Below are positions 1 to 64,000 of a stretch of 64,000 nt of DNA, piece after piece. The notes below the pieces were generated by a model. It was given only the letters and a program-made list of their open reading frames with translations. It had not been told where the DNA came from and did no database searches. The position numbers were made by a program, and so were the translations under genes. Position 1 is the first letter of the stretch. Every line of letters begins with the position of its first letter. Where the stretch lies: NCBI RefSeq assembly GCF_034120055.1, contig NZ_CP139368.1, forward strand, positions 3,100,001-3,164,000, in the 5' to 3' direction. Source of the stretch: Microbacterium rhizosphaerae. GTDB lineage: Bacteria; Actinomycetota; Actinomycetes; Actinomycetales; Microbacteriaceae.

Positions 1-756
1 CGTCGGCTCGCCGCGCCACGCGTGCACGCGCAGCGGTCCGACGAGGTAGCCGTCGCGCGGGTCGAGCGGATGGGCGACGTTCGCGACGAGCAGGATGAGC
101 GGGAGCTCGGCGACGAGGGTCACCGAGGTGCCCGCGCCCGCCGAGCCCGTCCACGCCGCGTCCCCGTCGGGGCCGACGCGTACACCCTGGAAGAACGAGA
201 TGCTCGGCGGCAGGTCGCGCGAGGCGAGCCCGTGCTTCGCGCCCGCCTTGACGAACAGGGCACGCCCCGAGGGCGCCGGTCCCTCCGGACGTGCATCGCC
301 GTAGCGCGCCAGGTTGCCGGCATCCGTCGAGGTTCCGAACAGCGCATCGTGACGGCCGGAGTTGTCCTCGATGATCGTCGCGAGCGCGCGCCCGTCGCCC
401 GAGAGCAGCGGGTGCCCGGCGCCGAGGTACGCCTGCCACGGGATCTTCACCGTGTCCGCGGCATTCAGCCGCTCCCACGGCTCCAGCGCGTTGAACAGAA
501 CCACATGCGCGTTCGCGTCTCCCGTCGGATCGTCGAAGCGGATGCGGGTGCCGCGGGCAACGACCCGGTGGGTGTAGCCGCCCGGCGCGACGGTCTCCGC
601 CCAGATCAGCTCCGCAGCGTCGACGCCGTCCGGAACGAAGGGCGACGAGGAGGCGGGGAGGTACGGCATCCACTCGCTCGTGAGACTCCCCTGCGCGCGC
701 GCATCGGCGCGCGCGTTGCCCACGGTGTCGGTCGTGTGCTCGGCCGCAAGGCTCAT
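1..756 (-). CDS. DUF1989 family protein, UAAP1-like (partial, runs off the window)
   Basis: The 252 codons visible have no stop before the window edge, so the C-terminus is missing. The protein resembles the urea-carboxylase-associated proteins UAAP1/UAAP2 of the DUF1989 family; a typical stretch is EDNSGRHDALFG near residue 130. Members beside so-called urea carboxylase genes have been shown to be carboxyguanidine deiminase subunits, so a role in guanidine or urea nitrogen use is likely, but the partner genes lie outside the window. The ATG at 754-756 overlaps the bioY stop (ATGA), so the two genes are translationally coupled. Supplying biotin beside a biotin-dependent carboxylase pathway makes functional sense. 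Which DUF1989 subgroup this is cannot be settled from the fragment. Confidence 0.8.
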   Translation of the reverse strand, partial: MSLAAEHTTDTVGNARADARAQGSLTSEWMPYLPASSSPFVPDGVDAAELIWAETVAPGGYTHRVVARGTRIRFDDPTGDANAHVVLFNALEPWERLNAADTVKIPWQAYLGAGHPLLSGDGRALATIIEDNSGRHDALFGTSTDAGNLARYGDARPEGPAPSGRALFVKAGAKHGLASRDLPPSISFFQGVRVGPDGDAAWTGSAGAGTSVTLVAELPLILLVANVAHPLDPRDGYLVGPLRVHAWRGEPT

Positions 757-1352
757 CGTCCGGCCTTCCCCGTGAGGCGGGCGATGACCGCCCAGGCGCC
801 GGGGAGCAGCATTGCGGCCGCAGCCAGCTTGATGAGGTCACCGACGAGGAACGGTGCGAGTCCGACACCGACGGCGACGGAGAGGGGCATCCCGAGCGCG
901 ACGGCGAGCCACGGGACGCCGACGAGGTAGACGGTCGCTGAGCCGGCGAGCAGGGCGCCGACGGTCGGAAGGATGCGGCCGCCCCCGCGTTCGGCGATGA
1001 AGCCGACGATCCAGGCGGCGAGGACGAACCCGACGAGATAGCCGCCGGTCGCGCCGAACACGACGTGCGCACCACCCGAGGCGGATGCGAAGACCGGGAG
1101 TCCGATGACTCCCGCGGCGAGGTAGACGAGCATCGACAACGCGCCGCGCAGCGAACCGAGCGCCGCGCCGACGAGCAGGACGCTGAAGGTCTGCAGCGTG
1201 AACGGCACGGGCTGCAGCGGGACGACGATCTGTGCGGCGAGCGCGGTCAGCAGCGCTCCCCCGCCGACGAGAACGACGTCGGCGAGGAGAGAGCGCGGGA
1301 CGACGAGGTCGATGAGGGGCGCCGTGCGGCGCGAGACGTGGACGGTGGACAT
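753..1352 (-). CDS. bioY: biotin transporter BioY
   Basis: A 199-residue, very hydrophobic protein with about six membrane segments, the size and pattern of the BioY substrate-binding (S) component of ECF-type biotin transporters. It begins MSTVHVSRRTAPL; the family glycine-rich stretch GGAHVVFGATGGYLVGF lies in the middle. BioY captures biotin at the membrane, alone or with the EcfA/EcfT module, which is not in this window. The ATG has GGGGAG upstream. The stop overlaps the start of the DUF1989 gene. A near-perfect palindrome lies 21 bp before the start, so the operon is probably controlled by a repressor binding there. Confidence 0.93.
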   Translation of the reverse strand: MSTVHVSRRTAPLIDLVVPRSLLADVVLVGGGALLTALAAQIVVPLQPVPFTLQTFSVLLVGAALGSLRGALSMLVYLAAGVIGLPVFASASGGAHVVFGATGGYLVGFVLAAWIVGFIAERGGGRILPTVGALLAGSATVYLVGVPWLAVALGMPLSVAVGVGLAPFLVGDLIKLAAAAMLLPGAWAVIARLTGKAGR

Positions 1353-1372
1353 GGCCTGCTCCCCTGCTCCGG

Positions 1373-1394
1373 ATACCTGTCGAGCGACAGGTAT
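1373..1394. promoter_or_regulatory. 22-bp palindrome upstream of bioY, candidate operator
   Basis: Two perfect 10-bp arms, ATACCTGTCG and CGACAGGTAT, are separated by two bases. On the minus strand the arm begins within a TATACC sequence that could be the bioY -10 box, so a bound repressor would block RNA polymerase. The motif does not match the BioQ site I know from Corynebacterium, so the regulator is unknown. Confidence 0.6.
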
Positions 1395-1652
1395 AGGAAA
1401 GCTTGGCCAGGACGCGTGTCGAGTCGGTTGTCGTCACGTTTCGCGCGTGTAACACCTCCTTCACCTCCGATCGGAGGCATGAGGACGTGTCAGTCGCACG
1501 CCTCAGGCGGGTCTGGGGCATCGCCGTCGCGTGCGAGGTGCGCTCGCCTGCGCACCGTGAATGCGAGAAGCGCAGCTCGTCGGGTCGCCGTGCTCTGGCC
1601 AGGTGAGCGAGCTCGGACGCGCTCCGACGCCGTCGAACGAGCATGGGGATAG
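1395..1652. other. non-coding stretch between bioY and tRNA-Thr
   Basis: No reading frame here looks coding. It contains a perfect 14-bp palindrome, CCTCCGATCGGAGG at 1464-1477, about 112 bp upstream of bioY on the minus strand. This could be a second regulatory site for the bioY operon or a small hairpin. I looked for a guanidine riboswitch because of the DUF1989 gene and did not recognise one. Confidence 0.5.
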
Positions 1653-1728
1653 TGGAGCCGCTTTGGGGAATCGAACCCCAGACCTATTCATTACGAGTGA
1701 ATCGCTCTGCCGACTGAGCTAAAGCGGC
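1653..1728 (-). tRNA. tRNA-Thr (anticodon CGT)
   Basis: On the minus strand the cloverleaf starts GCCGCTT and closes with AAGCGGC. The anticodon stem ATTCA/TGAAT holds the loop CTCGTAA, giving anticodon CGT, which reads ACG. The T-loop GGTTCGATTCC is canonical. The 3' CCA is encoded at 1653-1655. Confidence 0.97.
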
Positions 1729-1803
1729 GTGTGCTTCGCCCTGCGAGGCACGAGTAACGAGTTTACACGGCGGCGGCGCCGACACGAAACCGAGCCGGGC
1801 TCG

Positions 1804-3357
1804 TCAGCCGCAGTGCAGTCCGTCCTTCGGCACCGTCCCCTTGATGAGGTATGCATCGATCGCGGTGTCGACGCACACGTTGCCCTTGTTGTATCCGGTG
1901 TGGCCCTCGCCGACACGCGTCACAAGCACACCCGACGACAGCTGATCGGCCAAGGAGACCGCCCACGAATAGGGCGTGGCCGGGTCGTTGGTCGTGCCGA
2001 TGACGACGATCGGGGCGGCCCCGTTCGCCGCGATCTTCCCGGGCTTGCCCGTGGCGGGGTAGGGCCAGCTGTCGCAGATGCTGACATCGGGGTTCGACCA
2101 ATAGGGCGCGATCGTCGGCGCCTTCGCCTTCAGCTCGGCCTGCGCGGCATCCTTCTCGGCCTGTGTCGCGTCGTTCGGGTAGTCCATGCACTGGTACGTG
2201 TTGAACGCCTCGAAGAGGTTGTCGGTGTACTTGCCTTCGGGAGTCCGGTTGTAATAGAAGTCGGCGAGCTGGAAGGCGACGTTCGGGTCGCCCGCGAGCA
2301 CGTCCTTGAGCGCTTCGGTGAGGTACTTCCAGCTGTCCTGCGAATACAGGGCCGCGACGATCCCGGTCATGAGCGAGTCGGCGCCGAGGTAGCGTCCGTC
2401 ATCGTTCTTGAGGGGCTTGGCATCCACACTCGCGAGCAGGGTTCCGAGATCGGCCATCGCATCGTCGACCGTGCCGCGGAAGGGGCACCCGCTCTTCTTG
2501 AGGCAGTCCGCCATGTACGCGCGCAGCGCCGACTCGAAGCCGATACCCTGTGTGACGCCGGACTGCAGCGATGACACCGACGGATCGACTGCGCCGTCGA
2601 GCACGAATCGCCCGACCCGCTCCGGGTAGAGGTTCGCGTAGGTCGCGCCGAGCATCGTGCCGTACGAGTAGCCGAGGTAGTCGAGCTTGGACTCGCCCAG
2701 GACTGCGCGCAGCACATCCATGTCGCGCGCGGCGTTCTCGGTGGTGATGTACTGCAGGATCCCCTTGCTGTTCTGGTCGCAGGACTCGGCGAACCTCGTG
2801 TTGTTCTCCTTCAGCTGCGCGTCCCATGCGGCGCTCCCGCGCGTTCCGCTCGGGATGTCGAACAGATACGAGTCCATGTCCTTCGCGTCGAGGCAGACGA
2901 CCGACGTCGATGCGCCGACGCCCCGCGGGTCGAACCCGATCACGTCGTACGCGTTCTCCACCGTCTTGTCGACGGCGGTGCTCATCCCGTCGCGTACGAA
3001 CTGCACGCCGCTCTCGCCCGGACCGCCCGGATTGGTCACGAGCGATCCGATGCGGGACGAGCTCGGCGCGAGGTGACGGATGACCGCGATCTTCAGGTCG
3101 GCCTTCGACGGGTTCTCCCAGTCGAGCGGGACTTTGATGTCCGCGCATTCGAAGCCCTGCCCGCACGACGTCCACTCGACGTGCTGCCCGTAGTACGGGA
3201 GCAGATCGTCCGAGACCCCCGACGTGTCGGGCGACGCGGTCACGCCCTTCGTCGGAGTCGTCTCCGGCGGGATCATCGAGTACAGACATCCCGAGAGGGC
3301 GATGGATGCGGCGGCCAGTCCGGCGATGACGGCCAGCACTCGGGTTCGTGTTCTCAC
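1804..3357 (-). CDS. lipoprotein alpha/beta hydrolase, TAP-like (tripeptidyl aminopeptidase family)
   Basis: A 517-residue exported hydrolase. The N-terminus is a lipoprotein signal ending in the lipobox LSGC around residue 24, so the mature enzyme should be anchored outside the membrane. The nucleophile elbow GYSYG places the catalytic serine at about residue 231. A TAP-like C-terminal domain with its own Asp/His region (TTNDPATPY, GEGHTGY) follows, as in Streptomyces Slp/Tap tripeptidyl aminopeptidases. I chose the GTG at 3355-3357, which overlaps the holB stop (GTGA) and starts directly at the signal peptide; a longer frame upstream only adds Arg/Pro-rich shadow sequence. Last gene of the topA-tmk-holB operon. 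Confidence 0.9.
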   Translation of the reverse strand: MRTRTRVLAVIAGLAAASIALSGCLYSMIPPETTPTKGVTASPDTSGVSDDLLPYYGQHVEWTSCGQGFECADIKVPLDWENPSKADLKIAVIRHLAPSSSRIGSLVTNPGGPGESGVQFVRDGMSTAVDKTVENAYDVIGFDPRGVGASTSVVCLDAKDMDSYLFDIPSGTRGSAAWDAQLKENNTRFAESCDQNSKGILQYITTENAARDMDVLRAVLGESKLDYLGYSYGTMLGATYANLYPERVGRFVLDGAVDPSVSSLQSGVTQGIGFESALRAYMADCLKKSGCPFRGTVDDAMADLGTLLASVDAKPLKNDDGRYLGADSLMTGIVAALYSQDSWKYLTEALKDVLAGDPNVAFQLADFYYNRTPEGKYTDNLFEAFNTYQCMDYPNDATQAEKDAAQAELKAKAPTIAPYWSNPDVSICDSWPYPATGKPGKIAANGAAPIVVIGTTNDPATPYSWAVSLADQLSSGVLVTRVGEGHTGYNKGNVCVDTAIDAYLIKGTVPKDGLHCG

Positions 3358-4517
3358 AGCGTCCTCCCGCTCGCGACGGTCACGAGCAGACTCTCCAGGG
3401 CAAGGGCGGGGGCGACGTTCTGCTCGAGGTTGCGGCGGGTCAGCGCGATCTTGTCGAGCACGATCAGGGTGCGCTGGGGGCTCCACGATCCGGCGAGCGT
3501 CTCGAGCTCGGGTGCGAGCTCCGAGTTCACCAGGTCATGACGGCCGTACTGCAGCACCACCACGTCTCGGAACATCGACTGCAGGTCGGTCAGCACCCTG
3601 TCGATGCCGTCGCGGAGACTCCGGGTCGCCCGACGCTTCTGCTCCTCCTCGAGGGCGTTCAGCTGCGAGCGGACCGCGGGCGGCACGGCCGCGCCCTCGG
3701 CGACGCCGACCATGCGCAGCAGCTCCGCACGCTCTTGCTCGTTGCGCTCGAGCGTCAGGGCGTCCGCGTCGTCCTTGGCGGCCTTGGCGATCTCGCCGGC
3801 CACGTCGACCGCGTCGCCCACCCCGCGCACGCGCAGGACGCCGCGCAGCGTCAGATCACGCCGGTCGCGGGCGGCGGCATCCGTCGCCAGCCGCTGGGCC
3901 ATGCCGATGTGCCGCTGCGCGTGACGGGCCGACTGCTCGGCGACAGCCGGGTCTGCTCCCGTGCGCTGGACGATGAGGGCTGCGACGTCGGCGACCTCGG
4001 GCTCGCGCAGGCGCAGCGTGCGCACGCGCGAGCGGATCGTCGGCAGCAGGTCGGCGTCGCTCGGCGCGCAGAGCACCCACACCGTGCGCTCGGGCGGCTC
4101 TTCCAGGGCCTTCAGGAGGACGTTGGAGGTGCGCTCCGTCATGCGGTCGGCGTCCTCCATCACGATGACGCGGTAGCGGCCCAGGGACGGCGCGAAGTAC
4201 GAGCGCTCGACGAGGGCGCGCGCATCCTTGATCGAGATGATGACACCCTCGGTGCGCAACGCCGTGATGTCGGGATGCGTGCCCGAGAGCACCTGGTGCA
4301 TCGCCCGCTCGTCGCCCTCCTCGGCGATGAGGGCGGCCGCGAACGCGTGCGCGAGCGTGGAACGACCGGATCCGGGCGGCCCGGTGATGAGCCAGGCATG
4401 GGCGAGGTTCGCGGGATCGGATGCGGCGGCCGACAGCTGGGCGACAGCCTCATCCTGCCCCCACACCTCACCCCACGGCAGGGCGGAGAGCGCGGTCGCG
4501 GGGGCCGTGGCATCCAT
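3354..4517 (-). CDS. holB: DNA polymerase III subunit delta prime
   Basis: A 387-residue clamp-loader subunit of the DnaX/HolB family. The P-loop at residues 46-54 reads GPPGSGRST, with Arg in place of the usual Lys; this fits delta prime, which does not hydrolyse ATP. VIVMEDADRM and the SRC-like RSRVRTL motif follow. The ATG at 4517 is preferred because AGGGTGG lies 5-8 bases upstream; a GTG three codons earlier is possible. It lies 24 bp after tmk and overlaps the downstream hydrolase. The mycobacterial homologue Rv3644c sits next to topA in the same way. Confidence 0.94.
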   Translation of the reverse strand: MDATAPATALSALPWGEVWGQDEAVAQLSAAASDPANLAHAWLITGPPGSGRSTLAHAFAAALIAEEGDERAMHQVLSGTHPDITALRTEGVIISIKDARALVERSYFAPSLGRYRVIVMEDADRMTERTSNVLLKALEEPPERTVWVLCAPSDADLLPTIRSRVRTLRLREPEVADVAALIVQRTGADPAVAEQSARHAQRHIGMAQRLATDAAARDRRDLTLRGVLRVRGVGDAVDVAGEIAKAAKDDADALTLERNEQERAELLRMVGVAEGAAVPPAVRSQLNALEEEQKRRATRSLRDGIDRVLTDLQSMFRDVVVLQYGRHDLVNSELAPELETLAGSWSPQRTLIVLDKIALTRRNLEQNVAPALALESLLVTVASGRTL

Positions 4518-4541
4518 GCTGTCCACCCTAAACGGGGGCGC

Positions 4542-5171
4542 CTACACGCCCGGTGTGAGCAAGGTCTCGATTCGGTCGCGGACCGCTGCGGCGAGCTCGT
4601 CGGCCGGGGCGGATGCATCGAGCACGAGGAACCGCTCCGGCTCCGCCGCGGCAAGTCCCAGGAACGCCTCGCGCACCCGCTCGTGGAAATCGGACTGCTC
4701 GGCCTCCAGCCGGTCGAACGGCTTGTCGTCGGCGTTCAGGCGATCCCGCGCGATGTCGTGATCGAGGTCGAGGAGGACGGTGAGGTCGGGCAGCAGGCCC
4801 TCGGCAGCCCAGACCGACAGCCGTCGGACGTCGTCGGCGCCGAGCACCCGACCGGAGCCCTGATAGGCGATCGACGAATCGAGATAGCGGTCCTGGATGA
4901 CGACCTCGCCGCGCGCGAGTGCAGGCCGGACGACGGTCGCGACATGGTGCGCCCGGTCGGCGGCGTAGAGCAGCGCTTCGGCGCGGGGGGCGACCTCTCC
5001 CCGATGATGGAGGACGATGTCGCGGATCAGCTCACCGACCTCGGTTCCACCGGGTTCGCGCGTGCGCAGCACGATGCGTCCGGCGGAGGTCAGCCACTCC
5101 TCCAGCAGACGCGCCTGAGTCGACTTTCCGACCCCGTCGCCGCCCTCGAATGTGACGAACAGGCCCGTCAC
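4542..5171 (-). CDS. tmk: thymidylate kinase (dTMP kinase)
   Basis: A 209-residue enzyme that phosphorylates dTMP to dTDP. The P-loop GGDGVGKST spans residues 10-18, the DR(Y/H) motif appears as QDRYLDSSIAYQG, and the LID region follows. Its ATG overlaps the topA stop as ATGA, so it is coupled to topA. Length and motif order are normal for bacterial Tmk. Confidence 0.97.
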   Translation of the reverse strand: MTGLFVTFEGGDGVGKSTQARLLEEWLTSAGRIVLRTREPGGTEVGELIRDIVLHHRGEVAPRAEALLYAADRAHHVATVVRPALARGEVVIQDRYLDSSIAYQGSGRVLGADDVRRLSVWAAEGLLPDLTVLLDLDHDIARDRLNADDKPFDRLEAEQSDFHERVREAFLGLAAAEPERFLVLDASAPADELAAAVRDRIETLLTPGV

Positions 5172-7885
5172 TTCTTCGTGCTCTTCGCGGCGCTGCGGGC
5201 GGTCGTCGTACGCGTGGTGCGCTTGGGCGCGGGTCCCTTCGCGCGCTTGTCCGCCAGCAGCTGGACCGCCCGGTCGAACGTGACCGCCATCGCGTCCTCT
5301 CCGCGCGGGATCGTCGCGTTCGTCGTGCCGTCGGTCACGTACGGGCCGAAGCGGCCGTCCTTGAGCTTGATCGGCTTGCCGCTCACCGGGTCGTTCTCGA
5401 ACTCCTTGAGCGCGCTCGAGGCGCGCCGGGCGCCGTACTTCGGTTCGGCGAAGCGCGCGAGCGCCTGGTCGAGCGTGATGGTGAAGATCTGGTCCTCGTC
5501 GTCGAGCGAGCGCGAGTCCGCGCCCTTCTTGATGTACGCGCCGTACCGGCCGTTCTGCGCGGTGATCGGCTCACCGGACTCCGGGTCGGCGCCGACCGTG
5601 CGGGGCAGGTCGAGGAGCTTGAGCGCGGTCTCCAGATCGACGGTGTCGACCGACATCGTCTTGAAGAGGGATGCCGTGCGCGGCTTCGGAGCCGCGGCCG
5701 CCTTCTTGGCCGTGCGCTTCTTGGGGGCGTCCTCGATCTCGCCGGTCTCGAGGTCCGCGGCATCCGGGTCGACCGGATCCTCCTCCTGCACGTACGGCCC
5801 GAACCGGCCGTCCTTGACGACGACGATCTTGCCGTTGGCCGGGTTCTCCCCCAGAACGCGATCGCCCGCGACGGGGGCGTCGATGAGCTCCTGGGCGCGC
5901 GCGGCGGTGAGCTCGTCCGGCGCGAGGTCCTCGGGCACGTTGACGCGACGCGGCGCCGCATCGGGCTGCTGTGGGTCGGAGACCTCCAGATACGGACCGT
6001 ACTTGCCGAAGCGAAGAGTCGCCACGTCGCTGATACGCGTCGAGTTGAGCTCGCGGGCGTCGATCTCGCCGAGGTTGTCGACGACGTTGCGCAGGCCGAC
6101 CTGGGCATCCGAGCCGAAATAGAAGTCCTGCAGCCATCCGACGCGCTGCTGCTCGCCGCGGGCGATCGCGTCGAGGTCGTCCTCGAGCGCCGCCGTGAAG
6201 TCGTAGTCGACGAGGTCGGCGAAGTGCTGCTCGAGCAGCCGGACCACGCTGAAGGCGAGCCAGCTCGGCACGAGCGCCTGCCCCTTCTTCGTGACGTAGC
6301 CGCGCTCGAGGATCACGTCGATGATGCTGGCGAACGTCGACGGGCGGCCGATGCCCTTCTCCTCCAGCGCCTTGACGAGGCTCGCCTCGGTGTAGCGGGG
6401 CTTCGGGGTCGTCGTGTGGCCCTTGGGCTCGACCTCGCGCATCCGGATCTCGTCGCCGACAGCGAGCTGCGGCAGGGACTGGTCGTCGGCGCGGTCGGCG
6501 TCGCTGCGCTTCTCGTCCTTGCCCTCCTCATACGCCTCCAGGAAGCCCTTGAAGGTGTAGACGGTGCCGGATGCGGTGAACTCGGCAAGCTCGCCGTGGG
6601 CGTCGACAGCGAGGGTGACGGTCGTCGTCTCGTATTTGGCGTCGGCCATCTGGCTGGCGACCGTGCGCTTCCAGATGAGGTCGTAGAGCCGCAGCTCGTC
6701 GCGGTCGAGCTCGCCGGACACCTGCGAAGGCGTGCGGAACTCCTCGCCCGACGGGCGGATCGCCTCGTGCGCCTCCTGCGCGTTCTTGCTGTTGCTGCGG
6801 TACACGCGGGGGTTCAGCGGCACGGCCTTCTCGCCGTAGAGCTTCACGGCCTGCGCACGCGCCGCCTGCACCGCCTGGGTGCTCAGGGCGGTCGAGTCGG
6901 TGCGCATGTAGGTGATGAAGCCCTTCTCGTAGAGACGCTGGGCGACGCTCATCGCGTGCTTCGCGCTCATCGAGAGCTTGCGACCCGCCTCCTGCTGCAT
7001 CGTGGAGGTCGTGAACGGGGCGCGCGGGCTGCGGGTCCCGGGCTTCGCCTCGATGCTCGTGACGGACGCGAGCCCCACGGCCTCGACGGCGGCAGCGAGC
7101 GCGCGCGCCCGCTGCTCATCGAGGACGAGCACGGCCTTCTTCAGCACACCGGCGTCGTCGAAGTCGGTGCCGCGGGCGAGCGGGGCGCCGCCGAGGCGCG
7201 CCAGGCGCGAGGTGAACGAGCTCTCCGCGTCGGGATCGTTCGGCGAACGCCTGACGGCGAGCGCCTCGAGGTCCCAGTAGCCGGCCGGGACGAACGCCAT
7301 GCGCTCGCGCTCGCGGTCCACGACGAGACGGGTGGCGGCGGACTGCACGCGACCGGCGGACGTGCCCTGCTGCACCTTCATCCAGAGCACCGGCGACACA
7401 TCCCACCCGTAGAGGCGGTCGAGGATGCGACGGGTCTCCTGCGCGTCGACGAGCGCGAGGTCGAGCTCGCGCGTGTTGTCGACGGCCGCGCGGATCGCGT
7501 CCTTGGTGATCTCGTGGAACACCATGCGCTTGACGGGGACCTTGGGCTTGAGCACCTGGAGCAGGTGCCACGCGATGGCCTCGCCCTCGCGGTCCTCATC
7601 TGTCGCGAGGAGGACCTCGTCGGCATCCTTCAGCGCGCGCTTGAGGTCCGCGACGGTCTTCGTCTTGCGGGCGTTGACGACGTAATAGGGGTCGAACCCG
7701 TTGTCGATGTCGATCGAGTACTTGCCATACGCGGCCTTCTTGTCCGCCGGGATGTCCTTCTTGTCGGCGAGGTCGCGGATGTGGCCGACGGAGCTCAGCA
7801 CCTCGTAGCCGTCCCCCAGATAGCCCTGGATGGACTTCATCTTGGTGGGCGACTCGACGATGACGAGCTTCTTGCCTTGTGCCAC
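5168..7885 (-). CDS. topA: DNA topoisomerase I
   Basis: A 905-residue type IA topoisomerase that relaxes negative supercoils. The Toprim domain begins near the N-terminus (VIVESPTK). The catalytic tyrosine, in FITYMRTDST, is about residue 326. As in mycobacterial TopA, the C-terminus lacks Cys4 zinc fingers and instead has several repeats of the type GRFGPYV or GRYGAYI, then a Lys/Arg/Thr-rich tail. The GTG at 7885 is chosen because GAGGGG lies just upstream and the protein then starts MAQGKKLVIVES; an earlier in-frame start would add an unusual leader. First gene of a four-gene overlapping operon. Confidence 0.97.
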   Translation of the reverse strand: MAQGKKLVIVESPTKMKSIQGYLGDGYEVLSSVGHIRDLADKKDIPADKKAAYGKYSIDIDNGFDPYYVVNARKTKTVADLKRALKDADEVLLATDEDREGEAIAWHLLQVLKPKVPVKRMVFHEITKDAIRAAVDNTRELDLALVDAQETRRILDRLYGWDVSPVLWMKVQQGTSAGRVQSAATRLVVDRERERMAFVPAGYWDLEALAVRRSPNDPDAESSFTSRLARLGGAPLARGTDFDDAGVLKKAVLVLDEQRARALAAAVEAVGLASVTSIEAKPGTRSPRAPFTTSTMQQEAGRKLSMSAKHAMSVAQRLYEKGFITYMRTDSTALSTQAVQAARAQAVKLYGEKAVPLNPRVYRSNSKNAQEAHEAIRPSGEEFRTPSQVSGELDRDELRLYDLIWKRTVASQMADAKYETTTVTLAVDAHGELAEFTASGTVYTFKGFLEAYEEGKDEKRSDADRADDQSLPQLAVGDEIRMREVEPKGHTTTPKPRYTEASLVKALEEKGIGRPSTFASIIDVILERGYVTKKGQALVPSWLAFSVVRLLEQHFADLVDYDFTAALEDDLDAIARGEQQRVGWLQDFYFGSDAQVGLRNVVDNLGEIDARELNSTRISDVATLRFGKYGPYLEVSDPQQPDAAPRRVNVPEDLAPDELTAARAQELIDAPVAGDRVLGENPANGKIVVVKDGRFGPYVQEEDPVDPDAADLETGEIEDAPKKRTAKKAAAAPKPRTASLFKTMSVDTVDLETALKLLDLPRTVGADPESGEPITAQNGRYGAYIKKGADSRSLDDEDQIFTITLDQALARFAEPKYGARRASSALKEFENDPVSGKPIKLKDGRFGPYVTDGTTNATIPRGEDAMAVTFDRAVQLLADKRAKGPAPKRTTRTTTARSAAKSTKK

Positions 7886-7966
7886 GGGTTCCCCTCTTCT
7901 GTCGAAGCACACCATACACACGAGTTCCTGGGAGCGGGACAGCCGTTCGCTCAGCGGGAACCTGCA

Positions 7967-8302
7967 TCATCGCGCGTCGGGCGGGCCTGCGCGAGCCGAC
8001 GCACGAGCCGCGAGAGGGCCGAAGGGCACCCGCACGGTCACCGTCGCGATCAGTCCGTCGACTTCGCATGCGGTGAGGTCCGCACCGGAGCCCTCGGCGA
8101 CACGCCGCGCGATGAGGCACGGCGCTGCATCTTCCGGCACGAGGACGGCACCGGATGCGACATCCGCCGCCGCCAGCGCTGCGGCGTCCGCAGCCGATGC
8201 CGCGCGCTGGGCGGTCGCGGATGCGGCACCCACGCTCGCGAGTCCCAGTCCGAGCGTGGCGGAGACTCCGAGAAGTCCCACCACGAGCACTGCTCCGGCC
8301 AT
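7967..8302 (-). CDS. TadE-like protein of the helicase/secretion neighbourhood (Rv3654c type)
   Basis: A 111-residue protein with one N-terminal membrane segment (VLVVGLLGVSATLGLGLA) followed by the Ala-rich QRAASAADAAALAAAD stretch typical of TadE/TadG-like pilus proteins. Last gene of the tad cluster, three bases after the preceding TadE-like gene. It probably sits in the membrane or is assembled with the pilin, but its exact role is unknown in the whole family. Confidence 0.82.
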   Translation of the reverse strand: MAGAVLVVGLLGVSATLGLGLASVGAASATAQRAASAADAAALAAADVASGAVLVPEDAAPCLIARRVAEGSGADLTACEVDGLIATVTVRVPFGPLAARASARAGPPDAR

Positions 8303-8305
8303 CGC

Positions 8306-8686
8306 TCAGCCGTCCGAGGGTACGACGCCGGATTCGGCGCTTCCTGCGGTGTCATCCAGCGCGTTCTCGTCGAGCGCGCAGGAGCGCGCCCGCAGCTCGA
8401 CACCGATGAGCGGGGCTCCTGCCGGGGCCGTCGCGGTGACGCACACGAGCTCGTTCTCACGCGAGACGAACACCGTCCCGCCCACGTCGGCGACGAGCGC
8501 CGTGCCGCGGTCGGTCTCGCCGCGGCCCGCCAGACGGGCGGCGTCTGCTGCCGCATCCTGCAGCCGTATCTGGTGTCCGCAGGCCGCGAGGATCGCGGCT
8601 CCGAGAGCGAGGACGAGCACCGCCGCCGGCAGGGCGATCGCGAATTCGGCCGTGACCGATCCGCGATCGCCCAGCCGGGCGCTCAT
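8306..8686 (-). CDS. TadE family minor pilin-like protein (Rv3655c type)
   Basis: A 126-residue protein with the TadE signature GSVTAEFAIALPAAVL and a single membrane helix near the N-terminus, then a small extracellular domain. I chose the ATG at 8686; a TTG at 8701 would overlap the DUF4244 gene. TadE proteins are pseudopilins processed by a prepilin peptidase and help assemble Flp/Tad pili. Confidence 0.83.
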   Translation of the reverse strand: MSARLGDRGSVTAEFAIALPAAVLVLALGAAILAACGHQIRLQDAAADAARLAGRGETDRGTALVADVGGTVFVSRENELVCVTATAPAGAPLIGVELRARSCALDENALDDTAGSAESGVVPSDG

Positions 8687-8693
8687 GCGCCGC

Positions 8694-8906
8694 TCATGCA
8701 ACGGTGAGCGCGCGGCGGACGAGATCGGTCAGGATGCCGCGCACCTCATCGCTGCGCATGATGACGACCAGGAGGCCGGCGAAGGCGACGGCCGCCATCG
8801 TCGCCACGGCGTATTCGGCCGTCGCGGCTCCGGTCTCGTCGCCGAACAGCTGGGCCGCGCGGCGCCGTGTCAACGGAATCGGGGCGGTCGGGTCGGTCTT
8901 GGTCAT
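8694..8906 (-). CDS. DUF4244 protein, Flp-pilin-like (Rv3656c type)
   Basis: A 70-residue protein with a basic N-terminus, then DETGAATAEYAVATMAAVAF, which resembles the cleavage region and hydrophobic helix of Flp major pilins (GxxxxEY motif). This makes it the likely structural subunit of the secretion or pilus system. It has a strong ribosome-binding site, AAAGGA, suggesting higher expression than its neighbours. It overlaps the start region of the TadE gene downstream. Confidence 0.85.
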   Translation of the reverse strand: MTKTDPTAPIPLTRRRAAQLFGDETGAATAEYAVATMAAVAFAGLLVVIMRSDEVRGILTDLVRRALTVA

Positions 8907-8971
8907 TGCTGTTCCTTTCGGTCGTGGGCACGGGGTGGATCGTCGGATGAGGCCCGTCGGGCCCGATCCGG

Positions 8972-9880
8972 TCAGAGATTGAGCGCGGTGGTGCCGAGCA
9001 CGCTCAGCAGCATCGGCGCGACGCCGAGCAGCAGGAAGGCGGGCAGCGTGCACACGCCGAGCGGGATCAGGAGGTGCGAGGCGAGCTTGGCGGCGCGCAG
9101 CCGACCCTCCGTGCGCACGCGATGCCGGGCGAGCACCGCAGTCGCGCGCAGGAGCTCGACCGCGGGCACCCCTGCCTCCCGCGAGAGCGTGAGGATGTCC
9201 GCATCCGCGTGCGACTCGTCGCCCGTTGCCGGCTCGTCGATGCCCGCGGACGCCAGGGCCGTCCCGACGATCCCCTCTGCGCGCTCGACCGACACCCCGC
9301 CGCGCAGCGCGATCGCGCTGAGCTCCGCGCGCAGGCCGGGAATGCCCTCGGGAGTACCCGCCCGGCGCACGAGGCGCGCGGACCAGCGTCGCGCACCGAC
9401 CATGCAGAGCAGGCCCGCCGTCCCGCACGCCCAGCCGGCCGGGCTGCCGACGAGGACGGAGACCGTGTCGAACCCGAGTGCGGAGCCGAGGGCGACGGCC
9501 ACGAGCGGCAGCCATGCCATCAACCGGGCCGTACCCGCCGGCTCGGCGAGGGTGACCCGCACCTGATCCGCGGTCTCCTGCGCGTCACGCAGCGCGGCCG
9601 CGATGGCACGGAGGCTGTCGGCGAGCGGGGCTCCGACCGCGGCGGAGACGGACCACGCCGCTCCGACCGCACGCCAGGCCCCTCCGAGCTCGGCGATCGC
9701 CGCCGGTGAGGGCGACTCGGCCGACGCGCCGGGACGTACGTACGGCCACGCCCGCGCAGCGGGCACGCCGGCCTCCAGCAGCACCGCGAGCCGCAGCACG
9801 GCATCGGCCGTCTCCGCATCCCGACCCGGCGGCTCGGCTCGCCTGCGGCCGAAGAGCCGCGCAACCCTCAGTCGGGACAC
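8972..9880 (-). CDS. type II secretion system F family protein (TadB/TadC-like)
   Basis: A 302-residue inner-membrane protein of the T2SSF family. A cytoplasmic N-terminal region is followed by hydrophobic segments in the middle (LMAWLPLVAVALGSALGF) and at the C-terminus (LLIPLGVCTLPAFLLLG). F proteins form the membrane platform on which the TadA ATPase acts. The GTG at 9880 overlaps the TadA gene by 13 bp. Tad loci usually have two F genes (TadB and TadC); here I see only one. Confidence 0.85.
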   Translation of the reverse strand: MSRLRVARLFGRRRAEPPGRDAETADAVLRLAVLLEAGVPAARAWPYVRPGASAESPSPAAIAELGGAWRAVGAAWSVSAAVGAPLADSLRAIAAALRDAQETADQVRVTLAEPAGTARLMAWLPLVAVALGSALGFDTVSVLVGSPAGWACGTAGLLCMVGARRWSARLVRRAGTPEGIPGLRAELSAIALRGGVSVERAEGIVGTALASAGIDEPATGDESHADADILTLSREAGVPAVELLRATAVLARHRVRTEGRLRAAKLASHLLIPLGVCTLPAFLLLGVAPMLLSVLGTTALNL

Positions 9881-11034
9881 GGCACCTCCTCTATCGCGAG
9901 CCGGTCGCCGTCAAGCAGCGGACGGCCCATCCCCGCGAGACGACGTCGGCCGGACGCATCCCTTTCCACATGCAGCACCCAGCCGATCGCGCTGACGACC
10001 TGCCGGGCCAGCGCGCGGTCGTCGAGCCCCGCGAGCGCCCCCAGAGCCTCCAGCCGCGCCGCCACGTCACGGATGCCATTCGCATGAACGGTTCCCGCTC
10101 CCCCGTCGTGGCCGGTGTTCAGTGCCGACAGGAGGTCGCGCACCTCCTGCCCACGGCATTCGCCGAGGACGAGCCGGTCCGGACGCATCCGCAGCGCCTC
10201 GCGGACGAGTCGCGCGAGTCCGACCTCGCCGACGCCCTCGAGGTTCGGCTGACGGGACTCGAGCCGCACGTGATGGGGATGGTCGATGCGCAGCTCGGCG
10301 ACGTCCTCGATCGTCACGATGCGATCGGTGGATGCCGCGCCTCCGAGCAGCGCCGCGAGCAGCGTGGTCTTGCCCGCGCCCGCCGCGCCCGTGACGAGGA
10401 GGTTCTCCCGGGACTCGACGAGCTCTCGAAGGCGGGCGGCCGTCCGCGGTCCGAACATTCCGCGTCCCTGCAGCTCATCGAGATTCGCCCGGCCGACTCG
10501 TGGCACCCGCAGCGAGACGAGCGTGCCGTCGGGCGCGATCGGCGGGAGCACGGCGTGCACGCGGATTCCGTCCTCCAACCGCACATCGACGCACGGCGAG
10601 CTGGCGTCGACATGCCGCCCGCCGAGGGAGATCAGCGCGACGGCGAGCGCGCGCACATCCGCCTCGGACGCGCGCCAGCGCGTGTCGCGCTGGGCCCCGT
10701 GACCGCGGTCGACGTACAGCCCGTCGGCTCCGTTGAGGAAGACGTCCGTGACCTCGGGATCGTCGAGCCAGTCGGCGAGCGGCGCGAGCGCCGGATGTCG
10801 GGATGCGGGCGGGGGTGGCTCCTCGACCGGCTCGATCGGTGCGCGCGCTGCAGGCACCGGGATGAAGGCCAGTCCCGCGGGGAACGGATCCTCTCGCGTG
10901 GGGCGCAGACGCCTGGGCTCACCCGCCCGCGGGTCGCCGACGAGCCGCGGACCGAACACGGCAGGACGAGGCACGTCGGCAGGGCGCGGCGTATGGGAGT
11001 CGGGGCGAGGGGCGACGACGAACGGAGCGGACAT
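9868..11034 (-). CDS. TadA family secretion/pilus ATPase
   Basis: A 388-residue ATPase of the GspE/TadA family that powers pilus assembly or secretion. The Walker A is GAAGAGKTTLL; downstream come the Asp box TIEDVAEL, Walker B-like LVLGECRG and the His box NTGHDGGAGTVHAN. The first 100 residues are Pro-rich and probably flexible. No Shine-Dalgarno lies before the ATG, but TACCGT ends exactly seven bases upstream, so the mRNA is probably leaderless and this is the promoter of the tad operon. The 6C RNA gene ends about 110 bp upstream in the same direction. Confidence 0.92.
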   Translation of the reverse strand: MSAPFVVAPRPDSHTPRPADVPRPAVFGPRLVGDPRAGEPRRLRPTREDPFPAGLAFIPVPAARAPIEPVEEPPPPASRHPALAPLADWLDDPEVTDVFLNGADGLYVDRGHGAQRDTRWRASEADVRALAVALISLGGRHVDASSPCVDVRLEDGIRVHAVLPPIAPDGTLVSLRVPRVGRANLDELQGRGMFGPRTAARLRELVESRENLLVTGAAGAGKTTLLAALLGGAASTDRIVTIEDVAELRIDHPHHVRLESRQPNLEGVGEVGLARLVREALRMRPDRLVLGECRGQEVRDLLSALNTGHDGGAGTVHANGIRDVAARLEALGALAGLDDRALARQVVSAIGWVLHVERDASGRRRLAGMGRPLLDGDRLAIEEVPCPD

Positions 11035-11142
11035 GTCGACGACGGTAGGTTCCGCCCGGACTGCGGCTCCGCCGCATCCGGCCGCCCGTGGACACGACGG
11101 CCGCCCCTCCGCATGGGGAGGAGAGAGGTGTGGGAGCGCGCC

Positions 11143-11226
11143 CAAAAAAGAGGGCGGCATCCCATGGGGGGAATGGGATGCCGCCACGCGCAGCCCCCGA
11201 ATCGGGGGGTTTACCGGGAGCTGCAA
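11143..11226 (-). ncRNA. 6C small RNA
   Basis: Read on the minus strand, two stem-loops each carry a run of six C in the loop. The first (11190-11224) has stem GCAGC/GCTGC with an inner CCCG/CGGG; the second (11153-11185) is a perfect 13-bp stem with loop TTCCCCCC. It ends in CTCTTTTTT, a rho-independent terminator. This is the layout of the actinobacterial 6C family (B11 in M. tuberculosis), and the position upstream of the tad cluster matches B11 between Rv3660c and Rv3661. B11/6C RNAs regulate targets through the C-rich loops pairing with G-rich mRNA starts. Confidence 0.9.
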
Positions 11227-11448
11227 TGCCAGAATCGATGTTCGGCCGAAGTTGAGCTTACGCAACATTCGGCAACGCTCCAAACGATTTCCCAGGTTCA
11301 GAAGTGATATATCGGCTATCGATCCGGTGAGAGTGCCACCCACTATCGGAGGTAGTCGCGTTTCGACCCCGGCGTTAGAGTGACCCCGTCGCCGCACGAC
11401 GGTCTCGTCCACGGCATCCCCCGGTTCCGCCCGCGAAGGAGCGTGCTC
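11227..11448. other. intergenic region upstream of acs and of the 6C RNA
   Basis: No gene is visible. It must hold the 6C promoter on the minus strand and the acs promoter on the plus strand. TAGAGT at 11376-11381 is a candidate acs -10 box, leaving a leader of about 60 bases before the Shine-Dalgarno GAAGGAGC. Confidence 0.45.
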
Positions 11449-13422
11449 ATGAGCAGCCAGATCGACCATCTCCTCGACGAATCCCGGCGATTCGCGCCGA
11501 GCGCCGAGTTCGCCGCCGAAGCCATTGCGACGAAAGAGCTGTACCACCGGGCCCAGGCGGACCGTGTCGGCTTCTGGGCCGATGAGGCACGCGAGCTGCT
11601 GACGTGGTCGAAGCCGTTCACCGAGGCGCTCGACTGGTCGAACCCGCCGTTCGCGACCTGGTTCGCCGACGGCGAGCTCAATGTCGCCTACAACTGCCTC
11701 GACCGCCACGTCGAGGCAGGCAACGGCGACCGCGTCGCGCTGCTGTGGGAGGGCGAGCCGGGCGACTCTCGCCGCATCACATACGCGGAGCTGACGGAAG
11801 AGGTCAAGCGCGTCGCCAACGTGCTCACCGACCTCGGCGTCGGTGCGGGCGACCGCGTCGCGATCTACCTCCCGATGATCCCGGAGGCCGTCACCGCGAT
11901 GCTCGCGGTGGTCCGCGTCGGCGCGATCCACTCCGTCGTCTTCGGCGGCTTCTCGGCGGACAGCCTTCGTGCGCGCATCGACGATGCGGGCGCCAAGCTC
12001 GTGATCACCGCCGACGGCGGCTACCGCAAGGGCAAGGTGTCTGCGCTCAAGCCCGCGGTCGACATGGCGCTCGGCGACCGGAACGGCTCGGGCGTCCAGG
12101 AGACTGTCGAGCACGTCCTCGTCGTCAAGCGCGGCGGCAACGACGTCGAGTGGACCGAGGGTCGCGACCTCTGGTGGCATGACGTCGTGCCGCAGGCGTC
12201 CGCCGAGCACGAGGCGAGCGGCTTCCCGGCGGAGAATCCGCTGTTCATCCTCTATACGTCGGGGACGACCGGCAAGCCCAAGGGCATCCTGCACACCTCG
12301 GGCGGGTACCTGACCCAGACCGCGTTCACGCACAAGAACGTGTTCGACCTTCACCCCGAGACCGACGTCTACTGGTGCACCGCCGACATCGGCTGGATCA
12401 CCGGGCACTCGTACGTCGTCTACGGGCCGCTCGCGAACGGTGCGACGCAGGTTCTCTACGAGGGCACGCCCGACACGCCGCACCCCGGCCGCTGGTGGGA
12501 GGTCGTCGAGAAGTACGGCGTCACGATCCTCTACACGGCGCCGACCGCCATCCGCTCGTTCATGAAGATCGGTCGCTCGGTGCCGAAGAAGTTCGATCTG
12601 TCGAGCCTGCGCCTGCTCGGCTCGGTGGGTGAGCCGATCAACCCCGAGGCGTGGATCTGGTACCGCAAGGTCATCGGCGACGACCGGACTCCGGTCGTCG
12701 ACACGTGGTGGCAGACCGAGACCGGCGCGATCATGATCTCCGCGCTGCCCGGCATCACCGAGACCAAGCCCGGTTCGGCACAGGTCGCGCTGCCCGGCAT
12801 CGCCGTGGATGTCGTCGACGACGCCGGCGTGCACGTCGGCAACGGCAACGGCGGACTGCTGGTCATCACCGAGCCGTGGCCGAGCATGCTTCGCGGGATC
12901 TGGGGCGACCCGGATCGCTATGTCGAGACCTATTGGGAGAAGTTCGCCGACAAGGGCGGCTACTACTTCGCGGGTGACGGTGCGCGCCTCGACGACGACG
13001 GCGACGTCTGGCTTATGGGCCGCGTGGATGACGTCATGAATGTGTCGGGCCACCGGCTGTCGACGGCGGAGATCGAATCCGCGCTCGTCGCGCACGAGGC
13101 CACCGCAGAGGCCGCCGTCGTCGGCGCGTCGGACGAGACCACGGGACAGGCGGTCGTCGCCTTCGTCATCATCAAGGAGAGCTACCTGTCGCAGCACACA
13201 CCGGAGGGTCTCGCGACGCACCTCCGCGTCTGGGTCGGCGAGCAGATCGGCCCGATCGCGCGCCCCCGAGACGTCTACATCGTGGGAGAGCTGCCCAAGA
13301 CCCGCTCCGGCAAGATCATGCGCCGTCTGCTGCGCGACGTGGCGGAGGGCCGCGAGGTGGGCGACACCACCACGCTCGCCGACACGATGGTCATGTCCGT
13401 CATCAGCGCCCAGGTGAAATAG
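11449..13422 (+). CDS. acs: acetate--CoA ligase (acetyl-CoA synthetase)
   Basis: A 657-residue AMP-forming enzyme turning acetate, ATP and CoA into acetyl-CoA. The ATP-binding motif YTSGTTGKPKG and the adenylation motif VDTWWQTETG are present. The C-terminal SGKIMRRLLR contains Lys622, the residue that is reversibly acetylated to switch Acs off. The ATG at 11449 has GAAGGAGC upstream; the longer frame starting at 11380 lacks such a site. Monocistronic, followed by a strong hairpin. pta-ackA, the low-affinity acetate route, lies 24 kb away in the same window. Confidence 0.97.
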   Translation: MSSQIDHLLDESRRFAPSAEFAAEAIATKELYHRAQADRVGFWADEARELLTWSKPFTEALDWSNPPFATWFADGELNVAYNCLDRHVEAGNGDRVALLWEGEPGDSRRITYAELTEEVKRVANVLTDLGVGAGDRVAIYLPMIPEAVTAMLAVVRVGAIHSVVFGGFSADSLRARIDDAGAKLVITADGGYRKGKVSALKPAVDMALGDRNGSGVQETVEHVLVVKRGGNDVEWTEGRDLWWHDVVPQASAEHEASGFPAENPLFILYTSGTTGKPKGILHTSGGYLTQTAFTHKNVFDLHPETDVYWCTADIGWITGHSYVVYGPLANGATQVLYEGTPDTPHPGRWWEVVEKYGVTILYTAPTAIRSFMKIGRSVPKKFDLSSLRLLGSVGEPINPEAWIWYRKVIGDDRTPVVDTWWQTETGAIMISALPGITETKPGSAQVALPGIAVDVVDDAGVHVGNGNGGLLVITEPWPSMLRGIWGDPDRYVETYWEKFADKGGYYFAGDGARLDDDGDVWLMGRVDDVMNVSGHRLSTAEIESALVAHEATAEAAVVGASDETTGQAVVAFVIIKESYLSQHTPEGLATHLRVWVGEQIGPIARPRDVYIVGELPKTRSGKIMRRLLRDVAEGREVGDTTTLADTMVMSVISAQVK

Positions 13423-13430
13423 GCAGCGAA

Positions 13431-13468
13431 CAGCAGAGCGCCCCCACCTCGGCGGGGGCGCTCTGCTG
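13431..13468. terminator. hairpin terminator between convergent acs and ridA
   Basis: A perfect 15-bp stem (arms 13431-13445 and 13454-13468, starting CAGCAGAGCG) with an 8-base loop lies directly after the acs stop and just before the RidA gene stop on the other strand. There is no clear T-run, as is common in actinobacteria. It probably serves both directions. Confidence 0.8.
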
Positions 13469-13475
13469 TGTGACC

Positions 13476-13946
13476 TCAGACGGCGACGGTGAAGACGACC
13501 TCGACCTCGACGGGGCTGTCGAGCGGCAGCACGGGCACGCCGACGGCCGACCGCGCGTGGCGCCCGGCATCCCCGAACACGTCGCCGAGAAGCTCGCTGG
13601 CGCCGTTGATGACGCCCGGCTGCCCGGTGAACTCGGGGACGGATGCGACGAACCCGGTGACCTTGAGCACACCGGTGAGGTTGTCGACTCCCCCGACGAC
13701 GGATGCGGCGGCCGCGATCGCGTTGAGCGCGCTCAGCCGCGCGTATTCGCGCGCATCGCTCGGGGGGACGAGGTTGTGGCCGTCGCCGACCTTGCCGGTC
13801 GCCGGGAGGACCCCCGCGACGAGCGGCAGCTGCCCCGCGGTGTAGACGAGGTCGCCGTGCAGCTTCGCCGGCACGTAGGCGCCGGCGGGCGTCGCGACCG
13901 TCGGCAGATCGATGCCGAGCTGGGCGAGGTTCTCGGAGACGGTCAT
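13476..13946 (-). CDS. RidA family protein (YjgF-like)
   Basis: A 156-residue member of the RidA/YjgF superfamily, in the longer subgroup near Rv3678c. RidA proteins hydrolyse reactive enamine/imine intermediates from PLP enzymes, but this subgroup often lacks the key Arg, so its activity is uncertain. Motifs AGQLPLV, ARLSALNAIAAA and VPVLPLDSPVEVEVVF fit the fold. The ATG at 13946 has GAAGGGAA upstream. It follows the DUF4177 gene by two bases, a pair conserved in actinobacteria. Confidence 0.88.
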   Translation of the reverse strand: MTVSENLAQLGIDLPTVATPAGAYVPAKLHGDLVYTAGQLPLVAGVLPATGKVGDGHNLVPPSDAREYARLSALNAIAAAASVVGGVDNLTGVLKVTGFVASVPEFTGQPGVINGASELLGDVFGDAGRHARSAVGVPVLPLDSPVEVEVVFTVAV

Positions 13947-13948
13947 GT

Positions 13949-14164
13949 TCAGTTCCCTTCGAACTGCGTGGCTGCCTGGGCCGCGGCATCCAGTCCCGCG
14001 TTCGCGGTGCCGCCGCCGACCGGGCGCTTGAGGTACGCGACGAGCCCGCCCTCGGGCCCCGTGACGACCTGCACGAGCTCCCAGCCCTGCTTGCCCCAGT
14101 TGTTGAGGATGGCGGCGGTGTTGTGGATGAGCAGAGGTGTCGTGAGGTATTCCCACGTGATCAT
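13949..14164 (-). CDS. DUF4177 domain protein
   Basis: A 71-residue protein with the DUF4177 signature WEYLTTPL, LNNWGKQGWELVQVV. Its function is unknown; members are small cytoplasmic proteins. It is divergent from the first PBP gene and co-transcribed with the RidA gene, as with Rv3678A-Rv3678c next to ponA2. Confidence 0.85.
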   Translation of the reverse strand: MITWEYLTTPLLIHNTAAILNNWGKQGWELVQVVTGPEGGLVAYLKRPVGGGTANAGLDAAAQAATQFEGN

Positions 14165-14261
14165 GAGGGGCTCCTAGCCTTCGGTCCCCGAGCGCGTCGA
14201 GGGGCGGAAAACGGGGCCGTGCGTCAGTCTTCGCACAGGTAGCTCCCCTACGATCAAGCCT

Positions 14262-16913
14262 ATGCCTGAATCGAAACGGACGGGTACGGGCGTGCTCGGC
14301 GGCCTGGCGGGTCTCGTCGGCCTGAGCGCGGTTGCCGGCATCCTCATCGCGACCGCGGTCACCCCCGCCATCGCGGTCACCGGAGCCGCCACGTCGAACG
14401 CGATCACGATGTTCGACAACCTGCCCGCATCGCTCAACATCCAAGCGCTGATGGTGCCGACCACGCTCTACGCGAAGGACCCGAACACGGGCCAGTACGT
14501 GGAGATGACCAAGTTCTACGACCAGAACCGCAATCCGGTGAAGTACGACCAGATCGCTCCGGTCATGTACGACGCTCTCCTCTCCAGTGAGGACCCGCGC
14601 TTCTACCAGCACGGCGGCATCGACATGATGGGCACGGCCCGCGCCATCCTGTCCAACATCAAGGGCGGCGCGGACACCCAGGGCGGTTCATCGATCAGCC
14701 AGCAGTACGTCAAGAATGTGCTCGTCCAGCAGTGCTACAGCACCGTCGACCAGAAGACCTACAAGACCGACAAGAAGTCCTCGGCCGAGGACAAGCGCGC
14801 CGTCGCTCTCCAGCAGTGCTACACGGATGCGACGAACTCGTCCGGCCCCGCGGGCATCCAGCGCAAGCTCCAGGAGATGCGCTACGCGATCGCGCTCGAG
14901 CAGAAGTACTCCAAGAAGGAGATCCTGCTCGGCTACATGAACATCGCGAACTTCGGCGGCACGACCTACGGCGTCGACGCCGCCGCGCAGCGATACTTCG
15001 GTGTCCCGGCCAGCCAGCTGAACCTGTCGCAGGCGGCAGTCCTCGCCGGAATGGTGCAGAACCCCAACCTGTACCGGATCGACCTCAAAGACAGCAAGAC
15101 CAACGGCGACGCGAACCATTACGCCGAGACCAAGAAGCGTCAGACGTATGTCCTCGGGCGCATGAAGCACGATGGCAAGATCACCCAGGCGCAGTATGAC
15201 GAGGCGATGAAGGCGCAGATCGTCCCTCACGTCACGACGCCGACGACGGGCTGCCAGGCCGCCGGCAGCGCCGCGTACTTCTGCCAGTACGTGGTTTCCG
15301 TCATCCAGAACGACCCCGCTTTCGGATCCACCGCGCAGGAGCGCCAGGCCGCCTTGCGGCAGGGCGGCCTCAAGATCTACACGACCCTCGACTGGCGCCT
15401 GCAGAATGTCGCGCAGGACCAGCTGACGAAGTCGGCACCCGCCACGGTCAACAAGGACTGGACGTACGGCTCCGTCATCACCAACGAGGAGACCAGCACC
15501 GGGCGCATCCTCTCCATGGCGCAGAACACCACGTTCTCGAATGAGCCGAGCCCGCAGCCGGGTCAGACGAGCGTCAACTATGCGGCCGACGCCAAATACG
15601 GCGGATCGAGCGGCTTCCAGCCTGGATCGACCTTCAAGCTGTTCACCATCCTCGACTGGCTCGAGCAGGGCCATTCGCTCAACGAGACCCTGAACGGCAC
15701 TCTGAACCTCATCAGGAACTTCAAGAACTCCTGCACCGGCGGCAACATCCCCGGACAGAAGATCCAGAACTACGGTGGCGGAAGCGCCGGCGGCTACGTC
15801 GGCACGCCGCTGCGATTCACGAAGGACTCGCTCAACACCGGATTCTTCGCCATGGCGGCCAAGCTCGATCTGTGCGACATCGGCAAGGATGCGGCCAAGC
15901 TCAACGTGACCAACGCTGACGGCACCGCCATCGAAATGAAGTACCAGAACTCGATCATCGGCAACGCGCAGTATGTGTCTCCGGTGACGATGATGAGCGC
16001 CTTCGCCTCCGTCGCCAACGGCGGCGTCCAGTGCACGCCGAAGGTGATCGACAAGGTCACCGACTCCGCCGGCAACGACCGCCCCATCCCGCAGACGACC
16101 TGTACGCAGAAGGTCGATCCGCAGATCGCGGCCACCGCGGCGTACGACCTGCAGGGCGTCATGAACTCGGGCGGCACCGGTTCGCTCGGAAACGCCGGTG
16201 ACGGGACCCCCGTCATGGGCAAGACCGGTACGAACGAGGGCACCCAGACCTGGCTCATCCAGTCGAGCACGGCGGTGACCACCGCGGTGTGGTCGGGCGT
16301 GGCGAACGGCCAGGACAAGGCCGATGCGAACGTCACCAAGACGCGCAACAGCCACGGCGTCGCGCTGAACCAGATCCGCTACTCGATGTCCAAGGCCGTG
16401 CAGAAGGTCGCGAACCAGCTGTACAAGGGCGCGAAGTTCCCCGCCCCCGACCAGGATCTGTTGAAGACCGTGATGGTCGACCTTCCCAATGTCGTCGGCA
16501 TGACCCAGGACCAGGCCACGCAGACCCTGCAGGATGCCGGCTTCGACGTCCAGGTGGGTCAGCCCGTGCCGTCGAACCTCCCGCAGAACACGGTCGCCGC
16601 ACAGAACCCGGGCGCCGGCAAGGCCGCGTCGGGTTCCACCGTGACGATCTCGCTCAGCACAGGCACCGGTGCCACCATCCCGGCCGACATCATCGGCAAG
16701 AAGCTCAGCGACGCACAGGCCGAGCTGCAGCAGGCCGGGTTCACGAAGATCACTGCGCAGTGCGTCGCCACACCGGGCGGCCAGGGCACCGTGCTCACCT
16801 CTGATCCGGCTCCCGGCACGGCCGCCGACACGAGCCAGACGGTCAACCTCACGTACCAGAAGGACAAGTGCGGAGGCGGACCCGGAGGCGGCGGTGGCGG
16901 GGGCAACGGCTGA
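14262..16913 (+). CDS. bifunctional class A penicillin-binding protein, PonA2-like, with PASTA domains
   Basis: An 883-residue membrane-anchored peptidoglycan synthase. One N-terminal helix is followed by a GT51 transglycosylase domain (SSEDPRFYQHGG, catalytic Glu110; QGGSSISQQYVKN), then a transpeptidase domain with STFK (Ser456), SLN (523-525) and KTGT (654-657). Two PASTA repeats (starting near DLPNVVGMTQ and PADIIGKKLSDAQ) and a Gly-rich tail end the protein. PASTA domains bind muropeptides. The start has no Shine-Dalgarno; TACGAT ends seven bases before the ATG, indicating a leaderless mRNA. The next gene, a metallophosphoesterase, overlaps by one base as for ponA2 in mycobacteria. Confidence 0.95.
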   Translation: MPESKRTGTGVLGGLAGLVGLSAVAGILIATAVTPAIAVTGAATSNAITMFDNLPASLNIQALMVPTTLYAKDPNTGQYVEMTKFYDQNRNPVKYDQIAPVMYDALLSSEDPRFYQHGGIDMMGTARAILSNIKGGADTQGGSSISQQYVKNVLVQQCYSTVDQKTYKTDKKSSAEDKRAVALQQCYTDATNSSGPAGIQRKLQEMRYAIALEQKYSKKEILLGYMNIANFGGTTYGVDAAAQRYFGVPASQLNLSQAAVLAGMVQNPNLYRIDLKDSKTNGDANHYAETKKRQTYVLGRMKHDGKITQAQYDEAMKAQIVPHVTTPTTGCQAAGSAAYFCQYVVSVIQNDPAFGSTAQERQAALRQGGLKIYTTLDWRLQNVAQDQLTKSAPATVNKDWTYGSVITNEETSTGRILSMAQNTTFSNEPSPQPGQTSVNYAADAKYGGSSGFQPGSTFKLFTILDWLEQGHSLNETLNGTLNLIRNFKNSCTGGNIPGQKIQNYGGGSAGGYVGTPLRFTKDSLNTGFFAMAAKLDLCDIGKDAAKLNVTNADGTAIEMKYQNSIIGNAQYVSPVTMMSAFASVANGGVQCTPKVIDKVTDSAGNDRPIPQTTCTQKVDPQIAATAAYDLQGVMNSGGTGSLGNAGDGTPVMGKTGTNEGTQTWLIQSSTAVTTAVWSGVANGQDKADANVTKTRNSHGVALNQIRYSMSKAVQKVANQLYKGAKFPAPDQDLLKTVMVDLPNVVGMTQDQATQTLQDAGFDVQVGQPVPSNLPQNTVAAQNPGAGKAASGSTVTISLSTGTGATIPADIIGKKLSDAQAELQQAGFTKITAQCVATPGGQGTVLTSDPAPGTAADTSQTVNLTYQKDKCGGGPGGGGGGGNG

Positions 16914-17842
16914 TGCCCTCTCCCACACGCACCGCCCTCACTGCTCTCGGAGCGGTGGGGGCGGTCGGTGTCGGCGCCGCGGTCTGGGGCATCGGCATCG
17001 AGCGCTTCCTGTTCACCGTCCGTCGCCATGAGCTGCGCATCCTGCCTGCCGGCGCCGAGCCGGTGCGCGTCCTGCACCTCTCCGACGCGCATATGGCCCC
17101 CTGGCAGCACCGCAAGCAGGACTGGATCGCCTCGCTGGCCGACCTCCACCCGGACTTCATCGTCAACACGGGAGACAACCTCGGCCATGCGAAGGGTCTC
17201 GACGGCCTACGCCGCGCCTTCGCGCCGCTGCGCGGCATCCCCGGCGTCTTCGTGCACGGATCGAACGACCACGCTGCGCCCGCGCCGCGAAACCCGCTGC
17301 TGTACTTCTCCGGGCCGTCGAAGATCAAACGCGCGCCGGAGCCGCTCGACACCGACGCCCTCGACGACTACCTGACCGACGAGCTCGGCTGGCATGCGCT
17401 CAACAACACGGCGACGACGATGGATGCCGGCGGCCTCCGCATCGCCGCCTTCGGCGTGAGCGACGCGCACCGCGGGTGGGACAAGCTCGACATGCTGCCG
17501 CGGGCGCTCGCATCCCTCGATCTGTCCGATGTGGAACTCACGCTCGGAGTGACGCACGCGCCGTACCAGCGGGTGCTGAACGACTTCATCGACCTCGGCG
17601 CCGACGTGCTCTTCGGCGGGCACACGCACGGCGGTCAGGTGCGCATCCCGGGCTCGCCGAGGGCGCTCGTGGCGAACTGCGACATCCCGCTCGACCAGGC
17701 CCGCGGCCTGAGCACCTGGACGCACGGCGGGCGCACCGTGCCGCTCAATGTGAGCGCCGGCATCGGCCATTCGATCTACGCGCCGGTGCGGTTCGGATGC
17801 CGTCCGGAGGCATCGCTCATCACGCTCCTCCCCCGCCGCTGA
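16913..17842 (+). CDS. membrane-associated metallophosphoesterase
   Basis: A 309-residue calcineurin-like phosphoesterase with an N-terminal membrane helix (LTALGAVGAVGVGAAVWGIG). The metal-binding motifs appear in order: LSDAH, NTGDNLGH, GSNDH, GVTHAP and GGHTHGG. The substrate is unknown; homologues such as YkuE/Rv3683 sit beside PBP genes and are thought to act on lipid or cell-wall intermediates. The ATG at 16913 overlaps the PBP stop (TGATG), so expression is coupled. Confidence 0.92.
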   Translation: MPSPTRTALTALGAVGAVGVGAAVWGIGIERFLFTVRRHELRILPAGAEPVRVLHLSDAHMAPWQHRKQDWIASLADLHPDFIVNTGDNLGHAKGLDGLRRAFAPLRGIPGVFVHGSNDHAAPAPRNPLLYFSGPSKIKRAPEPLDTDALDDYLTDELGWHALNNTATTMDAGGLRIAAFGVSDAHRGWDKLDMLPRALASLDLSDVELTLGVTHAPYQRVLNDFIDLGADVLFGGHTHGGQVRIPGSPRALVANCDIPLDQARGLSTWTHGGRTVPLNVSAGIGHSIYAPVRFGCRPEASLITLLPRR

Positions 17843-17934
17843 CGGCCCGACGCATCCCGAATCTCACGCAACCGTGACCCGCGGAGCGGGTCGTTCGCAC
17901 TCGACGCACAGGCTGAGGTCATAGCGTCGAAGAC

Positions 17935-20304
17935 GTGACGAACAACATGCCGTCGACGCGTAAACGGCATCTGGGCGGCGTACTCGGAGGCCTCGTCGGC
18001 GTCGTCGCGCTCAGTGCGGTGGCGGGACTCCTCGTCGCGGCCGCGGTGACGCCCGCCATCGCAACGGCCAGCACGGCCGCCAGTGGCGCCATCAACGCGT
18101 TCGACAACCTTCCGAGCGAACTCCAGATCGAGCAGCTTCAGCTGCCCACGACGATCTACGCCAAGGACCCCAACACCGGCCAGTACGCCGAGCTGACCCG
18201 GTTCTACGACCAGAACCGCGTTCCCGTGACGTGGGACCAGGTCGCGCCGGTCATGTACGACGCGATCCTCTCCAGCGAAGACCCGCGGTTCTACCAGGAG
18301 GGCGGCGTCGACCTCATCGGCACCGCACGCGCCTTGGTGTCGAACCTCAAGGGTCAGAGCAACACCCAGGGCGGCTCGTCGATCAGCCAGCAGTACGTCA
18401 AGAACGTGCTCGTGCAGGACTGCTACTCGACCGTGGATGAGAAGACCTTCAAAGACAAGGGCAAGCTGACCGCACAGCAGCAGAAGGATGCGGCGCTCCA
18501 GGACTGCTACAACGAGGCGACGAACGCCAGCGGCACGTCCGGCTACATGCGCAAGCTGCAGGAGATGCGCTACGCGATCGCGGTGAGCCAGAAGTACTCG
18601 AAGAACGAGGTGCTGCTCGCCTACCTCAACATCGCGAACTTCGGCGGGACCACGTACGGCATCGAGGCCGCCTCAGAGTACTACTTCGGTGTGCACGCGA
18701 GTCAGCTGAACCTCGACCAGGCGGCCGCCCTTGCGGGCATGGTCCAGAACCCCAACACCTTCCGGATCGACCAGCCGGCGAGCAAGACGAACGGCAGCGC
18801 CAACGGCTACGCGCTGACCAAGCACCGCCAGGAGTATGTCCTCGGACGTATGCAGACGCTCGGCAGGATCACGCCGGCCCAGTACACGCAGGCGATGAAG
18901 GATGCGATCACCCCGAAGATCACGCCTGCCGTGACCGGCTGCGCGGCAACGGCCGCACCGTACTTCTGCGCCTACGTGAGGTCGATCATCACGTCAGATC
19001 CCGCGTTCGGCGCCACGCAGGCCGATCGCGACCAGGCACTGCGGCAAGGCGGCCTGCACATCTATACGACGCTCGACTGGCGGCTGCAGAACGTCGCGCA
19101 GGCGGACGTCTCGCAGCACGCCCCGCAATCCGAGCCCGGCTTCGACTACGGCGCAGTCGCTGTGAACGTGCAGCCGGGCACGGGGAACATCCTCTCCATC
19201 GCGCAGAACACCGCCTACTCGGATGCCGCGAACGCCGGCCCCGGCAAGAGCAGCATCGTGTATGCCGGCGACATCCTGCAGGGCGCTCACGGGTTCCCGG
19301 CGGGGTCGTCGTTCAAGCTCTTCACGCTGCTCGACTGGCTGGAGAAGGGCCACACGCTCAACCAGGTGGTGGACGGCGTGAAGCGCGTCATCCCGCGCCT
19401 CACGAACTCGTGCCAGGGCAACTGGGTCAATTTCAAGAACGAGACGATCCCGAACTTCGGAACGGAGGGAGCGGGATTCGTCGGCACACCGCTCCAGTTC
19501 ACCAAGGTGTCGCTCAACACCGGCTTCATCGGGATGGCGCAGCAGCTCGACATGTGCGACGTCATGCACGACGCCACGAAGCTCGGTGTGACGCTCACGA
19601 ACGGCAGCCCCGTCAAGATGAACTTCCTGTCATCGGTGATCGGCACCAACCCGGTCTCCCCCATCGCCATGGCCGGGGCCTACGCCGCGATCGCGAACAA
19701 CGGCATCTTCTGCCAGCCTCAGGCCATCGCGCGCGTCACCGATTCCCACGGCGCCGACCGGCCGATCCCGAAGCGGACATGCACGCAGGTCGTGGATCCC
19801 GGCATCGCCGCCACGGCGATGTACGCCCTGCAGACTCCTCTGCAGCCCGGCGGAACCGCGTACCAGGGCAACCCGAACGACGGCACGCCGCTGTTCGCCA
19901 AGACGGGTACGAACAACGGCGACCAGACCTGGCTCATCGAATCCAGCACCGCGATGACGTCGCTCATCTGGTCGGGTACGGTCAACCACGGCGGCTACGG
20001 AGACACGCTCGACCTCTTCCATTTCTTCTTCCACGGCACGGATCTCGCCTCGATCCGTTACGCCATGGCGGCGCAGCTGCAGCGCGCCGCCGACCAGTTC
20101 TACCCCGGCGGCCCGTTGCCGGCGCCTCTGGCGAACCTTCTCGGCACCGGCGCACCCCCTCCGCCGGCGGCGGCCCCCGCTCCCGCTCCGGCACCAGGGC
20201 CGGGCGCGGGTAACGGCGGTGGCGGAACCGGTGGCGGCGGAGGCGGTACCGGTGGTGGCGGCCAGATCACTCCGAGTCCGCCGCCGCACGGGCGTAAGCA
20301 CTGA
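17935..20304 (+). CDS. second bifunctional class A penicillin-binding protein, no PASTA
   Basis: A 789-residue paralogue of the PBP at 14262, very similar through the transglycosylase (SSEDPRFYQEGG) and transpeptidase parts (SSFK with Ser458; SLNT; KTGT at 656-659). It lacks PASTA repeats and ends in a Pro/Ala/Gly-rich tail. I chose the GTG at 17935 because TAGCGT ends exactly seven bases before it (leaderless), giving MTNNMPSTRKRH; the ATG four codons later is the alternative. The tandem copy suggests a local duplication with loss or gain of the PASTA region. Confidence 0.94.
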   Translation: MTNNMPSTRKRHLGGVLGGLVGVVALSAVAGLLVAAAVTPAIATASTAASGAINAFDNLPSELQIEQLQLPTTIYAKDPNTGQYAELTRFYDQNRVPVTWDQVAPVMYDAILSSEDPRFYQEGGVDLIGTARALVSNLKGQSNTQGGSSISQQYVKNVLVQDCYSTVDEKTFKDKGKLTAQQQKDAALQDCYNEATNASGTSGYMRKLQEMRYAIAVSQKYSKNEVLLAYLNIANFGGTTYGIEAASEYYFGVHASQLNLDQAAALAGMVQNPNTFRIDQPASKTNGSANGYALTKHRQEYVLGRMQTLGRITPAQYTQAMKDAITPKITPAVTGCAATAAPYFCAYVRSIITSDPAFGATQADRDQALRQGGLHIYTTLDWRLQNVAQADVSQHAPQSEPGFDYGAVAVNVQPGTGNILSIAQNTAYSDAANAGPGKSSIVYAGDILQGAHGFPAGSSFKLFTLLDWLEKGHTLNQVVDGVKRVIPRLTNSCQGNWVNFKNETIPNFGTEGAGFVGTPLQFTKVSLNTGFIGMAQQLDMCDVMHDATKLGVTLTNGSPVKMNFLSSVIGTNPVSPIAMAGAYAAIANNGIFCQPQAIARVTDSHGADRPIPKRTCTQVVDPGIAATAMYALQTPLQPGGTAYQGNPNDGTPLFAKTGTNNGDQTWLIESSTAMTSLIWSGTVNHGGYGDTLDLFHFFFHGTDLASIRYAMAAQLQRAADQFYPGGPLPAPLANLLGTGAPPPPAAAPAPAPAPGPGAGNGGGGTGGGGGGTGGGGQITPSPPPHGRKH

Positions 20305-20391
20305 CCTCCCCGGAGGTTTCCACGACACCCGGTCGCGCATCCGCCGATTTCTGCCGACGGTCTGTTTCGGTTAGACTCGGAGGGTTGTCAG

Positions 20392-20465
<74 letters not shown>

Positions 20466-20524
20466 CAGCAGAAGGGCTCCGCCGCGAGGTGGAGCCTTTC
20501 GCATAAGCCCGAAAGGATCCCTGG

Positions 20525-21274
20525 ATGCCGCGCCTCGTCGCCTTCGACCTCGACGACACCCTCGCCCCCAGCAAAGCCGCGATCGACCCTCGCATCGGCG
20601 ACCTGCTCGTCGCGCTCGCGGGGCGCGTCGACGTCGCCGTGATCTCCGGCGGCCAGCTCCAGCAGTTCCGCAGCCAGGTGGTCGACAGGCTGCCGGAGGC
20701 CGACGCATCCACGCTCTCGAAGATCCACCTGCTGCCCACGTGCGGCACGCAGTACTACCGCATCCGCCCCGACGGCATCGAGACCGTGTACGCGCACGCG
20801 CTCACCGAGGAGGAGAAGAGCGCGGCGCTCACCGCTGTCGAGGAGGAGGCCAAGCGCCTCGGCTTCTGGGAGACCAAGACGTGGGGGCCGATCCTCGAGG
20901 ACCGCGGATCGCAGATCACCTTCTCGGCGCTCGGCCAGCATGCGCCGATCGAGGCGAAGTCCACGTGGGATCCGACCGGCGCCAAGAAGAACGAGCTGCG
21001 TGCGGCGGTCGCCGCACGACTCCCCGAGCTCGAGGTGCGCTCCGGCGGATCGACCTCGGTCGACATCACCCACCGCGGCATCGACAAGGCGTACGGGATG
21101 CGTCAGCTGGCCGATGCGACCGGCATCCCCCTCGAGGAGATGCTGTTCGTCGGCGATCGGCTCGACCCGGATGGCAACGACTACCCCGTGCTCGCCCTCG
21201 GCGTGCCGTGCCAGGCCGTGCGGGGCTGGGAGGACACCGCCCTGTTCCTCGAAGGACTCATCCCGACCCTCTGA
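20525..21274 (+). CDS. HAD-IIB family hydrolase (Cof/sugar-phosphatase type)
   Basis: A 249-residue phosphatase of the HAD superfamily. Motif I is FDLDDTLAP with nucleophile Asp8; motif II VISGG; the Lys of motif III lies in RGIDKAYGM; motif IV is FVGDRLDPDGNDY. The cap region fits subclass IIB, which includes phosphomannomutase-like, sucrose-phosphate and mannosyl-phosphoglycerate phosphatases. The GGDRLxPGGND-like ending suggests a sugar phosphate substrate, but no specific one can be assigned. It begins 60 bp after tRNA-Pro with AAAGGATCC upstream. Confidence 0.88.
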   Translation: MPRLVAFDLDDTLAPSKAAIDPRIGDLLVALAGRVDVAVISGGQLQQFRSQVVDRLPEADASTLSKIHLLPTCGTQYYRIRPDGIETVYAHALTEEEKSAALTAVEEEAKRLGFWETKTWGPILEDRGSQITFSALGQHAPIEAKSTWDPTGAKKNELRAAVAARLPELEVRSGGSTSVDITHRGIDKAYGMRQLADATGIPLEEMLFVGDRLDPDGNDYPVLALGVPCQAVRGWEDTALFLEGLIPTL

Positions 21275-21290
21275 GCGGATGGTGCGCCCG

Positions 21291-21600
21291 CTCACCTGTC
21301 ACGAACACAGGCTCCACCCATCGAACGTGACAGGCGAGCAGACCCATGCCCGCTCACCTGTCACGAACACAAGCTCCACCCCATCGAACGTGACAGGCGA
21401 GCAGACCCCATGCCCGCTCACCTGTCACGAACACAAGCTCCACCCCATCGAACGTGACAGGCGAGCAAACCCACGCCCGCTCACCTGTCACGAACACAGG
21501 CTCCACCCCCTCGAACGTGACAGGCGAGCAGACCCCATCCCCGCTCACCTGTCACGAACACAGGCTCTACCCCATCGCACGCGACAGGCGAGCAGACCCC
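21291..21600. repeat. tandem array of five 62-64-bp hairpin repeats
   Basis: Units begin at 21291, 21353, 21417, 21480 and 21544. Each has a left arm CTCACCTGTCACG, a loop of about 22 bases and a right arm CGTGACAGGCGAG. The arms differ at one position, an A-C mismatch in plus-strand RNA but a G-U pair in minus-strand RNA. The fifth unit has a second change (CGCGACAGGCGAG) that again gives G-U on the minus strand only. The array lies between convergent genes (HAD + and lldD -), so it could end minus-strand transcripts of lldD. No protein is encoded. Confidence 0.92.
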
Positions 21601-21614
21601 GCGCGGAGGTCGAC

Positions 21615-22904
21615 TCAGCGCGTGGCGACGGGCTTCGCGGCCGAGGCGGCCGGACTCACCGGCACGAGGCGCGTGAGCTGCGTGACGTGGCGCGGCTCCA
21701 GCTCGGCGAGCGATGAGACGCCGAGCAGGCGCATCGTGCGGACGATCTCGCTGCGCAGGATCTCGATCGTGCGATCGACGCCCGCGCGCCCGCCTGCCAT
21801 GAGCCCGTAGAGGTAGGCGCGGCCGATCAGGGTGAACTTCGCGCCGAGGGCGATGGATGCGACGATGTCGGCGCCGTTCATGATGCCGGTGTCGACCATG
21901 ACCGTGGCGTCCCGGCCCACCTCGCGCACGACCTCCGGCAGCAGGTGGAACGGGATCGGGGCGCGGTCGAGCTGGCGTCCACCGTGGTTCGACAGCACGA
22001 TGCCGTCGACGCCGAGGTCGACCAGGCGCTTCGAGTCGGTGACGTTCTGCACGCCCTTGACCACGATCTTGCCGGGCCACAGCTCGCGGATGATCGCGAG
22101 GTCGTCGTAGCTGATCGTGGGGTCCATCGCCGCATCCAGCAGCTCGCCCACGGTGCCGCCCGTCGTCGACAGCGACGCGAACTCGAGCTTGGGCGTCGTG
22201 AGGAAGTCGATCCACCACCACGGCCGCGGGAGTGCGTTCACGATCGTGCCGAGCGAGAGCTGCGGCGGGATCGAGAAGCCGTTGCGCTTGTCGCGCAGGC
22301 GCGCACCGGCGACCGGGGTGTCGACGGTGAACATGAGGGTGTCGAAGCCCGCGGCGGCGGCGCGCCGCGCGAGGCCGTACGAGATCTCGCGGTCGCGCAT
22401 GACATACAGCTGGAACCAGTTGCGCCCGGGAACCGCCCCCTGCGGCTCTCGAAGGGTCGCCGCCTTCACATCCTCGATGGACGTCGTGCCGAGTGTCGAG
22501 AGAGTGAACGGGATGCCGGCCGCCGCCGCCGCCCCCGCCCCCGCGATCTCACCCTCCGTCTGCATGAGACGCGTGAACCCGGTCGGCGCGATGCCGAACG
22601 GCAGGGCGGACGGACCGCCGAGGATCTCGACGGAGGTGTCGACGTCGACCGCGGGCCGCAGGATGTCGGGGTGGAACTCGATGTCGCGGAACGCCTGGCG
22701 CGCGCGGGCGAGCGAGAGCTCGCCCTCTGCAGCGCCGTCGGTGTAGTCGAACGCGGCCTTGGGCGTGCGGCGCTGGGCGATGGTCCGCAGGTCGTCGATC
22801 GTGAGGGCCGAGCTGAGGCGGCGCCTCTTGCCGTTCAGGTCGATCTTCTTGAACTGCATCAGCTCGAGCAGCTCGGCGGGATTCGGAAGCTGGCGGGTGA
22901 CCAT
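21615..22904 (-). CDS. lldD: FMN-dependent alpha-hydroxy-acid dehydrogenase, probably L-lactate dehydrogenase
   Basis: A 429-residue enzyme of the FMN-dependent alpha-hydroxy-acid oxidising family. The active-site motif SNHGGRQLD supplies the catalytic His and Arg; TPVAG and IAPTG regions bind FMN. It most likely oxidises L-lactate to pyruvate and passes electrons to the quinone pool. I chose the ATG at 22904 with AAAGG eight bases upstream; an ATG at 22919 overlaps the regulator stop. The FCD/GntR regulator directly upstream fits LldR-type control. Confidence 0.9.
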
Positions 22905-22915
22905 GGCGGGGCCTT

Positions 22916-23650
22916 TCATGCGGGGAGTTCGGTGGGCGGTGCAGGGGCGGCCGAGAGGCCGGTCTGCGCGTAGTAGCCCGTGATGTGTTGGTGGACGAGA
23001 CGGCGGGCGGATGCGGCATCCCTCCGCTCGACGGCGGCGACGATGTCGCGGTGCTCGTGGCGGAGACGGTCGGCGGTCGCGGCCCAGTCCGGCACGCGCT
23101 CGGCGCCGGCGCGGACGTACGACTCGATGGCGGTGCGCAGGCCCGCCATCATGGCCGCCACGACGACGTTGCCGGATGCTTCGGCGAGGGCGACGTGCAG
23201 CTGCGCGTCGAGGGCCAGGAACTCCGCGGGGGTGAGGGTGCCGGCATCCATCGCATCGAGCACCTCGTGCACCGGGCCGAGCTGCGGTCCCGGCTCGTCG
23301 GCGAGGGCGCCGACCACCGCGGTCTCGAGGATGATGCGAGTGCTCACGACATCGGGGAGCGGGAACCCCTGCGCGGCGACCTGCAGTCGCAGCAGGGCCG
23401 ACATGCCGCCCGAGGGCGTCGCCACGACGATGGCGCCGGATGCGGGCCCCGACCCGGTGGCCGTGCGGATGAGTCCCATCACCTCGAGCACACGCAGCGC
23501 CTCGCGGACACTGGAGCGGCCCACGCCGAGGCTCGCCGCCAGCTCGCGCTCGGGAGGCAGATGGTCGCCCGGGCCGAGGCGGCCGTCGAGCAGGTCGGTC
23601 TCGATGTGCTCGAGCACGAGACGCCAGGCGCGGGTCGGCGCGGCCGTCAT
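22916..23650 (-). CDS. FCD-type GntR transcriptional regulator (LldR-like)
   Basis: A 244-residue repressor: N-terminal winged helix-turn-helix ([20 protein letters not shown]) and a C-terminal helical FCD domain that binds small organic acids. Metal or ligand residues appear as D.Q.H in [15 protein letters not shown] and in the H..I.AAVE stretch. The ATG at 23650 has GAGGAGG upstream. It is upstream of and co-directional with lldD. Two copies of its probable operator lie just before its start. L-lactate is the likely effector, by analogy with LldR. Confidence 0.92.
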
Positions 23651-23687
23651 CGGGACCTCCTCGGTGAGCGATCGTCGCGGACCGCCG

Positions 23688-23724
23688 TGTGGTCCGACCA
23701 CATTATCACCTGTGGTCAGACCAC
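23688..23724. promoter_or_regulatory. two FCD/GntR operator copies
   Basis: TGTGGTCCGACCACA (23688-23702) and GTGGTCAGACCAC (23712-23724) are palindromes sharing the core TGGTCNGACCA, the known FadR/LldR/PdhR-type consensus. Their centres are 23 bp apart. They lie between the divergent FCD regulator and DUF1295 genes, so both could be controlled. TAGCCT at 23745-23750 is the -10 of the DUF1295 gene, placing the second site near its -35. Confidence 0.85.
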
Positions 23725-23757
23725 GCCACCGGGGCCGGGGACACTAGCCTGAATCGC

Positions 23758-24597
23758 GTGCAGCCTGTCACCGTCGTCCTCCTCCTCGCCGCGGCCGTCT
23801 CGGCGTTCTGCTGGATCGCCTCGCTCATCACGAAGGACACGTCGTGGGTCGATCGCATCTGGTCGATCGCACCCGTCGCCTACGTGTGGGTCTTCGCCGG
23901 AGCGGCGCTCATCGATGGCCGGGATGCCGGACGACTGCTCGTCATGGCCGTGCTCGTCACCCTGTGGGGTGCACGCCTGACCTTCAACTTCGCTCGGAAG
24001 GGCGGCTACAGCGGAGTGGAGGACTACCGATGGGCGGTCCTGCGCGCGCGCATGAAGCCCTGGCAGTTCCAGCTGTTCAACCTCTTCTTCATCGTGCTGT
24101 ACCAGAACGCGCTGCTCGTGCTCATCGCCCTTCCCGCGGGGATGGCCTGGCTGCATCCGATCGGCTTCACAAGCTGGGACACGCTGTTCGCGGCGCTCTT
24201 CCTCGGCTTCCTCGTCCTCGAGACGGCGGCCGATCAGCAGCAGTGGGACTTCCACCGGGCGAAGGCGGCGGCCGGCGGCCGGCTCGAACCGGGGTTCCTC
24301 ACGACGGGCCTGTTCCGCTGGAGCAGGCATCCCAACTTCTTCGCCGAGCAGGCGCAGTGGTGGATGCTGTACTGCCTCGGCGCGACGGCCGCCGTAACCT
24401 CGGGGCTCGGCTTCTGGGGCGGTGCGGTCAACGCGACGATCGCCGGTCCGATCCTGCTCAGCGTGCTCTTCATCGGCTCGACGATCTTCACCGAATCGAT
24501 CTCGTCGTCGAAGTACCCCGCCTACGCCGAGTACCGGCGCATGACGTCGATGCTCATCCCCTGGCCGCCCCGACGGCGCTCCGCAGAGGCCGTCTGA
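23758..24597 (+). CDS. DUF1295 membrane protein (steroid 5-alpha-reductase-like)
   Basis: A 279-residue integral membrane protein of the DUF1295 family, related to the C-terminal part of steroid 5-alpha reductases and isoprenylcysteine methyltransferases. The signature RWSRHPNFFAEQ and the ending YRRMTSMLIPW are present. Substrate unknown. The GTG at 23758 is chosen because TAGCCT ends exactly seven bases upstream (leaderless); longer versions would translate the operator. Divergent from the lactate regulator. Confidence 0.85.
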   Translation: MQPVTVVLLLAAAVSAFCWIASLITKDTSWVDRIWSIAPVAYVWVFAGAALIDGRDAGRLLVMAVLVTLWGARLTFNFARKGGYSGVEDYRWAVLRARMKPWQFQLFNLFFIVLYQNALLVLIALPAGMAWLHPIGFTSWDTLFAALFLGFLVLETAADQQQWDFHRAKAAAGGRLEPGFLTTGLFRWSRHPNFFAEQAQWWMLYCLGATAAVTSGLGFWGGAVNATIAGPILLSVLFIGSTIFTESISSSKYPAYAEYRRMTSMLIPWPPRRRSAEAV

Positions 24598-24613
24598 GGT
24601 CGTCTGCGGCGGT

Positions 24614-25246
24614 TCAGCCCAGTCGCCCGCCGGACTCGCGCAGGTAGCACTCCGCACAGAGCGACTCGTACGTGACCTCGGCGCCGTCGATCGCGACCTG
24701 GTCGCCCTCGAACACGAAGCGACCGTCGACGAGCCGCGCGTTGAACAGCGCCTTCCGCCCGCACCGGCAGATCGTCTTCAACTCCTCGATGGTGTGCGCG
24801 ATGTCGAGCAGCCGCCTCGACCCGGGGAAGGCGTGCGTCAGGAAATCCGTGCGGATGCCGTACGCCAGCACCGGGATGCCGTGGAGCACCGCGATCCGCA
24901 GCAGGTCGTCGACCTGCTCCGCGGTGAGGAACTGCGCCTCGTCGACGAGGAGGCACGCGACCTCGGCGGGCGGCCGATTGAGGCCGGCGAGCTCGTCGTG
25001 CGTGTAGCGCACACGGGCATGGTGCTCGGCGAACAGGTCACGGGCATCGTCTTCCGGCCCGATCAGGAAGTCGACGGGGCGGGAGACGCCGAGCCGGCTC
25101 TCGATCTGGTCGGCGCCCTTCGTGTCGATCAGCGGCTTGGCCAGCAGGACGCGCTGGCCGCGCTCCTCGTAGTTGTATGCGGCCTGCAGCAGAGCGGTGG
25201 ACTTGCCGGAGTTCATCGCGCCGTAGCGGAAGTACAGTTTTGCCAC
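24614..25246 (-). CDS. tdk: thymidine kinase
   Basis: A 210-residue type II thymidine kinase for salvage of thymidine. P-loop GAMNSGKS at residues 9-16; DEAQF Walker B; the C-terminal zinc site is seen as CRCGRK and CAECY. Normal length. Confidence 0.96.
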   Translation of the reverse strand: MAKLYFRYGAMNSGKSTALLQAAYNYEERGQRVLLAKPLIDTKGADQIESRLGVSRPVDFLIGPEDDARDLFAEHHARVRYTHDELAGLNRPPAEVACLLVDEAQFLTAEQVDDLLRIAVLHGIPVLAYGIRTDFLTHAFPGSRRLLDIAHTIEELKTICRCGRKALFNARLVDGRFVFEGDQVAIDGAEVTYESLCAECYLRESGGRLG

Positions 25247-25311
25247 CCGCCGAGTCTACGGAATGGCGGCGGCCTCGGCCCGGCTCACGCGGGGTGCGCC
25301 GGCTCCCCGCG

Positions 25312-26769
25312 TCAGGCGGTGAGCTGGAGCTCCTCGGCCGTTTCGGCCATGGTCTCCTCGGCGAGTGCCGGGTCGGTGTTGAGCTTCTGACCCAGGGTCG
25401 GGATCAGATCGCGCAGCGTCGGCTCCCAGTCCGGGTACTGGTCGGGGAAGCAGCGCTGGAGCAGGTCGAGCATGATGGGCACGGCGGTGGATGCGCCGGG
25501 CGAGGCCCCGAGCAGGCCCGCGATGGAGCCGTCCTTCGCCGCGACGACCTCGGTGCCGAACTGCAGCTTGCCACCCTTCATCACCTGAGCCCGCTGGCCC
25601 GCCTGGAGCAGCGTCCAGTCGTCGTCCTTCGCGGTCGGGACGAAGATGCGCAGGCTGTCGACCTTGCGGCGGTGGTTCTTCGCCAGCTCGCTGACGAGGT
25701 ACTTGATGAGCGGGAAGTTCGTGAACGCGACCTTGAGCATGCTGCCGAGGTTGCTCGGCCGCACCTGGCCGACGATGTCCCACCACGATCCGTTCTTCAG
25801 GAACTTGGGGCTGAAGGTCGCGAACGGACCGAACAGCACGGAGGTCTCACCGTCCACGACACGCGTGTCCAGGTGCGGAACCGACATGGGCGGAGCTCCG
25901 ACGGATGCCTGCGAGTACACCTTCGCCTTGTGCTGCTGCACGATCGCCGGGTCGCTCGTCATCAGCCACTGGCCACCGATCGGGAAGCAGCCGTAGCCCT
26001 TGATCTCGTCGATGCCGGACTTCTGCAGCAGCTTGAGGGCCCAGCCACCCGCGCCGACGAACACGAAGCGCGCGCGCACCTGCCCGGGGGCGCGCCCGAT
26101 CGAGTTGCGGTACTTGACGAGCCACGTGCCGTCGCTCTGCTTCTTGAGGCTGCGCACCTCGCGGTTCTTCACGACATCCATACCGGCATCGCGGAGGTTG
26201 TCGATCAGCTGGTGCGTGAGCGCGCCGAAGTCGACGTCGGTGCCCGCGGGCACACGCGTCGCGGCGAACGGCTCGCCCTTGCGGCGCTTCTGCATGAGCA
26301 GCGGCGCCCAGGTGTTGATGACGCGGGAGTCCTCGCTGTACTCGATGCCCGCGAACAGCGGCTGGTCCTTGAGCGCCTCGTAACGCTTCTTGAGGTACGC
26401 GACATCCTTCTCACCGCGCACGAAGGTCATGTGCGGCGTCGAGTTGATGAAGGTGGTCGGCGCGTCGAGCACGCCGCGCTCGACGAGCGTCGACCACAGC
26501 TGGCGGCTCAGCTGGAACTGCTCGTTGATCGAGATCGCCTTGGCCGGGTCGACGGATCCGTCGGGGCCCTCGGGCATGTAGTTCAGCTCGCACAGCGCGG
26601 CGTGACCGGTGCCGGCGTTGTTCCAGGCGTTGGAGCTCTCCAGCGCGACGTCGTGCAGCCGCTCATAGACCGCGATCTTCCAGTCCGGCTGGAGCTCGTG
26701 GATGAGCGTTCCCAGGGTGGCGCTCATGATGCCGCCGCCGATGAGGAGGACGTCTACGGTTTCAGTCAC
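25312..26769 (-). CDS. mqo: malate:quinone oxidoreductase
   Basis: A 485-residue FAD-dependent, membrane-associated enzyme that oxidises malate to oxaloacetate and reduces quinone, replacing or assisting malate dehydrogenase. The N-terminal FAD motif IGGGIMSATLG and the sequence SSNAWNNAGTGHAALCELN are diagnostic for Mqo. Normal length, monocistronic. Confidence 0.97.
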   Translation of the reverse strand: MTETVDVLLIGGGIMSATLGTLIHELQPDWKIAVYERLHDVALESSNAWNNAGTGHAALCELNYMPEGPDGSVDPAKAISINEQFQLSRQLWSTLVERGVLDAPTTFINSTPHMTFVRGEKDVAYLKKRYEALKDQPLFAGIEYSEDSRVINTWAPLLMQKRRKGEPFAATRVPAGTDVDFGALTHQLIDNLRDAGMDVVKNREVRSLKKQSDGTWLVKYRNSIGRAPGQVRARFVFVGAGGWALKLLQKSGIDEIKGYGCFPIGGQWLMTSDPAIVQQHKAKVYSQASVGAPPMSVPHLDTRVVDGETSVLFGPFATFSPKFLKNGSWWDIVGQVRPSNLGSMLKVAFTNFPLIKYLVSELAKNHRRKVDSLRIFVPTAKDDDWTLLQAGQRAQVMKGGKLQFGTEVVAAKDGSIAGLLGASPGASTAVPIMLDLLQRCFPDQYPDWEPTLRDLIPTLGQKLNTDPALAEETMAETAEELQLTA

Positions 26770-26856
26770 CCGTCAATTCTAGGCGCGCGCCGGATACCGG
26801 CTTGTTCGCCCCGACGTCCGGTCCAGGGCACCCCGCTGTCCCCCGCGTACGTCCCG

Positions 26857-28038
<1,182 letters not shown>

Positions 28039-28075
28039 TCAGGCCGTGACGAGAGGGCCGATCGGTTGAGGGGCC

Positions 28076-29359
28076 TCAGCGTCCGGTGCCGGCGTGGATC
28101 ACGGCATCCGCGTCTCCGTCGAGACCGTAAGCGGTGTGCACGACACGCGCCGCCTCGGCGAGCTCGTCGCCGCGCACGACGACCGAGATGCGGATCTCCG
28201 AGGTCGAGATCATCTCGATGTTGACGCCCGCGACGCTGAGCGCCTCGAACAACGTGGCCGAGACCCCGGAGTGCGTGCGCATGCCGGCGCCGACGACCGA
28301 CAGCTTGCCGATCTGGTCGTCGTGCACGAGGCTCTCGAAGCCGATGCCGGCCTGCTCCCCCGCGAGCGCCTTCAGCGCCATGGATGCCTCGGACTTCGGC
28401 AGCGTGAAGGAGATGTCCGTGCGCCCGGTCGCTGCGGCAGACACGTTCTGGACGATCATGTCGACGTTGGCGCCGGACTTCGCCACGATCTTGAAGATCT
28501 CGGCGGCCTTGCCGGGCACGTCCGGCACGCCGATGATGGTGACCTTGGCCTGGCCCAGGTCGGTCGCGACTCCCGCGACGATCGGCTCTTCCATGTGCTC
28601 TCCCTGTGCGAGGAGCTCGGCGCGGCGGCTGTCGATGACGAGGGTGCCGTCGCTCGAGCTGAACGTAGAACGCGCGTGGATCAGCACGCCATGGCGGCGG
28701 GCGTATTCCACGGCACGGATGTAGAGGACCTTCGCGCCGTTCGCGGCGAGCTCGAGCATCTCCTCGCTCGAGATGCGATCGAGCTTGCGGGCCTTCGGCA
28801 CGACGCGCGGGTCGGCGGTGAAGATGCCGTCGACGTCACTGTAAATCTCGCAGACGTCGGCGTCGAGAGCGGCGGCGAGGGCCACCGCGGTCGTGTCGGA
28901 TCCGCCGCGGCCGAGCGTGGTGATGTCGCGGGTGTCGCGATTGAAGCCCTGGAAACCGGCGACGATCACGATCGCCCCCTCGTCGAGGGCCTCGCGCAGG
29001 CGTACCGGCGTGACGTCGACGATGCGGGCGGCGCCGTGCGTGGCGTCGGTGATCATGCCGGCCTGGCTGCCGGTGAACGAGCGGGCCTCGAAACCCATGG
29101 AGTGGATGGCCATCGCGAGCAGCGCCATCGAGATGCGCTCGCCGCTCGAGAGCAGCATGTCCAGCTCACGGGGGGCCGGGATGGGGGCCACCTCTGCCGC
29201 GAGGTCGAGGAGCTCGTCGGTCGTGTCGCCCATCGCACTCACCGCGACCACGACATCGTGCCCGGCGCGGCGCGTGTCGACGATGCGCTTCGCGACGCGC
29301 TTGATGCTCTCGGCGTCGGCGACGGACGAGCCGCCGTACTTCTGGACGATCAGCGCCAC
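28076..29359 (-). CDS. lysC: aspartate kinase
   Basis: A 427-residue aspartokinase, the first step of aspartate-family amino-acid synthesis. KYGGSS at residues 7-12 binds ATP and aspartate; the C-terminal third has two ACT domains ([14 protein letters not shown] and LSVVGAGM) for lysine/threonine feedback. The GTG at 29359 with GGGAG upstream gives [10 protein letters not shown]; the longer frame is shadow sequence. As in Corynebacterium, an internal start for a separate beta subunit is possible but not visible as a strong site. Confidence 0.96.
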
Positions 29360-29407
29360 AGTGGAACTCCCGGGGATCTCGGCGGTGGACGAGGACCGCC
29401 GGATTCG

Positions 29408-29430
29408 ATTGTACGGATGCCGCGGCATCC
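29408..29430 (-). promoter_or_regulatory. candidate lysC promoter with adjoining palindrome
   Basis: TACAAT at 29413-29408 (minus strand) is a good -10 box, giving a leader of about 40 bases. Directly upstream of it is a perfect 16-bp palindrome, GGATGCCGCGGCATCC (29415-29430), in the -35 to -10 spacer, where a repressor could bind. Confidence 0.5.
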
Positions 29431-29466
29431 CCTTCACCACGTGACGGCGCCGCGGCGGGCCTCGCT

Positions 29467-30411
29467 TCAGGCCTGGGGCAGCCCGGTGACGTCGGGCGGC
29501 GGCCCGAGGTCTGTGGACGGCTTCGCGCGCAGCACTCCCCCGGTCGCGGCGAGCCAGCATCCGATGAGCACGACAGGGAATCCGATGAGCAGGCCGAGCG
29601 TGAGCGGCTCGCCGAGGATGAGAGCGCCGAGCGCGATCGCGACGACGGGGTTCACATACGTGAACAGGGGCGCGCGCGCCGGGCCCACCAGGGAGATCAG
29701 CGCGAAGAACGCGATGAACGCGAGGGCGGTGCAGAAGATCGCGAGGGCGAGGAGCGACACCGCGCTGCGCACGCTCGGCAACCCGTGCTGCGTGAGGAGC
29801 CCGATGGGCAGGTAGAAGAGGCCGACGGCCGCGAGCGAGATCGTGACGGAGCCGAGGGCGGGCACGCCCTGCAGCTTGTGCGCCACGACGAAGGGCGCGG
29901 TCGCGTAGCAGACGGCCACGAGCAGCACCTCGCCGATCGCGACGAGGGCCCGCGGACCGCCCGAGGCCAGTCCCGGTCCGCCGACGATGATGGCGACTCC
30001 GAGGAAGCCGACGATGAGGCCGGTGAGCCGGACGGGGCGCAGCATCCCTCGATCCCCGCCGAAGAACGCGATGATCGCGGCGAAGAGAGGCACCGTCGCG
30101 ACGAGGAGTCCGGTCAGACCCGACGGGATCGTCTGCTCGGCGTGGCCGAGCAGCAGGAACGGGCCGGCCATCTCGATGGCGCCGAACAGCAGCACCCACG
30201 GCCAGCGCGCGAAGGCCGCCTTGAGCGCGCCGCTGCGAATGGCGAAGGGCAGCAGGATGAGGGCTCCGATGAGCGTGCGCCCGGCGACCATCGCCGCAGG
30301 CGAGATGGTCTCGACCGTGACGCTGATGAAGAGGTACGGGACGCCCCAGAGGACGGCCATCGCCGCGTACAGCCACCACGCGCGGGCGCTCACGGTGTGC
30401 TGCAGTGTCAT
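29467..30411 (-). CDS. DMT superfamily (EamA) transporter
   Basis: A 314-residue protein with about ten membrane helices in two EamA repeats. It exports or imports small metabolites; the substrate is not predictable. The last repeat contains the typical [20 protein letters not shown]. Its ATG overlaps the recR stop (ATGA), so it is co-transcribed with dnaX-recR. Confidence 0.92.
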
Positions 30412-31001
30412 ATGGACCGGCGTCCCTCGAACGCGCGGCCGAGCGTGACCTCGTCGGCGTACTCCAGGTCGCCGCCGACGGGCAGGCCGGAGGCGAGTCG
30501 TGTCACGGAGATCTCGAGCGTGTGGAGCAACCGGCTGAGGTAGGTCGCGGTCGCCTCGCCCTCGAGATTGGGGTTGGTCGCGAGGATGACCTCCTGCACC
30601 GTGCCGTCCGCGAGCCGCTGCATGAGCTGCGCGATGCGCAGGTCGTCGGGCCCGATTCCCGCGATCGGGCTGATCGCGCCGCCCAGGACGTGATAGACCC
30701 CGCGGAATTCGCGCGTGCGCTCGATGGCCGCGACATCCTTCGCGTCCTCGACGACGCAGATGAGCGTCTGGTTGCGGCGCGGGTCGCGGCAGATGGCGCA
30801 GCGATCCTGCTCCGAGACGTTGCCGCAGATCTCGCAGAAGCGCACCTTCTCGCGCACCTCGGCGAGCAGCTGCGCAAGGTGGGAGACGTCGAAGTTCGGG
30901 GTCTGCAGGATGTGGAACGTGATGCGCTGCGCCGACTTCGGCCCGATGCCGGGGAGGCGGCCGAACTCGTCGATCAGGTCCTGGACGATGCCGTCGTACA
31001 T
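30408..31001 (-). CDS. recR: recombination protein RecR
   Basis: A 197-residue RecF-pathway protein. Helix-hairpin-helix near the start ([11 protein letters not shown]), Cys4 zinc finger (CEICGN, CAIC) and a Toprim domain ([10 protein letters not shown]) are in order. Its ATG overlaps the dnaX stop by one base (TGATG). Adjacent to dnaX as in most bacteria. Confidence 0.97.
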
Positions 31002-33238
31002 CAGGAGAACCTCGTGCCGGACTCGTAGGTCTCCTCGCGGACGAAAGTCGCACCGAGCACCTGACGCACGACCGCCTCGCCGTAACGCTGGACCCCGTCG
31101 GCGCGCGCCGTCACGGTGGGCGTGAGACGGGGCGCCACGATCGTGGGGATGTCGTCGTCGGGCGGCGGCGGAGGCGCGTCCTCGTCGTCGTAGGCGGGCG
31201 GCTCGTCCATCGACGGGACGACATCGGCGGCGGGGAGCACGTCGCCCTCACGGGCGATCGTCGCGGTGGCCATGCGGGCGGGCGGCTCTTCCGGGTCGTC
31301 GTCGACGGCCAGCGACCGGCCCGGGCTTGTCGACGCGCTCGGGGGCGTGCTGGTCGGGATCGGCGCGACGGCCCACTCGGTGACGGTGGCGGATGCCGAC
31401 GCCTGGCGCTCGGGGGTGACGGCACGTCGCTCGGCGGGGCGCGCGGGCCCGGCCGCCCGTGCGGCGGTGCTCCGCGGTGCGGCCGCGCCGGTGCCGCCGT
31501 CAGCGGGGGGAGGGGGCGTGCGCGGGCCGGATCCGCCGTCGTCGCCACCGGGACCCTCGGGTGCCGAGTCGTCCTCCATCCGCGCGAGGTACTTCACCGT
31601 GACACCGGTGACCCCGCGGATCGCCGCGCGCAGTGCCTCGCTCGGGCCGCCGTCCGCCGAGCGCTGCTTGAAGCGGTTGAGGTCGCTCGCACTGCGGAAG
31701 GCCAGCGTCAGGACGTCGCCGTCGCGAAGGTCGGCCACGCTTGCGGCCGAGGCGACGAGCCACGAGGAACGACTGATGCGCTCGAGCCGGGCGAGGACGT
31801 CGGGCCACGACTCGCGCAGGCGCTCCACGGTCAGCGGCCCGGCGGGAGCGGCAGCTGCGGGCACGGCAGCGGCGGGCGCGGGCTCGGAAGCCGGTGCAGC
31901 GGCTGCCGTGGACGTGGAAGCTCCGACCGGCTGCGCGGCTTCCTCGTGCGGGTCGGCGGGCGACTCGAAACGGGGTGACGACTCGTCGTCGGCCTGCGAC
32001 GTGTCGTCTCGCTCGTTCCCCGCTCGCTCGACGACCGGCGCTCGGGACGGCTCAGGAGCGGAGACCTGCGCCACGGCGGGCGCGGCGGCCTGCGCCACGG
32101 GCGCGACCGGGGCCGCAGCCGCGGGACCGCCGTGGGCGAGCACGCGGGCCACCATCAACTCCAGCTGCAGGCGCGGCGACGTCGCGCCCGTCATCTCGTC
32201 GAGCGTCGCGATCACGAGGTCGGCGGTGCGCGACAACCGCTCGGAGCCGAACGCGGCGGCCTGGCGCGACATCCTCTCCAGTTCGTCCGCCGGCACGCCC
32301 CGCATGACGCTCGCCGCGCCGGCGCCCGTCGCCGCGATGACGATGAGGTCGCGCAGACGCTCGAGCAGGTCGTCGACGAAGCGCCGCGGATCCTGTCCGG
32401 TCTGCACCACACGATCGACCGCGGCGAAGGCGGCAGCCGCATCCTGACCCGCGAACGCGTCGATGACCTCGTCCAGGAGCTCACCCGGCGTGTAGCCGAG
32501 GAGGGCGACGGCGCGGGCGTACCGCACGAGCACCCGATCGTCCTCCGAGTCGGAGCCGGCGATCAGCTGGTCCAGGAGCGACAGCGTGTCTCGCGGAGAC
32601 CCTCCCCCAGCGCGCACGACGAGCGGGAGGACACCCGCCTCCACGTGCACGCCCTCGGTCTCGCACAGCTGAGCGACGTAGTCGAGCATGGCGGCGGGCG
32701 CGACGAGACGGAACGGGTAGTGGTGGGTGCGCGAACGGATCGTGCCGATGACCTTCTCGGGCTCGGTCGTGGCGAAGATGAACTTGACGTGGTCCGGCGG
32801 CTCCTCGACGAGCTTCAGCAGCGCGTTGAACCCCTGGGGGGTCACCATGTGCGCCTCGTCCAGGATGAAGATCTTGAAGCGGTCGCGGGCCGGGGCGAAG
32901 ATCGCACGCTCGCGCAGGTCGCGGGCGTCGTCGACGCCGTTGTGACTCGCCGCGTCGATCTCGACGACGTCGAGCGATCCGCCACCGCCACGGCCGAGCT
33001 CGATGCAGCTGTCGCACGTCCCGCACGGGACGTCGGTCGGCCCCTCGGCGCAGTTCAGGCAGCGTGCGAGGATGCGCGCCGAGGTGGTCTTGCCGCAGCC
33101 GCGGGGCCCCGAGAACAGGTACGCGTGACCGACCCGGTCGCTGCGCAGCGCCGTCATGAGCGGCTCGGTCACCTGTGCCTGGCCGATCATCTCGCCGAAC
33201 GTCTCGGGACGGTAGCGGCGATACAGAGCGGTGGTCAC
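31001..33238 (-). CDS. dnaX: DNA polymerase III subunits gamma and tau
   Basis: A 745-residue clamp loader. Walker A GPRGCGKT at 44-51, a zinc module with Cys63, Cys72, Cys75 and Cys78, and DEAHM Walker B. After residue 370 comes a long Ala/Pro-rich linker and a tau-like C-terminal region. The GTG start has no Shine-Dalgarno, but TAGGCT ends six bases upstream, so the dnaX-recR-DMT transcript is probably leaderless. Confidence 0.96.
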
Positions 33239-33282
33239 CCGAACAGCCTACGGCGTGGCTCGGACAGCCGGATCGAGCCTCT

Positions 33283-35796
33283 TCAGTCGTCCGCTGCGGT
33301 ATCGATGAACCCCACGTCGTCGATGATCGGGATGGCGGACGTGACGGTGGGAACCGACGCCGACAGCAGGGTTCCGTCCTCGCGCCGCGCCGTCGAGAAG
33401 CGGTCGTGCGACGGTCGCCCCACGATGACCGGCCCCTGCCCCTGCAGCGGGATCACGAGCTGCCCGCCACCCTCGACGGTGTGCATGACGCCGCGCACCT
33501 CGAACGTCACAGGGTCGCCCGCATCCGCCCGCACGTGCAGTGCGTCGCGCTCGACGCGGACGTGCAACGGCGTGCCGTGCCACTGCATGGCGAACTCGAG
33601 GTGGTCCCACTGGAACGGCAGGCGCGGATCGAACGAGAGCTGACCGAAGTGGTCGCGCATCCCGCCGAATCCGCTGACCAGGGCGGACCAGACGCCGCCG
33701 GCCGAGGCGACGTGCACGCCGTCCGACGCGTTGTGGTGCAGATCCGCGAGGTCGACGAACAGCGCCTGGTAGAAGTACTCGAGCGCGAGGTCCTGGTACC
33801 CCACCTCGGCCGCGAGGATCGACTGCACGACCGCCGACAGCGTCGAGTCGCCGGTCGTCAGCGGGTCGTAGTAGTCGAAGTCGGCGCGCTTCTGCTCGCG
33901 CGTGAAGTGGTTGCCCTGCAGGAACAGCGCGAGCACGACGTCGGCCTGCTTGAGCACCTGGTACCGGTAGATCACCAGCGGGTGGAAGTGCAGGAGCAGC
34001 GGGCGCTTGTCGGCCGGCGTGTTCTCCAGGTCCCAGACCTCGCGCTCGAGGAAGACCTCGTCCTGGGGATGGATGCCGAGGGCGTCGCTGTACGGGATGT
34101 GCATCGCCTCGGCGGCCATCTCCCACGCGTCCGGCTCGGCGGGGTCGAGGTGCAGACGTGCGACGAGCCGCCGGTACATCTCCCCGTCCTTGTCGGCGAG
34201 CTCTCGCACCGTGCGGGCGGCGTAGCGCAGGTTGAACCGGGCCATGACGTTCGTGAACATGTTGTCGTTCACGACGGTCGTGTACTCGTCGGGACCTGTC
34301 ACGCCGTGGATGTGGAAGGTGCCGACACCGTGAACCTCGCGCCAGAACCCGAGCGTCGCCCAGAGCCGGGCGGTCTCGACGAGGATGTCGACGCCCTCGG
34401 CCTCGACGAAGGCCTCGTCGCCGCTCGCGCGGACGTACTTCGCGAGCGCGAAGGCCACGTCCGCGTTGATGTGGTACTGCGCCGTGCCGGCCGCGTAGTA
34501 GGCGGACGCCTCCTCACCGCTGATGGAGCGCCACGGGAACAGCGCGCCGGCCTCGTTGAGCATCGCGGCCCTGCGCCGGGCGGCGGGCAGCATGAGGTAG
34601 CGCATGCGCAGCGCATTCCGCGCCCACAGCGGCGTCGTGTACGAGAGGAAGGGCACCACGTAGATCTCGGTGTCCCAGAAGTAGTGGCCGCTGTACCCCG
34701 ACCCCGTCACGCCCTTGGCCGGCACGCCCATGGAGTCGGCGCGAGCCGCGGCCTGCGCGAGCTGGTAGAGGCACCAGCGCGTCGCCTGCTGCACATCCGG
34801 GCGGCCGCCGATCCGCACGTCCGATCGGGCCCAGAAGGCGTCGAGCCAGGCGCGCTGCCGTTCGAACAGCCGCGACACGTGCTCCGTGGCCGCCCGATCC
34901 AGGACGCGGCGACCGCGGTCGACGAGCTCGCGCGCCGGCACGCCGCGTGACGTGTGATACGCGACGAGCTTGCGGACGCGCACCGGCACGCCGGCCCTCG
35001 CCTGGACCCGGAAGACGTTCTTGGCCATGTCCGGCTCGATCTGCTGCCGCGCGGTGTAGGCGTTGTCGGTCTCGATGATGTGGTCCGCGACGACGGCGAT
35101 CGTCATCCCCGACCGCGTCACGCGGTAGCTGAGCACGGAACGCAGCCCGTCCTGCCAGAACTCCTGCGGCTGGAGCACCCGCTCGCGCAGGCGCTCGGCC
35201 TTGCGCGGGTCGAAGGTCGCCGCACCCGTGTTGGCCGGAGCGGCGCCGCCGTACACGTCCTCGCCGTCCTGGCGGTTGACGAGCTGGCAGGTGATCGTGA
35301 CGGGCGCATCGGCGTTCAGCACCGTGACGTCGAGCTGCATCACCGCGAGGTGGCGCTCGTCGAACGACACGAGGCGCTGGTAGTCGACGAGCACGTCCTT
35401 GCCGGACGGTGTGCGCCAGAGAAGGTGGCGGCGCATGACGCCGTCGCGCAGATCGAGCACGCGCTCGTACTCGAGCAGCTCGTCGACGTCGAGAGACAGC
35501 GGCTCGTCGTCGACGTACACGCGCATGACCTTGGCGTCCGGCGCATCCACGATCGTCTGCCCGACCTCGGCGAGGCCGTAGGCGTTCTCCGCGTGCTGGA
35601 TCGCGAAGGTCTCGTGGAAGCCGTTGACGAACGTGCCGTGCTCGTGCGCGAACCGGCCCTCGGGGTGGTTCCCGCGCAGGCCGAGATATCCGTTGCCGAC
35701 GGCGAAGAGCGTCTCGGTGACACCGGCGTCGTCCAGCGAGAACGCGGTCTCCACCAGGCGCCACTCGTCGACGGGGAAGCGGTCGCGATCGATCAT
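33283..35796 (-). CDS. glycoside hydrolase family 65 enzyme (alpha-glucan disaccharide phosphorylase or hydrolase)
   Basis: An 837-residue GH65 enzyme. The general acid is Glu504 in GVTGPDEYT. The substrate loop HYFWDTEI is present. GH65 enzymes cleave maltose, trehalose, kojibiose or nigerose, mostly by phosphorolysis. The phosphate loop here reads TTGDSTLS, whereas well-studied phosphorylases have His before DSSLS, so hydrolysis or an unusual specificity is possible. A beta-phosphoglucomutase-like HAD protein is directly upstream, which argues for release of beta-glucose 1-phosphate. Two ATG codons are adjacent (35799 and 35796); the second has better spacing from GGAAGG. The same pair occurs as Rv3400-Rv3401. 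Confidence 0.9.
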   Translation of the reverse strand: MIDRDRFPVDEWRLVETAFSLDDAGVTETLFAVGNGYLGLRGNHPEGRFAHEHGTFVNGFHETFAIQHAENAYGLAEVGQTIVDAPDAKVMRVYVDDEPLSLDVDELLEYERVLDLRDGVMRRHLLWRTPSGKDVLVDYQRLVSFDERHLAVMQLDVTVLNADAPVTITCQLVNRQDGEDVYGGAAPANTGAATFDPRKAERLRERVLQPQEFWQDGLRSVLSYRVTRSGMTIAVVADHIIETDNAYTARQQIEPDMAKNVFRVQARAGVPVRVRKLVAYHTSRGVPARELVDRGRRVLDRAATEHVSRLFERQRAWLDAFWARSDVRIGGRPDVQQATRWCLYQLAQAAARADSMGVPAKGVTGSGYSGHYFWDTEIYVVPFLSYTTPLWARNALRMRYLMLPAARRRAAMLNEAGALFPWRSISGEEASAYYAAGTAQYHINADVAFALAKYVRASGDEAFVEAEGVDILVETARLWATLGFWREVHGVGTFHIHGVTGPDEYTTVVNDNMFTNVMARFNLRYAARTVRELADKDGEMYRRLVARLHLDPAEPDAWEMAAEAMHIPYSDALGIHPQDEVFLEREVWDLENTPADKRPLLLHFHPLVIYRYQVLKQADVVLALFLQGNHFTREQKRADFDYYDPLTTGDSTLSAVVQSILAAEVGYQDLALEYFYQALFVDLADLHHNASDGVHVASAGGVWSALVSGFGGMRDHFGQLSFDPRLPFQWDHLEFAMQWHGTPLHVRVERDALHVRADAGDPVTFEVRGVMHTVEGGGQLVIPLQGQGPVIVGRPSHDRFSTARREDGTLLSASVPTVTSAIPIIDDVGFIDTAADD

Positions 35797-35839
35797 CATG
35801 CCTTCCAGGTATCGGTACGGGGTGTGCGGTCAGCACCGC

Positions 35840-36571
35840 TCACGTGGTGAATGCGTCCAGATCGGAGACGACCACGGTGGCGCCCGCGGCCGTCAGGGCT
35901 TCCGCGCCGACGCCGCGGTCGACGCCGACGACGATGCCGAAGCCGCCCGCGGCGGCGGACTGCACGCCGCTGATGGCGTCCTCGACGGCGGCGCTGTCGG
36001 CCGGCTCCACGCCGAGCTCTCGCGCGGCGAGGAGGAAGATGTCGGGCGCCGGCTTCGACGCCAGGTGCTCGCGCGCCGCCACGACGCCGTCGACGACCAC
36101 CGGGAAGCGGTCGCGGATGCCGGCGGCCTGCAGCACCTCCTCGGCGTTCTTGGAGCTGGACACCACCGCGACCGGCACTCCGGCGGCCGCGAGCGCGTCG
36201 AGCAGGCGCAGCGAACCGGGGAAGGGCGCGATGCCCTCGTTGCGGAGGATGGCGGCGAACTCCGCGTTCTTGCGGTTGCCGACGCCGCACACGGTCTTGG
36301 CATCCGGCGAGTCCGACGGATCGCCCCAGTGCAGCTCGACGTCGCGCGAGCGCAGGACGGCCGCGACGCCCTCGTAGCGCGTGCGCCCGTCGAGGTGCGT
36401 GTAGTAGTCGGCGCTCGTGTAGGGGGGCGTGATGTCCCACTCGTCGAACAGCGCCTCGAACAGGGCGCGCCAGGCGCGCATGTGCACCTCGGCCGTCGGC
36501 GTGAGCACGCCGTCCAGATCGAACAGCACAGCTCGGGTGGCGGTCAGATCGGGAAGGTCGATGCTCGTCAC
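35840..36571 (-). CDS. HAD family hydrolase, beta-phosphoglucomutase-like
   Basis: A 243-residue HAD protein. Motif I LFDLDGVLTP, motif II VVSSSKN, the Lys in SKPAPDIFL and acidic motif VEDAISGV are present, with a helical cap as in beta-phosphoglucomutase. It should convert beta-glucose 1-phosphate into glucose 6-phosphate if the GH65 neighbour is a phosphorylase. The GTG at 36571 has AGGAGG at good spacing and gives MTSIDLPDLTATRA. Confidence 0.88.
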   Translation of the reverse strand: MTSIDLPDLTATRAVLFDLDGVLTPTAEVHMRAWRALFEALFDEWDITPPYTSADYYTHLDGRTRYEGVAAVLRSRDVELHWGDPSDSPDAKTVCGVGNRKNAEFAAILRNEGIAPFPGSLRLLDALAAAGVPVAVVSSSKNAEEVLQAAGIRDRFPVVVDGVVAAREHLASKPAPDIFLLAARELGVEPADSAAVEDAISGVQSAAAGGFGIVVGVDRGVGAEALTAAGATVVVSDLDAFTT

Positions 36572-36647
36572 GAAGCCTCCTGGAAGGTGGGATGCGGGCA
36601 GCCCGCGATACGTCCGCACCCAGGCTAGTCCGGGTCCGCGTGACGTG

Positions 36648-37868
36648 TCAGTGCGCGCCCGCGCGGCCGGCGACCTCCAGCGTCTGGTGGGCGATCTCGA
36701 GCTCCTCGTTCGTCGGCACCACGAGGACCGTGACGGCCGAGGCATCCGTCGAGATCACGCGCGTGCCGCGCTCGCGACCGATGTTGCGCTGCGCGTCCAG
36801 CTCGACTCCCGCGAAGCCGAGCGTCTCCAGCGCGGCCGCCCGCACCGGCGCCGCGTTCTCGCCGACGCCGGCTGTGAACGAGATGACATCCACTCCCCCG
36901 AGCTGCGCGATGTAGGCGCCCGCGTACGCGCGCAGGCGATGCACGTAGACGTCGAAGGCGAGGACGGATGCGGCATCCCCCCGCTCGACGCCGGCGAGGA
37001 CGTCGCGCATGTCCGAGACGCCCGCGATGCCCTTGAGGCCGCTGCGGGTGTTCAGGAGCGCGTCGAGGTCGTCGATGGTCATGCCGTCGCGCCGGGCCAG
37101 CTGGAACAGCAGCGCGGGGTCGAGGTCGCCCGAGCGGGTGCCCATCACGAGCCCCTCGAGCGGTGTGAAGCCCATCGAGGTGTCCACCGAGCGCCCGCCG
37201 TCGATGGCGGTGACGGATGCGCCGTTGCCGAGGTGGAACACGATCTGCCGCAGGCTCTCCAGCGGACGCCCGAGGAATTCGGCGGCGATCTCGCTCACGT
37301 ACTTGTGGCTCGTGCCGTGGAACCCGTACCGGCGGATGCGGTGCTTCTCGGCGATGTGCGCGTCGATCGCATAGGTGTAGGCGGCGGGGGCGAGCGTCTG
37401 GTGGAAGGCCGTGTCGAACACGGCCACGTGCGGGATGTCGGGGAACGCGGCGCGGGCCGCCACGATGCCGGCGAGGTTGGCCGGGTTGTGCAGCGGCGCG
37501 AGCACCGACAGCTCGTCGATGTTGATCTCGACCAGCGGTGTGATGAGCGTCGGAGCGAAGAACCGCGCGCCGCCGTGGACGACACGGTGACCCACGGCCG
37601 TCGGGTCGAGCGCCGGCCCGTTCCTCGCGAAGGCGTCGAGCATCGCGGCGAACGCGGCGTCGTGGTCGGGAACCGGCAGCTCGTCGCGATACGTCGCGTC
37701 GAGGAACGCGGCGCCCTCCGCCGCGCCGCGCACGGTGTGCGCCCGCATCCCGTGCTCGTGGCCGATGCGCTCGATGAGCCCGGTCGCCAGAACGGCCTCG
37801 GTGTCCATGTCCAGCAGCTGGTACTTGAGCGACGACGAGCCGCTGTTGATGACGAGGACGGGCGTCAT
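36648..37868 (-). CDS. ackA: acetate kinase
   Basis: A 406-residue ASKHA-family kinase that interconverts acetyl phosphate and acetate with ATP. NSGSSSLKY at the N-terminus, HRVVHGG, GFHGTSHKYV and the C-terminal FTAGVGENA are all diagnostic. Its ATG overlaps the pta stop (ATGA), forming the classic pta-ackA operon. Confidence 0.98.
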   Translation of the reverse strand: MTPVLVINSGSSSLKYQLLDMDTEAVLATGLIERIGHEHGMRAHTVRGAAEGAAFLDATYRDELPVPDHDAAFAAMLDAFARNGPALDPTAVGHRVVHGGARFFAPTLITPLVEINIDELSVLAPLHNPANLAGIVAARAAFPDIPHVAVFDTAFHQTLAPAAYTYAIDAHIAEKHRIRRYGFHGTSHKYVSEIAAEFLGRPLESLRQIVFHLGNGASVTAIDGGRSVDTSMGFTPLEGLVMGTRSGDLDPALLFQLARRDGMTIDDLDALLNTRSGLKGIAGVSDMRDVLAGVERGDAASVLAFDVYVHRLRAYAGAYIAQLGGVDVISFTAGVGENAAPVRAAALETLGFAGVELDAQRNIGRERGTRVISTDASAVTVLVVPTNEELEIAHQTLEVAGRAGAH

Positions 37869-39997
37869 GACCCTCCTTGTGCCTGGATGGCGGTGATGGC
37901 GATGGTGTTGACGATGTCCTCCACGAGGGCGCCCCGGGACAGGTCGTTGATGGGCTTCGCGAGGCCCTGCAACACCGGGCCGATCGCCACGGCACCCGCC
38001 GACCGCTGCACCGCCTTGTACGTGTTGTTGCCCGTGTTGAGGTCGGGGAAGATGAACACCGTGGCACGTCCGGCGACGGCGGACCCGGGGAGCTTCGCCT
38101 TCGCCACCGCCGCATCCGCCGCGGCGTCGTACTGGATCGGGCCCTCCACAGGCAGGTCGGGCTCCCGCGCGCGCACGAGCTCCGTCGCCTCGCGCACCTT
38201 GTCGACGTCGGCGCCCGAGCCCGACTCGCCCGTCGAGTACGAGAGCATCGCGACGCGCGGCTCGATCCCGAACTGCCGCGCCGTCGCTGCGGACGAGATG
38301 GCGATGTCGGCGAGCTGGATGCTCGTCGGGTCGGGGATGACGGCGCAGTCGCCGTAGACCAGCACACGGTCGGCGAGCGCCATGAGGAAGACCGAGGAGA
38401 CCACCGAGACCCCCGGCTTCGTCTTCACGATCTCGAAGGCCGGACGGATGGTGTGCGCCGTCGTGTGCACGGCGCCCGACACCATGCCGTCCGCGAGGCC
38501 CATGTGCACCATGAGGGTGCCGAAGTACGAGCCGTCGGTCACGGTGTCCGCCGCGCGGGCATGCGTCATCCCCTTGTGGGCGCGCAGGCGCGCGTACTCC
38601 GTGGCGAAGCGGTCGACGAGCACGGGGTCGAAGGGGCTGACGATGCTCGCCGCCCGGATGTCGATGCCGAGCTCGATCGCGCGATGGCGCACCTCGATCT
38701 CCTCGCCGAGGATCGTGAGATCGGCGATGCCCCGAGCGAGCACGGTCGCAGCGGCGCGCAGGATGCGGTCGTCCTCGCCCTCGGGCAGCACGATGTGCCG
38801 GCGGTCGGCGCGCGCCCGCTCCATGAGCCCGTACTCGAACATGAGCGGCGTGACGACGTCCGCCTGCGCGAGGCCCAGCAGCCGGACGAGCTCCGCGGTG
38901 TCGACGTGCTCGTCGAACATCCGCAGCGCCTTCTCGTAGCGCTGCTGCGACTCGGCGGCGAGCCGGCCACGAGCGCGCATGACCCGCGTCGCGGTGTCGT
39001 AGGTGCCGAGGTCCGCCCGGAGGATCGGCAGCGGCGAGTCGAGTCCGTCGATGAGCCGCTGGATCTCGTCGGGCAGGGCGAACGGCCCGTTCAGCACGAT
39101 GGCCGCAAGCGACGGGAAGGTGCCCGAGGAGTTCGCGAGCAGGGTGGCGAGGAGCACCTCGGTGCGGTCGGCGGCGATGATGACGACCGCGCTGTCCTGA
39201 AGCCGCGGCAGGACGTTGACCATCGACATCCCCGCGATGACGACCGTGAGGACTTCGCGGGCGAGCAGCTCCGGGTCGCCGCTGACGAGCCGCCCGTCGA
39301 CCGCGCGCATGACATCGCGCACCGAGGGCGCCACGAGCAGGCGGTCCTCGGGGAGCGCCCAGACGGGTCGGTCCGACGCGGCGGCCGATCCGGTGGCCGC
39401 CACGGCGCTGACGGATGCCACGATCTCCTCGAGCCGCTCGGGGTCGGCGCGGTTCACGACGAGGCCGAGCAGGTGCGCCCGCTCGTGCGCGAGCTCGGTG
39501 AGGGCGCTCGCCGCGAGCTGCGCGACCTCCGAGGGCGTGCGCGGGATGGTGGTGCCCAGCTGCTCGGGCACCTCGCCGTTCTGGGCGCGGCCGCCGAGCA
39601 CGAGCAGAACCGGGACGCCGAGGTTCACCGCGATCCGCGCGTTGTACGCGAGCTCGGCCGGGCTGCCCACATCCGTGTAGTCGCTGCCGAGCACGACGAC
39701 CGCGTCGCACTGCGCCTCCACGGTCTTGAAGCGCTCGACGATCGCGGCGAGCGCGGATTCCGGATCCGCGCGCACCTCGTCGTAGGTCGTGCCGATGCAC
39801 GCCTCGTAGGGCAGATCGACGCCGTCGTGATCGAGCAGCATCTCGAGGACGTAGTCGCGCTCGCGCGTCGAACGGGCGATCGTGCGGAAGATGCCCACGC
39901 GCGGGGTCGTCCGGCGCAGGACGTCGAGCACGCCGAGCGCGATCGTCGACTTCCCGGAGTGGCCTTCCGCGGAGGTGATGTAGATGCTCTGCGCCAC
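37865..39997 (-). CDS. pta: phosphate acetyltransferase
   Basis: A 710-residue long-type Pta converting acetyl-CoA and phosphate into acetyl phosphate. An N-terminal P-loop-like domain (TSAEGHSGKSTIALG), a DRTGG domain and the C-terminal PTA_PTB catalytic domain (from about residue 390, e.g. DGMVSGAVHTTA) are in order. Start ATG at 39997 gives MAQSIYITS. Confidence 0.97.
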   Translation of the reverse strand: MAQSIYITSAEGHSGKSTIALGVLDVLRRTTPRVGIFRTIARSTRERDYVLEMLLDHDGVDLPYEACIGTTYDEVRADPESALAAIVERFKTVEAQCDAVVVLGSDYTDVGSPAELAYNARIAVNLGVPVLLVLGGRAQNGEVPEQLGTTIPRTPSEVAQLAASALTELAHERAHLLGLVVNRADPERLEEIVASVSAVAATGSAAASDRPVWALPEDRLLVAPSVRDVMRAVDGRLVSGDPELLAREVLTVVIAGMSMVNVLPRLQDSAVVIIAADRTEVLLATLLANSSGTFPSLAAIVLNGPFALPDEIQRLIDGLDSPLPILRADLGTYDTATRVMRARGRLAAESQQRYEKALRMFDEHVDTAELVRLLGLAQADVVTPLMFEYGLMERARADRRHIVLPEGEDDRILRAAATVLARGIADLTILGEEIEVRHRAIELGIDIRAASIVSPFDPVLVDRFATEYARLRAHKGMTHARAADTVTDGSYFGTLMVHMGLADGMVSGAVHTTAHTIRPAFEIVKTKPGVSVVSSVFLMALADRVLVYGDCAVIPDPTSIQLADIAISSAATARQFGIEPRVAMLSYSTGESGSGADVDKVREATELVRAREPDLPVEGPIQYDAAADAAVAKAKLPGSAVAGRATVFIFPDLNTGNNTYKAVQRSAGAVAIGPVLQGLAKPINDLSRGALVEDIVNTIAITAIQAQGGS

Positions 39998-40076
39998 GGC
40001 GCCAGCCTACGCGCGTGGCGCGACCGCCCCCACCGGAGACGGCCGGGGAAAGGCAGCGGGACCCCGGGAAAAGTAA

Positions 40077-40165
40077 GACTCTCCGCGAACCCGGCAGAGC
40101 CCGGTTACCCTTGCTACGTTTCCGTCCTGGGGGAGTTGGCCTGGATGCCGCCTCGCGGAGAGCTT
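40077..40165 (-). ncRNA. ffs: signal recognition particle RNA (4.5S type)
   Basis: On the minus strand the terminal stem CTCTCCGCGA/TCGCGGAGAG encloses a long imperfect helix with the apical SRP motif CAGGACGGAAACGTAGCAAG, similar to the GGAAG...AGCA tetraloop region bound by Ffh. After the stem comes TCTTACTTTTC, a U-rich end. Length about 88 bases, normal for small bacterial SRP RNA. Exact ends are estimated. Confidence 0.9.
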
Positions 40166-40170
40166 CCGAC

Positions 40171-40176
40171 AGTCTA
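40171..40176 (-). promoter_or_regulatory. -10 box of the SRP RNA gene
   Basis: TAGACT on the minus strand ends six bases before the predicted 5' end of the SRP RNA. Confidence 0.65.
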
Positions 40177-40254
40177 CCGTGAGCCGAGACCAGTCGACGA
40201 CGAGCGGGCTACGATCGATTCATCGAGCGCCGACGCTCGCCCACGGGAGGGCTC

Positions 40255-41250
40255 ATGCCAGGCACCCTGAAAGGCACCGAACCGATCACCGACGCCTTGT
40301 TCGCGCAGGCGACCACCGCGATCCTGGACGTGGTCGGGCGGGTGATCGACGGGAAGCCCGAGGCGGTGCGCTTCGCCCTCACGGCGCTGCTGGCCGAGGG
40401 TCACCTGCTGATCGAAGACGTTCCGGGCGTCGGGAAGACGATGCTCGCGCGGGCGCTGGCGGCGTCGGTGGATGCGACGGTCCGCCGCATCCAGTTCACG
40501 CCCGACCTGCTGCCCGGCGACGTGACGGGTGTGAGCGTCTACAACCCGGTCGAGCACGAGTTCGAGTTCAAGCCGGGCGCGGTCTTCGCGAACATCGTGA
40601 TCGCGGACGAGATCAACCGCTCCTCCCCCAAGACGCAGTCCGCGCTGCTGGAGGCCATGGAGGAGGGTCAGGTCACGGTCGACGGACGCTCGCACCTCCT
40701 CGCGGAGCCCTTCCTCGTCGTCGCGACCCAGAACCCCCTCGAGATGGAGGGCACGTACGCCCTCCCCGAGGCGCAGCGCGACCGGTTCATGATGCGCATC
40801 TCGATGGGGTACCCGGATGCGGCGGCCGAGGCCCTCATGCTGCGGCAGCGCGACACGATCAACCCGCTCGACGAGATCCGGCCCGTGGTGACGTCGGCAC
40901 GCGTGCTCGACCTCATCGCCTGGGTGCGCGCGGTGCACGTCTCACCCGCCATCGAGGAGTACGCGGTGGCGCTCGCGCAGGCCACGCGCATCCACCCCGA
41001 CCTGCGGCTCGGCGCGAGCCCCCGCGCGACGCTGCAGCTCGTGCGGGCCGCGAAGGTGCGGGCTGCGCTCGACGGCCGGGGCTTCGTCATCCCGGATGAC
41101 ATCACGGCTCTTCTCATCCCGGTGTTCGCGCACCGGCTCATCGCGGCGCGTGGGACTGGGGCGTCGCGCTCGCGGTCGAGCGACGGCATCGCCGAGACGC
41201 TCGAGCAGATCGCGGCATCCGTGCGGGTGCCGATCGCGTCGCGCCGCTGA
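40255..41250 (+). CDS. MoxR family AAA+ ATPase
   Basis: A 331-residue AAA+ chaperone. Walker A VPGVGKTMLAR, Walker B IVIADEINR, sensor region VVATQNPLEMEGTY. MoxR proteins help mature or regulate partner complexes, and the next two genes (DUF58, transglutaminase) are the usual partners. GGGAGG before the ATG. TACGAT at 40210-40215 is a possible -10. Confidence 0.95.
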   Translation: MPGTLKGTEPITDALFAQATTAILDVVGRVIDGKPEAVRFALTALLAEGHLLIEDVPGVGKTMLARALAASVDATVRRIQFTPDLLPGDVTGVSVYNPVEHEFEFKPGAVFANIVIADEINRSSPKTQSALLEAMEEGQVTVDGRSHLLAEPFLVVATQNPLEMEGTYALPEAQRDRFMMRISMGYPDAAAEALMLRQRDTINPLDEIRPVVTSARVLDLIAWVRAVHVSPAIEEYAVALAQATRIHPDLRLGASPRATLQLVRAAKVRAALDGRGFVIPDDITALLIPVFAHRLIAARGTGASRSRSSDGIAETLEQIAASVRVPIASRR

Positions 41251-41277
41251 CGCGACAGGGGACTCTGGGGGTTCGGA

Positions 41278-42513
41278 ATGCGGAAGGCGTGGCCACTGAC
41301 GGCCCGGGGAACCGGGGCGCTGCTGCTCGCCGTCATCTGCTTCATCACCGCGGCCCAGCTCGGGCTCATCGAGCTCGTCTACTTCGGCGTCCTGCTCATC
41401 GCGGTCGATGTCGCCGGCTTCGCGACTCTCTACCTCGTGCGGCACAGCGAGAGCGTCACGCGCACCTTGACGCCGGACATCCCGTCGGTGGGCGGTGAGA
41501 TGCGGGTCCTGGTGCACATGGATGTGCGCTCCCCGCTGCCGACCGCGGCGGGGACGTGGCGCGACGCCCTGCCGCGCGGCATCGCCGGCGTCGCTCACGG
41601 TGGCCTGCCCGCGATCGGCTCGGGCCTGTCCGGCGGCGACCGCAGGGTCGAGTTCGCATACGCCGTGACGGCCACCGAGCGGGGGGCACATCCGCTCGGG
41701 CCGCTCTCCGTCACCACGAGCGACCCGTTCGGGCTGGCCCGCCGCGCGACGACCGTCGGCACGGCGACGAAGGTCGTCGTCGCTCCCGCCATCGTCGAGC
41801 TGCCGCCGCTGTGGGATCCCGCGGGTGAGTCCGGGGGCACCACGCTCACGACGACGACGCAACTCGGTCAGGGCGCCGACAACCTCGTCGCGCGCCCGTA
41901 CGTCTCGGGCGACTCGATGCGCCGCATCCACTGGCGAGCCACCGCGCACCGGGACACGCTGATGGTGCGGCAGGAGGAGCAGGAGTCGACGCCGCAGGCG
42001 ACCGTCCTCCTCGAGCGCGCCGCCGCCGCGTGGGGCGCCGGCGCTCAGCGCCGGCCGGGTGCGGATCCCGCGTTCGAGCTCGCGGTCACCGCTGCCGTCT
42101 CCGTCGTCGCACGGCTCGTGCGCGACGGCTATCACGTGGCGATCCGGGATGCCGACGGCACCGAGCTGTGGGATCCGATCGCCGGCGGCGACGGCGACGA
42201 GGTCGAGAGTCTCGCGACGCACTTCGCGACCCTCACGGCACGCGTCGAGGACGCCCGGCGTTCGCCGCTCGACGCGGCCACGGCGATGATCACGGGAAGC
42301 GGACCGACCGTCCTCATCACCGGGCCGACGGGACGCACGACGATGCCCGCCCCGATCGGGAGTCCCGCGCTGCTGGTCGGCGTCGGACTGGACGCGGACG
42401 GGATCGAGGATGCAGCAGCCGCCGGCTGGCGCATCGTACCGCTGCCGCCGGGCGACGATCTGGTCGAGTCCTGGGTCGCCGCGTATCGAAGGGTCGGCCG
42501 TGTCCACGCCTGA
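41278..42513 (+). CDS. DUF58 domain protein
   Basis: A 411-residue protein with two N-terminal membrane helices (residues about 12-50) and the DUF58 motif YVSGDSMRRIHWRATA near residue 210. DUF58 proteins occur with MoxR ATPases and transglutaminases; the exact role is unknown. The downstream gene overlaps its end by 14 bp. Confidence 0.92.
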   Translation: MRKAWPLTARGTGALLLAVICFITAAQLGLIELVYFGVLLIAVDVAGFATLYLVRHSESVTRTLTPDIPSVGGEMRVLVHMDVRSPLPTAAGTWRDALPRGIAGVAHGGLPAIGSGLSGGDRRVEFAYAVTATERGAHPLGPLSVTTSDPFGLARRATTVGTATKVVVAPAIVELPPLWDPAGESGGTTLTTTTQLGQGADNLVARPYVSGDSMRRIHWRATAHRDTLMVRQEEQESTPQATVLLERAAAAWGAGAQRRPGADPAFELAVTAAVSVVARLVRDGYHVAIRDADGTELWDPIAGGDGDEVESLATHFATLTARVEDARRSPLDAATAMITGSGPTVLITGPTGRTTMPAPIGSPALLVGVGLDADGIEDAAAAGWRIVPLPPGDDLVESWVAAYRRVGRVHA

Positions 42514-44872
42514 GCAGAGCCGCATCCGCAGCCTCTCCCAGTGGCGCCCCCGCCCCGGTGACCTCGTCCTCGCGGGCGGGACGCTCGCTGCGCTCTTCGC
42601 CGCGATGGTCCCGCTCGCCCGGGTCATCACGCTGTCGTGGTGGGTGCTCGCCGCGCTCGTCGTTGCGGCTCTCGTCTTCGCGACCGGTGTCGTGATGCGC
42701 GGGCTGCGCGTTCCGGCCGTGGGCGTGACGGTGGCCGAGGCGGTCGTCTGGATCGCGGCGGTCACCGCGCTGTTCTTCTCAGGGACGGCGATCCTGCTCA
42801 TCATCCCGACCCGCAGCACGGTCGATGCCGCGATGGCCGCGGTGCAGTCGGCGCTGGACGACGTCCAGTACGGGAGCGCGCCGCTCGAACCCCGCGTGGG
42901 CCTGTCCGTCGTCATCGCCGCCCTCACGGGACTGCTCGCGATCGTCTTCGACCACGTCGTGCTGACTGCACGGATGCCGCTGCTGGCCTCCGTGGGCTTC
43001 ATCGCGCTCTCGCTCGCACCCTCGATCGCCGTGCCGGGCGACTTCGATCCGGCGGCATTCGTGCTGCTGGCGATCTGCATCCTGTTCCTCATCCGCACCG
43101 ACACCCAGCTGCGCCGAGAACAGGTGGATGCCGGCATCCCCAGGCGCGTCCCGTACATCACGGCGGCACCCGCCGACACGCGCGGGGGCGCCCCTGCCCC
43201 GGCGCGCTCGAGCACGTCCGCGATGGCCGCGGGCATCGGGGCGATCGCGCTGGTGGTCGCCCTCATCATCACGCCGCTGCTGCCGCAGCCGGCCGCACGG
43301 GCCGGGTACGGGGGCGCCACGGTCTCGATCGATCCGTCGCTGCGGCTGGGCAACGACCTCCGCCGCCCGATCGACACCGCGGTGCTGCAGGTGCACACGT
43401 CAGGCGTATCCGCCCCGTATCTGCGGGTGGCGACCCTCTCCGACTTCTCCGGCGCCGACTGGCAGCCCGACACGGGCCCGGCGTCGCCCGTCATCCGGTC
43501 CTCGAGCTTCCCGAAGGTCGACGTCGACCGCGGCATCGCCCTGACGAAGACGACGACACGCGTCGACATCATCAACCTCACGTCACGGTGGCTCCCGGTG
43601 CCCTACCCCGTCACCGCCGTCGCCAACCTGGGCGCCGAGTGGGCGGTCATGCGCGACAACCGCACGATCGTCGGGTCGGTGGACACGTCGGCCGGGCAGA
43701 GCTACGAGATCACGACGCAGGTGCCGTCGCCGACGTCGGAGCAGATCCGCGCCTCCTCGGCGACGATCGTGAACGGCGCGCAGGCCGGTTCGCCTCTCAC
43801 CGCGTCCGTGCCCCGCTCGGTGCCGGTGGATATCGCGAAGCTCGCGCATGACGTCACGTCCGGTGCCGCGACCGACTATGACGCCCTCCTCGACCTGCAG
43901 AACTGGTTCCGGGGACCCGACTTCACGTACTCGCTGCTCGCGCCGCGCGCCGGCGGCTTCGACGACTCCGGGGTGAAGTCCATCGAGGCGTTCCTTCAGA
44001 AGAAGGAGGGCTACTGCATCCACTTCGCGTCGGCCTTCGCGCTCATGGCGCGCCTGCTCGGCATGCACTCGCGCGTCGTCGTCGGATACCTGCCGGGCAC
44101 CGCCTCCTCGCAGGTGGGCGCCGACCCCAATCTGTACACCGTCATGAGCTCCGAGCTGCACGCGTGGCCGGAGGTCTTCTTCCAGGGCATCGGCTGGGTG
44201 CCGTTCGATCCGACCAAGGGTCTCGGCGTGCCGACGGCGTTCGCCGCCGCCGCCGCGCCCGGCTCGCCGGTGACGAGCGGGAATGCGCCGACCACGAGCG
44301 CCCGCACCCCCACGCCGATCCGGAACGAGGCCGGAAACAAGCTGGACGTGACGAACGGCAACTCCGCCGCCGCCGCTGCCGCGGCCGCCGCCGCCAACCC
44401 GGCGCCGTGGATCGGAGCGTTCCTCGCCCTGCTCGTGGCCGCCGGGGTGCCGAGCGTGATCGGCGTCCTGCGGCGCCGGCGCCTGCTCGCCGCCGCCCGC
44501 GAGGAGAATGCGGCCGCCGCCTGGACCTACGTGCAGGAGGCCGCGATCGACGTCGGGCTCTCCGTCCCGGCGGCCGAGTCTCCCCGGTCCTTCGCGGGCC
44601 GATTGTCGGCGGAGCATCCGGTGCCGCTCGATTCGATCGGCCTGCTGCTCGCCGCGATCGAGCGCGCTTCGTACGGGCGCGGCGGTCTGCGCGGGTACTG
44701 GCAGGGCGACGCGATGCCGGATGCGGCGGCATCCGTCCGCACCGCGCTGCTCGCGTCAGTGCCTGCGCGCACCCGGTGGCGCGCGGTGCTCCTCCCCCGT
44801 TCGCTCTTCGTCCGGCCCGGTTCGGTGTACGCCGGAGCCTCCGGTTCGTCGGGCGCCGCCGCCGCAAGGTAG
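42500..44872 (+). CDS. transglutaminase-like membrane protein (DUF3488/TgpA type)
   Basis: A 790-residue protein: several N-terminal membrane helices, a large extracytoplasmic transglutaminase-like domain and one more helix (PWIGAFLALLVAAGVPSVIG) before a cytoplasmic C-terminal domain. The catalytic triad can be placed at Cys in GYCIHFAS, His in LHAWPEV and Asp in WVPFDPT. The GTG at 42500 overlaps the DUF58 gene. It may process or crosslink cell-surface proteins. Ends 28 bp before tRNA-Ser. Confidence 0.93.
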   Translation: MSTPEQSRIRSLSQWRPRPGDLVLAGGTLAALFAAMVPLARVITLSWWVLAALVVAALVFATGVVMRGLRVPAVGVTVAEAVVWIAAVTALFFSGTAILLIIPTRSTVDAAMAAVQSALDDVQYGSAPLEPRVGLSVVIAALTGLLAIVFDHVVLTARMPLLASVGFIALSLAPSIAVPGDFDPAAFVLLAICILFLIRTDTQLRREQVDAGIPRRVPYITAAPADTRGGAPAPARSSTSAMAAGIGAIALVVALIITPLLPQPAARAGYGGATVSIDPSLRLGNDLRRPIDTAVLQVHTSGVSAPYLRVATLSDFSGADWQPDTGPASPVIRSSSFPKVDVDRGIALTKTTTRVDIINLTSRWLPVPYPVTAVANLGAEWAVMRDNRTIVGSVDTSAGQSYEITTQVPSPTSEQIRASSATIVNGAQAGSPLTASVPRSVPVDIAKLAHDVTSGAATDYDALLDLQNWFRGPDFTYSLLAPRAGGFDDSGVKSIEAFLQKKEGYCIHFASAFALMARLLGMHSRVVVGYLPGTASSQVGADPNLYTVMSSELHAWPEVFFQGIGWVPFDPTKGLGVPTAFAAAAAPGSPVTSGNAPTTSARTPTPIRNEAGNKLDVTNGNSAAAAAAAAAANPAPWIGAFLALLVAAGVPSVIGVLRRRRLLAAAREENAAAAWTYVQEAAIDVGLSVPAAESPRSFAGRLSAEHPVPLDSIGLLLAAIERASYGRGGLRGYWQGDAMPDAAASVRTALLASVPARTRWRAVLLPRSLFVRPGSVYAGASGSSGAAAAR

Positions 44873-44900
44873 GATGGTCGGCGGCCCTTCGGGGCTCCCA

Positions 44901-44985
44901 GGAGGATTCGCCTAGTGGCCTATGGCGCACGCTTGGAAAGCGTGTTGGGTGCAAGCCCTCGGGGGTTCGAATCCCCCATCCTCCG
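44901..44985 (+). tRNA. tRNA-Ser (anticodon GGA), island integration site
   Basis: Class II tRNA with a long variable arm. Acceptor GGAGGAT pairs with ATCCTCC; the anticodon stem CACGC/GCGTG holds TTGGAAA, anticodon GGA; T-loop GGTTCGAATCC. No CCA is encoded. Its last 21 bases plus 18 downstream bases recur at 60363-60401. Confidence 0.97.
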
Positions 44986-45003
44986 CTCCTGTTCTGCCTG
45001 GAA
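44965..45003 (+). repeat. left direct repeat (attL) inside tRNA-Ser
   Basis: 39 bp starting GTTCGAATCCCCC and ending CTGCCTGGAA, identical to 60363-60401. It covers part of the T-arm, the 3' acceptor strand and 18 bases beyond. Confidence 0.9.
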
Positions 45004-45032
45004 AACTGCCCAGCCCGCTCGTTTGCCATCCC

Positions 45033-45233
45033 TCATCGAACGCCACCCTTTGCAGCTTCGGTGGCGGGTGTGGCCTGACTGACGTCGGCACGCATCCGCG
45101 TGGCCACGACCTGAGGGTCGAGGCCCTTCGCCTCCATGTCGCCGGCCGGCGACGTGCGCCGCTCGGCGGTGTCGTACAGGTCGGCAGTGTCCGCGCGTGA
45201 GTCCGCCTCGGTTCCCAGCGTCCGAGCGTACGA
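45033..45233 (-). pseudogene. coding-like remnant, possibly the end of a mobilisation (relaxase-type) gene
   Basis: Minus-strand frame of about 66 codons, open back to a TAG at 45234-45236 and without a good start. Its product (ADLYDTAERR ... VATRMRADVSQATPATEA) has the composition of a real protein tail. It reminds me of C-termini of actinobacterial conjugative relaxases, but I cannot confirm this by eye. Sitting right at the island edge, it could be the last trace of a transfer gene. Confidence 0.35.
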
Positions 45234-45246
45234 CTACGGTACGAAA

Positions 45247-45570
45247 ATGGTCTGCCCTATCGAAGTATTGCCCCTCGAAGAAGCACGAGCCGCAAACGAC
45301 CTCGTTGTGGCTCAGGTCGCGATCCTCGACGATCAGGTCAGCTGGGACTGGACACTCCGGTCCCTCGCAAAGAGAGACCCGATCGCAGAAAATGCATACC
45401 GGTCAACACTCTCGGAGCCGCGAAGCACCCTGGAGCTAGCGATCGACCTCACCCTGCGCAAGGTTGGGCTAAAGCTCCAAGGCGACCCCGTCGAGGAAAG
45501 TATGATCGGGGGCCTTATCTCGCTTCGGTACCTCGTGTCACCCGAAACTCAGGCCTCCCGATTTGACTGA
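45247..45570 (+). CDS. hypothetical protein
   Basis: A 107-residue acidic, soluble protein that I do not recognise. TACGGT ends six bases before the ATG, so a leaderless start here is more likely than the longer in-frame version from 45136, whose extra part overlaps the minus-strand remnant. Confidence 0.55.
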   Translation: MVCPIEVLPLEEARAANDLVVAQVAILDDQVSWDWTLRSLAKRDPIAENAYRSTLSEPRSTLELAIDLTLRKVGLKLQGDPVEESMIGGLISLRYLVSPETQASRFD

Positions 45571-45745
45571 ATGATTGACGAATAATTCTTGTGGCCGCCA
45601 ACATGGGTCGCACCCTGAGTCAGCTGCGATTCGGCGAAGAACATCCGTCGACCGATAGCTGCGGGCAACATCGCCGGCCACGCGCTGATTCCAGTCGCGG
45701 TGCGGGCGCTGGACGGCCGCGACGGCTCAGGACGATACTCGTGAC

Positions 45746-46195
45746 ATGGTGGTGCTCGGACGGTTCCTGCTGCGGGGGCTGGCGATCGGCGTTGTCGTCG
45801 GCGCGGTGACCGGGTTGGTTCTGGGGTTGATTGCGTACCCGCCGACCGTGTGGTTCGCCATTTTGGAGCTCGGCATTCCGGGAGCTGTGGTCGGCGCCGC
45901 GTGCGGCGGGTTCGCCGGACTCGTGGTGATGGCGCGCCGAACAGATCATTCGCGCGTCGCGATCGTCGTGTTGCTGGGCATGGCCGGACTCGTTGCGGTC
46001 GCGGTGTTGTTCGCTCCGATCATCACGGGCGGCTGGTGCACGGACGCGCCCGTAAGCGCGATCTCGACATGCGAGACGATCCAGCGGTCGCTCATCGGGA
46101 TCGATACGTCGATGTGGCTGTGGCTCACTCTGACGGGGGTGGTCGTTGTCGCGACCGTGCTCGTGGCGCGGGGTAGCTGGGCCAAGCGCCCCTAG
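45746..46195 (+). CDS. hypothetical membrane protein, four helices
   Basis: A 149-residue protein with four hydrophobic segments (starting at about residues 5, 38, 70 and 120) and a cysteine pair in GGWCTDAPVSAISTCE between helices 3 and 4 that could form an extracellular disulfide. No known family recognised. No strong ribosome-binding site. Confidence 0.6.
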   Translation: MVVLGRFLLRGLAIGVVVGAVTGLVLGLIAYPPTVWFAILELGIPGAVVGAACGGFAGLVVMARRTDHSRVAIVVLLGMAGLVAVAVLFAPIITGGWCTDAPVSAISTCETIQRSLIGIDTSMWLWLTLTGVVVVATVLVARGSWAKRP

Positions 46196-46448
46196 ACGGT
46201 CCTGGAGCGTGCAGAATCCGTCCCTCACTGCGTCTTTACGGCTGGCGCTGGCCTGGAAGTATCAGCGGGTGAGAACGCGAATTGCCACTCGATCCCGGGT
46301 CAACGCGATGAGAATCACCATTGGCGGGCGCCTGTCGTCAGAAATCGCTGGGCGCGGGCAGGCCTTTCGACACTCGCCCCGTGACTGCGCCGCCGTCCGG
46401 GGACGATCACGGTTGCCGCGGCGCTGTGAGCGACGGTTTGATACCGTC

Positions 46449-47327
46449 ATGACGACCGCAGCAGAATCGCATTCCGGAGGTGCCGCCTCCCTCCCCTCTC
46501 TCGCTGTCACAGGGGTGACCGGAACGGTTGGCCGGCTCACTGCGGAGGCACTGGCCGACGCGGGAGTCCCCTTCCGGATGCTTGCCCGCGACCCGGTCCG
46601 AGCACCGCGACTGCCGGGCAGCGCCGTACTGCAGGCCGCATACGCCGACGCCGATGCGGCGCGCTCGGCCCTCGAGGGCGTAGCGGTGCTCTTCATGGTC
46701 TCAGCCGCCGAGAACGAGAACCGGCTGGCTGAGCAGGTCACGTTCGTCGACGCCGCCGCAGCGGCAGGCGTCGGACACATCGTCTACACATCGTTCTTCC
46801 GCGCGGCACCGGATGCCACCTTCATCATGGCTCGAGACGATTACGCGACCGAACAGAGAATCCGAGAGACGGGGATGACGTTCACGTTCCTCCGCGACAA
46901 CCTGTACCTCGACTTCGTGGACGGAATGATCGGTCAGGATGACGTCATCCGCGGTCCTGCGGGCAACGGCCGCGCCGCGATGGTCGCGCGAGCCGATGTC
47001 GCCCGCGTCGCCGCGCGCGTGCTCCAGGACACGGACTCCCACGCCGATGTCACCTACGATCTGACAGGTCCGGAGGCATTGACGATGGCGGAAGTCGCAG
47101 AGGTGCTCTCCAGCCGGCTCGGCCGCGCCATCTCATTCCACAATGAGACCCTCCCCGAAGCGTACGAGTCACGCAAGCACTGGAAGGCGCAGCAGTGGCA
47201 GTACGACGCTTGGATCTCCAACTACGCGGCCATCGCAGCAGGCGAGCTCGCCGGAGTGACCGACGACGTCCAGCGCGTGACCGGGCGACAGCCCCTGTCG
47301 CTCTCCCAGTTTCTGGAGTCGCGCTAA
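46449..47327 (+). CDS. NmrA-like NAD(P)-binding protein (atypical SDR)
   Basis: A 292-residue protein with a Rossmann fold: VTGVTGTVGRL near residue 20 is the NAD(P)-binding glycine motif, and LARDP, VGHIVYTSFF and TFLRDNLYLDF match NmrA/QOR2-type proteins. These act as redox sensors or quinone reductases. The ATG at 46449 lies just upstream of the conserved region; the long frame from 46146 is not supported. Confidence 0.85.
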   Translation: MTTAAESHSGGAASLPSLAVTGVTGTVGRLTAEALADAGVPFRMLARDPVRAPRLPGSAVLQAAYADADAARSALEGVAVLFMVSAAENENRLAEQVTFVDAAAAAGVGHIVYTSFFRAAPDATFIMARDDYATEQRIRETGMTFTFLRDNLYLDFVDGMIGQDDVIRGPAGNGRAAMVARADVARVAARVLQDTDSHADVTYDLTGPEALTMAEVAEVLSSRLGRAISFHNETLPEAYESRKHWKAQQWQYDAWISNYAAIAAGELAGVTDDVQRVTGRQPLSLSQFLESR

Positions 47328-47440
47328 CGATATTGGGAGTCTCGCAGGGGACGGTTGACTGGACACGGCCGACTTCATCGGACCCCCGCGGCTCATTCGA
47401 CGACGCCCGCCGGACGGTCCCGCTACGCGCACTCACAGTC

Positions 47441-47454
47441 ATACCGGTTATACT
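47441..47454 (+). promoter_or_regulatory. promoter and candidate operator of the toxin-antitoxin pair
   Basis: TATACT at 47449-47454 ends six bases before the antitoxin ATG, so the mRNA is probably leaderless. ATACCGGTTAT (47441-47451) is a short near-palindrome overlapping the -10, a plausible autoregulatory site for the ribbon-helix-helix antitoxin. Confidence 0.6.
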
Positions 47455-47460
47455 TCAGCC

Positions 47461-47706
47461 ATGAAGACGGCGATCTCTCTCCCTGACAAGGACTTCGAGC
47501 GGTTCGAACGGATCGCGGCCCGCAACGGCATGAGCCGTTCGGAGTTCTACCGACGCGCGGGCGCCAAGCTGGCGGACGAGTTGGAGGGCTCCAGCAGCCT
47601 CACCCTGATCGCGCAGGACGTGCTGACCCGCGTCGGTCAGCCGGCAGAGGATGGCCTTCTGCTCGAAGAGAACCGTCGTGTGATCGAGTCGGGCTCTGGG
47701 TGGTGA
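47461..47706 (+). CDS. type II antitoxin, ribbon-helix-helix (MazE/CopG-like)
   Basis: An 81-residue protein whose N-terminus (MKTAISLPDKDFERFERIA, NGMSRSEFYRRA) is a ribbon-helix-helix DNA-binding domain; the acidic C-terminus should bind the toxin. The gene overlaps the toxin gene by 7 bp, the usual coupled arrangement. Confidence 0.88.
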   Translation: MKTAISLPDKDFERFERIAARNGMSRSEFYRRAGAKLADELEGSSSLTLIAQDVLTRVGQPAEDGLLLEENRRVIESGSGW

Positions 47707-48047
47707 TCGCTCGCGGCGACGTCGTCTGGGTCGACTTCGGCGAGCCCCGCGGATCCGAGCCGGCGAAGGTGCGACCGACAGTCGTCTTTCAGGATGACTG
47801 GTTGCTCGCGACATCCATCAACACGATCCTCTTGATCCCCCTGACGTCGAACCTCGCACAGGAGGCCTTCCCCGGCAACGTGCTGATTCCGGCGATCGCC
47901 AGCGGGCTGGACAAGGACTCCGTTGCGCTGGTCACCCAGCTTGGGCCCGTGAGTCGCGAGTACATTCAACCCTTCGCCGCAGGTCACCTTCCCCCGTACC
48001 TCCTGAACGAACTCAGCGCCGGCGTGCACCTCGTCACCGGGACATGA
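47700..48047 (+). CDS. MazF/PemK family mRNA interferase toxin
   Basis: A 115-residue toxin. GDVVWVDFGEPRGSEPAKVRPTVV contains the conserved core with KxRPxVV, and the second half has TQLGPVSREYI as in chromosomal MazF proteins. It probably cleaves mRNA when freed from the antitoxin. Start GTG at 47700 overlapping the antitoxin stop; a GTG one codon later is possible. Confidence 0.9.
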   Translation: MVIARGDVVWVDFGEPRGSEPAKVRPTVVFQDDWLLATSINTILLIPLTSNLAQEAFPGNVLIPAIASGLDKDSVALVTQLGPVSREYIQPFAAGHLPPYLLNELSAGVHLVTGT

Positions 48048-48102
48048 GCGTACGCAGGAGGGTGGCTCAACGCGCGTCGAGTCCCGGTGCGACAATGACG
48101 CG

Positions 48103-48528
48103 ATGACCGAGACGACCTCAGCCGACCGTGGCCCGTTCTTCCACGGGACCCGGGCGAACCTCCGTGTCGGCGATCGACTTACCGCCGGGCGCCCGTCGAA
48201 CTACAGGCCCGACGTCATCATGAACCACATCTACTTCACCGCCCTGCGGGATGGGGCAGGATTGGCGGCGGAGGTCGCCGCCATGCTCGGACCTGACGGA
48301 GCACAGCCCCATGTCTACGTCGTCGAGCCCACCGGAGACTTCGAGGACGACCCGAACGTCACCGATAAGAAGTTCCCCGGCAACCCCACACGTTCTTATC
48401 GGACGAGCGCGCCGTTGGTGGTGGTCGAGGAGGTCGCCGAGTGGACGCGATTGAGTCCTGAGGCCATCGAGATGTGGCGGGGTCGGCTCATTGCGCTCCG
48501 CGAAGGCGACGCCGAGATCATCAACTAG
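48103..48528 (+). CDS. arr: NAD+--rifampin ADP-ribosyltransferase
   Basis: A 141-residue Arr enzyme that inactivates rifamycins by ADP-ribosylation at the C23 hydroxyl. Family motifs: FFHGTRANLRVGD with His14, NHIYFTAL with Tyr44, VVEPTG followed by FEDDPNVTDKKFPGNPTRSYR-type sequence. Full length. It sits alone in the island, 55 bp after the toxin gene. Arr genes are also intrinsic in many environmental actinobacteria, so this may not be recent clinical transfer. Confidence 0.94.
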   Translation: MTETTSADRGPFFHGTRANLRVGDRLTAGRPSNYRPDVIMNHIYFTALRDGAGLAAEVAAMLGPDGAQPHVYVVEPTGDFEDDPNVTDKKFPGNPTRSYRTSAPLVVVEEVAEWTRLSPEAIEMWRGRLIALREGDAEIIN

Positions 48529-48706
48529 AGACCGGATCGTCGGCCGACCGGGATCGATCCAGGCGCGGATCCCGAAAGCAGCATTGGCTACCGGTACGAA
48601 CGCCTGGCTCGCAAGCGATCCGTAAACAGGCATTGAACGTAGGCGGCCCTCGGTCGGGCATCGCACTCCGCCAGATGCGAGGTTCCGTTGGCTAGATGAT
48701 GGTGTC

Positions 48707-49153
48707 ATGTCGACCAGCCCCAATCTGACGATCCTTCCGGACACTCCCGCGGCGCGGTTGCTCGCGGAGTTGACCTCGTACTCCGATGATTTGTCCGAGG
48801 CGGCAGCCGCGATGGAGTAGGCCCTCGAGGCCGGCTCGCAGTCTCCGCTTTGGCAGCCGCTGACCAGTCACGCGGTCGTCGCCTACATGCGGGCGTTTGG
48901 ACATTCAAACGTCATGCCGGGACTCCTCAAGCACATTGATGTTCCCGAAGATCTGGTCGAAACCCACGAGATGATCCGTGTCTACCGGAACACGACGATC
49001 GCGCATTCGCAGTCCGAGTTGTCGATGTCGTTCCCGTGGGTCTCGTTGACGCCGGAGGGCACCGTGGACCGGGTGGTGCCGTTCACGATTCGCCCACCAG
49101 CTTCCTCCAAGCGCTGCTGGGCGAACCGCGAGTGCGATCGACCGGGTGAGTGA
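48707..49153 (+). pseudogene. hypothetical gene interrupted by an in-frame stop and probably a frameshift
   Basis: The frame from ATG 48707 encodes MSTSPNLTILPDTPAARLL and so on for 37 codons, then meets TAG at 48818-48820, then continues in the same frame for over 100 codons (MRAFGHSNVMPGL, VYRNTTIAHSQSEL). The last about 20 residues of that frame look unnatural, while an adjacent frame reads SAIDRVSDLVIDLMTRP, suggesting a later frameshift. Function unknown; the RNTTIAHSQ region is loosely reminiscent of HEPN-type helical proteins. Confidence 0.7.
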
Positions 49154-49203
49154 CTTGGTGATCGATCTGATGACCCGTCCGTGCGCTGACACGCGGGGAC
49201 GGC

Positions 49204-49608
49204 TCAAGGCTGGAAGTGGGCTCTGACGTCGTTGGCTTGTTCGGGGGTGAGGAGCCAACGCCCATGGTGCTGATGCCCGGGGTAGCGTTCACGCAGGTAC
49301 CGACGGACCCGCCGACCGGGTCGATCGCCATCGTCGTGGCCGAGCTCGGCGGCGAGCTGCACCGGGGTAACCATTGGCATGGTGGGGACGAGTCCGAGCA
49401 CCACCGGGTAGTTGACGTCGTCGTTCTCGAACGTGACCCACACTTCGGCGCCGATCGGAGGCGTGATCGGGGTTGCCGATCCAAGCGGGATGACGGGGAG
49501 CGCCCACGGCGACACATCAGCCCCGAAGACGTCGTAAACCGTGATTTGCAGTCGCCCCCGCTGCTGAGGGTCGATGTTGTTGATAACGACACCGCGATGA
49601 ATCGACAC
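49204..49608 (-). CDS. orphan phage baseplate V / VgrG-type OB-fold protein
   Basis: A 134-residue protein. The first 75 residues (VINNIDPQQRGRLQITV, PIGAEVWVTFEN, YPVVLGLVP) match the OB domain of phage baseplate protein gp5/V and related tube-spike proteins. The C-terminus is short and lacks a spike. No other tail genes are nearby, so it is an isolated relic or has another use. GTG start with TAGCCT ending six bases upstream (leaderless). Confidence 0.75.
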   Translation of the reverse strand: MSIHRGVVINNIDPQQRGRLQITVYDVFGADVSPWALPVIPLGSATPITPPIGAEVWVTFENDDVNYPVVLGLVPTMPMVTPVQLAAELGHDDGDRPGRRVRRYLRERYPGHQHHGRWLLTPEQANDVRAHFQP

Positions 49609-49804
49609 GGCGCCAGGCTACCCCGCGGCCGCCGCATTGCCGGTTGCGCGACGAGCCCGTGGCGTCCCGGTAGCATGCGGGAACGGGGCAACTGGGAATG
49701 CTCATCTGGTAGCAACCGCGTACGAAATCTGCGTCGGGCTCAACGCGTACCGAACTCTGAGGACCCCGACTCGCGGCGATACTTCCCGGTCCGCCCGATC
49801 CGCT

Positions 49805-49853
49805 TGTCGGCGGCGCCTGAATCCTGGTCGCTTTCGGCGCTCGAATTGTGAAC
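49805..49853. repeat. left terminal inverted repeat of the IS21 element
   Basis: Starts TGTCGGCGGCGCCTGAATCC; contains a second internal repeat CGGCGCTCGAATTGTGAAC at 49835-49853, as IS21 ends carry multiple transposase sites. Confidence 0.9.
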
Positions 49854-49866
49854 GGTTGCGGGCAGT

Positions 49867-51875
<2,009 letters not shown>

Positions 51876-51891
51876 TCTCCAATCGTTGAGT

Positions 51892-51940
51892 GTTCACTTT
51901 TCGAGCGCCGCTACTGTCCAGTTTTCGAGCGCCGCCGACA
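51892..51940. repeat. right terminal inverted repeat of the IS21 element
   Basis: Ends GCGCCGCCGACA; read inward it is TGTCGGCGGCGCTCGAAAAC, then the internal copy GTTCACTTTTCGAGCGCCG at 51892-51910. Confidence 0.9.
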
Positions 51941-51943
51941 CCG

Positions 51944-52135
51944 CTAGTGGTGCAGGAAGGCGAACAGGTCGTAGACCATGAATGCCGGCCAGAAGAGGCC
52001 CTCGACGATCGCCCAGACGTAGCCCCAGAACTGATCGGCCTGCGACCAGAACCAGAACCACGCACCGATGATGCCGAGGCTGTAGATCGCGCCGCCGCCG
52101 ACGATGGCGCCTGTACCCGAATTCCGCTCGCTCAT
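51944..52135 (-). CDS. small hypothetical membrane protein
   Basis: A 63-residue protein with two aromatic-rich membrane helices (LGIIGAWFWFW and WAIVEGLFWPAFMVY). This aromatic, two-helix pattern is common in actinobacterial small membrane proteins of unknown function. The stop codon borders the IS target duplication but is intact. Confidence 0.7.
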   Translation of the reverse strand: MSERNSGTGAIVGGGAIYSLGIIGAWFWFWSQADQFWGYVWAIVEGLFWPAFMVYDLFAFLHH

Positions 52136-52338
52136 TCGCGCCCTCCCAGCGCTGAGCCTATGCCCGGCTCCTGCCTGTCGTCACCCGGGGCGAAGCACGC
52201 ACTGACCTTCCCTCAGCAGCTCCTGATCCGGGCGGTGAGCCCAAGAAGTAGCTCGAGTGCGGCCTCCAACGCGTTCGGTTCGGGTCCCGATGCGCGCAAT
52301 CGGCATCGGATGCGCTCTCTCCGCGCTACTACGACGCG

Positions 52339-52785
52339 GTGAGTCCGATTGACTATCTGGCGGTCTGGAGTTTCACCGCCGCGCTCCTCCTTACCGGCCC
52401 TGCTGTGGTCTACCTGTCTCGCTTGTCGCCGTCGCGCAGCGTCCGCGTGATCGCGCTCGTTGCCGGGGCAGGGGCGGTGCTCGCGGGGTTCGCGAACGCC
52501 GCCGAGGACGCGCTGCGCCTTCCGGGAACGGGAGACGTCTTTGTCGCGGGAATGCTTGTGATGCTCGCCGGTGTGCTCGCGTGCGCGGCGATTCTTGCGG
52601 TCTTCCGAAGCTGGCGACTGGCAGCCGCGTTCGCACTGTTGTCCGCCGGGATGCTCATATCCTTCGCTCTCCCCGGCGGTGGGTTGCTCATTCTCCTTGC
52701 TCTGGTCGCCGTCGCCGCAAAGCCGACTTGCTTCACAGTCGCCGCCGGCGACGCACCAGACGAGCGCCGCTCCGCCATTGAATGA
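52339..52785 (+). CDS. hypothetical membrane protein
   Basis: A 148-residue protein with four hydrophobic helices. I do not recognise the family. GTG start; no clear ribosome-binding site. Confidence 0.6.
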   Translation: MSPIDYLAVWSFTAALLLTGPAVVYLSRLSPSRSVRVIALVAGAGAVLAGFANAAEDALRLPGTGDVFVAGMLVMLAGVLACAAILAVFRSWRLAAAFALLSAGMLISFALPGGGLLILLALVAVAAKPTCFTVAAGDAPDERRSAIE

Positions 52786-53001
52786 CCAGGGTCGCTGATT
52801 CCCTGTCGCTTGCCAGAAGTGCCCAAAGGCGGGTCCCTCTACGCGCCGCACCCGTTCGCGGGACCCATCCGCCCACGTGGACGCCACGCCGGGGCATCGG
52901 TCTGATTCGGTGCGTTGCGTGTGGACGGTGGCTAGACCGTACTGCTACCGGCATCCTGCGCCGCCGTGCTGAAGGCTCGGCTCGCTCTGGGAGAATGCCA
53001 T

Positions 53002-53109
53002 ATGCCGTTTGCACCTCTTCTGCACACCTTGGACGCAGATCGAGGTTCGTTCCGCGTTGGTCGTCGCAGTCCGACCATGCGAGAGTTCGACTGGTCGGCG
53101 GCACCGTGA
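53002..53109 (+). CDS. possible 35-residue leader ORF before the gene at 53106
   Basis: ATG at 53002 has GGGAG nine bases upstream; the frame ends in TGA overlapping the next GTG (GTGA), the usual sign of translational coupling. The peptide (MPFAPLLHTLDADRG...) has no family. The stretch 52786-53001 before it contains nothing else I can support. Confidence 0.35.
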   Translation: MPFAPLLHTLDADRGSFRVGRRSPTMREFDWSAAP

Positions 53110-53408
53110 CCCGCCGCATCGAGGTGGCTCTGCACAAGCCCAGGCTCGCGCTCTACGCCAGGATCAAGCCGACACTCGTGATCGCGGGGCGCGGTCATCC
53201 CGTCCAGTGGGGGCTCGGCACGTGGCAGGTTCCCTCAGACCAGACAGTGATCATCCGGGTATTCCTCTTCAACAGGCTCTGGCGATTCGGTCAGGCGGAG
53301 TTCGCGCTCGAACCGGCGCACGCGCCCTCGCTCGTATATCGTGCGCCAGTCCTGCCGTTTCTCCGCGGACGGATCCACGTCCAGTCGAGCGGGAACGCAC
53401 CGGCCTGA
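53106..53408 (+). CDS. hypothetical protein
   Basis: A 100-residue basic protein, MTRRIEVALHKPRLALY... with WGLGTWQVPSDQT and VFLFNRLWRFG. It reads like a small beta-rich domain seen in Microbacteriaceae proteins of unknown function. The longer frame from 52782 adds only Arg-rich sequence and is not supported. Confidence 0.6.
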   Translation: MTRRIEVALHKPRLALYARIKPTLVIAGRGHPVQWGLGTWQVPSDQTVIIRVFLFNRLWRFGQAEFALEPAHAPSLVYRAPVLPFLRGRIHVQSSGNAPA

Positions 53409-53555
53409 CCGCCGTCCGATGGGGGTCCCGTACCGGGCCGAAGTCTGGTCAGACCTGGCTTGCGTTCCGGGCACCAGGGTCCAGCATGACGCAGTACTTG
53501 GGGGCGCTACGACCGCGTCGTTGGTCTCGAGCGGTGCGACGTCGGCATCGGGACG

Positions 53556-54038
53556 ATGATCATAGATCTCGAGTTCCGCACCGAATCGCTGGCGCACGCA
53601 CCTTCGACCGACGAGGCGCGCCGAGCGACGGACGCTGCCCTCGCGCTCGTGTATCGGATACAGGACGCGCTAAAGGGGCGACGCGGGGCAGCCTATTGGG
53701 CGGACGTCGACGGAACCGCCGACGGGATTCTCACCGGGGCAGTCAACGTGGCTCGGAACGTCAATACCCATTCGCTGGTCATAGAGTCGGGACATTCTGA
53801 GGTTCACCCGAGTCGGAACGTATTTCCCGGAGCGGACCTCACGCTCGGACCCACGTTTCGATGGGCGGACTATGGGGCCATCGCTGGTGCCCTCGTCGCT
53901 CCGAGGATTGGCGCGCGTGACCGTCGGGCCGACTACAGAGAGATGCTCCCGCAGAGAGCGGTCGTGCCAACGCTCCGCACAGTTGGCAGTTTCTACCGCG
54001 CACAGCTCACAGCGGCTACGCCCGACCCCGACGAGTAG
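53556..54038 (+). CDS. hypothetical protein
   Basis: A 160-residue soluble protein that I do not recognise. No strong ribosome-binding site. 53409-53555 and 54039-54233 hold no gene I can support. Confidence 0.55.
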   Translation: MIIDLEFRTESLAHAPSTDEARRATDAALALVYRIQDALKGRRGAAYWADVDGTADGILTGAVNVARNVNTHSLVIESGHSEVHPSRNVFPGADLTLGPTFRWADYGAIAGALVAPRIGARDRRADYREMLPQRAVVPTLRTVGSFYRAQLTAATPDPDE

Positions 54039-54233
54039 TGACGGGCCTCAGTGAACTTCCGTTCGAGCGGGGCGGCCGCCGTGATCGCCTACGGGGTTCG
54101 GAAGGGACGACGGGAATTCCCCATGCGCCACAGAGTGTATGGCCCGCAGCCACCACCTTAGGTGCGGAAGACCGTCCCCGTTCGGGCAGATTGTAACGGA
54201 GGGTGGCACGCGGGCGTGGTCCTAGTGCGGGTG

Positions 54234-54623
54234 CTATTCGGCGAATACCTCGGCTGCGATGCCGTAGCTCTCGAAGGCGCGGGCGGCGCCAGCGTACGCG
54301 CTGATTTGGATGAAGGCCTCGACGACTTCTTCTCTGGTGACACCGTTGTTGAGTGCGATACGGAGCTGGCCACGGAGCGGTTCGAGGACGCCGAGCGTGG
54401 CGGCGATGGTGACTGAGATTAAGGCGCGGGTGCGGGTGTCAATGTGTTCCGTGCGGGGCCATGCGGCACCGAACGCCTGAACGGTGGCGAGTCGTTTGAA
54501 ATCAGCTGCGTTGGCCGGCTCGGTCTCGGTGGCGCCGAGGAATCGCTCGAGGCGGAATCCGAGCATCCGCTCTGCTTCGTCCAGGGCGGCGGCGAACTGG
54601 CGGTCTTCTTCGTCGGTGGTCAT
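54234..54623 (-). CDS. carboxymuconolactone decarboxylase family protein
   Basis: A 129-residue AhpD/CMD-like protein. RTRALISVTIAATLG, LRIALNNGVTREEVVEAFIQISAYAG and the following Ala-rich helix are the CMD fold. It lacks the CXXC of AhpD peroxidase-type members, so it is more like gamma-carboxymuconolactone decarboxylase homologues. ATG at 54623 with AAGGA upstream. Confidence 0.9.
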   Translation of the reverse strand: MTTDEEDRQFAAALDEAERMLGFRLERFLGATETEPANAADFKRLATVQAFGAAWPRTEHIDTRTRALISVTIAATLGVLEPLRGQLRIALNNGVTREEVVEAFIQISAYAGAARAFESYGIAAEVFAE

Positions 54624-54945
54624 GGTCTTCCTTGGTGGGGTGTCGGCTTGGGGAGATGAGGATTGAACGAGGGCAAGAGGCCGGAGAGTCCGGCGCGGAT
54701 GGCGGTGTCGTGTGCTGTCACCGGCTATTGCGCGCTCCTGGCGTGATGCCGCCAGTGCGTGGACCAGCTCGGGCGTGTGAGAGGGTGGTTGGGGGAGTCG
54801 GTGCCTCATGGATCGTTGTTGTGGCGATCGCGGTCATCCCGGCGACGTTCGCCATCACTCTGGCACTTGCCTTCCCGCTGTTCGTCGGCTCAGGGAGGCT
54901 CTGCTCCTTCGCGCCGGGGACCGCGGCCAGTGACTCGGGATGCCG
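54624..54945. other. 322-bp gap with a hydrophobic plus-strand frame
   Basis: A plus-strand frame across about 54790-54940 encodes a membrane-like stretch (IVVVAIAVIPATFAITLALAF, then a Cys-containing tail), but it has no good start or ribosome-binding site and runs into the antisense of the next gene. It may be a decayed gene fragment. Otherwise nothing is visible. Confidence 0.4.
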
Positions 54946-55326
54946 TCAGGCGGCGGGCGCGGTAGCCGCGGTCAGCACGATGAGCGGACTGTGCGCGATC
55001 ATCTCGTCGACATCGTCTCTGCGCCATCGGCGTGCGGCGGCCTCGATGAGCGGCCGTGCTTCGTGGGGATCGGTGATGACCCGCGCCGTGGCAGGAATGT
55101 CGGCCTCGATGCCGTTCTTCAAATGCACGATGACGTGGGGGTCAGCGGTGATGTTCTGGATCCAGTCCCGTATGCGGTCTCGACGCGGCATCCCGGTGAT
55201 GAACAGCACGCCGTCCTCATCGTGCAGGAAGATCTCGATGCGGCGAGGTAGCCGGCTACGGCGACCGGTCGTGGTCAAGTCGATGAGCTGACTTCGGTGC
55301 AGGGCCGTGTTGACGTCGTTGTTCAC
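54946..55326 (-). CDS. nitroreductase/deazaflavin-dependent family protein (DUF385-like)
   Basis: About 126 residues. LTTTGRRSRLPRRIEIFLHDEDGVLFITGM and the DWIQNITADPHVIVHLKNG stretch fit the F420-dependent nitroreductase (Ddn/DUF385) split beta-barrel family. The natural substrate is unknown. Start uncertain: GTG 55326 gives MNNDVNTALHR; a GTG at 55356 would add ten residues. Confidence 0.8.
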   Translation of the reverse strand: MNNDVNTALHRSQLIDLTTTGRRSRLPRRIEIFLHDEDGVLFITGMPRRDRIRDWIQNITADPHVIVHLKNGIEADIPATARVITDPHEARPLIEAAARRWRRDDVDEMIAHSPLIVLTAATAPAA

Positions 55327-55544
55327 ACGTGTTGAAGCAATCTCGCTGCTGCACACATTCCACGCGATCGGTGAGACTTTCTATGCAACGCTGATGGCCA
55401 ACGCGCCCGGTAGGAAGGCCAAGTCTGTGCCAGCCGGTCGTTGAGAGCTCGATCACCGTGCTTAACTCGGTCGGCTTGCGGGCAGGATGTTACGTGTGCT
55501 CTTGATCGGATTGTGTGCGTGAACCCCGATGCGGGGAGTAGCTG

Positions 55545-55805
55545 ATGGCGCTCGAACGAGATCTTCGACGACTCGCGGACGACCTCGGGACACATATTGG
55601 GGCTGAGCTCGTCGCCGAGTTCGTAGAGTTCGTCGACGTCGGTGAGTACGGCGTTGGTCTCGAGATCCTCTGCGATCGTCTATCGGACGACGCAGAGCCG
55701 TTGTTGAGGCGAGAGATCGTGGCGATCCGGGCACTCGCCGATGCCATGGGTATCGACCGTCCGAGCGTCGCGGACCTTAGTGAGCTCGCTGTCGAGGACC
55801 AGTGA
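55545..55805 (+). CDS. MafI family immunity protein
   Basis: An 86-residue acidic, helical protein. EFVDVGEYGVGLEILCDRL and the ALADAMGID ending match MafI-type immunity proteins, which neutralise polymorphic toxins. GGGAG before the ATG. No cognate toxin gene is visible in the island, so it is an orphan. Confidence 0.8.
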   Translation: MALERDLRRLADDLGTHIGAELVAEFVEFVDVGEYGVGLEILCDRLSDDAEPLLRREIVAIRALADAMGIDRPSVADLSELAVEDQ

Positions 55806-55918
55806 TATCTCGTCCGCAGGCCGGTCCGCGAGCGAACGGGTCCATGTAGGTGGGGGCGGAGGCGTCAGCCCCGCCGCTGGCCTCAAACCCACCACCCGCG
55901 CGAGTTCATTTCGGTTCC

Positions 55919-56278
55919 TCAGCCCGGGCCGTTGGGATTGGTGAGATCGTAGGCGCGAGAAAGCTTCTTGGGGACGACCATCCGCCAAGCGTCGACGACG
56001 AGCTCGCGAGCCTCAGTCGGTTCCAGGGACGCCAGATCTGCGTGGACCCAGTTGAAGCGCAAGTCTGACGCCGATGGCATCTGGAACTTGCGTGGGTCGC
56101 CGCCGACCAACGCCGCTCGCTCCTCCTTCGGGAAGGCGAAACCCATCACGCTTTCGTCGAGCGAGAACGCCACGTAGACCAGCTGACCGACGCGGAACTT
56201 CAACCTCCCGCGCACATACACCGGGTATGAGCGCTCCAATGCGCCGCCAAGCGCCAGAACATCCTCGATCACAGCCAT
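55919..56278 (-). CDS. MmcQ/YjbR family protein
   Basis: A 119-residue protein with the MmcQ/YjbR fold: RLKFRVGQLVYVAFSLDE, MGFAFPKEERAALV, NWVHADLASLEPTEARELVVDAW. These small domains resemble DNA-binding proteins, but the function is unknown. The ATG at 56278 is chosen because the conserved region starts directly after it; the longer frame is shadow sequence. Confidence 0.85.
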   Translation of the reverse strand: MAVIEDVLALGGALERSYPVYVRGRLKFRVGQLVYVAFSLDESVMGFAFPKEERAALVGGDPRKFQMPSASDLRFNWVHADLASLEPTEARELVVDAWRMVVPKKLSRAYDLTNPNGPG

Positions 56279-56448
56279 CTCAGAACCCGTCCGATATGCG
56301 CGAGACAGTGTGCCCGTTCGCACGCTGTCAAGGACCACATCTTCCTGTCGATGCTCGTCATCCGCAACGTGGGAACAACGACAAGCGAGATCGACCGCGG
56401 GATTCGTCGCGTTCGCGACCGATGGCGGGTCCCTTTGCGTGCGGGAAA

Positions 56449-56541
56449 CTACCGCCTGCGTCGGACGATGAGGAATACCACCACTAGGACAACGAACAGA
56501 GTAGCGAACACCGCGACCAAGGCTCCGGCACTGATCCCCAT
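56449..56541 (-). CDS. 30-residue single-helix membrane peptide
   Basis: ATG at 56541-56539 has a perfect ribosome-binding site, GAGGAGG, with a 5-base gap. The peptide starts MGISAGALVAVFA, is almost entirely hydrophobic for 22 residues and ends RRRR before TAG. This is the pattern of a real small membrane protein with a positive-inside anchor. Partner and role unknown; it could be regulatory or toxic (type I TA-like). Confidence 0.65.
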   Translation of the reverse strand: MGISAGALVAVFATLFVVLVVVFLIVRRRR

Positions 56542-56681
56542 CAGGTCCTCCTCGCAGATGTCGCGACGCGACCGTATCAGGGTAGTTCTCCTGGTAGGGC
56601 CGCACGATGCCGGTCGCTGACCGGGCTGCTCACCTCAATCGCCGAGCGCCTCGGGCGTGCGCTGTCCCCGCTGCAGGAACA

Positions 56682-57029
56682 CTACCGGCCCTGCCGTTTC
56701 TTGTAGGGCTTGGGCTGACCTTTCACGACAGGGGTGCGACCCTTGCCCTTCGAGGCCTTGGCCTTGCCGCCGGGCGGAACCACAGGTTTCGGCGCCGGCG
56801 TGGGAGCGGCGGCGATCTCCTCCCTGGCCGTGACAAGAAGGAGCGCTCCGGCTTTGGTCAAGCGTGTCTGGGCGCTGTCGCGGACGAACAGCGGCTGCCC
56901 GAGCTCATTCTCGAGCTTCTCGATCGACGAGTACAAGGCAGCCAGCGGGATGTTCAAGGCGTCCGCTGCTCGCGGAAAGTGCAGCTCATCGGCGACGGCG
57001 ACGAACCGGATGAGCAGGCTGATATCCAC
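56682..57029 (-). CDS. short LysR-type HTH protein with basic Pro/Lys-rich tail
   Basis: A 115-residue protein. Residues 1-65 are a LysR winged helix-turn-helix (DELHFPRAADALNIPLAALYSSIEKLE, then LFVRDSAQTRLTKAG), but the inducer-binding domain is replaced by a basic, Pro/Lys-rich tail (KAKASKGKGRTPVVKG). Similar mini-LysR proteins occur in Microbacteriaceae. It likely binds DNA, possibly non-specifically through the tail. GTG at 57029 with AAAGGA upstream. Confidence 0.8.
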   Translation of the reverse strand: MDISLLIRFVAVADELHFPRAADALNIPLAALYSSIEKLENELGQPLFVRDSAQTRLTKAGALLLVTAREEIAAAPTPAPKPVVPPGGKAKASKGKGRTPVVKGQPKPYKKRQGR

Positions 57030-57173
57030 AAGATCCTTTCGCGATCCTTCCCCCCAAGATAGTGAGGTGGGGGAAGTCGGGGGACCTGCGCGACGGGCAT
57101 ACCGAGTACATGGACGCTTCATCCGGCAGGACCCCCGGCACGCAGCGGGTCCGTCAACGAGCGCTTGCAACGC

Positions 57174-57803
57174 CTAGGAGAGGAACTCGGGGCGTACCTC
57201 GGCAACCCCATCAAGCTCGCGCCGCAGCTGTTCGACCAACTCAACGCCCCGCTGCTCCCACTCGGCGGGATGCGCCAGTGGCTCATTCTCGTCGCGGTCG
57301 AGCCACTCCTCGTTCCAGTCGAACAGGGCGTCGGCCAGCTCGCGCGTGACGGTCAGGGACTGGTCATCGAGTCGGTAGTGGTCGGTGAAGCTCTCCCACA
57401 ACGGCCACCCGCCCCACCACTCGGGAAAGACGCGGATCAGTCGAAGGCCGTTGGGCAGCACCACAGCCAAACCGCGCCTGCGTCTGGCGCTCAGGTATCG
57501 GTCTTGCATCTGCCGCCGGCGCCGCCATTCAAGCGCGGTCGCTGGCCAATCGTTGTAGTCCATGCCCGAAAGCCACAGCAGCCCGCGTCGACCACGAGCG
57601 TCATCTTGGACGAGCGCAAGCGACCACAGGTGCTCGCCGCCGTTCGCGAGCGCATGTGCAGACTCGAGCGCCTCCTCGACCGTAGCGTCCGCGATGTCCA
57701 TCACCGTCGTCGTGTTGCCCGCGCCTTTGAAAACGTAGACGCGAAAGCGTGGGTCATTCCTCTCCCAGGTCGAGTCGCGCTCGTCGACATACTCCCCGCG
57801 CAC
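57174..57803 (-). CDS. hypothetical protein
   Basis: A 209-residue acidic soluble protein, Trp-rich (GMDYNDWPATALEW, FPEWWGGWPLWESF). No family recognised. GTG start with TAGATT ending six bases upstream, so probably leaderless. Confidence 0.65.
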   Translation of the reverse strand: MRGEYVDERDSTWERNDPRFRVYVFKGAGNTTTVMDIADATVEEALESAHALANGGEHLWSLALVQDDARGRRGLLWLSGMDYNDWPATALEWRRRRQMQDRYLSARRRRGLAVVLPNGLRLIRVFPEWWGGWPLWESFTDHYRLDDQSLTVTRELADALFDWNEEWLDRDENEPLAHPAEWEQRGVELVEQLRRELDGVAEVRPEFLS

Positions 57804-58006
57804 TCGATCAATCTACGAGGATGTTGCTGAAGGTGGGTCCACTTGCGTGCGACGTCGCTTGTGACGTTTGACTCGGAGGCGTACGGGTGCCTCGCGCGTT
57901 GGAATCGCTTTCACCGTGCCCGGTGTTCCTGCAGTTGCTGGCGGTCGCGTTGGGGTGCTGATCGTGGTGGGCGATGGGCTCGAGGTGTCTAGGTCGGGTT
58001 TCGGCG

Positions 58007-58834
58007 ATGCCTCTTCCGTTCTGGGTGGCCGATCGCGATGCTGGTGCGGTGCGGATCATCGATGACGGAGAGGCGGGAGTGCCGGATCCCCGCCCGGCGT
58101 CGTGGGAGAAGATCCGGGAGCTTCCCGTTCCCGCGATGACGTTCGTTCGGCAGCCGACCGTCGAGGATGCGATCCCAGGCTTCCAGTCGGGGAACGATGG
58201 CACCGGCCTGGTGGAGTTGTGCGTCGACTTCACGTACACGCTGGTCCGCAGTCCCGACGATCGCGCGGCTCCCGAGAATCTCCGAGAGCTGGACGAGGGC
58301 ACCCGGCGGGCGCTCGAGGAGCTCCCCTACCGGAACCGGCCGAACTGGGTCGTGGAGATGGCCGAGCGACTGCGCTTCCCGCAGCTTCACGAGGCGGTGC
58401 GCACCAGCTGGCACCGCGAAGAGCACGAGCGCTCAACCGTGGATGCCATCCTGCTCCATCACGTCAACCACGTGCTGCGGAACTACGTCCGCGCCGAGCG
58501 CGGCTGGGACGGTCGGCTCGGGAGTCTGAACCCGGCGCCCGATGTCACGGCCGCCGCCATCCAGCGCGATGCCCGCGTGGTCGTGGATGGGCGGATGCTG
58601 GACGGCATCCGCATCGACACCGATCCTCACGTCTACGGCCTCGGCGCCGCACTGCCCAGCGGGGGCGTTCTCACGGCAGCTGAGACCGATGATGGACGAC
58701 CCACCGCCGTTGCTCGTCGACACCCCGGCCGTCGTCGGCGAATCCGAGCGGCGAGCGGCGCCGATCGCCGAGTGGGAGGATGCGTGGCCCGGGATCTGGC
58801 GCGATGCCCTGCGGTTTGCCGGCACACCCCGTGA
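58007..58834 (+). CDS. hypothetical protein, C-terminus doubtful
   Basis: 275 residues from the ATG at 58007. The first about 225 residues look like a normal soluble protein (MPLPFWVADRD, VELCVDFTYTLVRSP, HHVNHVLRNYVRAERGW). The last about 45 residues are Arg-rich and overlap the next gene by 143 bp in another frame; normal protein-like sequence seems to stop near 58685. A frameshift here would let a TGA at 58690-58692 end the protein right at the next gene's ATG. Function unknown. Confidence 0.6.
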   Translation: MPLPFWVADRDAGAVRIIDDGEAGVPDPRPASWEKIRELPVPAMTFVRQPTVEDAIPGFQSGNDGTGLVELCVDFTYTLVRSPDDRAAPENLRELDEGTRRALEELPYRNRPNWVVEMAERLRFPQLHEAVRTSWHREEHERSTVDAILLHHVNHVLRNYVRAERGWDGRLGSLNPAPDVTAAAIQRDARVVVDGRMLDGIRIDTDPHVYGLGAALPSGGVLTAAETDDGRPTAVARRHPGRRRRIRAASGADRRVGGCVARDLARCPAVCRHTP

Positions 58835-59204
58835 CGACCACGCGTTCGACCGGATGCGTTCGGCGTCGCCGGGAGACGAACGCGCCGCGCTCATCAAGGA
58901 GATGATCGGTCCATCGTGGGACGACATCTTCGGTCGTGATGCGCTGACCGAGGATCACCAGCGCTGGCAGCGGGCGGTGGGCGAACGCCGGATGGCACAA
59001 TCGATGAACGCCGTGGGCGAGCAACCCGAACACGTTGCGCTCGACGCGGTGATCGCGGCGTGGCGGACGGGGCTCACCACCATCGTCCAGATCCCTTGCC
59101 GGGGATCCTTCACCCGCGTGATCGGCGCGCACACCCTGCTCCTCACAGCCGAAACCCGCGCCGACATCGACCGGTACCGGTCCGCGCTCGCCCTCTTCCG
59201 CTGA
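58692..59204 (+). CDS. hypothetical protein
   Basis: 170 residues from ATG 58692 (ATG 58689 also possible), starting MDDPPPLLVDTPAVVGESERRAAPIAEW. Motifs AWPGIWRDALRFAG and EMIGPSWDDIFGRD are not known to me. It is downstream of and overlaps the previous gene, so the two probably work together. Confidence 0.65.
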   Translation: MDDPPPLLVDTPAVVGESERRAAPIAEWEDAWPGIWRDALRFAGTPRDDHAFDRMRSASPGDERAALIKEMIGPSWDDIFGRDALTEDHQRWQRAVGERRMAQSMNAVGEQPEHVALDAVIAAWRTGLTTIVQIPCRGSFTRVIGAHTLLLTAETRADIDRYRSALALFR

Positions 59205-59369
59205 CGATGTGGCACAGTCGTGTGGGGCCTGAAGCAACGCGCGGTGCGGCCAGATCTCGACATCAACTTGCGATTCGTCGACTCGGTGTGCGCGCGCCAT
59301 ACTGGTACGCTCGCTCGACTGTCCGACCGAGTACGCGGACGCCTGCCGCGGTGAACACAAATCGGTCCT

Positions 59370-59936
59370 TCACCGAACGGCGTCGACGAGTGATCCGCGG
59401 AGCCAGCGTTCGACCTGGCGCTGAGACTCGAGGCGGACCACAGCCAGACCAGCATGGTCATGTTCGAGCGCCGGCACGCGCGTTCGATACGTGTTCCGGG
59501 TGGAGACCGCCCATCGCACGATGTGCTCCCGGTCGCTGAAGATCGTGTGCAACGGGGGCTCGACGTTGCCGTTCCACAAGATCTCGCGTCGCAATCGCCT
59601 CCGAATCGTGCGTCGCACGACGCGGGGGAGAGTGACCGTCGCGAACCGCAGATCCAGCCAGACCAGCGTGTCGGCGGCGGCCGCGAGGAGCGGCCGCGCG
59701 GTCGAGTACTGCCACTCGGTGGTCCATGACTCTTCGGCGATCAGTGTGCGCACGTCGTCGAGGAAGTCGTCGCGCGGAACCCAGCCGGCGCCGTGATACA
59801 GCGCGTCGATCTCGGTATGCGGGGCATCGATGATCTCCGCGATTCGACTCGCGAGGCTCGTCTTTCCGACCCCCGACACTCCCGCGACCAAGACACGTTT
59901 CGGCCGTACCGGGAGCGGGTCGTCGAAGCGCAGCAC
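59370..59936 (-). CDS. P-loop NTPase, adenylate-kinase/topology-modulation-like
   Basis: A 188-residue small kinase-like protein. P-loop GVSGVGKTSLA, the DALYH Asp motif after it, WLDLRFATVTLPRVVRRTIRRR and a REHIVRWA LID-like region resemble the FlaR/adenylate-kinase-like family. Substrate unknown. GTG at 59936 is preceded by TACCAT with exactly seven bases between, so leaderless. The longer frame from 60275 translates a simple repeat and is rejected. Confidence 0.82.
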   Translation of the reverse strand: MLRFDDPLPVRPKRVLVAGVSGVGKTSLASRIAEIIDAPHTEIDALYHGAGWVPRDDFLDDVRTLIAEESWTTEWQYSTARPLLAAAADTLVWLDLRFATVTLPRVVRRTIRRRLRREILWNGNVEPPLHTIFSDREHIVRWAVSTRNTYRTRVPALEHDHAGLAVVRLESQRQVERWLRGSLVDAVR

Positions 59937-60362
59937 GCTGCCGATGGTATCGATCTCGCCTTCTCGACCGCCCGACCGCGGAGCAGGCCGAAGACGCAAG
60001 CGCTCGAGAGGTGCTGCTGATCGCCGGCCTGCGGCCCTGTCGTCGCATATGACCCGCTCGGTCCCATGCCCGATCGGCGGGCGACATACGCGCGAGGCAT
60101 CTCGAACCTCGAGTGGCCGTACTATGCCCGACTCCTCTACCGGCCCAAGACGGAGGACGAAGACGACGGACGGACCAAGAGGCGGTCGAGAACCAAGACG
60201 AAGACCAAGACCAAGAACCAAGACGAAGAACCAAGACGAGAACCGAGAGAGAGAAGAAGCAACGCACGCCGGCACTTTGCAGTGTCACGCCCCCGATCCC
60301 ATGCAATATCAGGGATCGGGTGTAAACCAGGTTGCACGGCTCGAGGCATTAGTAAAACGAGA
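59937..60362. other. non-coding end of the island
   Basis: Apart from the purine-rich simple repeat at 60145-60262 and the promoter of the NTPase gene, I see nothing coding here. The sequence just before the right att copy shows no tRNA fragment beyond the repeat itself. Confidence 0.5.
60145..60262. repeat. purine-rich CCAAGA/CGAAGA simple repeat
   Basis: Imperfect tandem hexamers such as GACCAAGACGAAGACCAAGA, strongly purine-biased on the plus strand. This is unusual for GC-rich actinobacterial DNA. Frames across it encode Arg/Lys/Thr or Leu/Val runs and are not genes. Confidence 0.8.
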
Positions 60363-60401
60363 GTTCGAATCCCCCATCCTCCGCTCCTGTTCTGCCTGGA
60401 A
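60363..60401 (+). repeat. right direct repeat (attR) of the tRNA-Ser island
   Basis: Perfect 39-bp copy of the tRNA-Ser 3' end and flank (GTTCGAATCCCCC ... CTGCCTGGAA). It is not part of a functional tRNA. The identity stops after GGAA (next AAC at left, GAC at right). Confidence 0.9.
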
Positions 60402-60450
60402 GACACTGGGATCGCGCCCCCTCCAAACGTCGCGTGACAGACCTCCTTCT

Positions 60451-60489
60451 CTGAGACCCGCGTGAGGTCTGGAGTCACGCTGGTCTCAG
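60451..60489. terminator. hairpin just outside the island
   Basis: CTGAGACC/GGTCTCAG stem of 8 bp, one mismatch, then GCGTGA/TCACGC, loop of 9 bases. It could end transcripts leaving the island or the backbone gene that was there before. No T-run. Confidence 0.5.
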
Positions 60490-60612
60490 TAAGGCACCGT
60501 TCTGTCCCAGGATCGCGACCTGCTGACGGTCGCGTCGCGCGCCGATGCCCGCGATCGCGAGTCGTCGAGGCTCGATGACCCGCACTGTGTGCGGGTGACC
60601 TACGCTGAGACG

Positions 60613-61110
60613 ATGACCCGTCCCACTCCCGATCCGGTCGCACCGGGCCAGGAGTCGGTGTGGGACTACCCGCGACCGCCCCGGATCGAGCGGGTCTCGA
60701 GCCGGGTGCTGATCCGCCTCGGAGGCGACGTCATCATCGACACCGACGACGTCGTGCGCGTTCTCGAGACGAGCCATCCACCTGTCTACTATCTGCCGAT
60801 GGCGGCCTTCGCCGACGGAGCGCTCATGGACGCCGAAGGCAGCTCGTTCTGCGAGTTCAAAGGCTTCGCCCGCTACCTCGACGTGCGGGGAGGTGGGGTG
60901 ACCGTTCCTCGTGCAGCGTGGAATTATCCGCGACCATCCGAAGGGTACGAGGCCCTCACCGGACGCGTGGCGGTGTACGCCGGACCCATGGACGCCTGCG
61001 AACTCGACGGCGAACTGGTCACACCCCAGCCCGGCAGGTTCTACGGCGGATGGATCACCTCGGCGATCGCGGGTCCATTCAAGGGTGCCCCGGCGTCCGC
61101 GGGTTGGTGA
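60613..61110 (+). CDS. DUF427 domain protein
   Basis: A 165-residue protein with the DUF427 core YPRPPRIERVSSRVLIRLGGDVI and AAWNYPRPSEGYEAL, GRVAVYAGPMD. Function unknown; DUF427 folds are beta-tent-like. TACGCT ends six bases before the ATG, so leaderless. Confidence 0.88.
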   Translation: MTRPTPDPVAPGQESVWDYPRPPRIERVSSRVLIRLGGDVIIDTDDVVRVLETSHPPVYYLPMAAFADGALMDAEGSSFCEFKGFARYLDVRGGGVTVPRAAWNYPRPSEGYEALTGRVAVYAGPMDACELDGELVTPQPGRFYGGWITSAIAGPFKGAPASAGW

Positions 61111-61368
61111 GGCCGAGGAGCCGCTCGCGATCCCTATCGCCGTGGACCGACCCGTCGGGCCCTGCGACCCCAGGACCCGCCGGAGCCGTAAAGACGCCGC
61201 CGGCGAGGCGAAGGAGGGCGCCCTTCTCGACGAAGCGGCAGATCGTCCGGCGCACAGGTCCAGTGGTACGGACGTCAGAGCGTGTGTGGTCGAGTTCGTG
61301 CGCTCTGCGAGAGTGAGTTGGAGCGCACAACGCTGCCGTCACCGCGTGGAGACGTCGGTCCAGTTTCG

Positions 61369-61374
61369 TATACT
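61369..61374 (+). promoter_or_regulatory. -10 box of the response-regulator operon
   Basis: A perfect TATACT ends seven bases before the GTG of the response regulator. Confidence 0.7.
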
Positions 61375-61381
61375 GCGGTTC

Positions 61382-62050
61382 GTGTCCACTGAGTGTGCTC
61401 GCGTGCTTCTCGCCGAGGACGATGTACGTCTAGCGGAGATGCTCGCTGATCTGCTGGAGTCCGAGGGGCACGAGGTCACGGTCGTCCATGACGGTCAGCG
61501 CGCTCTGCATGAGGCCATGACACGCTCGTTCGACGTGCTGGTCTTCGATCGTGGGCTGCCGAGCCGTGAGGGTCTCGATGTGATCGAGGCTCTGCGCGGA
61601 AGGGGCAACACTGTGCCGGCGCTGATCCTGTCTGCGCTGGGGAACCCCGCGGATCGCGTCGAGGGACTTCAGAGGGGCGCGGAGGACTACCTGGCGAAGC
61701 CGTTCGACATCGATGAGCTGCTTGCGCGGATCAACGTGCTGCGACGGAAGTCCGCGGCCCCGACGGAGGGTGTCCGAGTGCCGGGCGGCGTGCTGTACCC
61801 GTCGCGGCATGAGGTGGAACGTGAGGACGGTGTGGTGATCCTCTCGGAGCGGGAGACCGGCTTGCTCGCGACGTTGGCGCGGCGCCCCACTCAGGTGTTC
61901 ACCCGCGCGGAGCTGCTCGAGCGCGTCTTCGCTGATGCCGAGGAGACGGGCGTCGTCGACGCGTACGTGCACCATCTTCGGAAGAAACTCGGCCGAGCCT
62001 GCGTGCTCACCGTCAGGGGCGTGGGCTACGCGCTCGGGTCGGTCTCGTGA
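61382..62050 (+). CDS. OmpR family response regulator
   Basis: A 222-residue response regulator. Receiver domain with Asp13/Asp14 pocket, phospho-acceptor Asp56 (LVFDRGLP) and Lys in LAKPF; then a winged-helix DNA-binding domain (ETGLLATLARRPTQVFTRAELLE, VDAYVHHLRKKLG). The GTG at 61382 has TATACT seven bases upstream. Its stop overlaps the histidine kinase start (GTGA). Confidence 0.95.
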   Translation: MSTECARVLLAEDDVRLAEMLADLLESEGHEVTVVHDGQRALHEAMTRSFDVLVFDRGLPSREGLDVIEALRGRGNTVPALILSALGNPADRVEGLQRGAEDYLAKPFDIDELLARINVLRRKSAAPTEGVRVPGGVLYPSRHEVEREDGVVILSERETGLLATLARRPTQVFTRAELLERVFADAEETGVVDAYVHHLRKKLGRACVLTVRGVGYALGSVS

Positions 62051-63285
62051 CGGTGTCCCGTCGACGTCGGCGGGATGGGCCGGCCGACGCTGCCGGGCTG
62101 CGCCGGGCGGTGCGGCGACTGACGGTCGCCTTCTCCGCCCTGATGGTGGGATTGTTCCTCGTCATCGCCGGTGTCGTGGTCATCATCGTCGCCGCGACCG
62201 CGAACGAGTCTCTGCTGAACGCATTGACTTCCGCCGAGCACGCCGGGCCGTCCGCAGAGTTGCCGCCCGGGACGTTCGTCGCCATCCAGTCATCGTCCGG
62301 GGTGACGGTCTCGCCCGAGGCCCCAGAAGGATTCCCTGTGACGTCCTCCATGGCGTCTGCCGTGGAGGGCGGGGCACCCGTCGTGGAGCGGGTCACTCTC
62401 GACGGCGCCCCGTACATGATCCGCACGGACTCCGACTCCGGGCGGGTTGTCCAGGTCGCCGTGAGCACGAGGGAGGGTGATGAGGAGATGGCTCGTCTCC
62501 TGTCTTCTCTGCTCCTGGCGGGGGTGCCCGCCGTGGCCGGCGCCGTCTTGATCGCGTGGTGGATGTCGGGGCGTGCGATGCGGCCGATGGCTGATGCGCT
62601 CGCGATGCAGCGGCGGTTCGTCGCCGACGCGGGTCACGAGCTGAGGACCCCGGTGACGCTGTTGAGCACCCGCGCGCAGCTTCTGCTGCGGACCTCCCCG
62701 CCCGGTCAGAAGGCCGGCATTCAGGAGATCGTGACCGACGCGCGGTCCCTGACGGACATCCTGGAGGACCTGCTGGTCGCCGCAGATCCGAGACAGGATG
62801 CTGAGCGTGTGCCTGTGCTCCTGGCCTCGGTGGCTGACGACGTCCTCGCGTCGGTGGAGCCGGAGGCCGCCTCGCGTCAGGTGACGGCCGCGAGGACACC
62901 GGGCGGATCCGACGTGGCCGTGCTCGGCACGCGCGCTGCCCTGATTCGTCTTGTCATGGCATTGGTGTCGAATGCGATGGATCACGCTGCCACGCATGTG
63001 GAGGTGAGTGTCACTGCGACCGGGCGCGAGGCGGTGCTGCGGGTGGCCGATGACGGGCCGGGCTTTCCGGAGGGATTCGATCAGCATGCCTTGACGCGGT
63101 TCGCGAGCGCACGCCCGGACGCGGCGAGGGGGGGACGCGGCGGCGCGAGCCCCCGTCATTACGGACTCGGGCTGGCCTTGGTCGCGGAGGTGGCGGCACG
63201 TCACGGCGGACGGGTCGAGATCGGAGCGCACGCGGGTGGAGGCGCCGTGGTCACGGTCCGCTTCCCGCGCATCAAGAACGGATAG
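62047..63285 (+). CDS. sensor histidine kinase
   Basis: A 412-residue membrane kinase. TM1 at about residues 26-50, an extracytoplasmic sensor domain of about 100 residues, TM2 at about 155-172, HisKA with His197 in DAGHELRTPV, and an HATPase domain (ALVSNAMDHA, VADDGPGFP, GLGLALVAEVAARHGG). The signal is unknown; the next genes suggest a cell-envelope or electron-transfer cue. Confidence 0.95.
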   Translation: MTVSRRRRRDGPADAAGLRRAVRRLTVAFSALMVGLFLVIAGVVVIIVAATANESLLNALTSAEHAGPSAELPPGTFVAIQSSSGVTVSPEAPEGFPVTSSMASAVEGGAPVVERVTLDGAPYMIRTDSDSGRVVQVAVSTREGDEEMARLLSSLLLAGVPAVAGAVLIAWWMSGRAMRPMADALAMQRRFVADAGHELRTPVTLLSTRAQLLLRTSPPGQKAGIQEIVTDARSLTDILEDLLVAADPRQDAERVPVLLASVADDVLASVEPEAASRQVTAARTPGGSDVAVLGTRAALIRLVMALVSNAMDHAATHVEVSVTATGREAVLRVADDGPGFPEGFDQHALTRFASARPDAARGGRGGASPRHYGLGLALVAEVAARHGGRVEIGAHAGGGAVVTVRFPRIKNG

Positions 63286-63316
63286 CCGACTCTGGGGTTC
63301 CTGTCAGCCGGAATAA

Positions 63317-63353
63317 GAATCGCGAAAGATTCGGGCGGCAGGCTGGCTAGCGT
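63317..63353 (+). promoter_or_regulatory. promoter region of the exported Ser/Thr-rich protein gene
   Basis: An inverted repeat GAATC-GCGAAA-GATTC (63317-63332) lies 15 bp upstream of a TAGCGT -10 candidate (63348-63353). The spacing suits an activator at the -35 region, possibly the response regulator encoded just upstream. Confidence 0.5.
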
Positions 63354-63380
63354 ACGCAACGCACAGGAACAGGAGCCGTC

Positions 63381-63692
63381 ATGAGCATCAGGAGCCGGGG
63401 AACACGTATCGCCAGCCTCGTCGGTGGGTCAGTGACTGCGATCGCAATCGCGTCAGCCGCGATGCTGAGCGCGACCTTCTTGAGCGGTGAGCTCAGTGGC
63501 GCTTCGGCATCCTCGACGGGATCTCAGGCCGGCACGACCACCCAGTCCGGCACCGGCGGCGACGATTCGACAGGGGCTTCGACATCCGAGGATGATTCGG
63601 GTGGCACCAGCTCCAACACCGGCATCAGTCCGAACACCGGCGTGAGCTCCGGCAACGGCGCTTCCTCGAGTGCCGTCTCGAGGGGTTCGTGA
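63381..63692 (+). CDS. small exported Ser/Thr/Gly-rich protein with a flavinylation-like motif
   Basis: A 103-residue protein: basic N-terminus, one hydrophobic helix (about residues 12-34), then a disordered Ser/Thr/Gly/Asp-rich tail outside the cell. It may be a signal anchor or cleaved peptide. Residues 61-67 read DDSTGAS, which fits the ApbE flavinylation pattern D-x-x-S/T-G/A-A-S/T; the downstream gene is apbE. In a low-complexity tail this could be chance. AGGAACAGGAG precedes the ATG. Confidence 0.75.
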   Translation: MSIRSRGTRIASLVGGSVTAIAIASAAMLSATFLSGELSGASASSTGSQAGTTTQSGTGGDDSTGASTSEDDSGGTSSNTGISPNTGVSSGNGASSSAVSRGS

Positions 63693-63694
63693 AG

Positions 63695-64000
63695 ATGCCT
63701 GCGCTTTCCCACCCTTCCGATCGGGCGGTGGAGGGACGGGCGGACTGGACGATCTGGAACCTGGACGCGTCTGTTGTCACCAGGTCTGAGCACCTGCACA
63801 AGGCCCGGGAGATCGCGGACCAGCTTCTCGCCGACGTCGACCGAGCCTGCAGCAGGTTCCGTCCCGACTCCGAGACCATCACCCTGGCGGGCGCGAGCGC
63901 CTCGGGCGTCGACGTGTCCCCGACGCTCGCCGCGCTGGTGCGCGGGAGCCTGTCCGCCGCCGAGTGGACGCAGGGCGATGTCGACCCCACTCTGGGTGCA
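63695..64000 (+). CDS. apbE: FAD:protein FMN transferase ApbE (partial, runs off the window)
   Basis: The first 102 residues are visible. The family opening DRACSRFRPDSE and AAEWTQGDVDPTLGA match ApbE, which attaches FMN covalently to Ser/Thr of exported proteins. ATG 63695 with GAGGGG nine bases upstream; a GTG at 63689 overlapping the previous stop is possible. The C-terminus is outside the window. Confidence 0.85.
   Translation, partial: MPALSHPSDRAVEGRADWTIWNLDASVVTRSEHLHKAREIADQLLADVDRACSRFRPDSETITLAGASASGVDVSPTLAALVRGSLSAAEWTQGDVDPTLGA

Follow-up and report, generated by a model that had tools for sequence, protein, structure and literature searches.

How did a 15.4-kb segment framed by a perfect repeat at a tRNA gene come to lie in a chromosome when no integrase is visible in it, and can it still move? 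The segment is part of a stretch of 64,000 nucleotides, the whole of which was analysed and is called the window here. We consider it, with a probability of roughly 85%, to be the decayed member of a genus-wide family of integrative elements with the 3' end of tRNA-Ser(GGA) as their target; on this view it was placed in a tandem or accretion arrangement, was later trimmed by deletions and is now fixed. The features of the locus are collected in Table 1.

Table 1. Features of the tRNA-Ser(GGA) locus (positions in the window)
Feature	Position	Strand	Evidence or comparison
tRNA-Ser(GGA), intact	44901..44986	+	ARAGORN; 3' end is the integration target
Left 39-bp repeat copy	44965..45003	+	First 22 bp from the tRNA 3' end, other 17 bp from the left end (P' side) of the element
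Putative remnant of element left inner end (P')	44987..45010	+	17/22 bases in register with G052
Integrase-less island	45004..60362	.	65.7% G+C versus 70.0% in window 1-44900
CopG-type antitoxin and PemK-MazF-type toxin gene pair, cargo	47461..48047	+	Pfam PF01402, PF02452
Rifampin ADP-ribosyltransferase-like gene, cargo	48103..48528	+	PF12120, NF033144
Complete IS21-family insertion sequence	49805..51940	-	istA 50664-51875, istB 49867-50664
Deazaflavin-dependent oxidoreductase region	54713..55454	-	Sequence match to relative G149
Part of a cargo gene	58251..58566	+	68% to a gene that the G355 element carries between tRNA and integrase
Truncated small element gene (leader and first codons)	60259..60346	+	85% over 88 bp to G176
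Right 39-bp repeat copy	60363..60401	+	Core, then left end of the following tandem element
P'-like left inner end of a second, decayed tandem element	60402..60439	+	Shuffle test, relatives

The 39-bp sequence occurs in the whole window as two exact copies, both on the plus strand. The preliminary description had recognised this frame and the free-standing nature of the right copy, and both stand: ARAGORN finds the intact tRNA at the left copy, and no tRNA lies upstream of the right one. A detail has to be amended, as 17 bases, and not 18, extend past the tRNA. By our own arithmetic, chance cannot reasonably account for a perfect 39-bp match within 64 kb. Across the whole genome, a single contig of 4,057,055 bases, the 21-bp core is present in two exact copies, and allowing up to two mismatches adds one more, in a tRNA-Ser with a TGA anticodon at 3795 kb. 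Apart from this other tRNA-Ser, no third core exists at that tolerance.

The absence of a visible integrase from the island was likewise confirmed. No tyrosine (PF00589) or resolvase-type (PF00239) recombinase was found in the window at E <= 0.001; at this threshold the genome has nine PF00589 and two PF00239 matches, all of them elsewhere. A home-made integrase profile, applied at E 0.05 to open stretches of at least 60 aa in the window and its flanks (3,090,001-3,200,000), listed none of them. With five of 15 candidates scored, no close relative (E 1e-100) of the family integrase described below was found in the genome. Eight of the nine PF00589 loci give some alignment with the integrase of relative G052, but none is close: the two highest-scoring alignments have 24% over 374 aa and 31% over 169 aa, and values of 45-49% come from short pieces (38-39 aa). 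As a source of integrase in trans these loci were rejected on that ground. Three of the nine contain a tRNA of another kind, namely Ser-CGA, Arg and Ala. The few 13-base words common to the PF00589 loci and the island ends seemed to be chance matches. A search of the genome with the P arm of G052 gave one match, at 2674 kb (E 0.04).

The kind of element in question is apparent from a census of 366 genomes of the genus Microbacterium. A close tyrosine integrase family (threshold E 1e-100) occurs in 16 of them and the exact 21-bp core in 104. Each of the 16 family integrases sits 0.1-10.5 kb from an exact core, and two or more cores are present in every one of the 16 genomes with the integrase, versus five of the 88 core-bearing genomes without it (Fisher p 7.7e-15, relatedness ignored); the present genome is one of these five. 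The integrase-bearing elements (G052, G104, G107, G134, G209, G228 and others) have the same tRNA and the same 21-22-bp core as the island. The island also has the left-end type of G052 and G176 and, at its right end, a fragment of the small gene of the integrase-bearing elements. Unlike the island, these elements carry a tyrosine integrase of about 400 aa, arm sites in nearly all cases and, in G052, a replication-initiator-like gene. Judged by its core repeat and its element-type ends, the left inner one recognised solely by its in-register count, the island belongs to this tRNA-Ser(GGA) family, while no cognate tyrosine integrase is found near its tRNA.

At the tRNA side, the similarity to G052 ceases at about 45010. 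Local alignment was unconvincing as a means of recognising an element end here (score 14, equalled by 11 of 200 shuffles), and the assignment relies on the in-register count given in Table 1. On the other side, nine of nine core-proximal bases equal those of G052, and an alignment with eight relatives identifies 60259-60346 as the truncated small gene of integrase-bearing elements. This gene remnant points to derivation of the island from an integrative element by deletion. Besides it, no trace of the element core genes (integrase, two neighbours and small gene) was found inside the island, so that separate deletions at both ends must be assumed. The arms, too, are undetectable at the inner ends. 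The motif GGCACAGTT, which 15 of the 16 left ends of integrase-bearing genomes retain, does not occur within 300 bp of either island end, and the score of the right P arm, kept at 18 of 19 distal cores in integrase-bearing genomes, is reached by 41 of 100 shuffles. The usual arm is also missing from the left end of the integrase-bearing G228, as is the usual P arm from the distal core of G011.

Loss of the integrase and mobilisation by an integrase encoded elsewhere had both been proposed. The former is supported by the cognate integrase family at the same tRNA in relatives and by the truncated element gene at the right end. The latter finds no support in this genome, in which neither a close integrase relative nor a third core besides that of a tRNA was found, and is also countered by the undetectable arm repeats and P arm at both ends.

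Beyond the right repeat, the sequence at 60402-60439 scores 31 as an element left end, and none of 200 shuffles scores above 17. An element left end thus lies outside the right repeat, and the repeat is therefore a tandem (accretion) joint as well. The G+C content falls at the tRNA and remains lowered beyond 60401, so that this position appears to be a joint within the foreign region, not its end. The stretch 60363-60439 matches G052 at 83% and G176 at 82%, and in at least these two relatives such sequence is joined directly to the tRNA. The arrangement expected of an empty site was thus encountered, but the 77-bp sequence after the tRNA is an element left end and not chromosome, and a chromosomal empty site was rejected for this reason. 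Of the 15 integrase-bearing genomes in which the core repeat was measured, 13 have one of 22-27 bp; it is longer in G386 (48) and G107 (31), where, as in this genome (39), an element left end follows the distal core. However, G052, G019, G375 and G170 have repeats of 22-23 bp and yet element-like sequence past the distal core; repeat length is therefore no strict mark of a tandem joint.

To judge from the intact relatives, the element's own or a sibling tyrosine integrase probably joined the element core with the tRNA core, so that the tRNA remained intact at one border and a free core came to lie at the opposite border. This free core abuts another element with the same type of left end, in tandem. 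Deletions would later have taken away the integrase together with the left arm sites near the tRNA and, at the far end, the small gene together with the right arm sites. IS21 and cargo genes would have been gained and lost over time, and the segment would today be a fixed chromosomal island.

According to PMC5704250 and PMC7563491, CIMEs (cis-mobilizable elements) are constituents of streptococcal tandem accretion arrays, defined as keeping attL and attR. Set against this description, the island is CIME-like in its att core repeats, direct and perfect, at the 3' end of a target gene, in its tandem element end, in its cargo, in its apparent derivation from an integrative element by deletion and in the absence of a detected integration or excision gene (PF00589, PF00239 and pieces of at least 60 aa). 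It is unlike a CIME in having cores yet undetectable integrase arm sites, which leaves both attachment sites apparently incomplete, and in an array in which no integrase-bearing partner is now found; its size slightly exceeds the 1.2-13 kb of the classical CIMEs of S. salivarius. That it still functions as a CIME, a passenger excised or co-transferred through its two 39-bp cores by an incoming family tyrosine integrase, seems unlikely to us: the cores are perfect on both sides and cognate integrases circulate in the genus, but the right P arm and the GGCACAGTT arm, which almost every intact element retains, are undetectable, and the genome offers no close integrase relative. Mobilisation in trans is accordingly graded as doubtful for this island.

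It appears plausible for the arm-bearing, integrase-less islands of relatives. In G176 and G148, integrase-less segments of 5.3 and 4.9 kb lie between cores, with a right P arm that beats 100 of 100 shuffles in both, and another, of 5.95 kb on contig C86 of G355, is arm-bearing at either end. The mini-island of G176 resembles the present one in its two exact cores, the lack of a detected integrase between them and its left-end type, and it contains in full length the gene of which the present island has a truncated piece. It differs in that its right P arm is preserved, as is a larger part of its left end, which makes it the better CIME candidate, although its left end is without an exact GGCACAGTT. 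A wider proposal, that islands of the family can do without their own integrase, with the small arm-bearing ones of G176, G148 and G355 (C86) travelling as passengers of sibling integrases and the present one an armless end point still recombinable at its cores upon arrival of a sibling element, has in our view an outside chance.

A different integrase with unrecognised arm sites may have inserted the island and then been lost with its gene. G011, with a divergent integrase and other arm-like repeats beside the same core, provides a precedent, and arms of the G052 type are missing from the island. This explanation is nevertheless disfavoured and improbable, since the core-proximal bases on both sides match G052, the right-end gene fragment and the outer element left end are of the G052/G176 type, and the two inner ends (about 500 bases) have no 10-base word in common. 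That a tRNA fragment was simply duplicated and the 15.4 kb are ordinary chromosome can hardly be credited: the shared part is just 39 bp and no integrase was found, but a single core is present in 83 of the 88 core-bearing genomes without the family integrase, the G+C content falls at the tRNA, the 17 shared bases past it resemble element ends, and the right end is a fragment of an element gene.

As a decayed integrative element, the island is an ordinary one of a known kind, a CIME-like decayed island in an accretion array and not a new system. Loss of the integrase from such islands is an ordinary, well-documented fate, and the intact kind persists in relatives within the genus. An unexplained integrase-less island thereby gains a likely cause, and the tRNA site, core and arm sequences of a genus-wide integrase family become visible. 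The census yields, for a single site, elements that are intact, integrase-less with arms, or armless, a set that could show which parts of the attachment site passenger mobilisation needs.

The IS21 element within the island is complete, as had been described, with istA and istB, terminal inverted repeats and a 5-bp target duplication (49800-49804 and 51941-51945). It is 82% identical to a Microbacterium plasmid copy; at megablast sensitivity, three plasmid records match island DNA, all in the IS21 part, and no phage does. PADLOC assigned no defence family to ten frames, and no conjugation or mobilisation genes were among the Pfam matches of the given frames. The same gene order was seen in no relative among those listed (two candidates per genome scored), and a literature search gave no result. 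The rifampin ADP-ribosyltransferase-like gene is frequently matched elsewhere in the genus, with DNA identities of 70-79%. The deazaflavin-dependent oxidoreductase region is 89% identical to a stretch of G149 that lies 1.4 kb off its tRNA-Ser core, and the cargo thus held in common with the tRNA-Ser loci of G149 and G355 counts in favour of an element of the tRNA-Ser site.

The integrase of the tRNA-Ser(GGA) island has most likely been lost, and is not hidden. As claimed in the preliminary description, the 39-bp repeat copies bounding the island are identical. The left sequence has one other copy only, namely the right one. The genome is a single contig of 4,057,055 bases in which the window occupies 3,100,001-3,164,000. 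Among named records, the nearest to the flanking transglutaminase gene come mostly from Microbacterium, which is taken as the genus. The repeat comprises 22 bases of the tRNA and 17 beyond; the left copy was rightly read as the tRNA 3' end, but the bases outside had been counted as 18. The right copy, lacking a tRNA body upstream, is indeed free-standing.

Features of the island and its tRNA target (window coordinates)
Feature	Coordinates	Remark
tRNA-Ser(GGA)	44901-44986	
39-bp repeat, left copy	44965-45003	begins within tRNA-Ser(GGA)
39-bp repeat, right copy	60363-60401	0 mismatches to left copy
Short tandem repeats, CAAGAC-like unit	60171-60255	just within the right end of the island
PemK-MazF/CopG pair		island cargo
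Rifampin ADP-ribosyltransferase-like gene		island cargo
NmrA-like oxidoreductase gene		island cargo
Carboxymuconolactone-decarboxylase gene		island cargo
Deazaflavin-dependent oxidoreductase gene		island cargo
Short LysR-type frame		island; DNA-binding part alone matched
Baseplate OB-domain fragment		island
IS21		island; 5-bp target duplication

The reported accessory genes and IS21 were recovered, with cargo families identified and the target duplication of the insertion sequence recognized. No relative with the whole island block was found among the matches listed in two genus-wide searches, and the longest non-self match among them, with two candidates scored per genome, is about 750 bases. 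In the relative G149, DNA situated 1.4 kb from the tRNA-Ser core (the 21-bp attachment sequence) matches one piece of the cargo at 89% identity, and a second piece is 68% identical to a segment between tRNA and integrase of G355.

Genome-wide, nine PF00589 and two PF00239 matches were obtained at E <= 0.001, none of them inside the window. A profile built from the integrases found in this analysis, scanned against every open stretch of 60 aa or longer, gave no match at E 0.05 in the window and its flanks (contig positions 3,090,001-3,200,000), so that the absence of a visible integrase holds. Nor did the integrase or either of two genes next to it in the elements leave a convincing trace in 44987-84000. 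Besides loss, an integrase acting in trans had been proposed. This second option fares poorly, as the nine PF00589 loci are only distantly similar to the cognate integrase of G052 (best-scoring alignments 24% over 374 aa and 31% over 169 aa). In place of a suggested third core beside an integrase, the sole extra core (up to two mismatches) in the genome is another tRNA-Ser. Two tyrosine integrase sequences of this genome, at 29.5 kb (L006) and 3991 kb (L010), are similar by eye; one adjoins tRNA-Ser(CGA), the other is truncated and lies beside an apparent cut copy of the 3' end of tRNA-Ser(CGA).

In relatives, the home of the cognate integrase is tRNA-Ser(GGA). G052 has a 408-aa tyrosine integrase (PF00589; phrog_1 integrase) 2.2 kb from the tRNA core, and a second free core 37.4 kb from it. 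This type is present in 16 of 366 Microbacterium genomes, the present one included in the census (E 1e-100, five first-look candidates scored per genome), at 74-89% identity excluding the query genome. The exact core GTTCGAATCCCCYATCCTCCG occurs in 104 genomes, the other 262 being uninformative. Each of the 16 integrases has a core on its own contig, 0.1-10.5 kb away. At least two cores occur in 16/16 integrase-bearing genomes versus 5/88 core-bearing genomes without integrase (Fisher p 7.7e-15, genomes being counted as independent and kinship ignored); the copies are on different contigs in G169, G222, G386, G355 and G003. The five are the present genome, G176, G148, G342 and G003, of which G342, whose cores enclose a 95-aa remnant of an integrase, and G003, with both copies at contig ends, are not clean cases.

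The ends of the island appear worn in comparison with those of its relatives. The motif GGCACAGTT lies within 300 bp of the left end in 15 of the 16 integrase-bearing genomes (exception G228), and its exact form is absent within 300 bp inside either island end. The 150 bp ahead of the distal core, the P arm, resemble one another, scoring above all 100 shuffles at 18 of 19 distal cores of these genomes (exception one core of G011), and this right arm is retained in the integrase-less islands of G176 and G148. At the right inner end of the present island it is not detectable (41/100 shuffles reach the score). The nine bases adjoining the right core inside are identical to G052, and 60259-60346 shares 85% identity across 88 bp with the start (leader plus first codons) of a small gene in the G176 mini-island. 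This leader is also matched in G233, G107, G104, G209, G386 and G011 (BLAST), and G052 was joined to the alignment through its own copy of the gene. The gene is broken in the window, likeness ending 16 bases ahead of the right core, and relatives have intact copies; the G176 mini-island holds a full-length version. At the left inner end, 17 of 22 bases equal G052 in register (P ~2e-6 for one comparison, G052 being the best among the other genomes' cores compared), and likeness stops near 45010; local alignment alone is unconvincing there (11/200 shuffles reach the score).

When the 90 bases past the right core are compared with element left ends, they reach a score of 31, whereas the highest among 200 shuffles is 17. 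The tRNA ends of G052 and G176 match 60363-60439 at 83% and 82% identity, respectively. Repeats are 22-27 bp long in 13 of the 15 integrase-bearing genomes measured; the exceptions, G386 (48 bp) and G107 (31 bp), are followed by an element left end, as in the window. Since these longer repeats adjoin such an end, 60363 is most likely the joint of two tandem elements. The adjoining left end likely explains the 39-bp length as well, by a rule that is not strict: G052, G019, G375 and G170 have 22-23-bp repeats, yet element-like sequence beyond.

The foreign region seems not to stop at this joint, because G+C is still lowered to the right. It is 70.0% in window 1-44900 and 65.7% in the island; further on, it is 68.9% in 60402-71500 and 68.0% from there up to 82.0 kb, rising to 70.1% in the part up to 89.5 kb and 71.4% in the part up to 100 kb (positions past 64 kb, also for genes, in continued window coordinates). 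A response-regulator and kinase pair immediately right of the joint has distant relatives (45%, 35%) inside the G104 island. Genes at 67.6-81.4 kb are arsenic-related in appearance (by eye, no family call), and relatives of several lie within some kb of the tRNA in G101, G145, G028 and others.

Decayed elements that stand in tandem arrays have been described before. Accretion is described in the IME review, where CIMEs by definition have lost integration and transfer genes and kept attL and attR (PMC5704250). Many were found in the S. salivarius survey, which quotes a count of 215 CIMEs at a single tRNA-Lys site across 303 S. agalactiae genomes (PMC7563491). Because the present island has retained its cores while arms are not detectable, whereas that definition has both att sites kept, it is filed as a decayed, CIME-like element and not as a functional CIME. 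Among the papers listed for Microbacterium on tRNA and recombinases, none deals with this site by its title.

Elements in tandem, or what is left of such arrays, seem frequent at this site, judging from the 8 of 19 distal cores that precede further element-left-end-like sequence, scoring above all 200 shuffles. On contig C16 of G011 (70306-121191; L198, L199, L194), four tRNA-Ser cores in tandem and three integrase genes make up a naturally occurring array of several elements at a single tRNA. One of these integrases is divergent, and the core near it has arm-like repeats of another kind. The 5.95-kb two-core segment of G355 (contig C86, L202:1000-6974) has arms at both ends and no match to the integrase profile, and seems a good CIME candidate; it holds a Mutator-family transposase, and the integrase of that genome is on another contig. 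In G176 (L084), 5.3 kb between cores, without an integrase match, contain arsenic-type genes (named by eye). The G052 element encodes a replication-initiation-protein-like gene (L032:10498-11181; phrog_2447, E 1.4e-17), with relatives in at least 12 of the 16 integrase-bearing elements (parts examined, counting G052 itself). This hints that the family may have arisen from a phage satellite or a plasmid-like element.
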